Source of the DNA: Diplolepis rosae
Taxonomy: Eukaryota; Arthropoda; Insecta; Hymenoptera; Diplolepididae
DNA length: 64,000 nt
NCBI GenBank assembly: GCA_030998225.1
Contig: JAPYXD010000710.1
Span: 33,061,501-33,125,500, forward strand
Reading direction: 5' to 3'
Shown here piece after piece: positions 1 through 64,000 of this stretch. The notes beneath the pieces are model-generated. The model was given only the letters and a program-made list of their open reading frames with translations, did not search any database and had not been told where the DNA came from. Positions within the stretch are counted from its first letter, which is position 1, and each line of letters starts with the position of its first letter. Both the position numbers and the translations under genes were made by a program.

Positions 1-1542
1 TTGATTCGATATCATTCATTCTTGCCGAAGTGCCAAAAATTGATTAGTGAGATCTTGGTGAAATTATTTGACTTCAATAGACTGTCGCTAAAAGCGATTT
101 TCACGTGTTCTACGTGGTTAAATGTGCATACAGTAGGACCTCATGCGACTTGACAATTCGAAGGGAGTGTTAAGTCCCGAAAGTGGTTTAAAAAAATTTT
201 ACAATTCGCCAGCTATCAAACACAAAAAAGGAAGAGATGCGCAGACTAATCGCTTAACATTTAGACTGTTAGTGGGGCAAGCAAAATAAAAGATTGTTGA
301 GTCTCGTAGGATTCAGTCTTATGAGGTCCTACTGTGTTGTAATTTTTATATTCTACTCTAGTATATGTCAAAACCTGCAAAGAATATCGTCCAATTAGGA
401 ATTATTGAGCATCTTATGATGTTACTGCGTTGTTACTTGAATTAAGTCCATTAATCTGTTTTGTTTCACTTTGAATGGATTAAAAACGACCAAATACTCG
501 AGGTAGTTCAGATTGAACAGTTTCGTGTGTAAATAGTGCGTAATGTCGACAAATGTATATGAGGATATAATATATTGTTTTTTTTTTAATGTACTTAAAG
601 ACAGGAGTGTGCTATTTTTTCTCAAGAAAAGAAAACACATTTTTAAACATCACTGTCCAAGTTGATATCAGGCATATATTATATGGATGTCACGTATTTT
701 TGTAAGACAAAAAGAAAATAAGGTGAATTCTGACGAATATTCGGTATAATTGTATAATAAATATACGATTACTTGTGAATTATTGTAACACAAATTATAT
801 CTTCACTCAGCGTTATAGCTCGTTGTACATTTGTTAGAAATTGTCATATTTTGAATAATATTACAATTGTATATATTCTTATATTGCAATCATGTTCTTG
901 AAGTCGGCCTCTAGAACGGCCGTGTTAAGAACAGATAATTATACGAAAGAGAGGATTTCTTTTATAGGATTTATTCTCAGTCTTGAAAAGTCATTCCAAG
1001 CCTGATATACTTATGTATAACAGATAATGCGATGTACGAAATTACTAAAATGCGTTATCCTTTTAGCAATTGTAAAAGTGTGTGAAATCTACCTAGTTAT
1101 CCATCCACGAATTCATTACCTTATCTAGGTAGAAGTTGTATATTAATTTTTAGTATGATGTAAAAAATATTTTGTTCTCTTGTGTCCTGTATGCAACTAT
1201 TGATCAGATGTACAAATAATTCCTCAATAAGAAGTAAATCTTTATGTTCTGAAGAGAGTATTTTATTTCTGAAGCCTAAGTACTTATAATTAAATATATT
1301 CTACTCATAATTTGAATTCAAACTGAATTACAAATGGAAAAGGAAACCAATTATATAATTTTTAACTATTATATTTTTCTTAACACTATGAAAAAAAGTA
1401 TTTGAGCAAATTTTTTCAATATTTTATTAAATTATGTTGTAAATAAAAAGTTACATTAAGTTTTTTTTTATTGATTAGTTTTGAATTATTATTTATTTTT
1501 ATTCTTAAAACAACAGTATATTTAAAATTCATTTTATTTCAA
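1..1542. other. Non-coding AT-rich flank, with one small MITE
   Basis: No reading frame here looks like a gene. The stretch contains the 131-334 inverted-repeat element listed separately and otherwise AT-rich sequence. The part just below 1543 is probably the 3' untranslated region of the minus-strand gene that ends there. Confidence 0.5.
131..334. mobile_element. Small inverted-repeat element (MITE)
   Basis: The ends are inverted copies of ACAGTAGGACCTCAT (130-144 and 321-335). The interior is non-coding. The left end is preceded by TA but the right end is followed by TG, so a Tc1/mariner-like TA target duplication is possible but imperfect. Family not identified. Confidence 0.6.
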
Positions 1543-3088
1543 TTACTTTGGCGAAAAACCTCCTTTTTTGGAATACTTGCTGCATTTTCTTTTAAACTTC
1601 TTTTTTCCGTAATTCTCGTTTTCCTCCTCAATTTCTTTTAGAGTTTTATTACCTTTAGTTTGAGTTTCAGGTGAGCTTGCAGATTTTCGAGCCTTGCTAC
1701 GTATTAATAATTTAATGTTTTTTCTCTGACCCTTACTTTTTGATCTTTTCTTTTTTCCGTTTTTGTTTGAAGAATTCATTCCTGCGATTATAGCGGCAGT
1801 ATCGGCAGATACTGTCATTTTAGATTGTTGGGGTGTAACTTTAACTCTGATAAAGGAATCGTAGAGAATATCTCCACAGGATTCACCGGTACAAAATTCT
1901 TCTCCACATTCACCACAAATTTTCACACTACTCTCAATAATACCAGCTCTGTTTTTATTGCGCCTAATCGGACTAGAATAACAACGGCTTTCCTTTGCCG
2001 AAGTCTTAGCTGCTAATTTTCCCATTTCTACCTACAAGAAAATAATAAATAATTAATATAAAAATTTGATTTAAAACTTTGAAGATACCATATCATTTTG
2101 TATTATTCAAATCGATTAAATCAGCAGATACTTAGAAATAAAAATTAAGTTACAAATTAAATAATTAAAACTTAAAGTTTAACTACAGTAATGCATATTT
2201 CTGAAAAAGTATGACAAGTTTAGCAATTAAATATAATTTTTATTTCTTTCTCATTACCTTAAATTATCTACAATATTTAAAAATTATCACGCATTATAAT
2301 TTTTTTATTCTAATACCATATTAAGTTTAGAGTTATAATATCATTTTTCAGTCAAGATTTCAAACTGTAGTTATGTTTTAATTAAAATAAAAGCGTATTT
2401 ACTAATCTAGAGAACATTTCTTCGTCCTGACGAAGTTTAGGTCTAACTGAAGTGAGCATTCTCCAATCGATGGCTACTTGTTGCAATTCTTGCAAATTCA
2501 AAGATCTCATATCTGGGGGGATAGGATCGCCATAGCCCCACTCTCTTAAAATGAATTTTAATTCCCGTTTTGTTGCTCGCCAGAAAAAATCCTTATCTCG
2601 TACTCGAACATCCTCTCTCTTTACCTGATAAATAAAAACTTTCGCAAATTAAAAGCATTGTCTTTCGTGAAAAAGATGCATTTTTAAAAGTATTTTTTTT
2701 TTTTAAAGAAAAAGTTATATTGGGTATATTATATGGAATATAAGCAAAGTAAAATCTTTATTTGACCGAGACGAGTGAAAGTTTGACGTTATGGTCAGAC
2801 ATACGAGATTTTTCAGTAGGAAAAGTAGTTTTTGGTAATCCGTTATACATTTCTATTTTCTTTGTTTCCATTTTATCTTTTACAATTCTATGATTGAAAA
2901 TTGAAGCATAAAAATTCATCTACTTCAAAACAATGATCTACCTTTTCCGGTTTGATTTTAAATTCAGGACACCTTTCCATAAGTCGGCGGAATTCCTCCT
3001 GAGAATTGCATGTAGCTTTACTCAAGTCAGGTATCAGATTCGCATCTTTCTTGTCATCCTTCAGCAAATCATCCAGCTGGAAAGCCAT
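1543..3088 (-). CDS. Uncharacterised 285-residue protein with Cys cluster and Lys-rich tail
   Basis: Three exons join in frame: 3088-2942 (147 nt), 2624-2403 (222 nt) and 2031-1543 (489 nt). Every junction is phase 0 with GT-AG ends, giving 285 residues. Residues 1-49 are charged. Residues 50-123 contain FFWRATKRELKFILREWGYG, which looks like a folded domain and not chance. A cluster C-x2-C-x4-C-x4-C at about residues 162-175 (CGECGEEFCTGESC), followed by an LYDSF segment, suggests a zinc site. Residues from about 205 on are very rich in Lys, Arg and Ser, like a nuclear or RNA-binding tail. The Cys spacing and the following LY motif faintly recall the ARL14EP C-terminal domain, but I do not claim homology. 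A non-coding first exon may end at a GTAATG donor near 3162, since a clean acceptor lies just before the start codon. It is encoded just downstream of the CCDC66-like gene in the same orientation. Confidence 0.7.
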
Positions 3089-3209
3089 TTTATCTACCTA
3101 CCTCTGCAATGTAGAAATTCGATTCGAAGAATTTTAACTTTTTTTGCATATTTACATTACCTAAGACTTCTTCGCTCTGAGATAACAAGTTTAACTTTAT
3201 TCAGTCTTT

Positions 3210-3407
3210 CTACGAATTCACTACGATAAATAAAATAATAAAGCAGTGCAAACTGAAAGATAAGGTTTCTATTTCCAAATTGGACTTCAATAAAGCTCGG
3301 TAATTGGCGACACGGGACATCTTTGAAGATCCCATTGTTTTTGCATTATCATGAGGCCCTGAAAAATATATTTCGAAGATAAATAATTTCAAATTGATCA
3401 ATATCAA
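3210..3407 (-). other. Short open frame between two genes, status unclear
   Basis: A minus-strand frame between the CCDC66-like stop and the next gene contains MGSSKMSRVANYRALLKSN after a plausible acceptor. It has no good downstream donor and no family I recognise. It could be an alternative last exon of the CCDC66-like gene, a 5' exon of the 1543-3088 gene, or chance. Confidence 0.2.
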
Positions 3408-3547
3408 CCCTTAACTAATTCTTTTATCAGATTACCACAAAGTTTTATTTTTTACTAATTTTTCTATAACAGTTGATAGTATTTATCTGATTCATCTATT
3501 AGAAATTAATAGTTAAGGGTTAAAAGTTGTTAATTCAATTGTTGTTT

Positions 3548-6500
3548 TCATACATTTCTCAAAGAAGAGAGGTGAGATAGAACTTCTTGTCTGCACCAAA
3601 TTTTTGAGTCGACATTGCCTTTCACAAAGTTTGGTTCATAACTGGAAGATTCATCATACTTATTTATGCTTCCGTGCTCATTTCTACGGTATTCAATATT
3701 GATTCTCCCATTCTCGTCAAAACGCAAAGGTATAATAGAGTTAAGACTATCCATCGACAAATCAGCGTCGTAACTATCCAACTTGGCCTTGCGCCTTGTA
3801 GAGTTTCGTGTCTTCTGTTTTGAATTATTATGCTTTCTTCGATCTGGCGATGGTGACCTAATAATATATTCAAATTTAAATTATTTAGTAAGACAACAAA
3901 TTAGTACCAAATATAACAAAAAAAGTACTAAATTAGCGTAAAATACAGAAAAAATGTGAAATTTTCTTAAAAAACTAAGGTATGAAAAATCAGCCGAGTT
4001 AAATAAAAGTGAGCAACTTGTAAAGTCATAAAAGCTTGACAAGCATAATAATTATATCTCGTTGAAAAATGAAAATATATGGATGTAAAACTTCTTGAAA
4101 ATTAACAATCCTATTTAAGAAAAGAAAAGCATATTTTTTTAATTAATAAATAGTTACCTTGAGCCGTCATCGCTGCTTTCCAGTTGACGCCTTCTGAGCC
4201 TTAAACGACGCTGATAATGAGGGTCCTTTTCACTCTGGGTTCTGTACCTTGTACCTGGGCTACGGAAATCTTTCATCACTTCAAGTCACCAAACCGTCCG
4301 GAAAACTTTAATTAAATAAAGGAAAAAATTTTCTAAGAGATAGATATTTTACCGATTGGCATTCCATCTTGGTCTCGTATCGAGACTCGTCCTATTTTGC
4401 GTCTTAATCCTGGGTACAATTTTCATTGTTGTTTCCTCTGCTGTACTTGTGTATGTTGACCTTAAATAATAAATCAATAAATGATAAAAAATATATAAGA
4501 AAGTAATACAAGAAATGATTTATAATTTATTATCAAATTTTGAACTGACTTTTCTACATCCCTACGATTGTTATTAGCAGCATCCTTCCTCTCCTTTAGA
4601 AAATTTTTGCTGATTCCCATTTCCTGTATACTATCTTGTAGATTACGAATGTCCTTTTCATTGTCAGTCTGGGTTCCAAATTCTCTTAAAATTGGTATCC
4701 TGTATTTACTAGGAGTAAGTAGTCGATTTTCGACAATTCTAGGAGAGACTGTTGTTTTGGAAGAAGTCGCATAACAAGGACCATTCCAACTATTAACTAA
4801 GGCAGTCAATTCCGTCATGAAACTGTTGACTTCAGTTTTCCTAGGACTTGGAGTCATAACCAGATTTACTACTTGAAGGTTGGCTTTGTTTAAAAGCTCT
4901 GAATCCTCGAGCCTCCCACTCAGAACAATAGCAACATCTTTGCTAACAGGAACTCGAATTGAATTTGGTTCTTTTGGTACTCCAAAAGATTCTCGTTCGG
5001 TACTCTTCCCTTTGACATTAAGGAAATCACTTTCTCTTTCATTATTCATCTGCTTTGTTTCTTTTTCAATTTGAACATTGATGCTCTGATTATTGTTAGT
5101 TTGTTGATGATCAGGTAAATTTTGATCTGGAAGACGTTCTTTCGAATCAGACTCATATATATTGGAATCAGCTGTTGAATTATTATTTTCGTTAATGTCT
5201 TGTTTTCGACGAAGTTTTTTTTCTTCTTTCGCTAGACGTTCTGCTGCTTCGAGAACTTCTTTCATCGCTTCTGCCTTTCTTTGCTTAGCAGCTTCTTTCT
5301 CTTTTTGCTTTCGCTGCTCATCTTCAAGCCTTAAAACAAAAAAAAAAACATTGATGTTCTTAGGACTTCAAATATTTTTATGATCTCCAAAGGTTGTAAG
5401 AAATACACTATCGCTGGAAGTTATTATTGGTGCAGTTACTTTTTTGTTTAACTTTTTATATATTATTTTAATTCTGAATATATTAAAAATAAAAATTGTT
5501 TACCGTTCTTTTTCCTTGTCTCTTTCTTTCTTTATTCTTTCCTCCTCTTCCTGTTCCTCTTTTATCCTCCTTTCTTTCTCTTCCTTTCTTAGTCTTTCTC
5601 TTTCTTCTAATTGCTGTTTAATTGCATTCTGGAGTTCAATGGCCTTCTGTCGACGGGCTTCACGTTCCTGAAGCACGTCTGCATCGATTGGCAAATTTTG
5701 ACCTCGTAGGTAAGTCTTATTAGACTCAGAACCAGTAGAACCTGTTGTTGAACTATCAGGACTGCTGGCACTATCATGATTGATGACTAAAACCTTTATA
5801 AAAAACGAAACATAGATAAGCTAATTTGAAAATAAAATTTTGTGTTTACTTTGATTTTTTTGTTTAAATTAGAATTACCTGACTGGAATGATCTAATCGG
5901 GAGAGACCACGTTCTAGCCAAGAAGGTGGTGGAGGATCTCCTTTTGAAACGTCCTGATCAACGACACTTTCCCATCGAGGTCGATTGAATTCACCAGCTC
6001 TGATACTAGAAAGTCTTCTTGAAGTAGGTAAAGAACTTTCGTCGGTTGTGTAGTAAGGGTTCTGCCAAGTCTTTTGAGTATTAATTTCTGATGGTTTACA
6101 AGACATCAAGGATCCTAGAAGCGAAATTTATTGATAATTTTAAACTTATAAGAATCAAAAAGTTTTTTAATAAAACCTAATACCAAAAAAAAAATCTGAT
6201 AAATTCAATTGAAAGTCAGTCAATTCATTGATTATCAGTATCAGTATTCAGTAGTAATTTTGCGTCAAGTTTTAGCAGATCAAATACTAGGCATCTAAGC
6301 ACGGACTGATAATTATTAGTAGAATTTCGCTAACTAAAATTTGAGTAACTAAAATCAGTTTTCTCTGAAAATTTAGTTTATTTTTACTGATTACTGTAAT
6401 GAAAATGTAGTTGGTTATTTTTGGTTTCTTTGAAAAATCACCTTGAAGTGAAGTTACAGTGGCTTCGACGGAATCGCTAGCGTAACCGGAAGTTTCTTCT

Positions 6501-9500
6501 TCTTTTTCTTCGCGTGGAGATCCGTAAGGGTGGCAAGAATCGTTTTGGTTGTCGTGGTGACCAGTCTGACGATGCTGGTGCTTTTGCGGTCTGGATTTAT
6601 AACGCAACCCGTCCACGCCAAAAGCTCTTTGTTCCTGCAAGGAACAGAAGTGGAACAACGTTGCGTGACCAAACGACACTGCTTGGATATGTATACATAT
6701 ATGTATATTTGATTCTTGCTAGGGCGCTTTTATAATGAAGCCAAATTATTCGAAACCAGCCCCCTTTATCGGAATTATCGCGCCACTTTGTGGCTGGCAT
6801 AAGAACTTTAATTTACTACAGGGTTTATACACATTAATTGAAATCAATCATTTCTTCTTTAGAAAATAAAATAATTCCCCTTTATTTTTGATATCTTAAT
6901 TGCAGAAAACCTATTTTTAGTCTTAGTTGATTAGCTATACAAATTTTTTTGTTTTGTTTTAAGTTAAGAGTAAAAAAGGAGAAACCAATGTTGATTTGAA
7001 ATGCAGTAAAAATGTTTGATAAAGGAGCTGTTGCTTTAAGGTAGTTTTCATCCACGAAAATTAGACATCAGGCAAAAATAGATAATTTTGCTTTCAAGAA
7101 TAGCAATATTACTATTGAAGAGCTATTTTGAAAGAGAAAAGATTATTTTACATGGAAAAAATTTGAAACATAGAAAAATAATTTTATTTTTGGCTCAACT
7201 TTTTTTCTTATTGCTTTTTACCAAATTTTAAAAAATTATGCGATTCTAATAAATCATGAATCATTTTTTCAGAGAAAAAATTATCCACAACTTCACCGTT
7301 TCTGATTTTTAAAAATAAATTCTTTAATGGCTGAAACCATTAAAAAAATATTTTCCAAAACGAAATTTTTATAAACAAATTGCTGAATATGATAATAATT
7401 TATTCATTTTCGAAAATTGGAAATGGTTAAGTTGTAGGGAATCTTTTTCTTGAAAAAGTGATTTGTAATTTATTAAAATCGCATAATTTTTTAAAATTTG
7501 GTAAGAAGCGATAAGAAACAAAGGTAGGGCAAAAATAAAATTTATTAATAAAATTATTTTTCTGTATTTAAAATTTTTTTCATGGAAATTAATCTTTTCT
7601 CTTACAAAATAGCCCTTCAATAATAATATTGCTATTCTTGAAAGCAAAATTATCTATTTTTGCCTGAGGTCTAATTTTCGTGTATCAACTACCTTAACGT
7701 AATTTATCTTGTAAAATAATCGATTGCTTTGTAAGACTGCCAAGAAAATGTAATTATGGTCTCTGTTAATGTTTCAAGTGACCTGCGATTCAAATCGCTC
7801 TGGCGCAAGTGAGACGTAGGTCAACGAACCATTGTGGTTAGATGGAATCGATTTGAGTAAAGTGACTTACTTTTGATTTCCCCTAAAGCAAGAATTGATA
7901 AGTTACAACAATTAGTACTATTTCCTTAAACAATGTGGGTAAATTACTCTATCCAAAAACTTGTCTTACTATTTCAATTTTTTATACTAATACATATCTG
8001 TTTATTATTACTAAATAAGATTAAATTTAACGTATGTTTCACTTTCTAAATTTTTTAATTAATGACTATTTCAATTTTCAAATTTTATAATTCACGAATT
8101 TTCTCATTTGAAAACGATCGGAAAATCAGGAAACCAATAAAATAGCAGTGATATAATTTACTATTCAAAGTAGGGAATTCAACTATTCTCTTCAGTGTAG
8201 GATATCGAAATTTTTAAAGATAAGGACAACTTTGTAATGTGCTTCTCCTAATGCGTAAAAGGAAAAGCATAAGTCAAGAACGATAATTCAAACATATGCA
8301 ATACGGCAATCAAAACCCTATTTTTCTGAGAATAATCCTCTTAAGTTTCTTTTTGCTTTAAGTCTAAATTAGTTTGTAAAAATTTACTAAAAAGCAAAAT
8401 TCACTTATCAATTCTCTGTTTGGTTTTCAATTTTGTTAACAGTTAAGATCATCAATTGAACACATTGCCGTACGGAAAAAAGTGTTGTGGTTGTGAGAAC
8501 CACAAGTCAAAATTTTACCAAAATGAAGTTGTAAATATGATGCGTTAAAAATATATAACTAGAATTAGGATTCGAAAAAAAAAATTTAATACGTAAATTA
8601 TGTATAACAAAAATCTGTACCTGAATCTGGTAATGTTGTCTATCTTTATTGTTGTATATAGGGGGCAAACTGGGACTTCTTCGCCTCACTGTCTGATGGA
8701 TTTCAGTATTATCCTGTAGATTAATGAGACTGCCTCCAGTAAAATCTAAACTGTGGAGAGTAGGAACACAAGTTCCAGAATTTTCAGATGCCAGACTTTT
8801 CAGACTTACTGTACTCCCGTAGTGATCACCGGCACGAAAGGGTTGAGATTGCGAAGATTGTTGGTGTTTTCTGTTCAGTTCGGTCAAAGAAATTCTTGTG
8901 CTGGTGAGAAGAGAAGGGGGGGGGGGGGATTATCCTTATGTAACACTTTGTTCGAAACGATCGAAAAATTTTAGAATAAAAGGCTGTCTATTTATTTATG
9001 TTTACCATAATTGGATAAGTAATCGGAAAAAAGCTAGTCAAAGTGACTTTCCTCAGTTTTTTCATTTAGAATATTTTTATCAAGTTTTTTCAATGAAAGT
9101 GTGAAAATTTTTATCTTGAATAAAATGAGCCATGTAAGGTTTCAATTGAATAAAAATTATATTAGCTTTTTTATGATCAGATTCGATAGACAATTTTTTT
9201 TTCTTATTAGCTATTTTTAGATAAAATAATTACGCTGATAAAAAAAATTTATAATTTTTATCTGATTTTAACTTTTGATAACTCATTTTATTCGACATTC
9301 AATTCTCCACACCTTCACTAAAACAACTCGATAAAAGAAAATTCTAAATGAAAAAAAATAAGGAAATAGTAGGTTCAATTAACTTTTTTCCAACTGTCCC
9401 CAATTCTTCTTTAAAATAGTATTAATACTCATTAATTATTTAATAAGAACAAAGCTATTTCAGATATTATATTCGATTCTTATTTGAAAAATGCTATTGA

Positions 9501-10485
9501 CCTTGTTAAGAGACTTTCATTTCTTTATGTTACTGATAACATCAGAGAACTCATGACTCCGAAAGATCCTAATTTTCAGTTATTCACGTTTAGTAAAAAA
9601 AATAATATCAATTATATAACGTATAAAATATGTCATTCTTAAAATTCGCATCTAGCTTTAACTCACCGAATTGCATTACGAATAGGATCAGTAAATTTGA
9701 GAGGACCCCAATTGCCACTTAGACGCACCATTTCTTCTGTTTTACGCAAATAAACAAAAAAATCATTTTATCATTTTCAAACTTGAAAACAGGTAAATAA
9801 GTTTGAAAATTAACTGATGAAACAAAAATATCTTTTCAAAGTTTAATGTCAATTTACAAATTTAAAATAAAGTCATTTAAACTTGCCTCTTTCCTTAGCC
9901 CACTGCAATTTCTTCTGCTCCACAAGTGAAGTTCTTCCAATCATTTTCTTCGAACGGACAAGTTTTTTCACCGAAAGAAACAAATTTTAAATCGTGCGAG
10001 GAGGGCAACTCAAATTTCTAAGTTACTACTACACATTACATAAGACTAGAAAATTTTTCGTATATATACATATAATACATATATACGTACGTATCAAGTG
10101 TAGCGAAAGGTGAAAGTTCTTTCTGGACTAGACAACACTTCCGGAAGTTATGTGAAGAATCGACTACCGGAAGGGCAGTAGAGTTCACGATAGGTCGTGA
10201 CAATATTCAAGACTGGGCGCTACGTCTTAAGGAAGTGAGACTGTACCTGGTTATCAATATATGTATATGTACCTGTTCACCGAAAGAGGCGCCCACTTTC
10301 GATCGAGGGTCACCATAGAAACTATCGGTGGCCAAACCATAGGATCTGATTGCTTGTTTTTCCTCGACTCTCAGGGTCGATATTATTGACTTCAGATGCG
10401 TCAAAGGATAGTGACCTTTCAGTATCATTTGACGGTCATACAAGAGGTCGATGAAACGTTTATTTATCTCTATGCCCCTTTTTAT
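3548..10485 (-). CDS. CCDC66: CCDC66-like coiled-coil protein (ciliary/centrosomal type)
   Basis: Eleven exons join with correct phase throughout: 10485-10273, 9947-9887, 9736-9667, 8900-8621, 6634-6442, 6114-5879, 5793-5504, 5329-4550, 4460-4353, 4259-4158 and 3857-3548. Counting from the first in-frame Met (10428) gives 861 residues; exon 1 is open upstream of it to an acceptor, so a further 5' exon may exist. What identifies it: a charged coiled coil at about residues 360-480 opening with LRGQ and then LQEREARRQKAIELQNAIKQ, the arrangement of the CCDC66 domain; a later FGTQTD motif; and a C-terminal RPRWNANRPGTRYRTQSEKD segment with an Arg-rich stretch. In vertebrates CCDC66 acts at centriolar satellites, cilia and microtubules; the same role here is inference from family. 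CSPP1 is the main alternative. The second intron uses a GC donor. A large foldback element sits in the 6635-8620 intron. Confidence 0.72.
7035..7698. repeat. Long foldback (inverted-repeat) element in CCDC66-like intron
   Basis: The two halves are near-perfect inverted copies of about 300 bp each. The left arm runs from about 7035 and the right arm ends near 7698, meeting around 7340-7370. No coding capacity. A diverged one-arm relative lies at about 38480-38850. It is a foldback or MITE-type element, and its transcript would form a long hairpin. Confidence 0.75.
9883..9886 (-). other. GC-AG splice donor of CCDC66-like intron 2
   Basis: On the minus strand the exon 9947-9887 ends AAAGAG and is followed by GCAAGT, the usual context of a GC-AG donor. 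The matching acceptor is at 9738-9737. Phase 1 is kept across the junction (the split codon reads Glu). No GT donor nearby preserves the frame as well. Confidence 0.7.
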
Positions 10486-11282
10486 CTGATCTTATTGTAG
10501 AAATAGAATCATTTACAATTTATCCGTAAATTTTCTTAAATAAAATTAAAAACTTAATTTGGTTATTTCATTGACACTTAACTTGTTCTCAAACAAAGGA
10601 TAATAAGATAATCGTCTAAAATTGAAAAATTCATTACTTAAAAGGAATCCTTTATTTCTCTTTTTAATCAGTAAATAACTTTCTTAACTGAGAAAACTGG
10701 AAAAACTTACATAGAGTTCTATACAGTTTCTTTTATAAAATTCCTAAGCAATTTCTCACATAAATACCTATGTGAAAAATTATGTTATTCGTAAGAACAA
10801 TAACAAATTTATGTAGTGACATTAATAAAATGTTTTCAAAATGAAAAAAAGGAAAAATAATTCACAGTAAACAAAAATATTATCTTAATTAAACAAATGG
10901 ACGCTTTCAAATTTAAAAATAGCGCAAAATTAGACGTACACCGAAGTTATGAAAGAAGTCCCCAAACAGGGGCGTTGGTGCAGTCACCTTATGTAAAAAA
11001 TGGTGAATATAGCTTAATCAATGATTCTTTGTGTTTATTTTGAATCAAATTAATATGGATTTTTTTGAATTTAAGACCATTTCTAAAATATTTGCTTAAC
11101 GACTTATGTTAATCAATTAATTTCATAGACAAAAATTAGATCAGAGAATTGGCCCTTTTTAAATATGGCGCTCAAATGTGACGAAAAATGTTCTGCTAGT
11201 TCATATCAATCTTGTTATTTTGAACAGTTTTTCTAATATTCTGAGTAAATATTACGAATTTTAAGATCGGAATCAAAAGAAA
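10486..11282. promoter_or_regulatory. Head-to-head intergenic region, CCDC66-like / CNEP1R1
   Basis: About 0.8 kb separates the first recognised CCDC66-like exon (minus) from the CNEP1R1 start codon (plus). It must hold the CNEP1R1 promoter and 5' leader and probably the 5' end of the CCDC66-like gene. A 33-nt in-frame microexon candidate (10743-10711, minus; acceptor TTAG, donor GTAAGT) could extend the CCDC66-like protein upstream but is speculative. No TATA box or other clear site was identified. Confidence 0.4.
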
Positions 11283-12155
11283 ATGTCTTTAGATCAAACA
11301 GTTTGTGAAGGTAAATACAAAAAGTCAATTCAATGCGCCTTGTTTCTTGATGTACAATGAAATTGAAAAATCGAATTTTTGAGGTTATGTCCACTTTTTA
11401 TGAGTGTTGCAAATGATTTTTCATTATTTTAACCACGATTGAACAACAATTAATTATTATTTCCCAAGTAATATAATAATAAAATTTCTTTCAGATTTAA
11501 AGGCGTTTGAGAGGCGGCTCACAGAGGTTATCTCCAGTCTACAACCTGCGACACTTCGTTGGAGAAGTAAGTGACTTATCAAAGTTCGAAAAATTAACGT
11601 AAGATTGAAATTCAATTTAAAGACAGTTAATTTCAACTATAAAATAGCCATTATTTTTAGAATCTTCAATAATATAATGATTATATCTTTGTTCTGCTTT
11701 TCAGAATGAAGTTCTTGAAAATTGCAACCTAACGTTTTACAAAGAATTATATAATAAAATTTCATTTTTGTTATTACAGTTCTCCTCGGATTTATATCTC
11801 TATGCACAGCTGTTGGTGCCTGGCATTGGTTAAGTGACCCAAATACATCAGCAGTTTCATTCACACAAAGCCTATATAATCATCCTTTTTTCGCAATTGC
11901 TAGTACCATATTGGGTAAGTTAATTCTTGAATATTTTTAAAAAAATGTAGTTTTAATAAATATGCAGCATTCAGAATATGCTCCCTGATTCTTTCAGTTA
12001 TTCTATTCATGTTGGGTGTGCATAAACGAGTTATAGCTCCAGGTATTATAACTCAAAGAGCTCGAAGTGTTCTGGGTGATTTCAACATGAGCTGCGATGA
12101 TACTGGCAAACTTATTCTGAAACCAACGCGACCACCCCATCCACACGAAACTTAA
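11283..12155 (+). CDS. CNEP1R1: Nuclear envelope phosphatase-regulatory subunit 1 (NEP1-R1/TMEM188)
   Basis: Four exons, 11283-11310, 11495-11566, 11780-11914 and 11998-12155, join in phase with GT-AG introns to give 130 residues, close to the human length of 125. The protein has the family hallmarks: [11 protein letters not shown] near the N-terminus, LQPAT, a first membrane segment at about 34-52 ending GAWHWL, NHPFF, a second membrane segment at about 70-92, GVHKRV, and the conserved [14 protein letters not shown] tail. The family protein binds the phosphatase CTDNEP1 (Dullard) at the nuclear envelope and ER and is needed for dephosphorylation of lipin, so it controls phospholipid and triglyceride synthesis and nuclear membrane amount. 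It is divergent from the CCDC66-like gene and convergent with RPRD1. No truncation or frameshift was seen. Confidence 0.97.
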
Positions 12156-13656
12156 ACGATGCCATTTGTATCTTACTCTGCAATGAGGAATTGGAAGATA
12201 GAACTGAAAATTCAGGATTACACAGGTTAAGAAACAAATAAGTTGTGGTGATTTTGATAAACTTTATCTTTCAAATGTATCTATGTAATTATTGCAAGAC
12301 TACGTTCTTTTATACTTGTAAATCATATTAACCAACGTTGTGCTAAGTGTTAGAATATGTGCAGGTTTTATATTTAAAATATTTCCATTTGCATCAGATT
12401 ATAACTGTAAATAGAATAGACGCTTCAAGATTATAAACATAATTTACGAATTGATTATATTAAACTATCGCAGATTAAATGTAGTTCGTTCTAAAAGTGT
12501 TTCATATTTTGGTCTAGTAAGGTAAAATTGCAATATAAATGTACAAATTAGTCCATAAAAACTCATTTTCATATATTAAAAGTAAATCAAACTTTTTCTA
12601 CAATTTGAGTTATTTATTTTTAGTTCAACTTTTCCTTAATTTTATCAGGATATATTTAATTTAAATAGTTTAGGAACATTTAAAATAATGATGAGTACCT
12701 CATATTAACGTTGAAAACATTTTATTCACATCTTACTGCTTCTACGTCCTTACAATTCAAAAGAAATAAAGATTAGCAGTTTTTTATTTAAAATAATACA
12801 AGTAAGTACTACTGTACTATTATGTTATTTCCCTTTTGGTGTTTGCGAGAATACAAAAGAATCATTTTCAACCTGATAATAAAATATTAGCTATGAAGTA
12901 TTTACAAAATTTTGGCGATAAGTGCGCGTTGTAACTAGCATTACTGTTAAACAATCGTTGAATTGTAAATTAAATTCTCATTAATGTGCAATAATATTGC
13001 AGCAAAAAGAATTTTTAACGAATGATAATACATGATTTCAAAACTCTTTCCCTTTTTCTTAAGATACTATAGAAGTCTTGTGGTTGACGTTCTGCAAATA
13101 CTCGTCAATTATCTTTTCGTTATGAATCATCATTTTGCACATTGAATATTTGATATTCGTAATAAATTTTATTCAATATCTGACCATGCGTTGCTAATAA
13201 ATTTTCATCCTGAGGATGATCTCATCGTAAAAGTGCCGTACTATAATGAACGTCATGTATAATTTGTAAAATTAAATAGATTTAATTCATCGAATATCAG
13301 TCATACACTTTGTTCAGAATTTGCCTCTGTTCATATGCGTTCACAAATAATTGAAACTGACTACTACAAGAGTTCAACGAAATTCACAAACTTTTTTAAG
13401 ACTAATACTTCAACCAATCACGATGTTGATTTTAAAGACTCAGATTCAAAAATCATTGGGTTTCGAACAAACCCTTGAGAAGTTTATCAGTCGATCTTTG
13501 CGCTTCTGAACTTATTTTGAAATTCACAAACCAACTAAAAGGCTGCATTCTTTTAAGCAGTAACTACCAGATGCTACTATCTGGTAGCAGCAGCTTCTGC
13601 CGCATCTACTGCATAAATGAACACACACCCATATAGATGTATTTCGAATCACTTGC
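12156..13656. other. Tail-to-tail intergenic region, CNEP1R1 / RPRD1
   Basis: This 1.5 kb holds the 3' untranslated regions of the two convergent genes and AT-rich spacer. AATAAA-type polyadenylation signals occur near 12767 and elsewhere on both strands, but I cannot say which are used. A TACCAGATGCTACTATCTGGTA hairpin-like palindrome lies at about 13565-13586. No coding exon was found. Confidence 0.5.
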
Positions 13657-15936
13657 CTAGTGCATAGAAAATAAATCACCCGCCGAAGGAAGTGGAGCCA
13701 ATCCGCCCGTCACATCCGGAAGTTGAGTTAAATCAGGAAGATTTGAAATATGAGATTTCACTTCCGCTCTCACGGCGCACACTTTCTTCAACTTCTCTTT
13801 GTAATCCTAAAAAAACCAAGTGAAAGTCCTTTTTATTTTGAAATTTCATCACTTTTGATTGGACAAATGAATTCAAAAGCATTTTTTATAAAAGTATATT
13901 TCTCAAAAAAATTCATTATTAATCTTTATAAAATACCGAAGCAAGGGTTTCATTTCTACATAAAGCCTATATTACTTTTTTCTAAGTACAAAAGATTACG
14001 GAGGGTATTAAAAATTTCTTACTTCTAATGTTGTCTGAGCCTGTTGCAATAATTGCCTTTGCGCCAGTGTGTAATCTCTCAACATGGCTAAAAGTCTTCT
14101 TCTGTCTTCCATTTCTGCTTGTAATCGGCCATTGTAATCTGCTAAAAGAGCAGCCGCTTCATTCACCGCAACGCTCAGTTCATCAGCAGCTGCCCTATCA
14201 GCAAGATTCGCTAGTAAAGAAACTTCTGAAACCTCTGGGGGCAAGGACGCAATTCTTTCTCGAACACCAGCATCTGACGACGCCGTATTTTCCAAATCCT
14301 GAAAACAAATACAATTTGTAATTTCTCCTTTTACATTTCTTAAAAAATAATAGGGAAAATAATTATCTATAAAAGTAGAATGGAAATTTTTTTAAAAAGC
14401 AATTTTAAATTACAAATTTTAAGATCTAACCATCTAGACAATCACTGCATTAATTCTGCGTCAATTTAATTTAAGTAACAAACGAAAGACTATAAAAGAA
14501 GCTTGGGTCTTCGAAAATTTTGATTTAACTTTAGATTTTCGTTTTTAAAATAAAGACTGTTTATTGGCATTGTTACATAATCTATGATAATTTTTGCAAG
14601 TATAAAAATGACATGAACCATTAAAGCCTTTATGAGCTCCTCTGTTTCTGGTGGATCTCCACCTGGAGTTCTTGGACTCAGGGTAACATGTAATTCTTTG
14701 GTGCCATCAACTTCGACTTCCGTCTCGGACTTTTTCCTCTCCTTTTTCTCTTTCTGTAAAATATATTTAAGTGTTAGAAATAGTTCAATAAAATAACAAG
14801 ACAAATGCAAATGTAAAATATATATTACCTTAACCTTCTCGGATTCAACTTTCTTTTTCTTTAAAGGCGGGGTTCCTGGCTCTTTTTTTGTGTTAGTGGC
14901 AGAATTAAAAGCCGCCTTAAATTCAACGATTTGGCTTTTATCATATACTCCTCTTTCCTCCCAAATCTGCAGAAGCCTACCTAATCTTTCTCTAGTTTTA
15001 TCGTCAAACCCTTTCATATGATCAAAAGCTTTAGGTAAAACTGTCGCGAATTCTTTGCCAAATTCTGGTCCTTTTTTCTTGCTATTCTGAATCACGTCAT
15101 TAGCCAAATACATAAACATCAATTTACGATTGTCCTTCACTGAAATAAAAAATATAAATTAACGATAAATGGAATGAGAGGCATTTCTATTTAAAAATAT
15201 TATTTCCATAATAATATCAGCAAAATGGAGAAAATAATAACTTAAAATTAGAGGAATACTTGAACGATAAATTAACTTAAAGGTGTTCTTTGAACTGAAA
15301 ACAGGGACAGTCACTTTACCGTTAGAAGTACCGAAATCCACGTGTGTCGCTCTAGTAAATACGATAAATAAGTAAAAAAGATGAATCGAATCACCATTTT
15401 ATATTATTCCCATTTATTGGTACTATAATTTTTTAATTAAACTTTTGAATCAGTTGAAATTTTTCAAAAAACTTGACTTCATTATGAAATTATTTCGGAG
15501 TAAACAAAGCATAAAACGTCACTAGTCCTTTCGTAAGCCAATTATTGAGTAGCGATAAGAGCAATCATTAAAAGTATCGAATGTAATTACATGAAAAATG
15601 AGAACGGTTCGACTAGAAAGTGGATTAAAACGTTTATTGAATACACACACAGAAAAGTGTACTAGCGTCTAACCTGCAAATTTTTTATGTTGAAATACGA
15701 ATAACGTTTTTCACGTATAATTCAAGTGATAGTTAGCAACAAAAACCAATTAAGATTGTTTAAAAAATTAAAAAGTAAAACTCACCTTTGCACATTTCTT
15801 TAAACCAAACTTTAACTATCACTGGATGATGTTTTCTGTGATGAATTAACCAAAGAGAGAGAGTCTGTATACTTTGTTGCGACGGATTAAGATCCATTAA
15901 TTTTTTCACTAACGCACTTTCCGTGAACCCTGCCAT
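13657..15936 (-). CDS. RPRD1: Regulation of nuclear pre-mRNA domain protein 1 (RPRD1A/B, CREPT family)
   Basis: Five exons, 15936-15786, 15139-14829, 14753-14619, 14298-14023 and 13806-13657, join in frame to 340 residues (human RPRD1B is 326). Residues 1 to about 130 are the CTD-interacting domain, with SLWLIHHRKH, YLANDVIQNSKKKGPEF and LLQIWEERGVY all visible. A Lys-rich linker follows. The C-terminal half carries EELIKAL, the YNGRL-AE-EDRR coiled-coil core and the conserved end LPDVTGGLAPLPSAGDLF. The family binds Ser2- and Ser7-phosphorylated RNA polymerase II C-terminal repeats and recruits the RPAP2 phosphatase, affecting transcription and cell-cycle genes. The start was taken at MAGF by homology; the frame is open upstream but that part looks untranslated. 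The donor after exon 3 (ATG then GTTCAT) is weak, yet the frame confirms it. Whether it is closer to RPRD1A or RPRD1B cannot be decided by eye. Confidence 0.97.
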
Positions 15937-16542
15937 TTTCAGGCCGAGATGGGCCGAGAAAACGTTTTGCCAAACCACTCTGCCTCTAGCAAACAACACA
16001 CTGAAAATGACTGAAAATAATACTGCGTTTTTCATACAGCAGTATACGGCCTATACCGCTTCTACGGTGGCTAGGTGGGTAATGTGGGTATTTGACTGTT
16101 TGGTGGTGTAGCCTGGTGTAGCCGTCAGTCGTCATGCGCAGTGAATCAGAATCGTTATTTTCACATTTCAGCGTATGACGTCAACAGGCAAGATGGCCGT
16201 ATACTGGTGCACCACAGTCGCACTAAAATGCATTGATAGATACTTTTTTTTTTAATTATCTAATTTAGTTAATAACAATTTCTTACCAGAACAATATTTA
16301 CATAGTTGTTTAGTTGTTTTTTTTTCCAAAAATTATTTTATAATTCTGTATAAATGATACGATAAGATTTATATAAATAATTATTTCACCGAAGAGCTTT
16401 AAAAAAATAAAAGCGATTCTCCAAGTACAGTTTTGGTCAAATCTATTTAAAAGGAATTTTTTATCGAATGTACTTTAGTATGCACTATTTTTATGCACCA
16501 TCAGTATACAACCATCTTGCCGGACCATATGACAAGCTAAAA
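15937..16542. promoter_or_regulatory. Upstream region of RPRD1
   Basis: The first 250 bases upstream of the RPRD1 start (15937-16200) are clearly GC-richer than the surroundings and contain TGACGTCA-like sequence (ATGACGTCA at about 16176), a CRE/ATF-type site. This is the likely promoter. No TATA box was recognised. Beyond 16230 the sequence is ordinary AT-rich spacer. Confidence 0.4.
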
Positions 16543-17171
16543 TGCAGAAAAAAGGTTCGTAAAATTTACAGACAGTTCGGTACATATTTTTCCAACTTGA
16601 CTTTTTAGTAGATTTTACAACATGTTCAGTTTTTAATCAATAGATTTTCTTTACGTTTCACCTATTTTCTAGTTAAATCTACTGAATTCGGATTATTTCG
16701 TATTTTGTAGATTTTACTGAACGCTAAGTTAAACGTACAGAATATCTATTGATTGAATTGAAATTCTTCACCGTAAAAAATATCGGTAAATTTTCCTACT
16801 ATGTATTAGGAAATTTTTCCTAAATCTTTGGGAAACATATAGATCCTATTTTCGGACTTATTACCGAACTATTAGGAATATATATTTAAAAGTTGAGAAC
16901 ATTTAACAAATCTCGTAAGTTTTAGGGAATTTTTCCCATGAAAAGCGGGAGTTATTCCACAAAAACGGAAATTTGTTCATTGTTTTTGGATCTTCTTCCT
17001 CTTAAATGATGAAATAAATATATATTTCCTAATAAACTGGATATTTCTCCGACCAAACAGTAGGAACTATTTCCAGTCTACGTCGGAAAAATTTCCGAAC
17101 ATTTTTTTACAGTGTTGTAAAATCTACTAATAAGTCAAGTTCTAGTCAATTTTACGAATCTTTTTCTGCTT
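16543..17171. mobile_element. Inverted-repeat element (about 630 bp)
   Basis: The left end (TGCAGAAAAAAGGTTCGTAA) and the right end at 17100-17171 are inverted copies, including an internal TAGTAGATTTTACAACA block about 60 bases in. The middle is non-coding. Non-autonomous DNA transposon of unknown family. Confidence 0.65.
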
Positions 17172-17430
17172 GTTTATATAAAAAAAATTATATAAGATCT
17201 TATTAAACAATCACGTATTTTTTATTACGAAAAAATTATTTGTTCTTCAAAATTAAAGCTTAACTTTAAGAAAAATGAATTAAATTTTTTATTCATCCTG
17301 TAAGTGAATATCAAGATTGCAAATTGACTCAAATGTGAAATTAGTTGTCTTATCAATTTTATCATGAAAATGGATTATCTTTGTTTGCGTACCTTCTTCA
17401 TTTTTGGTTTCAATATTTGGCGAGTCTAGT

Positions 17431-17631
17431 ATAATCTCGAAATCTAAATCAGTTAAAATTTGTAATAATTTCAGTTAGTGTCTGACTTCTTAATTTTAGA
17501 TCAGTCATCAATAATGATTGATTTCCAGTGAACAATGATTGATTATCAGTCAGGAATGACTAACTGCATAGAACAAGAAGTCAGTCAGTGGTAGAAATTA
17601 TAATACATTCTATAACTAATTCAAGATAGAG
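17431..17631. mobile_element. MITE, family A copy 1
   Basis: About 200 bp with inverted ends of about 60 bases (CTAAATCAGTTAAAATTTG on the left and its imperfect complement on the right). A second copy lies at 18238-18440, so it is a dispersed family and not a chance palindrome. Confidence 0.65.
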
Positions 17632-17815
17632 AAAACGTGCACGACAAAATGTAAAATTATTCTTTATTACTCATTATAGGGGTTTCAAATATAAATATGC
17701 ATAAATTCCTGTATGACCCTATCTCTACATCCATAAAGATTTAGTATATTTGTACTCATAATATGAAGAAAAGAACTTCATAAATCAGTTTTGTTTGCAT
17801 TTAATTTGAATGCTT

Positions 17816-18178
17816 TTAGAGGCTTGATAGATTCGTGACCGAAAATTTTGGAAGGTAACATATTATTAAATTACAAAGTGAAATAGCGTTTTCCTTTACA
17901 TGAACGTGCTTCTTCATAAATAAGTCATCTGTAAATTTCCCAGCGCTTCGTTGAAGTATATTTAATACTTTTTCAATTGACGGAATCCACTTCATCTTTC
18001 TACAAAGTGGAAGAATAATTGTTAAATCGTGTAATCGTTTTGAATACCGATTATTCCTAAAGTTAATATATCTATTTTGTCGAGAAGCACGTTTTTCAAA
18101 TTGTACAGAAATGTACCTTCGCTCAGGAAAAATATTTTTTATCGGTATCACCGTTCGGCGAATACACATACTATACAT
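17816..18178 (-). other. 120-codon open frame, unrecognised
   Basis: A minus-strand frame of 120 codons rich in Arg, Lys, Asn and Ile. It lies between the two copies of MITE family A. No motif or family is recognised, and there is no clear splice context. It could be chance, or a remnant carried between elements. Confidence 0.15.
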
Positions 18179-18237
18179 AGATGTATTTTATTCCAGTTTC
18201 CAAAAATTTGTCATTGAGATTACTTAACATTGATATC

Positions 18238-18440
18238 ATACTTTCTAAATCTGAATCAGTTAGAATTTTTAATAAATACAATCAGTGACTGACTTCTTGC
18301 TTTCCAATTAGTCAAAAGTGATTGATTTTCATTTAAGAATGATTAATTATCATCAGTTAGAAATAATTGATTGTAGAGCAAGAAGTTAGTCGATGATTGA
18401 AATTATTCAAAATTCTAACTGATTCAAATTCAGAGAGTAT
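18238..18440. mobile_element. MITE, family A copy 2
   Basis: Same layout as the 17431-17631 copy: outer TCTGAATCAGTTAGAATTTT and its inverse TCTAACTGATTCAAATTCAG near the right end, with a GACTGACTTCTTG block inside. Confidence 0.65.
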
Positions 18441-20595
18441 ATTCCCTTTTTTCTTGATCCCAATTATAAGTTTGTGATATATTAGAAAATAGCGTAAATG
18501 ACTATCAAAAACCCATACCTACCTGACAACTCCAATAGAACCTGATTAATTTTGATTTCAAAATTTGTTCTGATTATTTAGAAATCTACTCAGATAATGA
18601 AAAAATGCTAATGTAATTATAGTTCATCAACCAATACGGAAGATGGGGTTACTAGACCTATTTCAGCATATTCTTGATCAAACCCAGATTTGCAGTTCAG
18701 GAGCAATTATAATTTGAAAAAAAAAAATTAGAGAAAAGTAAACTTAATAAACTTTTTTTAAATAGCTATCGATTTTTTTCTCCATATATACAAATTTTAA
18801 TAAAAATAAATTGGTCAAAATTTAGGAAATGATAGATAATAGCATAGTTAAGGAATAGAAGAAGGAATAGTGCATTGAATAAAAATTTTTTTTTTTTAAT
18901 AATACCATTGAGTGTCTTAAATTCTGCTGCACTGGTGTAACACTGTCGGTAATATAGTTTGCAAATGTGCTAAAATCACTTATTTTTATCAAAATTTTTT
19001 AATATTTTCATGAATATTCAAGACATAACAGACCTGTCTCAGTAAGTTTAGATTTTTTAGTAAAAATTTTGGAAAAAAACCGAAAACTTACCGACAATTA
19101 CAGTTAACTCTAAAATTTGTTGTAAAATTTTCACACAAACGAAATTTTCAGACATTCGTTATCGTTTTCTGTTGTATTTTTCAAATTCTCAGTAAAATAT
19201 TTTGTAAAATAAAAAAGTTATCTTACACGAACTTTAACAGGAATTTGGTCTCGTGATCTGGTTGATCCATCGCCTTAACAATCGTTCTTTCATTTAGCAT
19301 AATTGACCAATATTAAGGTAAAAAGAGCTTTTAATTAAAGTATGTCAGATGAAAATCGGAAATTTTTTCTTAACAAAAGAGATTGTCTAATTTCACTTCG
19401 TTCCTAAAATATGCGAACTGCAAAAAGAAACTGTTTAAAAATTACAACAATTTGAAATTTGTTAATCGATAATTTTTTTAATGTTTGAATGAATCAAATA
19501 AGCTATGATAGTATCGATCAAAACAATTGCAATGTTCATGCAATATTATTAAACAAGCAATATATAGTTATACCAAAGAAACATTTGAGTGATTCGGCAA
19601 ATAAAAGAAGTATTTGATCCCACAAGAATTTAGTTAACTCAACTAAACATTTTCGATGAAATGCTTGCTATATTGAAAGAAAAATATATACAATTTTCAT
19701 GAAGACGTGACTGTACGTTATAACTGTAACGTTTACAGAAATCAGTGCATTTTACTATTCGAAACTGCAGCAAAACAGCAATGCAGTCCCTATTCGAACC
19801 CTAGATTCAGCCAATAAATAACACCTTTTTGTTTCTGTCAATTAATAATTCTAACTGATCAAAATAAGTAAATATTATACTGTTAATTCAGGCTTATATA
19901 AAAATTACAATAGATGTAAGAATTTCCATATTTTTTTGAATAACTCACCTTGCGACCTTATCATACAGATTTTTTATTTGAAACACGTTCAAATTACTCA
20001 TGTTACATGCATGCAAGGATATTTCTTATCATAATTCATTATCGTTTGAACTATAGTGGCCACAGATAAAACGTAGATGGAAAGTCGTGACCGCAATGAT
20101 GGCATGAATTCCGATATTAGGGTGCACATTGTAGTGATAGAAATACGAACCAGAACGGTTTGCTAATTATCGACAATTAATCATCGAGTTCCATACTCGA
20201 ATATGTATGTAGGTACGTCTCTCATTAGACTATGAAATGCAAGTATCCCTTTGTAACATTATTCAATTTACGTTACTTGGTTTTGTGTAAAAATTAAAAA
20301 AATGTTTATTTAATTGTAAAAAAACAAGCTCTATTTTGAATAATTTATTAACATTTTTTAACAAAAACTGATAATAAACAAAAGAGCTGCTCAATTGTAT
20401 TCTTTACACCTTATTACCACAGACAAAAGATTATTGAACACTTTTGTTGAATTATAAAATAGAAAGGAGATTAAGAGTCAACAATTAATTATAGTGAGAT
20501 AGATAATAACAAAATAAACATTCATTTTTACTTTGGTAAAATTAAACCTATTAATAGCAAGAATTTGATTATATTAAAACTACATGCAACAAAAG
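18441..20595. other. AT-rich region without recognised features
   Basis: Both strands were read and no exon, RNA gene or clear repeat was recognised in these 2.1 kb. Confidence 0.4.
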
Positions 20596-22247
20596 ACAGT
20601 AGAAACCCCATTGATGTAACTAATCAGGGGAGTGGGGGGAGTCTTTATACTCGATAATGACATTGGGCAATGAAGCATGAGACAGGAAGAGTTGCGCAGT
20701 TATAAACTGCGCAGCATAGCCAAACGCGGGAAAATTAAAAGCCCCCTTTATAGACAGTCTCCCATGAATTTAACCTGTCATCTGCTATGCTTGCATGTAG
20801 AATAAAACCCCATATCAAAGCAGAATTCGGATTTTTTTTTTGATTTTTTCGAGTGGTTTTCTTCCCTTAAAAGCGTTACTTTATTACTATAAAAATGTTG
20901 CTTAGGAGCCATACATAAATTACGTTAGGTTTTTATTTTGGGGTGGGCGGTTTTAGGAAAATTGTAAGCCCATATTCATGTTGCATGTATTTACTATAAA
21001 AGAAACATTACACTGATAAGAGAAAGTCTTAAATTTAAAAAAAAAAACGCTTCATATAACTTGTGCATTGCATTTTATTTACTTTTTCACATTTTATAGA
21101 CAAACGAAGCAGACGATGCAGTGAATCGATAAGGTATTGGGCACCTTCACTTCTTCTACCCATGCCAAAAACATCTCGATCACTAGGGAGCAACAAACCC
21201 AGATGATTAGTAATAAATACTTTAAATCATGAAGCATTAATGTATACATGTTAATTTATTACAAATCTTTTGAAAAATTTCTTTAATCACACTTTATCGA
21301 AATAATCCGTCCATTCTTTCGCCTTTTTGATAGCTGCATAACCTCATTAGTGCGCTTTTTATCAGTACTGTTTCTGTATTTCATGCTTTTTCTATTTATT
21401 ACTGACGGAATCGTGAACAGCAATACGTCCTCTTTACAAGAATAGTATAAAAAACTCATAATAAAGCACGGTCGCACTATAATTGTAATTTAAAACTGTT
21501 TACATTTTGAATTCCATAACAGTAAGAAAAGCATTAGTCACGTGGGTTTATTATTCCCCCAGTAATGAATATTTTTTGTAAAGGTAGGAAATGAAAATGC
21601 CTAATTAGGTTTAAAGACACTGCCTATATGCGGCCTTTCAATTTTCCCGCGCTTGGCTGTACTGCGCAACTCTTCGCCCCTTATTAGTGTTGTCTGGTGT
21701 TGTGAGTCGGTAGATTAGCCGGTTAATTAACCGCGGCTAATTATTATATTTTACCGACTGTCAAATATATTTCAGTTGGTACTATTGTCTTCCGAGCTAA
21801 AAAAACTAAAAACCAAATATGAGTAAAAAAAGAATAATTTTTGCCAAAAAATATTTGCGCGACTATAAGTGCTATATTAAGTAAAATTGTAATGAATTGA
21901 CATTGTAAAAATTCAAGCATGTTATAATTTATATAAACATTATATAGTAGTTCTCTGGCAGCATGGATATTCACATATACGATAACCTCTGTAATTCTTT
22001 TTTTAAATAAATAAATAATAAATAATATTTATAAACTCTTTACGTCCTTATAGATACTATCAGTTTGTACGTTAAACGATTTGCAATTGATTTTTCGAAT
22101 TAGAATTCATAGTCAGATTTTGTGTATTAGTAAAGAACATATTTTATCGGTAAATTCACATCACTATCTCTCATGCATGGTTGTTCTCAAAATCTTCACC
22201 GAGTGAAAGCTCCCCCTGATTAGTTGAATCAATAGGGTTTCTACTGT
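20596..22247. mobile_element. Non-autonomous DNA transposon, 1.65 kb, 38-bp terminal repeats
   Basis: The ends are inverted: ACAGTAGAAACCCCATTGAT at 20596 and its complement up to 22247, matching over about 38 bases through AACTAATCAGGGG-AG. A second inverted block inside (about 20685-20755 against 21620-21690, sharing GAGTTGCGCAG and GCGGGAAAATT) shows that the element is foldback-like. The interior has no transposase frame. No target duplication was certain. Confidence 0.75.
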
Positions 22248-22402
22248 ATTTCGTGGTCACTAAATCTGATATTTACCTTGAGATTCGAATAATGATTTCC
22301 AAGTTTCACTCCGATTCCAAGTGATTCCAAGCGAAATGTAAACAATAAGAAACGTGATCTAACTAGGCAAAGCTGACATATGTAGCATATCAAATTTTAA
22401 TA

Positions 22403-22763
22403 TCAGGTGTACAAATAAGTTTCCGCCGTTTTTTATCGAAAATTGGGTATTCATTGTGAAAGAACGGAAACTTATGTTTTATTCGAAGTATTGTCCATCG
22501 TATTGTTCTTGTTGCGTTTGGCACGAATCTTGATCCAATAATGCTTTCCAATTCCCGCAAATCACGCTTATTCGGCTCAAAACTCGACATGTTCGCACAC
22601 AAGAGAATATATAATACTGATAAAAATCCACTAATATGTCAAGGTTATGTTGTTGACAGATGTCCAACCTTACGATAGTGACGTTTTACAACTGTCAATT
22701 CCAACCAAAACTTACTGGTGACGCCAACTTTGTCAAACGGCGGAAACTTATTTGTACACCTGA
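22403..22763 (-). mobile_element. Internally deleted mariner element
   Basis: The terminal inverted repeats begin TCAGGTGTACAAATAAG and mirror each other, and TA flanks both ends (22401-22402 and 22764-22765), the Tc1/mariner target duplication. The minus strand keeps scraps of a mariner transposase N-terminus in two frames: MSSFEPNKR in one, ALLDQDSCQTQQE in another. The catalytic DDD region is absent. It is a 361-bp dead derivative, similar to mariner MITEs. Confidence 0.85.
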
Positions 22764-23844
22764 TATGTAGCATGTTAAATTTTAATAATGAACTAATTTG
22801 CTAATTTTTGGTTCTTGGCTTATTTGTTTCTTATTAATATTATTTAAATACATGTAATATAAATTTCACAGTGTCACAAGCAACGTAGGTCACCAGATTT
22901 TCCCTAAATCTTATGCCTATAGTACAGTTGGTAAAATTTCCAAAAAACGCCTCACGTAATATATGAATGGTTCCTAAGTGGATATTTGGTTTTCCGCGAA
23001 TCAGGAATATTAGTACAGATAGTCCTTAATTAGAAGCTTAAAACCTATCATTTTAATGGACATTTTCCCTCAACTCGTGTTTAATGGTTCTGCCACTCAC
23101 GTTTTCATACCGTCAAATGACAGTTTATTTGATGACCCTCAAATTAACGCCGCTATTCAAAGTAGAGGAACTGAAAAAAGACACCTTAGTATTAAGTAGC
23201 TTAATACCATCAGGGATTAAATAATTTCCAGGAAAGAAGGGTAATTCTACAATCTCTATAAATTGAATATGGATACCTACGCTTATGGTAATGAGATGGC
23301 AGACAATAGAGCTGGATTTGCTGATGGCTTGAAAGAAGAATACAAATGTACAATAAGCACCGAATTCCATTTATCTCATTGTACCAAGAGGTTGATTCAT
23401 AATGCTTTTCGACTTTATGTACCTATAATAATTGTTCAGTTGACGGTATGACTTCAACAAGGACAACTTTATTTACCTTTTTAGTTCAGCGCCCTTCAAG
23501 AGTTTAATTTCGAACATTCTCAAACAACCTGGATTATTTAATTCCAGCTTACTTTCATCTTCTATTATTTACATTCTTTGTTCCCATATTCCTTCTTTAC
23601 CTAATTTTTTATTAAATCCCTTCAGCTGTAGTTTCACTATCAAAAGAGAATCATTTGCCCTAACTGATTCGGTTTGTAAAATATGCCTCAGCTACTTTAT
23701 TAGTTGGCGCAACTATTTTTTTGGTAATGTTATTATCTGTATTGTTATTTCAAAAACCCAGGTTGTAAAATCAACTAGAAAAGTAGTTGTGCTTTTGGGG
23801 TTCATCATCCTTTAATAGTCACAGTTACCATGTCTCTACCATCA
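22764..23844. other. Spacer without recognised features
   Basis: A short flank copy (ATATGTAGCATGTTAAATTT) repeats the sequence left of the mariner element, so the insertion sits in a small duplication. Otherwise nothing was recognised. Confidence 0.4.
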
Positions 23845-24455
23845 CACTGAGAAAACTGGAGTGTCAACCTAAACATTTGGAGGGTGAAGCAGACTATATT
23901 TGAGGTTAAACTATAGGACAGCCTTCTAGATAGTGTAACTTATTACCTGTGGATTGTGAAAATAAGATGGTCAACTTGAATACTTTAGAGGGAAAAGTTG
24001 ATCATCGCAGAGAGAAAAATAGATTATCGAAGAGGGAAAAATAGACTATATTCTACCTCTATGGCTAACCTCAAAACTATTACATTTAAGCTTTCACAAT
24101 TATTATGTTATTATAGCAAGTGAAATAGGTACTCACCAATTAGTTGGCAAAAATAACCCTTGTGACACTTTAACACGTAAAGGACGCGAAACCGGCAATG
24201 AGGTTAGAGTCCACGCTGGTGATATTGGAGGAAAAATAGGCGAACCCACGTGACTTTACAATTTTGGCGCGTATTTCACCAATCGACACTCTTTATAGTG
24301 ATTCTGACACTCTGGTAACAGTTAAGCAGAATATCAAATGAGTGTCTCCCTGACCAAAAAGAAAAAATTTCGGAAAGAGTGTTGTACTATCTAGAAGTTC
24401 AGACTGACTATCTAAATTTTGACACTCAAAGTTTGACACTCCAGTTTTCTCAGTG
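23845..24455. mobile_element. MITE with CACTGAGAAAACTGGAG ends
   Basis: The 611-bp element has perfect terminal inverted repeats of about 23 bases starting CACTGAGAAAACTGGAG. It is non-coding. The CACTGAGAAA start is shared with several other elements here (40699, 43791, 51330). Confidence 0.8.
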
Positions 24456-24477
24456 CAGAATTGATATCGAGATAAAC

Positions 24478-24613
24478 TAGTGTTGTGAATTTACCGGTAA
24501 AGTATGCTCTTTACGAAATTTACCGGTAAATTTTCTAAAGATAGTGCTATCAATAGACAAATAATAACTAGCCACAGTTAATTTACCGGCTACTTTACGA
24601 ACTAACAACACTA
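24478..24613. mobile_element. hAT-type MITE with 8-bp target duplication
   Basis: The terminal repeats begin TAGTGTTG and the 136-bp body repeats TTACCGGTAAA. The exact 8-base duplication AGATAAAC flanks both sides (24470-24477 and 24614-24621). Terminal sequence and duplication length fit the hAT superfamily. Confidence 0.85.
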
Positions 24614-25345
24614 AGATAAACTATTGGGTAGAGTAGGATATGAGTACTTTTGTCTCACTCTAATCAATGATTAATCCTGATCTTAATCCTGACGGTGGAG
24701 ACATGGTAATTATAAGTCAGGTCGTTACAGGGAAGTAGAACTGTCGGATTTTTGATTGGTGTTCGGTCGCCAACCTACTTATCTTGTCTGGACAGATCAA
24801 GTCCGCATGTCACAAACTATTTATTCTGACTTGTCTAATGCGGAAGGAAGCGTTTATCAGATGTGCATCATGGGGTGCTGGCCCATCTCTATTGCTAACA
24901 GGTGTACGAGATCTACCCTGATTTTTATCTTACACTCGGGAGCTAATGAGCTGCCGGTGGATATTCGTAGACCTCTTTTTTTTAACCGTTTCATTATTAG
25001 GAATTACTCCTAAAAGAACAATCATCTCATTCTGAGTATCCTGAATAGTAATACCAACAATTCAAAGGAAATCTTGAACATAATTGGTGCTTTACTTCTA
25101 ATTTTTCATCCTAGCTCTTACTATACGTTTGCTACCGGAAGTTTTTATTTCAGCATCACATCTTGATTTCATGTCTCGTTTTCATAGTGATTCCGAGTCC
25201 TGGATAAGCCAACTGTGATCTTGCGTTGGTGAATATGGTAACAGGTGTCATAGATCAAAGGTTCCTTTTGACCTGATTGAGATCTCAGTCAAAGAAAGCT
25301 ATGTATTCAGAAGAAGACGAAACATCTTCGAGGTCCATATACATT

Positions 25346-25490
25346 CCAATTAATTACTTTTAGTAAAAGCTACTATAAATTTGATTAGTTTAACTAATAT
25401 GGTGTGGTTAATTTACATATATTTTAACCACACTATCTTAGTAAAACTGATCAAATTTTTACTAGCTTTTACTAAAAGCAATTAGGACGG
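25346..25490. repeat. Palindromic MITE
   Basis: Almost the whole 145 bp folds on itself: AATTACTTTTAGTAAAAGCT on the left, its complement on the right, with GTGTGGTT/AACCACAC near the centre. Non-coding. Confidence 0.6.
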
Positions 25491-25919
25491 ATTAGTTACA
25501 ATTACCATGTAGATTTCTCTCAGTGTGGAAGGTTTTTCTTTAGCTTAAGAAATTATTTAATCTTTCATGCAACTGGGACATTAATCTGGAGAAGAAGATA
25601 GTACAACTTGAAAGTCGAACGTTTGGCATGGATAAAATAAGGAAGCTGATTTTATTTATTTTAGATTTTCCCTATTTGTGTATATCTAGCAGATTGTCAA
25701 TGAATGAGAGATTCTGCTACAACCAATATTAAAATGAATAAAAAAATTAAGAAAAATGACAAGATTGCAAAAACTTTTTTTCGGAACCAGAAGGTTACGA
25801 AATGTGGAAATTTGCTAAAACGGGAGTAAAATTTTACATAAAACGGGGGGAGGGGGGGGGGGTTACAACTTGCTCGATCAATTTTACACTTACTTTTGAC
25901 TACAGGATATCTCAGAACA

Positions 25920-26460
25920 TTTCACATAGTTCAAGATACTTCAGAGTATTTCAAGGTACTTCAGGATATTTCAAAGTATTTAGGATATTCCGCATACAAG
26001 ATACTTTACATACTTCAGAATACTTCAAGGTATTTCGGGATAGTTCAAAATATTTCAGTGTACTTCAGGATATTTTACGTACTTCTAGATGCTTCATATA
26101 AGTCATATAAGTATAAGTATAATATCATATAAGTCCAAGGCACTTCAGAACATTTTGAGGTACTTCAAGATATTTGAAAGTCCTTTGGGATATTTCAAGG
26201 TACTTCAGAATATTTCACATACTTTAAAATACTTTACGTACATACTTCAGTATATTTTAAGGTACTTCAAGATATTTCAGTATACTTCAGGATATTTCAA
26301 ATACTCCATATAATTCAGAATATTTCGAAGTACTTCGAGATAGTTCAAAATATTCCTGCGTACTTCCGGATATTTCACATACTCCAAGTTACTTCATATA
26401 TTCAAATTGGATAGTTGTGTTTTCTAATTCAAAATATTTCAAGGTTCCTCAGGATATTTT
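25920..26460. repeat. Minisatellite, left block
   Basis: Degenerate tandem units of roughly 15-17 bases built around TACTTCAGGATATTTCA repeat for over 500 bases. The open frames here are a by-product of the repeat. The array continues at 27499 after an insertion. Confidence 0.8.
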
Positions 26461-26463
26461 ACA

Positions 26464-27498
26464 CACGGAAAAAAAAGTATAGTTGTGACAGCAAAGTTAT
26501 TCTTTGCGACAGTTAAACGTTTAGCTGGTAACGAACGAGCGAATGAAGGCATATCTCGGATTCAGCCAAAGTGAATATCCGTAACCACTTTAGCTATTCC
26601 AGCGATTTTCTATAGTCGAGAAAGGCACTGTTTATAGCTAGAATTGAGATTTTACAATTATAAAAGAAGGCTAATTGAAAAGTATAGCTACCGCAGTTAT
26701 AATCTTAAGAACATGACAATAACAAAATAATTTTGAGTCATTTGTAGGTTATGTGACACGATATATATTTATGGAGTATAAGCAAATAAAAATATGACAT
26801 AATTTTTCCGTGCTTGAAATCTTTATAATCAGTATTAAGGATTTTCATTTTCTCAAAACGAAAAAACCTTTTTTTTTTATTCGCAAATAGTAGCAAAATT
26901 TAGAAGAACTTTTTGTGTTCGTTACAATAAGAAATTGCAAGCAGTTTGTAAACATACATATTTTGATTGCAGTAAGTAAAAAGACATGAAAATGGAAAAA
27001 TATGCAAAACTAACCTTCAAATACGGGAATGTACTTATCCAACTTCCACTGTTGGAGAATGTTACGTACATAAAAATCAGCCATCGTTTAACAGTTTGCT
27101 TACCTTTAATACTTTAAAATTACAGTAATTTAAACTTTAAACATTGCACTTAAGCTTTAGTTGTCATTTTAAATACATCACCACATAAACTTGCAGGGAT
27201 TTACAATATAGCTAGCATAGAGATATTGAAATTGACAATAGCTGATAAACAAGTTGCTGCTATGGGAATATATATTTCTATTTCATTTATACTTTTTACT
27301 TAATTCTACCATATTGGAAACATATGCAATTTGTAGAAAATAATAATTTCTGTTATTCAGCAACTGTGTGAAATGTGCTTCTTCACCTAAACAGTTTATA
27401 CAATTTGACTAAAGTTTTATATGATTTGAACACATTAATTCTTTGAAATTGGGATCATTCTTCATTCGCTCGGTCGCCTAGTTAAATTTTTTTCCGTG
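26464..27498. mobile_element. 1.03-kb element inserted in the minisatellite
   Basis: It starts CACGGAAAAAAAA and ends TTTTTTTCCGTG, with a further inverted match (CGAGCGAATGAAG) inside both ends. The same minisatellite lies on both sides, so its borders are clear. No transposase frame was seen. Confidence 0.7.
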
Positions 27499-27845
27499 CA
27501 TAATTCAATATATTTCACATACTTTAAGATACTTTACATACTTCAGTATATTTTAAGGTACTTCAGGATATTTCAAAGTATTTCAAGATATTTCACATAC
27601 TCAATATAATTCAGAATATTTCGAGGTACTTCAGGATAGTTCAAAATATTTCAGTGTACTTCAGGACATTTCACGTATTTCAAGATACTTCACATACTTC
27701 AGTATATTTCCAAGATACCTTTAGATATGTTAGGATATTCCAAAGTACTTTAGTATACTTCAAGGTATTTTAGATAATTGCATGATATTTCATCGTACCG
27801 CAGGATATTTCACACATACTTTAAGATAAATCAGGATATTTGAGC
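27499..27845. repeat. Minisatellite, right block
   Basis: Continuation of the TACTTCAGGATATTTCA-type array after the 1.03-kb insertion. Confidence 0.75.
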
Positions 27846-28199
27846 TCAAGTGTACACCTAACTTAATGAGTTGTCAACCCCTCGCACAAAACCGATACCT
27901 TCTCATATATCATGAAAATCTAAATTGTACACACTTATACCTACTGCAATGGAATGCGTGCTAGCGTTTATTATTCGTGAACAAGATAACATATCAGGTT
28001 TATCTTTTGTTCCGAATATATAGACTCCCCAGTAGAATTTCGTCCTGATCTTCTCTGTTCCTTCGCACTTTCTTCAGAGGAAAATGAGTGAGGCAGTAAT
28101 AAAGATCGTGAATGAGGGATTAGTAAGGGGTAAAGTGGAGATGCTGGTGTGAGAAGGAAGATGAAGAAGAAAAGATTAAGAGAAAAAGTGAGTGACGTA

Positions 28200-28560
28200 G
28201 ATGAAACAATAGGAATAGATCGAGGTAGACAGTGAGATGGTAAGAACCTAGCGCGGGAGAAGTGGGGGTTCACGGATCTTTGTGGAAAAGGAACGAAGAG
28301 GGGAGAGGGTAGCGTTGCTGATCGCGAACTTGTGTGGAGGGGAGGCTCGGGTCGCCGCTGTCGGGAGTAAACCCCCATCGGGGCGGTACGTCCCGTCAGT
28401 CATTCGTGCTCCTTTGCTAGAGAGAGTCTGTTCGTTTCGTTTAGTGTTGGTACTTGACAACAAAATCGCATGTAGGGTGACATAATCTCGCGTTCTTAAG
28501 CGCATTGCATCGGCGTCGTGTCCACGGATCATCACCGTGTGACTAAACAAAGACGACGCA
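28200..28560. promoter_or_regulatory. GC/CpG-richer island, candidate promoter or 5' exon
   Basis: In a strongly AT-rich setting this stretch is GC-rich with many CG dinucleotides (for example CGGGTCGCCGCTGTCGGG) and has TCAGTCATTCG, an arthropod initiator-like TCAGT, near 28397. Long frames occur on both strands but none resembles a protein family. It may be a promoter and untranslated first exon, perhaps of the furin-like gene 5.5 kb downstream; that link is inference. Confidence 0.35.
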
Positions 28561-29173
28561 TGTCATTGGATTTAATAACGGTAAATATTCAGAACAGATA
28601 TTGACAGATTGTTTAATAAAAGTTGTGCAACTGACACCGGCCGGTATGTGTTTCATCAAACATAATGCTCGAGTGTTATCCCCTTGCTTGGTGTTCCTCT
28701 CTATTCTGACAAGATCCTTTGATCCTTGCCAACCTCTTTCTAACGCCGATCTACATTTCAAAATCCATAAACATTACGAAGGCTTGCTTTTATCTTCAAA
28801 GGGATTTTTTATTTTTGAAAGATGAGGTAAGAGAGTGAATCATCTGATTATTGGAAACCGATTCAAGCAGTTGCACAGCATCGAATAACTTTGGTACAAG
28901 AGCGTTAATTAATTGAGTCGGCGGGTTTTAACTTTTAAGTTATTCAAAATACTTTTAAATTGTATTTGATATTTAGAATTTAATTTATTTTTTATTCTAG
29001 TTAAGGTATTTATTCGAAATTCTAGGTGTTTGGTAAGAACCAGAGACAATACAAGTATCGTCGGCTCTGTTCATGAGCTGATTGGGAAAAAAGTGGTCAA
29101 AGCCAGTCCACGTTGCTATGTAGCTATCACAATGCTTGCGATTCACTAACCAGTTCAATCCATTCACGGTCTG

Positions 29174-29244
29174 TATAAAAGGGATCCAGCTCTTCGGTCA
29201 TCTATAAAGGTCAGTTTCAGGTAAACGTCTACCTGAAAGTGACC
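29174..29244 (+). promoter_or_regulatory. TATA-containing candidate core promoter with hairpin
   Basis: TATAAAAGGG at 29174 is followed by initiator-like TCA at 29198 and TCAGTT at 29211. A 15-bp stem with one mismatch and a 6-base loop spans 29209-29244 and contains CAG/GTAAAC, a possible splice donor. No coding exon follows directly. It may start a non-coding transcript or an upstream untranslated exon of the furin-like gene. Confidence 0.35.
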
Positions 29245-30580
29245 GAGGATCGAAAAACTCGGCCCTTGCCATACGGATTAATAGATTGCTAACTCTCGTT
29301 GCAGTTATTAGAACGTAAGCCACTTTTCGAAGTAAAGAAAAAAAGTTATTTTACTAAAAATTTTTAAAATATCTAAGAATACAAAAAATGTATCAGAGTA
29401 CATATACTGAAATACAAACAGCATACTTCATTTTTCCGATATTCTGTAAATATAAGAGACTTATCTTAAAACATGAGAGACACGTCCGTTAAATTCACAT
29501 TTCGGAGAAAATGTCGTAAATTTAATAAGTATTATATACTGGAATGTTTACCGATAAGTCTGTCATATTTACAAAATGTCGGTAAATTGAACTGAAATAT
29601 ATGTAAAATTTACGCAAGTTTCTGAACTTGTACGATTCTATACGACTGGTTATTCTATTTGCGTGGGAAAAAATTAGTATCCATTTATTGGCGAAATAAA
29701 ATTTTTCTGATTCCAAGGCATAATTAAATGTATAATTAGATAAAAATTCAAATCTGAATGAGTCATCATTTAAAAATTTGTCGATACTTATTAGTAGAAA
29801 CTATAAAATGATATGATGAGGTAAAAAAAGTTTTCCAAAAATATCTGCTGCGTCAATCGAACTTTATTCTTTTTGCGTAGGTCCTATGTAGAGTGATGAA
29901 AAATCATGATGATTCTTAGGGAGAACTATTTTTATTTTAAGAATCTCGAGACTTACTACTAATCTGATAAGAAAAAGAGAGGGGGTGATTGAGGATCAGG
30001 GTAAGGAGAGCTTTAATCTGTTGCAAGCTTTTGATACTTTTCATAAATTTAATGATAAACATAATGAATTAAATATGTAATTTTGTAACGCTTGGAATCT
30101 TTATTCAAGCTCTTTTTTAGTTATCAGAAAGTAATGATAGATAACATATCGTTGAAATGCATCACATCTAATAAGATAAAAAACGGTTAAATATCAGCAG
30201 AAATTGCACATGTTTATGATAGAAAAAGCAATCAAATTTGCGACGCATATAGATTAATATTATACTGAGAGACCAAATAAATACTTAACCTATGAAGCAA
30301 TACTAATAATTCGCATTCCAACATAAATCATTATTTTACATTACATGATATCGAATGTGCAATTAAATTTTTTCTCGTATGCAAAAAATGTTTCCTTTTT
30401 TGAAATTTTGAGCAAAAAGGCTATTTTGTAGAGACGAATCATTTGGAGCAAGGAAATTAGTATAACAATCGTAAAATGAAGCAAAAGGGTTTTTGAAGCA
30501 AGAAGCTAATGTTTAGATTTAAGAAATGCTTTAAGGCAAATAAATTATCAGGGCACAGTGAGTAATTTATTACAAAGGGA
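29245..30580. other. AT-rich spacer
   Basis: No exon, RNA gene or repeat was recognised here. Confidence 0.4.
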
Positions 30581-30900
30581 CACGGAGAAACCCAAGTTTA
30601 CAATTTTTGATAAACTATGTTTTAATTTAGGAAAAAACGTGTTATAGTGAGAATTATTCCCAGCGAAATATTGACCTTTAGATGAACTATATGATAATTT
30701 ACTATGGATTATATCAAATTTTACTATAACTTATACCAAAGTTCCATATCATTTTTCGAATCTTTAGTATTTTGACTGAGAAAAATTTTCAGTAAGCCAG
30801 GAATAATTACCATTGCACCTCGATTTTCCCTAAATTCCAAATATTTTTTAGAATTACCATTTCTAAAAAAACATATATTGCTATACAAAGTTTCTCCGTG
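30581..30900. mobile_element. MITE family B, intact 320-bp copy
   Basis: The ends are CACGGAGAAAC and GTTTCTCCGTG. The interior shares long blocks (TTTACAATTTTTG, TTTTTCGAATCTTTAGTATTT, CCTCGATTTTCCCTA) with the tandem copies at 43791-45364. Confidence 0.75.
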
Positions 30901-30949
30901 GATATTTTATGAAATATTCATAAAATAGGACTTGTATCGAAACTCAAAT

Positions 30950-31815
30950 AATAAATTTCATACGATGTTGTTGTTAATAATTGGCTTTAGGGTCCAGAAA
31001 CGATAACTCAGAAGGTTAGATACCTTCAAACCTTTCGACTCCCATCGGAGTCCTCATCAATGCTCTTTATTTCTAAAATATCAAAACAATGAATAAAATA
31101 TTGCACATATAAACCTTATTTTGGAGTAAACTTTGGTAATGTGAAAAAATGTAAAAATCCGTGAGACAATTTACACCATTTACATTTTATCGATGTTTTC
31201 TGTACAATTTTGTGTAAATTGTCTCAGGGATTTTTACATTTTTTCACATTACCAAAGTTTACTCCAAAAGAAGGTTTATATGTGCAATATTTTATTTATT
31301 GTTTTGATATTTTAGAAATAAAGAGCATTGATGAGGACTCCGATCAGATTCGAAACGTTTGAAAGTATGTAAATTTCTGAGTTATTTTTTTTTTTGGACT
31401 TTAAGGATATGTTATACTTAGGAGATTAGCAAATTTGATTGATTTTAGGTTACTACATGCTTGTGTCCAAATTAACTGAAATTTTCTTTTCAAAATTTGG
31501 GAAATGGTAGAGAAGATAGAAACGGACGTAGATAAAATACTTTTGGTTTGAAAATTGAAAAGTTCAATTTTAGCTGATTTTTAGCAATATATATCGGAAA
31601 CGTTTTTTCATTGTCAAAGCCAAAAGTATTCTATCCACGCCCGTTTCTATTTTCTCTACCATTTCCCAAATTTTGAAAAGAAAATTTCAGTTAATTTGGA
31701 CACAGACATGTAGAAACTGAATCAAATTATTGACATTAAGTTGCTACTTTTCTCAAGTATCACATGCCCTTAAAGCTAATTATTAACAACAACATCGTAT
31801 GAATTTTATAAAATA
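30950..31815. mobile_element. Penelope-like inverted pair with hammerhead-like cores
   Basis: The outer arms CATACGATGTTGTTGTTAAT and their inverse enclose mirrored copies of GGCTTTAGGGTCC and of a hammerhead-like hairpin at 31060-31031 (minus) and 31328-31356 (plus). A mirrored GTAATGTGAAAAAATGT block surrounds the centre near 31190. A separate hairpin element (31407-31766) is nested in the right arm. Attribution to Penelope-like elements rests on the hammerhead-like core and is tentative. Confidence 0.55.
31407..31766. mobile_element. Nested hairpin MITE in the right arm
   Basis: The terminal blocks ATGTTATACTT and AAGTATCACAT are inverted, and long inner arms (GTCCAAATTAACTGAAATTT and its complement) pair over about 100 bases. 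It interrupts the AAGG/CCTTAAAGC join of the host arm, so it arrived later. Confidence 0.65.
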
Positions 31816-33950
31816 ATGATATTTCTTGAAGTTTATTCAAATACACTGAAATTAAAAGATGAAAAGCAATGTATTTTATTATTAAATGAGCTGAAAATAT
31901 AATAGGTAAAAGTTAAATAAAATTCAAACATTCAATTAAAATATAGGCTGTTTACCGGGAGATAATATTTCCGTAGTAATGTCTCTTTGACAAAGAGATA
32001 AAAAGAGTAGAAGTTCTTTTCAAGCGATTCACGTTTGACCTGCTACTCAGGTAAACCAAAAGTCGTGTAGAATGCGTACGAACTTGTGGTAGTCCGTGAC
32101 CTCGCGAACTTCCTGCTGCGAGATTGTTAGAAAGGCCTTGACGTGACTGGCGAGCAGATCGACTTTCCGTTATTTCTTTTGCTCGCAAATAAGTTTACTT
32201 TGCCAAAATGCAAGGTTACACTTTTTTCCACATGGCTCTACTATATAACCCAATAGTTGCTATTATAATTTTAAAAAAGAATACAAAAATACATTGGCGA
32301 ATTCATACTCATCTTGAAAAAGAGACATTTTCATATTTTTCCAAGTTTTTATGGAGTAGACATTTTATTTTGCTGAGTTTCCAGGTTTCTTTATGTTTCA
32401 TGGAACTTCCAAATGGGATTTTTTGAAGAAGAGTATTAAACTTTTTTCAACAACTTTTATTACCTGGTCTTTTTTATCTTGTCAACGTTTCATGTTATAT
32501 TACTTTCTCTTACATCATAAAACTCCTTTCGATGGAGGTTTTACAGCATCAGGTTTTTACCCTATTGTCCTAATACTACAAGCAACTTTTAGACTTGATC
32601 ACTAAATTTATGCAACTAATTCTTTCAGATATTTAAACGTTCTGTGGTAATCATAGAGCCGCTAAAAACGATAATTTTAAAATCCAAGATTGCATTATCA
32701 TCGAAATAACTTGAATTTAATAAAAACTATAAGACTTTCAAACATGGAGAAGAAGGAAGTGGAAAACTTCACTTCTTAAAAGACTAAGAAAAGTAGACTG
32801 AAATTTTTAGATCGTCGACTCGTCTTCTTCCTCTTTTTCCAAACTGTTTTATCAGCGAGTTTGGCGTAGGTGCAAGCTAAAGTTTCCTTTATTCTAAAAG
32901 AACATTCTTGTGCTTGTTTTCAGATCGACAATCAAATTTCCCCGGAAGAAGTTAAGTTTAGGGAAGAGGAACCAAGAGGCTGAAACACGGATGAGAAATA
33001 ATTTGCAGATACTGATCAATAATGTAAATCTACCAAGGTCTGCAATCTTGAAAGCACTGAAATTGCTACAGTGACCTCAATCCTCTCTACAGATGGGCAA
33101 CGTTTTAGGAAATTCAAACTCGTTAATTATCATAGTTCGAAATTTCTCTTGGGCGATAAATTGAACCATTTTTCGGAATGTCTACCCATCACTAAGGGTA
33201 CTCTTCTGATTCGTGGTTGTTTTGTTAGAACCATTCTGGCTGAATACAATATCGAACGGATCAAAGAATCGGCATCAAATGCTTTTCCTCGACACTCGAG
33301 TCTCAGTGCATTCGTTGTTGAAAGTTTCCCTAAGCGATCGTACACCAACCCCTTTTGCTTCTCTGCCAGCGTAAATGGAAAAGTGAAGAAACAAGTGGGG
33401 TTGTATAAAACTGGGCGAGGGCGAGGACGGAGGCGACGACGACGACGACGACGAAGAAAGCGAAAGGGAGAAGATCAGAAATCCTATGCACGGGAAAAGT
33501 AAGGGTCTTAATTAGTAGGATAGTCATTGACTTGAAATTATTAGGCAGATACGATTACCAACTGGACAAAAGCAGTCATGAAGAGCTGCGGAAAGTGAAG
33601 GGTTCTACGAGGGTGAATAGGGATCGTTTAGCTGAAGGGTTGAAAGAGACAGAACGGAGAAACATTCGTTTTCAGGGAACACACAAATCTCGTGGCATTG
33701 ATCACTTTCCGTTTATCAATGATTTCGCTTTTCCCCTTTTCACGCTCAGCGACCTGTCCGCTACAGGCATCATAACGAACCAACTCGGTAATTCCCCTAC
33801 TAGGGGCTTTACTCGTTGAATTGCACAGCTCAAGAGAAGACTCGCTCTACGGAAAAGCAACACGTCACAATTATTCGCACAGACAAGAATTTATCTTTGA
33901 CGCATTTTGTGTATTTAATGAATGACGAACACGGCATTCGGTTTGGTCGA
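31816..33950. other. Spacer upstream of the furin-like gene
   Basis: Several mid-size frames occur (33071-33502 is the longest, with an Arg run from CGA repeats at 33430-33455), but none shows a known domain or splice structure. The 33300-34050 part is GC-richer and may be promoter-proximal. I see nothing firm. Confidence 0.35.
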
Positions 33951-33954
33951 GCGA

Positions 33955-34055
33955 CATATAAGAGCGCGAAGTTAAAGGTAGAACAGAGTCGTCGGTGATA
34001 GTGAGTGTGTAAGTGACGGTGACGGTGGAAATATTCCAGAAGCGCTGGAACGACG
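33955..34055 (+). promoter_or_regulatory. Likely promoter and 5' leader of furin-like gene
   Basis: CATATAAGAGCGCG at about 33955 is TATA-like and is followed by a GC-richer leader up to the start codon at 34056. The position fits a transcript starting about 33985. Additional upstream promoters are possible. Confidence 0.4.
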
Positions 34056-34211
34056 ATGTGCACCAAGTGGATTTTAATCTTGACTATCTTGTTTTCAACA
34101 AGGGATAATCCTGCCAGGGCCTATACAAATCAATGGGCCGCGCATATCGAGGGTGGACCAGAAGTAGCCAAGAAAGTTGCCGCAGATCATGGGTTCCGAT
34201 ATCTTGACAAG
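34056..34211 (+). CDS. Furin-like proprotein convertase, first coding exon only
   Basis: 52 codons run from ATG (context GGAACGACGATG) to a phase-0 GTCAGT donor. Residues 1 to about 22 form a signal peptide with hydrophobic core WILILTILF and an Ala-Arg-Ala end. After it comes the start of a subtilisin-type (S8) prodomain: YTNQWAAHIEGGPEVAKKVA and then DHGFRYLDK, matching the conserved pattern of furin and related convertases (NQWA-H--GG---A---A--HGF). The family cleaves precursors after paired basic residues in the secretory pathway. Catalytic Asp, His and Ser lie in later exons that are absent here, so the next exon must be more than 29 kb away. Fur1 and Fur2 cannot be told apart from this exon. 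Confidence 0.82.
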
Positions 34212-34740
34212 GTCAGTTACAAATATTATTTTAATCTTATCATTATATTTTAATTGTCCAGTATTGCTGTGCTGATAATAGTTTATTTTATTTTTATTTT
34301 ATTACATCCAATAACAATTTGGAGTTTTTTTACTAAAAGATCATCGAAAATACACAGAAAAAACTAGAGGTTCTATTCTGTTGTGGCTCAAATTAACCCT
34401 TTGCGGACGAATGTCGCCGCACAAGCGACATCACATTTCAATTCACTATAAGAATAAAATATTCTATTCTAAAATAACAGTTATTATTAGCATTCTGAAA
34501 GGAACGTCATTTCACTATCAATAGACTTCTTTAGAGTGTAATAGAGGATCCGAATCTGCAATAAAAAATAGATTAATTAAAAATAGTGTTATCGGTTCAA
34601 GTCAAAGCCCTCACTAGTGATATTGATTAAAATCTAAAAAATGCAAAAAAGGGAGTAGCGCTAATTTCACATTTTTAGAAATAACTATAGTACTTGAACA
34701 TATAATACAAAAAATGATTACTTGATATGTCAAATTAAAT
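34212..34740. other. Start of the presumed furin-like intron 1
   Basis: AT-rich sequence without exon signals; an ACACAGAAAAAAC motif at 34352 may be the end of a degraded MITE. The intron would extend through the rest of the window. Confidence 0.4.
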
Positions 34741-34744
34741 TTGA

Positions 34745-34772
34745 CTGACGAGGGCTCCGATTCGAGCCGAAC
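34745..34772 (+). ncRNA. Hammerhead-like ribozyme core, degraded
   Basis: CTGACGA is followed by a hairpin with a GGCTC/GAGCC stem and then GAAC, one A short of the hammerhead GAAAC. The downstream GGACCCTAAAGCC is shared with the other copies. Probably inactive. Confidence 0.4.
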
Positions 34773-34799
34773 GTATGATTAAATCGACAATCATTTTGG

Positions 34800-35100
34800 A
34801 CCCTAAAGCCAATTTTTCCCCGTGTAAAAATTTCATGGCACTGGCCAGCGCCGGATCAGACTGTCTGGTTTCCAGTTCTGGTGCTGACTATAAGACCTGG
34901 TCTGGGGCTGGCCAGAACTGTAACGTTTTTGTACGATCAGCCGCTAGTCAAGGCTAGCCAGCTACAAGCGAGCGGCTAGTCAGCTACTAATTCGTACCAT
35001 TTATAAAAAATAGAATTTCCCCATTTAAAATTTCAGTTACGACCCCCCCCCCCCCGGCGCGGGAAATTTTTTTTTGCAAAGCCGCTTTTTCCCCCTTGAA
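34800..35100. other. GC-richer patch with short repeats and a C run
   Basis: Repeated words GGCTAG/GCTAGTCAGCTA and CTGGCCAG occur close together, followed by a run of 13 C at about 35043. No gene. It may be a remnant of a foreign repeat; the C run is a possible assembly weak point. Confidence 0.35.
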
Positions 35101-37240
35101 AATAAAAAGTTTTTATTTTAGACATTTTTTTTCATACGATGCGTATTTATTGAGATATTTCGATGTCTCAAGATGAAAAACTAACTATAACTTTTCGGAG
35201 TTGAAAATAAATTTTAAAATGGAGTCAAAAGAGTTTTGATTACTTTATTATTATTTACTCTAGATTAAATAATTTTTACCTTAAATAGACGAAAGTAAAC
35301 TCCGGAAGCTGGAGTCTGTAAAGGTTCAAGCCATTATTTACTCCGCGAGTTTTCAACAGTGTATCATGTTTCACGTGACAAAGTTTCGATGTGATTTTAT
35401 GAAAATAGCAAGATAATTGTAGTTTTTTAAGAAATGCAAGTTTTGTTAACTTTTTCGAAAGATTTTAGAAAATTAATTCACATAGATTATGTGTGTATCC
35501 AATTATGGCAATAGTCGACTCATCTTGTATATTAAAAGCAGATATGAGACAGTTGGCAAATCACTATAAAGACTACAAAACGCTTTATCTCATAAAACTC
35601 ATAAGAAAGAAAAGAAGCAGTAATCAAATCTTCTCTCGCAGTTTTCATAAAACCATACTGGAACTTTATTATGTAGTGCGTGATAAAGTATCCAAAAGAA
35701 ACACTCCTTTACTTACAAGATGCTGCATTTCCTGCAAAACTTAAGGTGGAAGACATAGCTGTGAAGCACAAAATTGATGGGAAACTTAGAAAAGTTAAAA
35801 AAACAATTATTCTAAATCTTAAAACTCTTGAATCTCTTCATTTCTTTTATATCTTTCAATTCTTGTGAAATTTTTTAGTCTTTTCAGATCTTTTTTACTT
35901 CCCTAAAATATTTTAAAAATATTTTTAAATATTTCGGAAATGTTCATTGTCTTTTAAAGTCTCTTAATATATTTTTAATTTAAAATGTATTTTTATATGA
36001 TATTTGAAATCTTAAAATTTTCTCTCTTTTAATTTTAATTTTTTTATTTTATAATCCTTTTAAGTATCCTTAAATCTCGAAGTCTTGTATGCTCTTAAGA
36101 TCTGAGAAATGATCCTCTTAAATTTACTAAAAGAAGCTTTTGTGACGTTTTTTGAATCTCAAGCTTTGTGAAACTTGCTATCACTAAACAGTGTATCTTA
36201 TATTCTCTTATAATACAAGCTAGTCTTAATGGAAGGTCAGTAATGTTCGCGAAGAGCACGAAGAACATGATACAAGTATTGTACATTTGCATAGGTATCT
36301 CTGATACAGAGAGGATATCGGAGTCTAAATTAATCCAGTCACATTTGCAAACCACGAAGCCAATATGGCACAAGCATATTAATTAAAAATACTAAAGCAA
36401 GCGTAGAATTAAAGGATTTTTTATTTTCACTTTTAATAGTTTCGTTGAATTTTGTTAAATTCAGGGTTTCTACAGAAGTTTAGTCTCAAAATTCTACGAC
36501 TTTTTCATGTTTTTCAGGTCTAATTTTGAAAAAATCTATCTACTTTTTTTAAAAATCCAATCAAGATTCATTTTAACTTATTCTATTACAGTGAAAACGA
36601 CTTTTTAACAATAATTATTGAATTGTAAATTTTTCAATGTTTGTATAAAAGTGAAAAATAATTCTGTAATTATTATTATATTATTTTTATTAAAAATAGA
36701 ACACTTGAAGAACAATGATAGTCCATCTATTTATTTAAAAGTTAGGATTGCAGTTGGAAACAATAGTAATCTAAGAAGCTCTAAAATTTGTAGAAAAGTT
36801 AAAATAAAACTTTTAAATCGTATAAACAACTAATTTTGTCTATATATAAATTCATCGAGCTTTCATCAGTTCATAAATTTCTTTTTCGATCCCTTCAAGT
36901 TCTTTTTGCTTTTTCAACTGAATTTTCCGTTTCTTTTCCTTTAATTTTTGCATTTTGTCTGATATTTATCTTTTATCAAGTTTTCTTTTCCTTTCTTCTT
37001 CTCTTCTTCTTTTTGTTTCTTGATAGCATTTGAATATTTAAAAATAATTATTAAGAGTTTGAAATAGAGGCGACTTCAAAATTTCAAGTCGTTTTGTCAA
37101 AACTCCATGACTTTTCCAGGTTTTTCAGAACTCTGTAATTTAACGGTGCCTCGTACAATCCAAATTTTGAAAAAACCCTTTTTACATTCTCATCATGGAT
37201 GAGAAGGTATTGTTTTCTATACATTTAATAAATACAGACA
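35101..37240. other. AT-rich intronic sequence
   Basis: Overlapping small frames at 35493-35868 look coding-like for a short way (for example TLLYLQDAAFPAKLKVEDIA) but are in two frames and resemble no family I know. Otherwise nothing was recognised. Confidence 0.35.
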
Positions 37241-37617
37241 CACTCAGAAAAAAGATTTGATTGAATCAAAGAAAATAATTTGTTTGAACGACTTTGATTT
37301 AAAGAAATGATTTGTTTAAATGAAATAAAATTTGTTTGATTCAAACAAAATATCTTTGAACCAAATAAATATTTGTTTGAATCAAATTAATTTTTCTTCA
37401 AAACAAAGAAATTAATGCATTGATATATGGTCAAAGATATAATTTGTTTGATTTAAGGCAGAAATTTATTTGATTCGAACAAATATTTATTTGGTCCAAA
37501 GATATTTTGTTTGGATCAAACAAATTTTGATTAATTTAAACAAAACATTTCTTTACATCAAAGAAAGTGTTTCAAACAAATAATTTTTTTGATTCAATCA
37601 AATATTTTTTTTGAGTG
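37241..37617. mobile_element. MITE rich in TTTGATTCAAA-type palindromes
   Basis: The ends are CACTCAGAAAAAAGATTTGA and its inverse up to 37617. The 377-bp interior is built of short palindromes such as TTTGTTTGAATCAAA, so almost all of it can fold back. Confidence 0.75.
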
Positions 37618-38479
37618 CATACATTTTTGTGTTAAATATAGTCAGCTTTTCCGATTCGGTAACTTGAAAATCATCTTTCTCGTGGTTTCTTGCAAATTTC
37701 TTCAATACGCATGAGAGTCTGAATATTATATCAGAAGGGAAGAGGAGAAAATGAACTTGTTTATTGGAGTGTAAAGAGAATAAGATTTTATGCCGTCATC
37801 TGAAAGAATCCAGTTTTGTATACTTTATCGAAGAAAATGTCAAGTATACGGTTATATAAAGTTCTGTGAAAATTTAAAACTCTGTGCAAAAAGTTTTCTG
37901 ACATGAGCTGCTAGTAAAATTTTTTATGAAAATCAGCCATATAATTTTTATAGAAATCCAATATAGAAAAGTGAGGTTTGAAACATTGATACATCTTTCG
38001 TACTATCGTAACCACCTAGAATAATTACGATAGAGAGACAATTTAATTTCACGAAAGTTTCTTTAGAAATTTGGTTTCAATTCGAAGAGCTCTTTCATGG
38101 ACTTGTGATTCTGGTAATGAAGTATTGCACGATTTACAAGCCAGGTCCGTGTCAATAGCAAGTTTCATTACTTTACCTGTTTTTCCTTATACTTACATGA
38201 CGAAATAAAAATCATTTCGACTTTACTCGAAACATAAGAATTTTTTAAGGAATAAAATATTAAAATTAAGGTTAAGGAACCAAATGTGGATCAGTGTATT
38301 TTCTTCTATAAATAACGAAATATTTTTTATTCAAAATGGTAAATGTTTAGTGTAATATATGATGGTCTATTAGCAATAAAAACATAAAAATTATTTTGAT
38401 ATTTATAAATGAAAAAATACTAATTCATATTTGGAACCTCAATCCAGATTTGGTTCCTTTACCTTCAGGAAATTCGCCG

Positions 38480-38850
38480 CAAAAATTGAACCTCAGATAG
38501 AAATAGATAATTTTGCTACCAATAATAGCAATATTATTATAGAAGGTATTATTTGAAAGAAAAGAGATTATTTTCCACGAAAAAAATTTGAAACTTGAAC
38601 AAATAATGCATTTAAAAATTGGTATTATTATCCGAACTTTTTTTCTTATCGTTTCATACTAAATTTTAAAAAATGATGCGATTCTAATAAAGCACGGATC
38701 ATTTTTTCAGGAGTAAGATTCTCTACAACTTAACCGTTCCCAATTTTCTAAAATGAATAAATTATTACCAAATTCAGCAATTTGTTTATAAGAATTTTGT
38801 TTTGGAAAATTGATTTTTAATTGTTTCCGCCATTAAAGAATTTATTTCCA
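38480..38850. repeat. Diverged arm of the foldback family at 7035
   Basis: It shares AATAGATAATTTTGCT, CAATAATAGCAATATTATTA-type sequence and the following 150 bases with the left arm of the 7035-7698 element, showing a dispersed family. Confidence 0.6.
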
Positions 38851-40698
38851 AGAATTGGGAACTCACTTGGTCTGGACTTTACACTGAGAAAACGACTATG
38901 TCAAATAAACAAAAATATTTTATTGGTGTATTTATGCAACCAATTTTTTGAAATCTTTGAATTCTATAAAAGTACGAATGAAAGGTATTCCATCTTTTAA
39001 TATATTTCTTATAATCTTCTAAAATCTTTTGGTATCTTCTATAGGTAACCATTCACAAAGTAACCTTCGCATCCATCATAGTTGTTAGGTTCGGAAAAAA
39101 TGAAGTAATGATTAGATGATAAATAATTCAGTTGATTATGCAATAAAGATACATGTGCAAATTTTTTAGTCGCTTAGTCACGGGAGTTTCCGATTTATCA
39201 TTTCTTGTAAGTTTCGTTTGCTTGAATCCGTTAAAACGAAAGTTCATCCGGGTCTTTAGCACTTCCTGTCTCATTCGTGTCCTTTTATTTGATTAAACCT
39301 CGACGGGCAAAAATACAAAAAAACAGGGATAGCAAGAAGCTTCGGACCTCGGACAGACGTTTGAGTCTAAACTTACTAAACTCAAGCGTAACAGAAACCA
39401 GGGAAGAGAAGAAGAGAATAAGAAACAGAAAGAGAAAAATGATGTGAAAGGAATGCAAGGGAAGGGGAAATTTCGGAATAGAGTGGGGGAGAGCGGTTTG
39501 ACCAGTCAGAATTCCCTTACTCACTCTTTCACAAACTGAACCTTTTTTAACTTGGAAGATTTCCAGGTGTATGTAGTTTCGTACTACTACACACTATATT
39601 ACAGTTTATACGCTACTACAAATTATTTTATTTCATAGTAGGTGTATAGAAAAAATAAATTAGTGCATTTTACTACTTTTTAACTACTTCCCATAGTTTG
39701 TTAAGGCTTAAAAATCACTTTTCTAGTCGAACGAAACGTAGAATATGCAATGCAATTAACTGAGAGAATCTGTTGTTTTAACTAAGTCTTTAGGTAGATT
39801 TGATTGAAGTAAATAATAGTTGTAACAAGTGGAATGTAGGTAATTGTTTCAACTAAAGGAATAAGTAATTATAACTAATGCAGTAGCATTACCATATCAT
39901 TAGTTTTTTTTATAACTAATTTTATGTAGTAGTTTTTACCGCTTCTGTATAGTATCTGTGCTGCAATTGATTTTATTATTCACGCCATGTTGATTAAAGT
40001 ACATACTTAGTTACATACATACATTGACACAATCAGATTTACTACTGAACTGCTGATATCGATTCAACTACGCACAACAGAACTTTTGACTACTTGTTTT
40101 TCACTGTAAAAATATTATTTACTAAGAAATATAGGTTGATTTCATTAAGAAAGTAGTTAAATTTACTACTTTTCACTTTAATATGGGTCCCTAATTAAAT
40201 TTTCGCATTCATTTTTTTTTCCAGTGTATATATACAGATTTGAAGAATACGTTGAATTCAATTGGAAAAGTACGATAAAGGATAAAAAAATCTTAAAATT
40301 TGACTCAGTGATATTTTACTAATAAAATAGCTGAAAGGGGTTACTTTTTTACTTCAGTTAAGATTTTACTGACAATCAGTAGTATTTCAGGGACAAACAA
40401 GTGACATTGTCACCGAACTTAATCAGTAAAATTCATTAGGCAAAAAATGTTTAACTGATTAATTTCAGTCAGAATTTCACTGTTTTTCACTTATATGCCA
40501 CCGATTTTTAGTTATATTTTCACTGAAGTAAAAGAGTAACTCTTTTCTCCCTCTTAAATCTTCTTGTGTTTCATTTAATCATTTTATTTAATCAAATGAA
40601 AAAAATTAATAAGTCCCGACCTTAAAGTAACGGCTAGCTTCAGGTTAATGTCATTAAGGCCCCGGAGCATGACCTCTATAGGTGAATATATTCCTGTA
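38851..40698. other. Intronic spacer with a weak inverted repeat
   Basis: The 40338-40553 part has inverted ends (AAAGGGGTTACTTTTTTACT against AGTAAAAGAGTAACTCTTTT) and may be another MITE. The remainder shows no exon. Confidence 0.4.
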
Positions 40699-40895
40699 CA
40701 CGGAGAAAAAAATCTATCCAACAAAACTTTTTTTATTGTCCTGACAAAATATTTTGTTGTCACAACAAAACATTTTGTTTGAGTAACAAAATTTTATTGG
40801 TATAGCAAAATGTTTTGTTGGCACAACAAAAGAATTTTGTTAGCTAAATACTAACAAAATATTTTTGTTGATTTGACAAAACTGTTTTCTCAGTG
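40699..40895. mobile_element. MITE family C copy 1 (AACAAAA-rich)
   Basis: 197 bp, beginning CACGGAGAAAAAAATC and ending TTTTCTCAGTG, with interior repeats of TTTTGTTG and CAACAAAA. A near-identical copy lies at 51330-51526. Confidence 0.85.
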
Positions 40896-41190
40896 TAAGA
40901 CAACTTTTCTGCCAATAAAATATAATATATAATAGAGTGCAATAAGAAAAGTCTATCTTTTTCGTTTCAGAATTATTTATTGTATTCTATCATTTGTTCC
41001 AAATTTTCAAAAAGATATTTGGAGTACGAAAAACATTATCTTATAGAAGTATAACCTATAATTTAGTCACGTAATCCAGGTGACCTTACGGTTATTAAAT
41101 ATTAAATCATTTTTTCCCAATTCTCGTAAATTAACTTGCTATATGCAGATTTTTCTGTTTTCTTGAGTTGTACAAAGAATAAGAAAGAAA

Positions 41191-41489
41191 AGTATAATAT
41201 GCAACTAGGGAAAAAACGTTTATTTTGCAAGTTTGAAGTTTGATGCCCGAGTAATGCGAGGAAAACAATCACACGAGTAAAATAAATGTCTCTTCCGTAT
41301 TGCATACGATTTTTTTCCGCTCAGGGGTCAAAAAATTGATTTTTTCTACTAGTAAGTCATAAAGTGGATTTTTTGACCTCCTCGTAGAAAAAAAATCATG
41401 TGTGAGACGAGAAAAACATTCATTTCACTCGTGTGGTTATTCACACTCGCAAAATAACATTTTCTCACCCTAGTTGCACAATATACTAT
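41191..41489. mobile_element. Inverted-repeat element, about 300 bp
   Basis: AGTATAATATGCAACTAGGG on the left matches the complement of CCCTAGTTGCACAATATACT on the right, and the arms continue inward over TCACACGAGT/ACTCGTGTG and GGTCAAAAAA/TTTTTTGACC. Non-coding. Confidence 0.65.
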
Positions 41490-43790
41490 TTTTGACCTGC
41501 TAACAGAAAAACAAATCTAATATGAATTACCTAACTACGTAATTCGGAATAATAAAGTTATTACGTGCTGTGCGTTTTTAAGTGATGTGCTTAAATGTTT
41601 CTGCGTAAAGCAAACTAATTTTTCAAATACTCAAATGTCTTACATAATTAAAAAATGAATTTCTATCTACATGAAAGAAAATAGACTTCTTTATTATTTA
41701 CATCCTAGACTTATTGCAAAATAATTTTAGAATTGTGTAAAGTCAAGTCATGTGAGTTGTTAATTTTGGAATATTCGCACTACTACTTTAGTATATTAAC
41801 ACTAGGTTTACCAAGGAGTCCAAGAGTTTACCAGGAGTTACCATTATATGTCTTATAAATTTAAGTAAAAATTTATTAATATATTCGCATAAAATACAGT
41901 AAGTTTTCTTGAATTCTTGAAATACGAATTCTCTTATTGACAAAAATTAACGAAAAGTTTTAAAATGTACATAAAATTTAATGATATTTCTAACAGACTG
42001 AAGAATCTTAGTGTGGGAGTATTATTCAATCAGAAAATCTAATTTAAAGACATAACTTTTTGATTGTGCGCCATTCGAAGAAAGCTAAATATATATGCAA
42101 CATCATCAATTCACAAATTGCATCGTTTGAATTGAATGTTTCATTCAAGGCAAAAGATAAAATATTCTTTTTGCTTAGAAAAAATAAATGTGATAAAAAT
42201 GATTCCAAGTCCAATCAGAATGACCGCCAAGTTCAAAGTAATTCGATAAGTAGTAGAAATGATTATGAAATGAATGAATACTTCATTTTATTCATGAACA
42301 TCACTTAAAATGATATTCCACGAAATTCATCAATTTTTTATACTTTTTGAGCTGTGTCATTGAAAATTGTGTTTTGTGGCAACGGAACATGTTGTTTAAG
42401 ATCATAAAAAATAATTTATTTCGTTGTCGCCTCTTGCCAATTATTTTCTTGTTTTCACTGGTCTGTCCATTGGGAAACCCTGAAAGCAATTTCTCGGTAC
42501 AGTCCTTCGCGAAGAAGAACATGAAATGGGAGTATTGTGCGGCACGATGGCAGTGATTATAGCGTTCGTTTCAAGTTACCTTGCATTTAAGAGGTGCACT
42601 GTGATATGCAGGATCCACTGCAACGCTTCTCTTCCCAATTGAATGAACGTTTCTCGCGAATAGAGGTGGCTAGGCTTCACGCTCTTTAATTTTTTTTTCT
42701 TCTTCCAAATACTTCATACCTTAATGAAAATTCATGAAGGTATAATGCTAGTAATTAATTAAAATGTGGACTATGTCCAAAGAAGAGCTTTTAAAATGAG
42801 CATTAGGAAAAAGGAGGCAGTTTTCTTCTCGAAAGCATTATATGTTTACAAAAAAAAAGGATTTCTTTATTTGTTTGACTTGAATATATATTTTGTTCGA
42901 ACGAAGCGGCCCTATTGTATGAACTGAACAAAGTTCTTGTTTCAATTGAAAATATATTAATTTTTATTCAAGAATAAATTTGCTTCTTTTAACAATATGT
43001 TTTCTTGGTCTTATAACATAAACTTATTGAAATAATAAGTTGGGAAATTATATTGCTAGATGATTTATTGACATTATATATTTTTTGTTATGAAAGCATA
43101 CAATTATCATATTATGTATCTGGGACTTGAAATGCTATAATGCTATATATAGGTATATCAGCACTTTATACCATCTATATCCATTAGATTGTCGTTTTAC
43201 GTAAGGAAGTATTGAAAACTATGATTATCACTAGTTACACCGTGACTTACTTCATGAATCGTGAAGTGACTTGCGACAGTGAAATGATGCTGATTGCGCC
43301 GCTTGCAGTAACGAAATAAATCATCGCAACATCAAATAACAATTCTTTCAAATCGTGGATATTTTTTCCTTGCACTAATATTTCATATTTGATGGATACC
43401 AAACTAATATGTTGAAAAACGCAAACGAAAAAAAATCATCTCTAGATTTGAATTTGTTGAAAATGAACCACTGATTCACTTTAAAGAAAATTCCTACTAA
43501 TTATTAGTCGTTTTCTGCTCGATATTAGTAGTTTTTACTCATTACTTTAGTAAAATGTTAATAACACTGACTGAATTAGTAGAAAGTTATCAATAATTAA
43601 TATAAGGCGACTAAAAACTAGTAGATATTTTCACTAAAAACATAACAAAAGTTCTTAGACTGATTATATAACTTGAATTTAGTCACAGATTGAAATTAGT
43701 AAAAACAACAACCGATTGAAATTAAGACTGAAGTTTTATTTATAATTGATCTACATTGTTTTTACTTTAATATTCTACATAGAATGTGTA
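41490..43790. other. Intronic AT-rich sequence
   Basis: No supported exon. The frames at 42060-42556 do not resemble a known protein. Confidence 0.4.
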
Positions 43791-45364
43791 CACTGAGAAA
43801 CTTAAGTTTACAATTTTTGCTAAACAACGTTTCAATTTAAGGAAAATGTGTCATTGTGAGAATTTTTCGTAGTGGAATACTGAATTTTAGATGAACTATA
43901 TTGTAATTTATTATAGATTGTATCGAACTTACTACAACCTATACTAAAGTTCCACATCATTTTTCGAATCAAACGCAATTTTAAACTAATTTCCATAACA
44001 GTTTTCTACCTGGAAACATATTTTTTTAGATAAATATCGTAAATGTTTGCAATATGTGCAAGACATTACTACAATTTACTTTTTTTAAAGAAATATGCAC
44101 TGTCAAAATTATCACGAGTTTTTTCACAAATTTTTTTGGTGAAATTTCTTCATTAGATAGGAAAACTTATTTTTCCATATTTTCATGTACTATATGAGGC
44201 ATTTCCTAATGAAAAATTCAGGATATATGTAAATTTACATAAGATGTTAGAAAAATAGCCAAAACTTAGGTACACTGAGACACTCAAATTTACAATTTTT
44301 GCTAAACTACGTTTCAATTTAAGGAAAATGTGTCATTGTGAGAATTTTTCGTAGTGGAATATTGAATTTTAGATGAACTATATTGTAATTTATTATAGAT
44401 TGTATCGAACTTACTACAACCTATACTAAAGTTACACATCATTTTTCGAATCAAACGCAATTTTAAACTAATTTCCATAACAGTTTTCTACCTGGAAACA
44501 TATTTTTTTAGATAAATATCGTAAATGTTTGCAATATGTGCAAGACATTACTACAATTTACTTTTTTTAAAGAAATATGCACTGTCAAAATTATCACGAG
44601 TTTTTTCACAAATTTTTTTGGTGAAATTTCTTCATTAGATAGGAAAACTTATTTTTCCATATTTTCATGTACTATATGAGGCATTTCCTAATGAAAAATT
44701 CAGGATATATGTAAATTTACATAAGATGTTAGAAAAATAGCCAAAACTTAGGTACACTGAGACACTCAAATTTACAATTTTTGCTAAACTACGTTTCAAT
44801 TTAGGGACAAACGTGTCATTGTGAGAATTTTTTGCAGCGAAATGCTAAATATTAGATGAACTGTATTATAATTTGCTATAAATTGTATCGATCTTTACTA
44901 TACACTGTTAAAAATCTTATTAATTTTAATAGACTTTAATATACAAGTTGTAAATCAAAATTAATAAATTTGTATATTATGCAACATTAATATAAATTCG
45001 AATTAAATTTAATAACTTTTTAATCAAAATGTATAAATATTAACAAACATTATTAAAATATATACACATGTTTATTAAAATTCAAATAAAAGTTTGCATT
45101 TTTTAAGATGAAAGTATTTTAAATTTAATATATGTTACTGAAAAAAACTTCCATTACATGTAATTGAAGTTTCATACAGAAATTTCTAACTGTGTATTCT
45201 GTACTGAAGTTTCATATTATTTTTCGAATCTTTAGTATTTTGGCTGCGAAAAATTTCTGCTCCGCTAGGAATAATTACCATTGTACCTCGATTTTCCCTA
45301 GATTCCTAATATTTTTTAGAATTATCATTATTAAAAAAAACATATATAACTATACAAAGTTTCT
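43791..45364. repeat. 482-bp tandem repeat derived from MITE family B
   Basis: Units start at 43791, 44273 and 44755, exactly 482 bases apart, each opening CACTGAGA-AC/ACT. The first two are almost identical. The third switches after about 145 bases to the right half of family B (as at 30581-30900) and carries a nested MITE at 44901-45196. A diverged piece of the same unit lies at 47610-47885. Confidence 0.85.
44901..45196. mobile_element. MITE family D, nested
   Basis: It begins TACACTGTTAAAAAT and ends TTTCTAACTGTGTA, inverted to each other. Its interior consists of AATTTTAATA-type words. It interrupts the family B sequence, which resumes at 45209. A relative lies at 49088-49259. Confidence 0.65.
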
Positions 45365-47609
45365 CCTGTATTTTTTAAAGAGACGAATTGGGTGCTTATT
45401 ATAACTAAACAATGTTTAAATAGCTTGAGGCTAAGCCAAAAAATTTGAATATTAAACTATTCAAAAATACATTTTGACACTAAAATAGTTGCTTACTTTG
45501 ATTATTGTTTGGGCGCACTTCATTAAGCGCAAAACAGTTGGTTTGTGCGGTATTGTCCTCGCTTGCTTTTGTTCTGCAAATATAATAGCAGCGGAAGTAA
45601 GTCGGAAGTGAAAATGCAGAAAAATGCGTGCTGTGGAATGTAATAGAAGACGATGGTCTAGAGTTTGTTTGCTGCGCGTGTGTAACGCGTAACGAACGTC
45701 ATTGATCCGAGACTTCGGTTCATTGACTCTGCATCATGTGTAAATTGCGCCAAGACACTCATTGTTACCGTTAAGCGTCTCGTCTCTAGAGATGAGTTCC
45801 ATGAATCGCTTAATGAACTAAAATGCAGGCGTGACCTTTTGTAGTCCGATAACTAATATTGATTTATATACTGATTGGAAACCAATAAGATCACAGTATA
45901 TTAAAATACTAATTTAAATAGAAGTGTTAGTCAGATGGTTTTAAATGAGGAGACAAATTTTAAGTTTATCTAGTTAATGAGTAAAGAAAACGTAGATAGA
46001 TTTCTAATGGTGTTTATCTTGTTTCCGTCGTTGTTATAATTTCTATACCTGATAACTTATGATGGAAGAATTGCTGGATCATATTCAGTTTCAGTATATT
46101 TTTTGAAACCACGAAATCCAGCAATTCAGGTCAAGTTCGTTAACCAGCCTTCTCTGACCAGCGGTTCTGGTATTGCCCAGCAGAAACTTGAAGTTTTATG
46201 ATGAAATATACAAGATGGAAAAGAAATATTACGAGACGAAATCAGACTCGGAAAAAGATATAGAAATAGTTCGCTGTTGTTACTTTTCGATATCACGCAT
46301 TGGTTTCGAGATGTTTTTTTAAATTGAATTAAATATACTAAATAATTTGCTTTGTTTTAATTTTTCGCAAATTGTAGAATAAACTTGGTATATAATCCAG
46401 ATTAATTATCTCATTGTTTTAATATCAAGCTAATAATTCTTATAATCATTTTTTTAATGAAATAGCTTATATTTAAGAATATTGCACGAAATGCGAAAAA
46501 AGCCGATAGAGCAATTAGCATTGTTCAGCGAAAAAAATCCGTAAAAAGTTCCGTTTAGCAAAAGAAAGTAAATTTTGTGATGAGATGGTATAAAACTAAA
46601 AAGACTTGAATTTGTTTTACGAGAATGTTTTTCTCAAAGCTTATGGAAATTGTTGAAAAAATTAAATAAAAGTATGTATTATTAAGTGCATAGCCGAAAT
46701 TAAACTCTGCACATACAAGTAGATTCTGTGAAAATCAAACATAACCGAGCATAAAGTCCGAATCATATATGTTTCATTTTTAATTGATTAAAAATGTTAA
46801 TTTTCGCGGAATTAATTTGTGAAATGAAATTGCTGAATAAAAGCGACCGCGTTTTTGTTTCAATTTTCTAGCTTTGACGTTGCAACCACTCAGGTAAATT
46901 ACACTCGAAATATTGAACCTGTACGGTTGACTTGTCGATTCATTAGTTCACTTGGATTTCATATGAAATAAGTTTAACCTAATTTATTTAAATACATAAT
47001 TTTGTTTTAAAAGTTTTATTATCCCGAGGGATATATGAAAATAATCCAAAACTTGGGCGCGAGTCTATAATTTATATTGTTTTTGTAATACAACGAAAAA
47101 AATTTTAAATTAGGTGCATCATGAATTTGTAATACATTTACAGAAGTTTACTGCTGTTTATTTGAAAAGTTTGCTATTGTCATGTTTCATCCCGGAAACT
47201 CGTTCGAACTAACACATATGTGATACATATTAGCATGTCTTCATATGTTCAAGTGCATACGTACGTGTTTACAAACTGCTCTGCATTCGCGGTCTCATAA
47301 TTATTCGAACTCACCCATTACTTGCTACGGTTACGTGAATCTGAAACTGGTTCGTCGTGTGTTGGTATAGATATAGAGAAATAATAGTCTAGATTTCTGT
47401 AACCATGGAGCAATGTGACTACGAACGGTCCATTAAAATTACTGTAAAGTTTGACAATGTCGAGTGTGCAGTTTACATGACTGCTGGTGTAAGGTTACCT
47501 TAACGTAATTTCAGTTCAAATCCGCAGAAATCTGCACAGCTTGCTGACAGGCCAGTAAATGTGCATTTGGGAAATTCGTTTATGTCATCCAAATATCGCA
47601 GTCTGTTTA
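45365..47609. other. Intronic sequence with GC-richer patches
   Basis: 45530-45830 and 47200-47560 are less AT-rich than the surroundings and non-repetitive, which would fit regulatory elements. No exon was seen. This is a composition impression only. Confidence 0.3.
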
Positions 47610-47885
47610 TCAAACACAATTTTAAACTAATTTCCATAACAGTTTTCTATCTAGAAACATATGTTTTTACATAAATATCGTAAATGTTTTAAATATGTGC
47701 AAGACATTGCAATTTTTATTTATCAGGAGTTTTATCAAAAATTTTATAGGTAAAATATCTTTTTTAGATAGGAAAACTTATTTTCCAATATTTTCATATG
47801 CTATATGAGGCATTTCCTAATAAAAAATTTAGGAAATATGGAAATTTACATGGGAGGTTAGAAAAATTACCAAAATTTATGTATT
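47610..47885. repeat. Diverged fragment of the 482-bp unit
   Basis: It shares TTTTAAACTAATTTCCATAA, AAATATCGTAAATGTTT and ATATGAGGCATTTCCTAAT with the tandem units at 43791-44754. Confidence 0.75.
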
Positions 47886-47928
47886 TACTGCGTCACGAAA
47901 ATTTTAAGAAAGTTAGAGAAAATGTTTT

Positions 47929-48337
47929 ATATTAAATATTGTTGATGTTCTTAGTTGGCTTTAGGGTCCAGAAAAAATTTAACTCAAGGTTTCATGTTTT
48001 CAAACGTTTCGACTCATATTGGAGTCCTCATCAGTAAGAATTTATTTCTATAAAAAAATACAAAAGAAAAAACTTGGAAAAATAGATCGTGTGATGGATA
48101 AACATTATGGTAAAAAATGATATAAAAGAATTGCACGTGTGAAACTATAAAATTGGTCTAAATAACTAAATTTACATAAATATAAACTGTACAAAACTTT
48201 TTTCTATAAAAATACAAAGGAAAGAAACTTAAAAATGAGGACTCCAATCTGAGTCGAAACGTTTGAAAACATGAAACTTTGAGTTACATTTTTTCCGGAC
48301 CTTAAGGCCAACTAAGAACATCAACAATATTTAATAT
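47929..48337. mobile_element. Penelope-like inverted pair with hammerhead-like cores
   Basis: The arms share ATTGTTGATGTTCTTAGTTG on one side and its complement on the other, each followed inward by GGTCC and a hammerhead-like hairpin (48034-48001 minus, about 48234-48260 plus). Same design as 30950-31815 but shorter. Confidence 0.6.
48001..48034 (-). ncRNA. Best hammerhead-like ribozyme core
   Basis: On the minus strand: CTGATGA, one extra G, GACTC, a 6-base loop, GAGTC, then GAAAC and GTTTG. The conserved catalytic strands CUGAUGA and GAAA are intact. AAACGTTT after the core is self-complementary, as in hammerheads with a very short stem III that can work as dimers. The cleavage-site strand was not identified, so activity is unproven. 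Confidence 0.5.
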
Positions 48338-49087
48338 TAATAGTGACGGTCAATATAAATCCTGTTCATTATTAAAATGTTTATAGTGTCAATTTTTCGA
48401 AACCGAATTACTATTTCCATTTTTTGGAGTCAGATTACATTTCTCACTTCTTATTCGAAATTTTTTATTTAAAAAATATATTATTATTTTTATTATTATT
48501 ATTATTATCCTTGAAATACAATAAAATTACGAATAAAAATGGAATGTGGACAGCAGCAAGGAATTCATCAGAATCCATTGTTAAAGAAAAATTTAAAGCG
48601 ATGAGTTTCTAGGTCGAGATATATAGCTTATGTTCTGCAGTTGAAGGAATTAAAGGAAAGACTATCTTATATATTTTAAATCCTGGGCTAGATGAGAGAA
48701 ATATAAGATTCTGATTAAATCAATGTCACATATGACTTTTTTTGCTATGTGTAAACGGTACACTGAAAAAGAATAAAGTGGTATCCAATAGCATAATGCT
48801 ATTAATTAAAATAAATATGCTGTTAAAATTATAGTATTCTTTTTAATTAAAAAAAGGTGTTTTGTATCTTAGAACGAATACATTCGAAGTGATTGTTTAA
48901 TTTTCAATAGTGTGATGATATTGGAAATCAAAATACTTTCTCTGACACGAAATTATTATATTTATTATCAGGAAAAAGCGATTGAGTGATTTGAAACAAT
49001 ACTTTGGTTCCTTTAGCAACTATTTCGAACTATACACTCTTGGAAAAAACTTTATATGCTTTTTATGGTCTAGCATTAATAGTATAT
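48338..49087. other. Intronic AT-rich sequence
   Basis: A (TTA)n run sits near 48481-48510. No exon was recognised. Confidence 0.4.
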
Positions 49088-49259
49088 TACACTGAATACA
49101 AAATATTATTCATTTTAATATGTGTGTGTTAAGATTTTAATATTTTAATATATTTTAATATCAACTGATCTAAAGATTCATTAAAATTTAAACACATCTC
49201 TATTAAAATTAATTTGCCTCTTTATATACATTAAATTGAATAATATTTTCAACAGTGTA
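49088..49259. mobile_element. MITE family D relative
   Basis: It begins TACACTGAATACAAAATATT and ends AATATTTTCAACAGTGTA, mutually inverted; the interior consists of TTTTAATAT-type words. Confidence 0.7.
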
Positions 49260-50040
49260 CAGATTTTGAGAAAATTTGTTAATTATATTATTTAGTAAGA
49301 AGTATCAAATTTAGTATTTAAATAACTGTACATGGCTTTGTTAAATACCTTTCTCATTAGAAACCAGATTTAACTCATTAGATTCAAGAAGTTTCGACAA
49401 ACTTTTGTACTTCTCTGCAGTTTCTTAAGAAAATTCTAGAGATTCTCTTCCCTGCAAAGTCAGAGGTACACATAGTAGTTATTTACTCAATTTCTTCAGT
49501 TTACTAGTTCACGCTCAAATAAATACTTCTAATCTTAATGCATTTCATTCCGCATCAACAAAATTTTGAAACTTGTAAGTCTCTCAATTATCTTATTATT
49601 GATTAAGGGCATTTGATACTCAGGAAATTATAAAGTCGTATTTATTTATAATTGTTTAAATGAAATAATAGAAGTTCACAAAAAACTGATCATGAACGTT
49701 GGACTTTTTAATGCACTAAATTCCTAATTGTGACATCAGAATTTGATTTAAGAATAAGTATTTTGACTTTGAAATAACTTCAATCTGAATAACATGTTAT
49801 AAGAATTTGTTTATTTAACAAATTATAAAAAAATTATTTAATATAAAATTCAATGAGTAACAATGTAGAGAATATTTTAATGATATACACATAAAAAAAA
49901 GTGACGAATTTATGGAAATATAACTGCCGTGATGTATTTCTGGTATTTTTGGGGGTATTTGGAGTAGAAAGGGCTACACTTTATACTTATTATTTGCGAA
50001 AAAATACACTTGTGTCTTACATTTAATATACTGAAGTATT

Positions 50041-50459
50041 GAACCGGCAATTAAAAGACCTGGGCTCGAATCCCAGCGTAGTCGAAAGCGTCTTTTTTTC
50101 CACAGAAAGATTTTCAAATTCTTTAATATTGAATTTAATATGTCAAAATTGATAACTCACATGCATAATTTGATTTTACGTAGTTATGAAGTTATTTTTG
50201 CAGTGAATCTAGGATGCAAATAATGAAGTAGATTATTTTCGTGTAAATACTGAATAATCAATCTCATTGTTCATACCCACAATTGGGAAAATCTTTAGTA
50301 TGATACTACGCATTCATTTGAAATTTTCTAATTCCTTGTAAAAATAGTATCAATTTTTCAATCTCTTTTTTAAATATAAAGAATTTGAAATCTTTCTATG
50401 GAAAAAGAGACGCATTCGACTGAGCCGGAATTCGAGCCCGGGTTTTTCGATTGCCGGTC
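50041..50459. repeat. Inverted pair with tRNA T-arm-like sequence
   Basis: Left arm 50041-50129 and right arm 50380-50459 are inverted copies of CCGGCAAT, GACC(T/C)GGGCTCGAAT, GTCGAA-GCGTCT and AAAGATTT-CAAATTCTTT. GGGCTCGAATCCC resembles a tRNA T-stem and loop (Pol III B box). No A box, anticodon arm or acceptor pairing was found, so this is not a tRNA gene. It could be a tRNA-derived SINE fragment present twice in inverse orientation. Confidence 0.55.
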
Positions 50460-50477
50460 GGATCTTTCGATAATGTA

Positions 50478-50561
50478 GACTGAGAAAAAAATGCTATTGA
50501 ATCAATGATATATATGCTTTTAGCAGAAATGCTATAGATTTGATAGTTTTTTTTCTCAGTG
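50478..50561. mobile_element. Tiny MITE (84 bp)
   Basis: ACTGAGAAAAAAATGCTAT on the left mirrors the AGTTTTTTTTCTCAGT side. It lies directly beside the tRNA-like arm. Confidence 0.6.
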
Positions 50562-50735
50562 TATGCAGTGGCAAAAATTTCGAATTTAACCATCTATTTT
50601 TTAAAGTATTTTAGTCGGAAGCAATTCAAAGTTTTTATCAATTCATATAAAAAAACGTAAATATTAAAATTCCCCACCAAAGAATCCTAAGTTAGCAAAA
50701 TTGTTTAATATATTTTTTAGATTCAAAATAAATCA

Positions 50736-50764
50736 CTAATGAAGGCTCCGATCAGAGCCGAAAC
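50736..50764 (+). ncRNA. Hammerhead-like ribozyme core
   Basis: CTAATGA (one change from CTGATGA), an extra A, a GGCTC/GAGCC hairpin, then GAAAC and GTCTGA. GGACCCTAAAGTCAACTAGG follows 40 bases downstream, as in the other copies. Compared with 48001-48034 the second stem pair is G-C in place of A-T, a paired change. Confidence 0.45.
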
Positions 50765-51329
50765 GTCTGATTATGTAAAACTTTAAGTTTTTATTAACCT
50801 TGGACCCTAAAGTCAACTAGGAATATCAACATATATATCTTCAATATTCTGTTTTATCGACATTTTGACACATATTATAATTCATAGTTGCGTATATTAA
50901 ATTTCATATACTGTATATGCAAATCACTTCATATAATTTTATATTAGGGAGATCCGCCACCGTCAATATTTTTAGTTAAATATTTTTTATGTTTATACCT
51001 TTATTTAGAAAGGTTTTGAGGATTTTTAAAAATTCCAGCACTTTTATGTATTTATAAATTAAAAATTTTGAGTTTTTTGGGCATTTTTCGGAGATTTTTT
51101 TGACTTTGAATAACTTTTTTGTTTTTTAACCAATTGGCATAATTATTATTTTATTTCGTTTCTTACGATGTGTAGCGACTTTTTAGGTATGGAAAATAAG
51201 GTAACATGACTGAATAAAAAGTTACAAATAAAAAAAAAAAAATAATAATATCCCAAAATATAAACAAAAATGTTGTGCAGTTATTTTTTTTAGCTAGAGT
51301 GCTTTCCATTCTCAAAAATATAGATAATA

Positions 51330-51526
51330 CACTGAGAAAAAAATGTATCCAACAAAACTTTTTTTGTTATCCTGACAAAATATTTTGTTGTCCCAAAAAA
51401 ACATTTTGTTTAACCAACAAAATTTGTTTGATATAGCAAAATGTTTTGTTGGCACAACAAAAGAATTTTGTTAGCTAAATACTAACCAAATATTTTTGTT
51501 GATTTGACAAAACTGTTTTCTCAGTG
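51330..51526. mobile_element. MITE family C copy 2
   Basis: 197 bp, ends CACTGAGAAAAAAATG and TTTTCTCAGTG, nearly identical to 40699-40895. Two such similar copies 10 kb apart point to fairly recent movement. Confidence 0.85.
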
Positions 51527-52719
51527 TATAACAAAGAATAAGTGGTAAAAATTTCGAAGGCTTGCGTCTAATAATTTAGATTTTATTCAAACATGTGTTG
51601 CAACAAACACGGAAAATCACAACTTGCGGAAAATGGAGTTTAAAGTAAAGTCTTGTATAGTGAAGCTTTAATATTCACTATCAAAACTATCATATATATA
51701 TATGTATATACATAAAGGCAATATATATATTGTGTTTTATAGGGATACCTATTATATACTATTTAATTCAGAAATATTAGTAAATAAATAAACAAACTAT
51801 TTTGTGTAAAAAGCTAATTTTCGCTAAAAACGCGTTATTCGTAAATCGTAGTAACTTTTAATTGTATTTATTTTTCCAAGAAAAAAAATCAGATTGCCCT
51901 GAAAATTTACACAAATACTCAGAAAAGTATGGAGAATAAAAAAATAACATTTTTGGAAAATGTCAAAAAAATAAAAATATACCAATTAAAGGTGGCAGAT
52001 CCCCTTAAATTTAATAAAGAAAATTTCAACAGTGTACACTTCAAAGGACTCTGGGATCTATAAAGTACATGGTAATAACGTATTTGAACGTAATTGAATA
52101 TTAAATTTCAATCTTGCATAGGGTCTTATTCAATTTGTCATGGTATGTTGATCAGGTCAAACAATGGCCCAAACAGACGCGCATCGTATCCGGAACCGGT
52201 TATATGAGGTACAGAACGGCATCCTATGTTAGTTTCTATAGCTGCTTAGTTAACAGATATATATAGTTAACTACGTAAGATACCTATATGATGAAATATA
52301 ATCTGTGTTACTAATTAATTCCACTAGTGCACTTCCAGCATCTAGCCACATAATTCTCCATTTCCGTGTACCTATAGGTCAATATTTAGAGTAACCTGAA
52401 ATGCCCAGCGATAAAATTAGTTTAATATATTATGTTGTGGTCCTTCAAACACAAACACACGGAACTGTGAGTATGAATGCGACAGTAATATCGATTACAG
52501 GGTGGTCGCAAGTCAGGCCAAACCTGGTTTTCAGTAAAATTTACGGAAAATTCAGGGATTTTGTATAAGTTTTAGATTTAAATATTATTGTAAGTTGATA
52601 CAACCGATGTTAAAGTGCATATATTTTTATTTTTTTAAACTTAAAGGCAACAGTTATAATTAAAAAAATCGTATGAATAGAATTAATTTTAAGTAAGAAA
52701 TAAATAATGTTTGTCAGCC
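51527..52719. other. Spacer left of the retrotransposon
   Basis: Includes a TATATA run near 51690-51735. No exon was recognised. Confidence 0.4.
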
Positions 52720-52723
52720 GTTT

Positions 52724-54271
52724 TGTTACGTCATGAAATGACGCTTTGGTGGAAATTTCATAAAAGGGGTAATGAATTATTTATTCCCCTTTTTTTTTTT
52801 TTTTTTTATAACCGTAATCCCCGAGCGGCTGACGATTACGGTTTTGGATTCAACTCTCCTATTAAAGGGGGGCCACCCTTATCCTACTTTCGAATCTCCA
52901 ATATTATTAAACAATTAAATAAAGGATATAATGATAGAAAGAAACAGTGAGGCGTTAATTGATGAAAATACAACTTTATTTGTTACCTTTCAATTGATGA
53001 CTAAAATTATTCCGTTGATGTCCAGATGTTGAGCAGCCCTGTGAATCGAGTGACCCTCTCTTCTTCTTCCTTAATATAGTTGTTGTACAAACAATAACAT
53101 TTATTTAAACACGTCGCGAAACTATTAAATTTTGACTTAAACTACCAGATTAATCTGGGCACGAAAACAAGTGTGAGAAATTACGGACAATCGAACGCCT
53201 GCTTTATCTGAGATTTTAATGTCGTCAGTTTCAGGGGCCGTTCCAGGCTTGAGGGACTCTCGACAGAAATCTCAGAGAAAACGGGTGATCGATTAAAGAT
53301 CAGAAAAATAACTGAAGAGTCTGAGCAGGAAAAACTCGGGGGTGAGCTAAGCTGTTACTGTATTCCCCACCTTGAACTTTGATTAACCAATTAGGTTTGC
53401 TTCAGAAATTTTAAGGTGGTTACCACTGAAAAGTGGGGTTAATTAGGTCTGGTTTCTGGGGGTAAATGTGACGTCACATTTTGACCATCCGATTGCTTGA
53501 CCGGCTCTTAGTAGACCTTTGGGGAAAATCCCAATTACACCCCAATACCTAGTGGCCGCTATTCAATCCAAAAGGATGTTTGTAAGCAGTCAAGGAAATT
53601 GGGGTTATAAAATGCTTGTCGCCAGTTTACAAGTTGCTTATAGAATTTGAAGCTTAGGTTATTACTTTCCAAGCAATAACGTTGCAGTTTATAAGAGGGA
53701 CTCCAGACTGCTCCTCCCAAGGATTTCCTCACAGACCCGAACAATTATCACGACTCAAAGGTCCACTATTATTATTGAAATATTAATACTTATTTGGGAT
53801 TTAGCTTTATTTTGGAGATTTCACTCGATTCACAATGCGGCTCGACATCTGCTGATCTGAAAATGACAAATGTAATAAATTTTACAATATAGTTTATAAT
53901 AATGTTGACCTGAAGCTTAGACATTTTACAGCTGGCAAAAGAAAACGCAATTCAAGAAATACCTTAGAAGCACAATAGTATTTAAAATTAATAAGTAAGC
54001 GAATACAAGTAAATATGCACATAAACGTAAACATACACAAACACGCACACACATAGCCCAAAAAACTATTAGAATATATATTTCTATTGTGAAATCTTAC
54101 ATTATTATTAATAAGATAATTAGGAGATTAAAGCAATTTCTTCATACGCATGCAACCACTCTTATTCTATTATTAACCTTCTGCATTCTTACATTTTAAT
54201 TTATTTAAAAAAAACAGAACTTGCGGTTAAGGAGTTTAAAAATAATTTTGGAGCCACGTACGGACGTAACA
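52724..54271 (-). repeat. 3' LTR (relative to the element)
   Basis: 1548 bp, bounded by TGTTACGTC and GACGTAACA. By eye it equals the other LTR except for one extra T in an 18-T run at about 52790-52807. Near-identity means a recent insertion. Confidence 0.95.
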
Positions 54272-54282
54272 TCCCCCTCCTT
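54272..54282 (-). other. Polypurine tract
   Basis: On the minus strand AAGGAGGGGGA lies directly before the 3' LTR, the expected primer for plus-strand DNA synthesis. Confidence 0.85.
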
Positions 54283-55001
54283 AAGCGTAAGTTTACTGTA
54301 AGAAAGTTACGCTTGCCGAGCGTGGTAGGAAGCAACGCGCGAGGCAAAAAGAAAGGCCTAGTTGTTACAAAATTATTTTTCGTGTGGTCCAGGTGTCCTT
54401 CATTACATTTTGGCTGAAATTCTAGACGTTCTTTCTGCGACGATTCGTGTGAGGATATAGTTTACTACCGGTGGCAAGTTAGTAAACTCGTTACAAATAA
54501 GAGGAGCAAAAATGAAATTGTTTACATGTATGTTGAAAACAAATACTCTTGAACTGAACAATTCTTTCGATTTTTATTACGTCGCGCCTAGATAACTATT
54601 TTTAATTGTCTATGAAGATTGCAGAAGGATTCGTTGAATTTTTAGGGGAACTGATTTCGGATGGTATCTTCGGGCAATACCATCGTTGTCATCAATCCCT
54701 TTTATTGAACCGTGATGAATCTAAAAGGCGCATATTGTGATACAAGCAAAGGTTTGAAAATTAAACAGTTAAAAGCAAAATTAGTCATGAATAAGGCTCT
54801 ACTACATTTGCTGAGGAAATGACATAAATTTTTAAAAACTTTTAAATGCAATAACAAGGTTCTACTTTTTATTCTCTTAAGACCTTAATTTAAAAGAAAA
54901 GAAAAGATTTTATAGCGCTAAAACTAAAAACTCATTAATTCAATTAAAGTGAAATATTTTATTTACTTCTATTTCGTTATGCTATTTGTAATATTATATA
55001 T

Positions 55002-55034
<33 letters not shown>

Positions 55035-55076
55035 TTACCATTATTATCATTATTATTATTATTATTTTTAATGGTA
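54283..55076. other. Element sequence between pol and the 3' LTR
   Basis: About 0.8 kb without an env frame. It contains a T run of about 28 bases (55003-55030) and an ATT microsatellite (55035-55066). Confidence 0.7.
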
Positions 55077-57902
55077 CTAATCTGAGTTGGATGAACTCTC
55101 GAAATAAGCAAGTTTAAGTTTATCAAGGTGCTTGATAAATGTCTCGCCATTCCCATCAATCAGTATGGCATTGTTTCGGTCCAAGATTTCCACGACCGAG
55201 TATGGTCCATCGTACAATTGATCAAATTTATGCAGTGGTGGATCTCGCATGACTAAAACGTAATCCCCGACCGCAAATTGTTTCATGTTTACTCCGCGGT
55301 CGTAGTACCTCTTAGATCGAACCTTTGCCTGCACCAAGTTGTTCGCGGCTATTGAACGTATATGGTCTAGGTGCTGTACAAGATCTTTTAAATAGGAGCC
55401 ATACGTTTCAAGGCGATCAGTAGAGGGGAAAATACTTGGTAGCCGAGCCACTTTCCCAAAAACAAGCTCGTGGGGCGAGAATTTAGTGCCTTCATGCACT
55501 GAAGCATTATAAGACAGCATAGCGAAGGGTAGGAGGCGGTCCCAATCCTCGTACTGCTCCATGTAATGCTTCAAATAATCGGATAAGACTTGATGGCTCC
55601 TTTCCAGTCCTCCGTTGGTTTGTGGATGATATCCTGAGGTCGTCAGGTGTTTTAAACGAAAAATACTCGCCAAGTTACGGAGAGTCTGATTTATAAATTC
55701 CCCACCTCTATCTGAAAGGATAGCGCGGGGACAGCCAAAACGAGCAATGAGTTGTCGAGCGATGGCGTCAGCAACTGTAATTGCTTGCTTGTTAGGTATT
55801 GGCTCGGCCAAGCAGTATTTTGTCAGATTATCTTGCATGGTCAAGACGTATCTATTTCCATCCGGTGTGAGGGGAAAAGGACCGACAAGGTCAATTGAGA
55901 CCTTATCAAAAGCATCCGCAGGGGTATCTGTAATGATCATTGGCTGGCGCGTTTTAATTCGCACCAGCTTTTGTTGCTGACAACTGCGGCAGCGTTTGAT
56001 AAAGTCCTGAATGTCCTTCTTCATCTCTGGCCAGAGGAAGCGGTTTCTGATGGACTTGTATGTCTTAGTGACGCCTTTGTGGCCTCCCGTGAGGCTCGAG
56101 TGGTATTCGTGGATAATATGTTTCCTTTGGTCAAGAGGTGGAATTTTGACCTCTCCCGTACACAGAGTAAACGTGATATCTCTGTTTGCAAACAACGATC
56201 GCAACGTGTTGCGTAGGGTATTCGAGGGTAGTCTATCCAGTCCGTCCCCGACCTTTGATATTCTGATGCTCGACACGTGATTTCTTTCCAAAGCAATACA
56301 CAAACTTGCGATAGTCTGATAAAGATCCTCAGGTGTCGGCTGATCAAAGTAGCGATTTTTAATCACTGCACTGAAAATGAATATATTTCCGATTTTGGAA
56401 ACAATGACCTGTCCCTTTTTAGGCTTGCATTCTTTTAATCGATCAGGATCCACCAAGTCGAGATCAACCAAGGTGAGGCCTACATCGGTTTTAATCATAC
56501 AATCTGCAGATATGAAATGTACCAGATTGTCTTTGCCAAAGGTTAGGGCATCTCGAGTAGTTTTAATATTTAATGTGGGTGTACCTGGTCCTCGATCAAT
56601 TTGTTCTTGGACTGGACTATCTGTGAGAGGTGGAGGGATCCAATCATCAACTGGAGGAACAAACTCATATTGTCCGATTATGTTTATTTTGGGCAGCGGT
56701 TCTTTATTTTTCGGTTCGTTGATGTTTTCTGAAGGTTCAGGAGGTGATATTAACCGAACGATTGGCGAATTCACGGTTGAATTCGCTTGCTTGTCTTGCA
56801 TGTCTGCATCTGTGAGAGTTTTATCACCTTCGCTGGGCATTCGAACCATTGTGTTCTCGAGTTGAACCATCGTCTCCTCGAGATCGGAATCCGATGCACT
56901 AGGGTATGCTGGAAGCTCTATAACGGCTGGGTGAAATTCCGTGAAGGTTCTCTCATCCCCCTCCTTATCGTGTTCGCGAGGATGAAATTCGCGCTCTACA
57001 CAATGAACCTCTGACGATGGTAGGAACCTGTCTGAGAAGACCTCATCCAGGCTCACCGGTTCATATGAGGATGGTGGAATGTATTCACTATCGAGGGAAC
57101 GAAGCAGCCTTTTTCTTTGACCTTTTCTTTTTCGCGTTTTACGCCCAGAAATTACGCAGTGGTCTGCCTCATCATCCGAGGAGTACGAGAAAGACGGCTG
57201 CTGCCTGTTTAATGTCGCGCTTTTGGGTAACGGATCTATCGGTTCTTCCTCATATCGTGGTCGAGGTAAGATTCGTCGGCGCTGTTTCACGCGATCTGCG
57301 ATGCCGGTATTTTCCTTTTTCGCGTTTTCGGTATGGCCATGACGTTCTGGCGTCGAGGTTGTTTGCGGTCCTCGTGATTTAGGCGGTCGTCCCGGTTTCC
57401 TCTTTTGTACCTGCAAGGGTAATACCGTAATTTCCGCGGTTTCTGTTATCGGATTCCGCGAAAGTGCATCTGCATTTTTGTTTATTTTTCCCGGCTTGTG
57501 TTGAATCGTGTACTCATAGTCCATCATACGCAGACGCCAACGAACCAACCGAGATGAAGGATCCTGAGTACGATCCAGCCAGTTGAGAGCCTCATGATCT
57601 GTCACGATAGTGAACTTCTTGCCGTATAGATAGTGTCTAAAATATTTAGTAAAGTAGACAACAGCCAGACATTCACGCTCTGTGACAGAGTAGTTAATCT
57701 CGGCTTTTGTGAGTGCTCGTGAAGCGAAAGAGATTGGTAGGTCTTCGCCAATTTTTCCTTGGCTTAAGACAGCTGCAATCGCTATATTTGATGCATCGGT
57801 GGTTAAAACAAATGGTTTTTCGAAATCTGGGCACTGAAGAATCGGTTCAGCGCACAAACAGTCGCGCAAATCTTCAAAAGCTCGCTGCTGTTCTTCTCCC
57901 AT
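55077..57902 (-). CDS. Gypsy pol, 3' part: RNase H, extra region with macrodomain-like segment, integrase
   Basis: 941 codons. RNase H: residues 1-150, with Asp36 (TTDAS), Glu77, Asp102 (TDHEAL) and Asp145. Extra region: 151-590, beginning with an AT-hook-like KPGRPPK at 169-175, then low-complexity acidic and proline-rich sequence, then a macrodomain-like segment at about 450-583. Integrase: zinc motif His601, His608, Cys638, Cys641 (GGHKG, CRSC), catalytic Asp671, Asp731 and Glu767 (SDRGGEF, GGLERSH), then a C-terminal barrel-like part with VGDYVLV and YDGPYSV. It processes reverse transcripts and joins cDNA to the host genome. The frame begins within the end of the upstream pol frame; its ATG is not a real start, because the two parts are one pol separated by a frameshift. 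Most Gypsy pols have only a short linker where this one has over 400 residues. Confidence 0.92.
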   Translation of the reverse strand: MGEEQQRAFEDLRDCLCAEPILQCPDFEKPFVLTTDASNIAIAAVLSQGKIGEDLPISFASRALTKAEINYSVTERECLAVVYFTKYFRHYLYGKKFTIVTDHEALNWLDRTQDPSSRLVRWRLRMMDYEYTIQHKPGKINKNADALSRNPITETAEITVLPLQVQKRKPGRPPKSRGPQTTSTPERHGHTENAKKENTGIADRVKQRRRILPRPRYEEEPIDPLPKSATLNRQQPSFSYSSDDEADHCVISGRKTRKRKGQRKRLLRSLDSEYIPPSSYEPVSLDEVFSDRFLPSSEVHCVEREFHPREHDKEGDERTFTEFHPAVIELPAYPSASDSDLEETMVQLENTMVRMPSEGDKTLTDADMQDKQANSTVNSPIVRLISPPEPSENINEPKNKEPLPKINIIGQYEFVPPVDDWIPPPLTDSPVQEQIDRGPGTPTLNIKTTRDALTFGKDNLVHFISADCMIKTDVGLTLVDLDLVDPDRLKECKPKKGQVIVSKIGNIFIFSAVIKNRYFDQPTPEDLYQTIASLCIALERNHVSSIRISKVGDGLDRLPSNTLRNTLRSLFANRDITFTLCTGEVKIPPLDQRKHIIHEYHSSLTGGHKGVTKTYKSIRNRFLWPEMKKDIQDFIKRCRSCQQQKLVRIKTRQPMIITDTPADAFDKVSIDLVGPFPLTPDGNRYVLTMQDNLTKYCLAEPIPNKQAITVADAIARQLIARFGCPRAILSDRGGEFINQTLRNLASIFRLKHLTTSGYHPQTNGGLERSHQVLSDYLKHYMEQYEDWDRLLPFAMLSYNASVHEGTKFSPHELVFGKVARLPSIFPSTDRLETYGSYLKDLVQHLDHIRSIAANNLVQAKVRSKRYYDRGVNMKQFAVGDYVLVMRDPPLHKFDQLYDGPYSVVEILDRNNAILIDGNGETFIKHLDKLKLAYFESSSNSD
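56148..56561 (-). other. OARD1/TARG1-like macrodomain segment within pol
   Basis: Residues about 448-585 of the 3' pol frame. Visible landmarks: NLVHFISADC, GQVIVSKIGNIFIFSAVIK, YFDQPTPEDLYQTIASL and ISKVGDGLDRLPSN, then NRDITFTLCTG. These follow the order and spacing of the OARD1/TARG1 macrodomain family, whose catalytic residues are a Lys (K84 in human) and an Asp in GLDRL (D125); both have counterparts here (Lys515, Asp556). The glycine-rich ADP-ribose loop that normally follows the first Cys is changed (KTDVGL), so substrate binding or catalysis may be altered or lost. OARD1-family enzymes remove ADP-ribose from acidic residues of proteins. The assignment is by eye, from family knowledge. 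Confidence 0.75.
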
Positions 57903-59629
57903 TCGAACTTTTTGAATTTCTTTAGCAGTTCGGTCAATGGTTTGGCTCGTTGAGCCATGTTAGAAACAAATCTCCGGTAGTAGCCCACGAGACCCAGGAA
58001 TTCTTTTATATTCCTAGCACTCTTGGGCACCGGGAACTGTTTCACCGCTTCGATTTTTTTTGGATTTGGGCGTACACCGTCCGCTGAGATAATGTGTCCG
58101 AGATAAGCGACTTCTGTGGACAAAAATGTACATTTCTCAGGTTCGAGCCGAAGTCCAGCGTTGGATAGCCTTGTGAATAAACGATCAATCTTAGCATCAT
58201 GCTCATCTAAAGAAGATGCATACACAACGATATCGTCGATGTAGACGAAAAGTTCCACCCCCTGCAATCCGATTAAAACGCGATCCATCAACCTTTGAAA
58301 GGTCGCTGGAGCGCCCTTCAATCCGAAAGGCATACGGAGATACTCGTAGTGTCCATTGTCGGTAGTGAACGCAGTCTTTTGTCTATCTCTGGGATTCATA
58401 GGAATTTGATGAAATCCCATGGCGAGATCGAAAACCGAAAAATACTTTGCACCGCCGACATGGTCAAGTATCTCATTTATGTTAGGTAGAGGGTATGCGT
58501 CGCCAACGGTTTTCTCGTTTAACTTCCGGAAATCGATCACAAGACGCCAACGCTTGTTGCCGTGCTCGTCAGCTTTCTTCGGAACAATCCAAAGAGGCGA
58601 GTTATAAGGAGAACTAGACGGACCGATAACACGAGCTTCGAGCAGTTTTGTTATTTGCTTCCTTACTTCTGCCTTATGTACCGGTGGATAGCGATACTGC
58701 TTGCTATTAATGGGAACGTCATCCACAGTTGGAATGTCGTGCATAGTCAAACCGGTTCCGAGGAATTTATCCCCATTCAGCAGAAACAGGTAAGGAAACT
58801 TCCTCAAATAACGCTCAACGCGGCGACGTCGGTGCTCTCCTAGTTGATGAGCTTTTACTTTGTTTAATATAACGTTGACTCTTTCGTCGAGAGATTCTAG
58901 AGGTTCGCGTTCAGATTGTAAGATATCAATTAAATCATCAGCTTCCTCGTCAAAAACGTCGTACGGAGTCAATTCCTGAGGTTCTATCTGCACTTCTATA
59001 TCTTCCTCCGTGGGGTTGATGGCTAGCACATTACACTTTCCATTCTGAACAGAAACAGCTGCGTTGCCAACGAACAATCCCTCGTGAGATTCGATTAAAG
59101 GCAGGAAGCCCTCAGAAAGAGCCTCGTTTTTTACAGGAATTGAAATTACCTGACGATTGCGAGCTTTTATGACATATACAACCTTTGATTTCAACTCAGA
59201 GTTGTCGATGTCAACAGTTGGCAGAGAAAATTGGTTAGTACCAGTTACCTCGTTCAAGTCTTTCTTCGCATCGTCACTTGATAAAAAGGGAATCGGTTTG
59301 ATAGGGTCACTATCAATCACCAGCGTGTCATGGTGAAAGGAGATCTCGGCTTTTTCCGATCGAAGAAACTCAAGTCCTAGAATCCCGTCGCCGGCGAGAG
59401 GTAAAGGGTCTCGCAAAGCATGAAATTTAGCAACAACTCCCAGAATCTTGAGATAGACCGCACCTGCACTCTCTATTTGATTCGACGTGACCCCCGTTAT
59501 CATGACACGATCGTATAGGTGGATATCCACGTCATCGGATAATACATTCAATGAAATTAAATTGCATTGGGAACCCGTGTCTATCAAGAACCGAGCCTTA
59601 CCCGTGAGAAAATCGCACGATTTAATCAT
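57803..59629 (-). CDS. Gypsy pol, 5' part: protease and reverse transcriptase
   Basis: 608 codons, of which about 575 are the true pol frame. Aspartic protease: Asp17 in FLIDTGSQ and the later ILGLEFL. Reverse transcriptase: residues about 300-560, with WRLVIDFRKLNEKT, catalytic Asp401 (FDLAMGFHQI), MPFGLKGAPATFQ and YIDD at 463-466, then LGHII and LGLVGYYRRF. It makes element cDNA. The ATG shares its first base with the last base of the gag stop codon (TAATG), suggesting termination-reinitiation in place of a long gag-pol fusion. A one-base deficit in a G run at about 57900 throws the 3' end out of frame, so this copy cannot make full-length pol in one frame. Confidence 0.93.
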   Translation of the reverse strand: MIKSCDFLTGKARFLIDTGSQCNLISLNVLSDDVDIHLYDRVMITGVTSNQIESAGAVYLKILGVVAKFHALRDPLPLAGDGILGLEFLRSEKAEISFHHDTLVIDSDPIKPIPFLSSDDAKKDLNEVTGTNQFSLPTVDIDNSELKSKVVYVIKARNRQVISIPVKNEALSEGFLPLIESHEGLFVGNAAVSVQNGKCNVLAINPTEEDIEVQIEPQELTPYDVFDEEADDLIDILQSEREPLESLDERVNVILNKVKAHQLGEHRRRRVERYLRKFPYLFLLNGDKFLGTGLTMHDIPTVDDVPINSKQYRYPPVHKAEVRKQITKLLEARVIGPSSSPYNSPLWIVPKKADEHGNKRWRLVIDFRKLNEKTVGDAYPLPNINEILDHVGGAKYFSVFDLAMGFHQIPMNPRDRQKTAFTTDNGHYEYLRMPFGLKGAPATFQRLMDRVLIGLQGVELFVYIDDIVVYASSLDEHDAKIDRLFTRLSNAGLRLEPEKCTFLSTEVAYLGHIISADGVRPNPKKIEAVKQFPVPKSARNIKEFLGLVGYYRRFVSNMAQRAKPLTELLKKFKKFEWEKNSSELLKICATVCALNRFFSAQISKNHLF

Positions 59630-60915
59630 TATTTCTGGGAACGTGTGTTCCGAATACTCGCGACTTTCGTGAGTATCTTTGGCATTGCAGATATCGAGCT
59701 TGTTGGTCTCGCGCTCGCCATGATAGTTGTTTGGCGAGCGCTCAAGCAGTTTAAATTCTCGTGGCCACGCTCAGCCTGATTTTCGTTTTTCGATTTTATA
59801 TTCGAATGCGTGGGATCGGGCGCAAGACTTTGCGTGCTGTCAGCTGCTACTTGTAAATTATCTAGCTCACTGCAGCAGCGAGCGCAAAGTGTCGAGATAC
59901 CGGAGGTTACTTCAGCTACATCATATGGTTTCGAGCGGCCACTATGATAATCAGTAGGATCCAAATCACCCCCCTGGCTCCCGCAGTACCCGCTCCAGTC
60001 ATATGACGGTTGCTCGTATGTTTCCCGCGCGTAGTGGACCGTTTTTCCCATATCTCCGTAACGCGGCTGCGGCGGCCGATAGCTATGATGTATTGGCGGT
60101 CTGAGCGATCCGTAAGCGCGAGGTGTCGAAAGGTGTTGTTTATTTTCTCCATTTCGTAAACCTTGTGACGGGCTAAAACTTCGCGTTTGAGGCGGTTGAT
60201 ATCTCTGCTGAGAATAATTTTGAAAAAGTCGTGGTGTGTAAATCGCGTTCTCGCGGGTGTGCGGTTGTTCGGAAAGAAACAGTTCCTCTTGCCGAGCGAA
60301 CTCAAGCGCGTCTTCTAGAGTTTCCGGTTTTTTAATAAACACTCGGAGTTCAATGTCCGGGCGTAATCCCCTTCTAAACCCCTCAAGAGCCGTGGCTTTT
60401 ATCAATCCCATTAAAGTCGGAATCTGCTCCTCTGGAAAATTTTGTGATAAAAGAGCAGATTTCGCCTTCCCTACCAATCTCTGAGTACGAAATGCATAAT
60501 CAGAGGCTGATTCATTTGCCCCCATACGCAACTGAGCGAGTTGTGCCTGGCATTGACTGAGTGTCAAACCGGCTGGTGAAAATATGTCGCGCAAAAATTT
60601 TATGAGGTCTTCGGTTGAACGGAAGGTTCTACCCTCAACAGCTTCGCGCGCATTACCGCGTAATTTACGCAATATTCCCGTGGTATAGTTTGTTTTCAAG
60701 GAATCAGGAATCATCGATAACCCCTGTTCCACATCGTATAAAAAGGTTCTCAAGGGTGGTTCTTTCCCGTCAAATTGTTCCACGCCTTGGAGGGCAGCCT
60801 GCAGTTGCATGAAGTGCAATGCAGCCATGCCAGGGTCGATAGGCTGTGTATTGACAGGTTGACTGGTGGCACCTAGATTCACAGTGTTTTGTGAAACGTT
60901 ATTTCCACCGACCAT
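59629..60915 (-). CDS. Gypsy gag
   Basis: 428 codons. Residues about 45-215 look like a retrotransposon capsid (FDGKEPPLRTFLYDVEQGL, then RLVGKAKSALLSQ and ALEGFRRGLRPDIE). The C-terminal half is rich in Gln, Pro, Arg and Tyr and is probably disordered and RNA-binding. No CCHC zinc knuckle is visible; the only close cysteines are in CARCC. The frame is intact. The identity rests on position upstream of pol and on capsid-like pattern. Confidence 0.88.
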   Translation of the reverse strand: MVGGNNVSQNTVNLGATSQPVNTQPIDPGMAALHFMQLQAALQGVEQFDGKEPPLRTFLYDVEQGLSMIPDSLKTNYTTGILRKLRGNAREAVEGRTFRSTEDLIKFLRDIFSPAGLTLSQCQAQLAQLRMGANESASDYAFRTQRLVGKAKSALLSQNFPEEQIPTLMGLIKATALEGFRRGLRPDIELRVFIKKPETLEDALEFARQEELFLSEQPHTRENAIYTPRLFQNYSQQRYQPPQTRSFSPSQGLRNGENKQHLSTPRAYGSLRPPIHHSYRPPQPRYGDMGKTVHYARETYEQPSYDWSGYCGSQGGDLDPTDYHSGRSKPYDVAEVTSGISTLCARCCSELDNLQVAADSTQSLAPDPTHSNIKSKNENQAERGHENLNCLSARQTTIMASARPTSSISAMPKILTKVASIRNTRSQK

Positions 60916-61975
60916 CTTGAATATCGCTCAAACTTTGAGCACAAAAACACGGTTTGTCTAAGATTCTATAATATTTATATATATATATATGTATGTATAT
61001 CCCTGTATACCAATAAGCAACCTACGGCACAGAATAATTTTGAAAGTGGTTCAGATAAGTAAAAATATGAAAGAAAAGTTCTGTTTCCGAATAAATTTTA
61101 TATCAAAATTTGACTCTGACGTTTAGCTATTTCTTTCAAAGTACATAAAAAAGCAAGGGTGTTACAATCGAATTTACGATTTACTGTAACTACACAATCG
61201 TGATTTGTAAAGAAATCTTAAGGGAAACTCATTAAAAGTATACAAAAACATACACACAAAACGTAAGGCAATAAAACATAAATTAACTGACAGGAACTAG
61301 ATATGATATGAATTAATGAAGTTCGTACGCTCGTGTGTGTGACAAACGAGCAAAAGACATTACAAAATAAATTTAAGATCCTTTTCGGTTGCAAAATTAG
61401 AGCATAATCACGAAAAATCGACTCCGCAGTCACCAAGTTATGAATTAGACTGTTAGAAATGTTCGGAATTTCATGAAATTCTATGTTACAAAGGTAGCGT
61501 TAATTTGGCAATAGTTACGATTCATTTAAGTAAAGGTGTCTGATAATTGCGAAAAGGATTTCTTAAAATTCTATCTCAATTCTACGAAATTGCAGCCGAA
61601 TAAAATTCAAGTCGCATGCTCAGCAGGACACGGTAGAAATCAGGAATTAAACTGATTAGAAATTAGAAATTGAACACAATGTTTAGCTCATTTGTGACAC
61701 ACGAACACACAATAAAAGGTAATCTATGAATGCAGCACAGTGGATGATATTTAGACAGAAAACGATAGATTTGGCTCAAGCTTTCAACGTTTCCTCTGCA
61801 GTGATAAAAGAGAAAATTGGGCCTTCTTAAGGATGGATAGAAATGAAATCTTCCTTAGCAGTAACGTTGAAAACCCGATTTATATAACGAAAAAAAAAGA
61901 GAAAAGGGAAATCAAAACAAATTTATCAATGCTGAGAAATTAGAATTCCGAAAGTAGAAAAGGTTGCGGAGAGAA
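60916..61975 (-). other. Untranslated leader of the Gypsy element
   Basis: About 1.06 kb between primer site and gag without a long frame (the best minus-strand frame is 72 codons at 61218-61436). It probably carries packaging signals or an internal ribosome entry function, neither visible by eye. A (TA)n run lies at about 60978-60999. Confidence 0.6.
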
Positions 61976-61994
61976 AATCCCACTTCTGACACCA
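61976..61994 (-). other. Primer binding site, tRNA-Leu
   Basis: The plus strand reads AATCCCACTTCTGACACCA, equal to the 3' end of eukaryotic tRNA-Leu including CCA, so the element's RNA strand is complementary to it over 19 bases. It lies 12 bases inside the 5' LTR. Confidence 0.9.
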
Positions 61995-62006
61995 AATTAT
62001 TTTCAC

Positions 62007-63553
62007 TGTTACGTCATGAAATGACGCTTTGGTGGAAATTTCATAAAAGGGGTAATGAATTATTTATTCCCCTTTTTTTTTTTTTTTTTATAACCGTAAT
62101 CCCCGAGCGGCTGACGATTACGGTTTTGGATTCAACTCTCCTATTAAAGGGGGGCCACCCTTATCCTACTTTCGAATCTCCAATATTATTAAACAATTAA
62201 ATAAAGGATATAATGATAGAAAGAAACAGTGAGGCGTTAATTGATGAAAATACAACTTTATTTGTTACCTTTCAATTGATGACTAAAATTATTCCGTTGA
62301 TGTCCAGATGTTGAGCAGCCCTGTGAATCGAGTGACCCTCTCTTCTTCTTCCTTAATATAGTTGTTGTACAAACAATAACATTTATTTAAACACGTCGCG
62401 AAACTATTAAATTTTGACTTAAACTACCAGATTAATCTGGGCACGAAAACAAGTGTGAGAAATTACGGACAATCGAACGCCTGCTTTATCTGAGATTTTA
62501 ATGTCGTCAGTTTCAGGGGCCGTTCCAGGCTTGAGGGACTCTCGACAGAAATCTCAGAGAAAACGGGTGATCGATTAAAGATCAGAAAAATAACTGAAGA
62601 GTCTGAGCAGGAAAAACTCGGGGGTGAGCTAAGCTGTTACTGTATTCCCCACCTTGAACTTTGATTAACCAATTAGGTTTGCTTCAGAAATTTTAAGGTG
62701 GTTACCACTGAAAAGTGGGGTTAATTAGGTCTGGTTTCTGGGGGTAAATGTGACGTCACATTTTGACCATCCGATTGCTTGACCGGCTCTTAGTAGACCT
62801 TTGGGGAAAATCCCAATTACACCCCAATACCTAGTGGCCGCTATTCAATCCAAAAGGATGTTTGTAAGCAGTCAAGGAAATTGGGGTTATAAAATGCTTG
62901 TCGCCAGTTTACAAGTTGCTTATAGAATTTGAAGCTTAGGTTATTACTTTCCAAGCAATAACGTTGCAGTTTATAAGAGGGACTCCAGACTGCTCCTCCC
63001 AAGGATTTCCTCACAGACCCGAACAATTATCACGACTCAAAGGTCCACTATTATTATTGAAATATTAATACTTATTTGGGATTTAGCTTTATTTTGGAGA
63101 TTTCACTCGATTCACAATGCGGCTCGACATCTGCTGATCTGAAAATGACAAATGTAATAAATTTTACAATATAGTTTATAATAATGTTGACCTGAAGCTT
63201 AGACATTTTACAGCTGGCAAAAGAAAACGCAATTCAAGAAATACCTTAGAAGCACAATAGTATTTAAAATTAATAAGTAAGCGAATACAAGTAAATATGC
63301 ACATAAACGTAAACATACACAAACACGCACACACATAGCCCAAAAAACTATTAGAATATATATTTCTATTGTGAAATCTTACATTATTATTAATAAGATA
63401 ATTAGGAGATTAAAGCAATTTCTTCATACGCATGCAACCACTCTTATTCTATTATTAACCTTCTGCATTCTTACATTTTAATTTATTTAAAAAAAACAGA
63501 ACTTGCGGTTAAGGAGTTTAAAAATAATTTTGGAGCCACGTACGGACGTAACA
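62007..63553 (-). repeat. 5' LTR (relative to the element)
   Basis: 1547 bp, same ends as the 3' LTR. It should hold the element's promoter on the minus strand; I did not fix its start site. Confidence 0.95.
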
Positions 63554-63557
63554 GTTT

Positions 63558-64000
63558 TTTATGTAATAATTATACTTACAAAATTAAATATCTAAGGTTT
63601 TCATATAGCATAAAAATATGACAAAAAACATTGAAAAGAAGTTAAAGCGGTATAAAAACATCTGATTTAATTGATAAAGTGATAAACAGATTTTGAATAC
63701 TTAAAATTAAGTATAAGATTAAAATCGATCAAAATTATTCAATTTTAAATGTTTTTATAGAAATGTATATTTATAAATATTGCGTTGATGTTATATGTCA
63801 TTAAGGAAATGAATTTTCGAGTTATTATCTGCTTTTATGTGAGTCATTCCCATGTTTAGTCGATATTCATATCTAAACGAGAGTTAATGAAAAGTGGCCT
63901 ATAAATTTGTTTCAGTAATAAATTTGATTCATTACCAGTCACTTTGAACTAGAAACTCATTAAAATGACAAAAAAATTATTCAAATTCAACTGATAATTA
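63558..64000. other. AT-rich sequence right of the retrotransposon
   Basis: Directly continues the sequence interrupted at 52723. No exon was recognised. Confidence 0.5.

Follow-up and report, generated by a model that had tools for sequence, protein, structure and literature searches.

A TARG1-like macrodomain in front of the integrase in a Ty3/Gypsy retrotransposon of Diplolepis rosae

The closest solved relative of the protein segment considered here is human TARG1 (also OARD1 or C6orf130; PDB 4J5Q, 4J5R and 4J5S), a macrodomain that PMC9411070, PMC5087735 and PMC7050489 describe as catalyzing through Lys84 and Asp125 (the last prints Glu125). TARG1 is free-standing, whereas the segment that we studied, in a 64,000-nucleotide stretch of Diplolepis rosae DNA (hereafter the window), is fused to a retrotransposon integrase. 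Compared with TARG1, the window type lacks the first glycine loop, has an aspartate inside the second loop, and belongs to a set of copies in which the counterpart of Asp125 is variable. The macrodomains of DarG antitoxins (PDB 5M31, 5M3E and 5M3I) are 13-15% identical to the window domain, and, unlike the integrase-fused domain, DarG is one half of a bacterial toxin-antitoxin pair.

Macrodomains are also known from mobile and viral genomes. Some fish epsilon-like endogenous retroviruses have extra macrodomain open reading frames, according to the part of PMC4977317 that cites Basta et al. 2009. These are likewise reverse-transcribing elements that gained a macrodomain, but there it is described as an additional ORF, whereas here it lies inside pol, before the integrase, in many Gypsy elements. 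In RNA viruses (alphaviruses and the insect virga-, negev- and flavi-like viruses) the macrodomain also sits inside a viral polyprotein, and predicted models match it in fold; these viruses, however, have a different kind of genome, and the alphavirus domains match the window worse than TARG1 does. In insect-restricted alphaviruses the catalytic residues of the macrodomain have been lost, and PMC7729036, which reports this, mentions the loss together with antiviral PARPs, which, as we read it, mosquito genomes lack.

The literature that we searched (in PMC, with the matches partly listed) yielded no report of a macrodomain in a Ty3/Gypsy pol, and among the matches listed only PMC4977317 linked macro domains to retroelements. 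Within this literature, both the fold and the type of element are familiar, and what is new is the arrangement, which we did not find described. It indicates which fold lies just ahead of the integrase in a common insect retroelement class and where that region probably came from, and ties transposon integration to ADP-ribosylation biology.

Layout of the element and identity of the domain

The element occupies positions 52724-62368 of the window and, like all of its parts described below, reads on the minus strand. It is bounded by paired LTRs, with the 5' LTR at 62007..62368 and the 3' LTR at 52724..53086. The two matching blocks of the LTR pair are 100% identical, with a one-base difference in the spacing between them, so the insertion is probably young; by eye, no target-site duplication was seen at the element ends. 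A gag-like open frame (59629..60927) has only a sub-threshold match to PF19259 Ty3_capsid (E = 0.16). Reverse transcriptase (PF00078, 58088..58582) lies inside an ORF at 57803-59770, in a separate frame from what follows; the junction between reverse transcriptase and RNase H is split over two frames in the window copy, and some other loci in the same genome have a single open frame of at least 1,500 codons.

The frame that contains the macrodomain runs from stop to stop over 960 codons (55077..57959). It encodes RNase H (PF17917/PF17919, 57516..57899), a linker (56559..57515), the TARG1-like macrodomain of 141 amino acids (about 56136..56558), the zinc-binding H2C2 domain of the integrase directly after it (PF17921, 55968..56138) and the integrase core (PF00665 rve, 55623..55907). 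The order of reverse transcriptase, RNase H and integrase, together with the flanking LTRs, identifies a Ty3/Gypsy LTR retrotransposon, and some of the public relatives are named after elements, for example 'transposon 412' and '17.6', in their source records. An earlier note on this DNA had quoted a series of motifs for a macrodomain placed between RNase H and integrase; we found all of them in this one frame, and the Pfam domains on either side confirm the placement. The remaining 2 kb or so from the end of pol to the 3' LTR (53087-55076) contains no recognizable envelope gene in the window copy, and the longest minus-strand ORF listed there has 86 codons.

Among solved integrases, those of PFV (E = 5.7e-27) and Ty3 (1.9e-25) are closest to that of the window. 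Some integrases carry an N-terminal extension where the macrodomain sits here; the spumavirus PFV has one before its zinc domain that is far smaller than a macrodomain. Both the PFV and the Ty3 integrases were absent from the PDB matches of our macrodomain profiles.

Sequence and structure searches agreed on the identity of the domain. Searching the whole PDB with phmmer, we found that the segment matched TARG1 at E = 1.1e-8 and no other molecule up to E = 1. A profile search gave TARG1 at E = 2.5e-16, followed by an unrelated match at E = 0.013, and in the PDB profile searches, for the window type as well as for a diverged branch of relatives described below, TARG1 was the only macrodomain better than E = 0.01. 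Foldseek, run with the predicted model of the window domain, gave E = 2e-10; the three-layer macrodomain fold could be aligned to solved macrodomains along the domain's full length, as it could for the model of the diverged branch. For both, TARG1 was the best match in sequence and in structure, ahead of other macrodomains. The diverged branch superimposes loosely on TARG1 with Foldseek (TM 0.69, rmsd 5.8) and tightly in the VIA superposition. From these matches and models we identify the segment as a macrodomain of the TARG1 (OARD1, ALC1-like) family, in agreement with the earlier note.

Several searches returned nothing. The Pfam Macro family (PF01661) gave no match above its cut-off in the 41 copies scanned (the window and 40 other loci), Pfam and NCBIfam scans of the window frame made no macrodomain call, and a first protein search, in which the segment was a region inside the long frame, had no match at E = 10. 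A PF01661 search of the window's own genome gave three exon-like matches. The silence of PF01661, and three relatives that have only low-complexity sequence at this position, would fit a likeness that arose by chance or a spacer evolving neutrally; the E-values, the confidence of the model, the structural match and the purifying selection reported below rule against such an explanation, which we regard as highly improbable.

Among viral proteins in BFVD, the window model matched TARG1-like macrodomain folds in polyproteins of insect virga-, negev- and flavi-like viruses and in VP8 of Kadipiro virus. A viral macrodomain is a possible alternative donor, or the product of a parallel capture. A scan of viral contigs for the pattern produced 33 fitting stretches, none of which was confirmed.

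Spread, age and selection

Searching the window's own genome with the segment, we found at least 150 loci, including the window, at 36-100% identity (150 of 2,820 candidates were scored); counted from the table, 127 of the 150 listed loci have no stop. Integrase sequence follows the domain directly in each of 40 loci sampled by hand for spread out of the 150, two of which (L009 and L010) are identical to the window in the domain. Because the copies are numerous and the integrase follows in every one sampled, the domain belongs to the element. A search of the same genome with TARG1 itself gave at least 150 matches, and we inspected 24 of them, 12 the best and 12 with short or broken frames. All 24 had integrase sequence on the same stretch, although in L071 this was only a 29-residue piece, and no free host OARD1 gene was recognized among them. 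Gene calls of the type 'OARD1-like' in such genomes may accordingly be transposon fragments.

At E = 1e-10 the window integrase retrieved 342 public proteins, and we took the best 120 of them. In a first profile pass the domain was found just before the integrase in 110 of the 120, in 85 of them over most of its length, and after one round of refinement in 117. The 120 were ranked by likeness to the window, and the profile had been refined on these very proteins, with E-values computed for so small a set; the figure of 117 of 120 should therefore not be taken as the frequency of the domain across Gypsy elements. Two proteins, P0102 and P0120, matched at first pass by a short C-terminal piece only, and P0120 looks eroded. 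Three close integrase relatives (P0060, P0062 and P0067) have low-complexity sequence in place of the macrodomain and keep an open integrase frame, so the macrodomain is not indispensable.

We divided the relatives into near and far (diverged) groups by an E-value cut of our own setting; the alignment of the diverged branch (A3) holds 25 of 36 sequences, drawn from 64 picked of its 77. In a tree built from 98 integrase rows (56 near, 39 of the 77 far, and the three without the domain) by a quick method with no outgroup and no inferred root, the three domain-less proteins fell at two places inside the domain-bearing group. Their absences represent at least two changes, which we read as losses and not as a gain. 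Across 117 proteins, distances in the domain and in the integrase were strongly correlated (Mantel r = 0.81, with none of 999 permutations as high).

These results bear on the suggestion of the earlier note that a host OARD1-like gene was captured by the element. A single, recent uptake of OARD1 from this host would agree with the closest solved relative being the OARD1 protein, but it is too recent an event to explain a domain that nearly all of the best relatives share and that tracks their integrase. The 24 inspected TARG1 matches of at least 150 in the genome, with integrase sequence beside each and no host OARD1 gene recognized, also count against it, and we give it very little weight. 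The ancient donor may or may not have been a host OARD1 gene.

A species name is attached to 34 of the 120 best relatives (23 species), and the domain is present in all but two of them (32 of 34). The three species that we looked up are Hymenoptera and the other 20 presumably are as well; relatives without a species name form the majority and may derive from any host. The integrases of P0052, P0055, P0057 and P0073 are identical or nearly so to those of the own-genome loci L019, L021, L024 and L043. Some public relatives may therefore come from the same species as the window or from one very close to it, and by the same identity DNA of the window host or a near relative is present in public metagenome-type (ENA-derived) records.

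Selection on the domain was measured in 820 pairs of copies, and in 32 of them dS fell in the range 0.1-1.2; the pairs are not independent. In the 23 pairs whose dS was at least about 0.25, which come from three groups of related copies, dN/dS was 0.10-0.22 for the domain and 0.03-0.14 for the integrase (computable in 18 of the 23). Nine pairs with dS of 0.10-0.15 gave domain ratios of 0.20-0.80, and L044 or L046 took part in every one of the five highest. In the linker comparison that follows, four further pairs at dS of 0.06 or less had domain ratios of 0.27-1.19, which are little informative. The last 95 codons of the linker, which adjoin the domain, evolved faster than the macrodomain where measured: their dN exceeded that of the domain in 15 of 17 chosen pairs, and their dN/dS, computable in 15 of the 17, was 0.22-0.89. 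The macrodomain is under purifying selection and its fold is guarded, while the linker is not. The earlier note had named two outcomes that would refute its identification, the lack of a structural match to macrodomains and absence from all other copies of the element; both were checked, and neither was the case.

The ADP-ribose pocket

Residues are numbered here from TARG1 Ser35, which puts Lys84 and Asp125 where the papers place them. The lysine codon aligned with Lys84 lies at 56358..56360 and the aspartate codon aligned with Asp125 at 56235..56237. Counted from stop to stop, the encoded residues are 534 and 575 of the frame, the same as the Lys515 and Asp556 that had been proposed as counterparts, counted from the first Met. 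The alignment with TARG1 bears out that assignment in the window copy.

Over the window and 40 own-genome loci (41 copies), the Lys84 column has K in 34, R in 6 and T in 1, and the Asp125 column D in 21, G in 13, E in 4 and N in 3. Altered glycines had been remarked on in the window; in the first loop (GAGIA, TARG1 41-45) neither Gly41 nor Gly43 is present in any of the 41 copies. At the second loop (GCG, 121-123), G121 is found in 32 copies and G123 in 14, and position 122, Cys in TARG1, is Asp in 40. His32, Asp37 and Gly66 are fixed, and Ser35 is S in 37. By conservation, Lys84 ranks 22nd of the 125 columns for own copies and 13th of the 120 for the far group, whereas Asp125 ranks only 63rd and 40th, respectively. 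Lys84 and Asp125 occur together in 15 of the 40 near public relatives and in 41 of the 77 far ones, and the far group has Trp129 in 71 and Lys84 in 64 of its 77 members, with the alignment of the loops uncertain in this branch. A domain that was purely a scaffold would not require Lys84 to be retained to this extent.

Among the own-genome matches to TARG1 that were listed, the best 12 loci (L052-L063) all have a G-N-G second loop, and five of them (L057, L058, L060, L061 and L063) combine it with Lys84, Asp125 and Trp129; their first loop is changed too. Pockets within one genome thus range from fairly TARG1-like to clearly eroded, which makes the need for enzyme activity, as against the fold alone, directly testable. 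According to PMC9411070 and PMC7050489, DarG retains only the lysine and SCO6735 neither residue, and both are active, so that loss of Asp125 is no proof of inactivity.

Possible roles beside the integrase

We propose that a TARG1-family macrodomain was joined in front of an ancestral Ty3/Gypsy integrase and has been passed down with it since. In the mature integrase it would form an extension domain at the N-terminus. In the window lineage, hydrolysis of ADP-ribose has most likely been lost, and the domain would serve as a folded binding or assembly module, whose partner may be DNA, another integrase subunit or a host protein. Other branches keep enough of the pocket for possible ADP-ribose binding or hydrolysis. 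The homology, fold and position of the domain, its presence in 117 of the 120 best relatives, its purifying selection and its absence at two places in the tree are observations; for the reading as a whole we estimate a probability of about 0.55. A binding module of the integrase is its simplest form because the fold is guarded while the linker and much of the window-lineage pocket are not.

The earlier note had suggested that the element may reverse or read ADP-ribosylation with this domain or keeps it as a binding module that guides integration. An active ADP-ribosylhydrolase might free proteins of the element or the host, or the ends of DNA or RNA, from ADP-ribose, much as viral macrodomains counter ADP-ribosylation, and TARG1 strips it from proteins and nucleic-acid ends (PMC7050489). 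Both catalytic counterparts are present in the window copy, the pair recurs in near and diverged relatives, and the five TARG1-like loci hold a fuller set of pocket residues. Activity would, however, be expected to fix these positions across copies, and instead the first-loop glycines are missing throughout, even in the best TARG1 matches, the second loop holds an aspartate in all but one of the 41, Asp125 is replaced in 20 and Lys84 in 7. Hydrolysis thus finds little support for this element, and as a general account we consider it doubtful; the binding module attached to the integrase suits the window element better.

Binding without cutting is a related idea, in which nicked DNA or PARP-modified chromatin would be where the domain steers the integrase. 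It accords with the direct fusion to the integrase and with the retained fold and Lys84. The ALC1-like class includes readers besides erasers (PMC7050489), and for chikungunya virus in Aedes mosquitoes ADP-ribose binding by the macrodomain, and not hydrolysis, is reported to be critical (2025 preprint PMC12632316), which speaks against a role wholly without a ligand. Against reading, the loops that would hold the diphosphate, a role for which PMC7050489 gives support, are altered, and a fold match alone shows no function. We think ADP-ribose reading unlikely as the general role, and treat catalysis or reading as possible in other branches, judging by their pocket residues. It is also conceivable, though less likely than not, that a whole branch of insect Ty3/Gypsy elements has an ADP-ribose-processing domain built into its integrase, with domains of the type in the five TARG1-like loci active and clearing ADP-ribose from integration complexes or DNA ends, and those of other lineages, the window's among them, turned into binding modules. 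If so, a change from enzyme to adaptor would have been caught under way within one genome.

Elsewhere in the window, and also on the minus strand, a 263-codon ORF at 4474-5265 has no Pfam match. The ORF at 14490-15140 (minus strand) carries a CID domain (PF04818, E = 1.3e-22) and probably belongs, as an exon, to a host gene for RNA processing.
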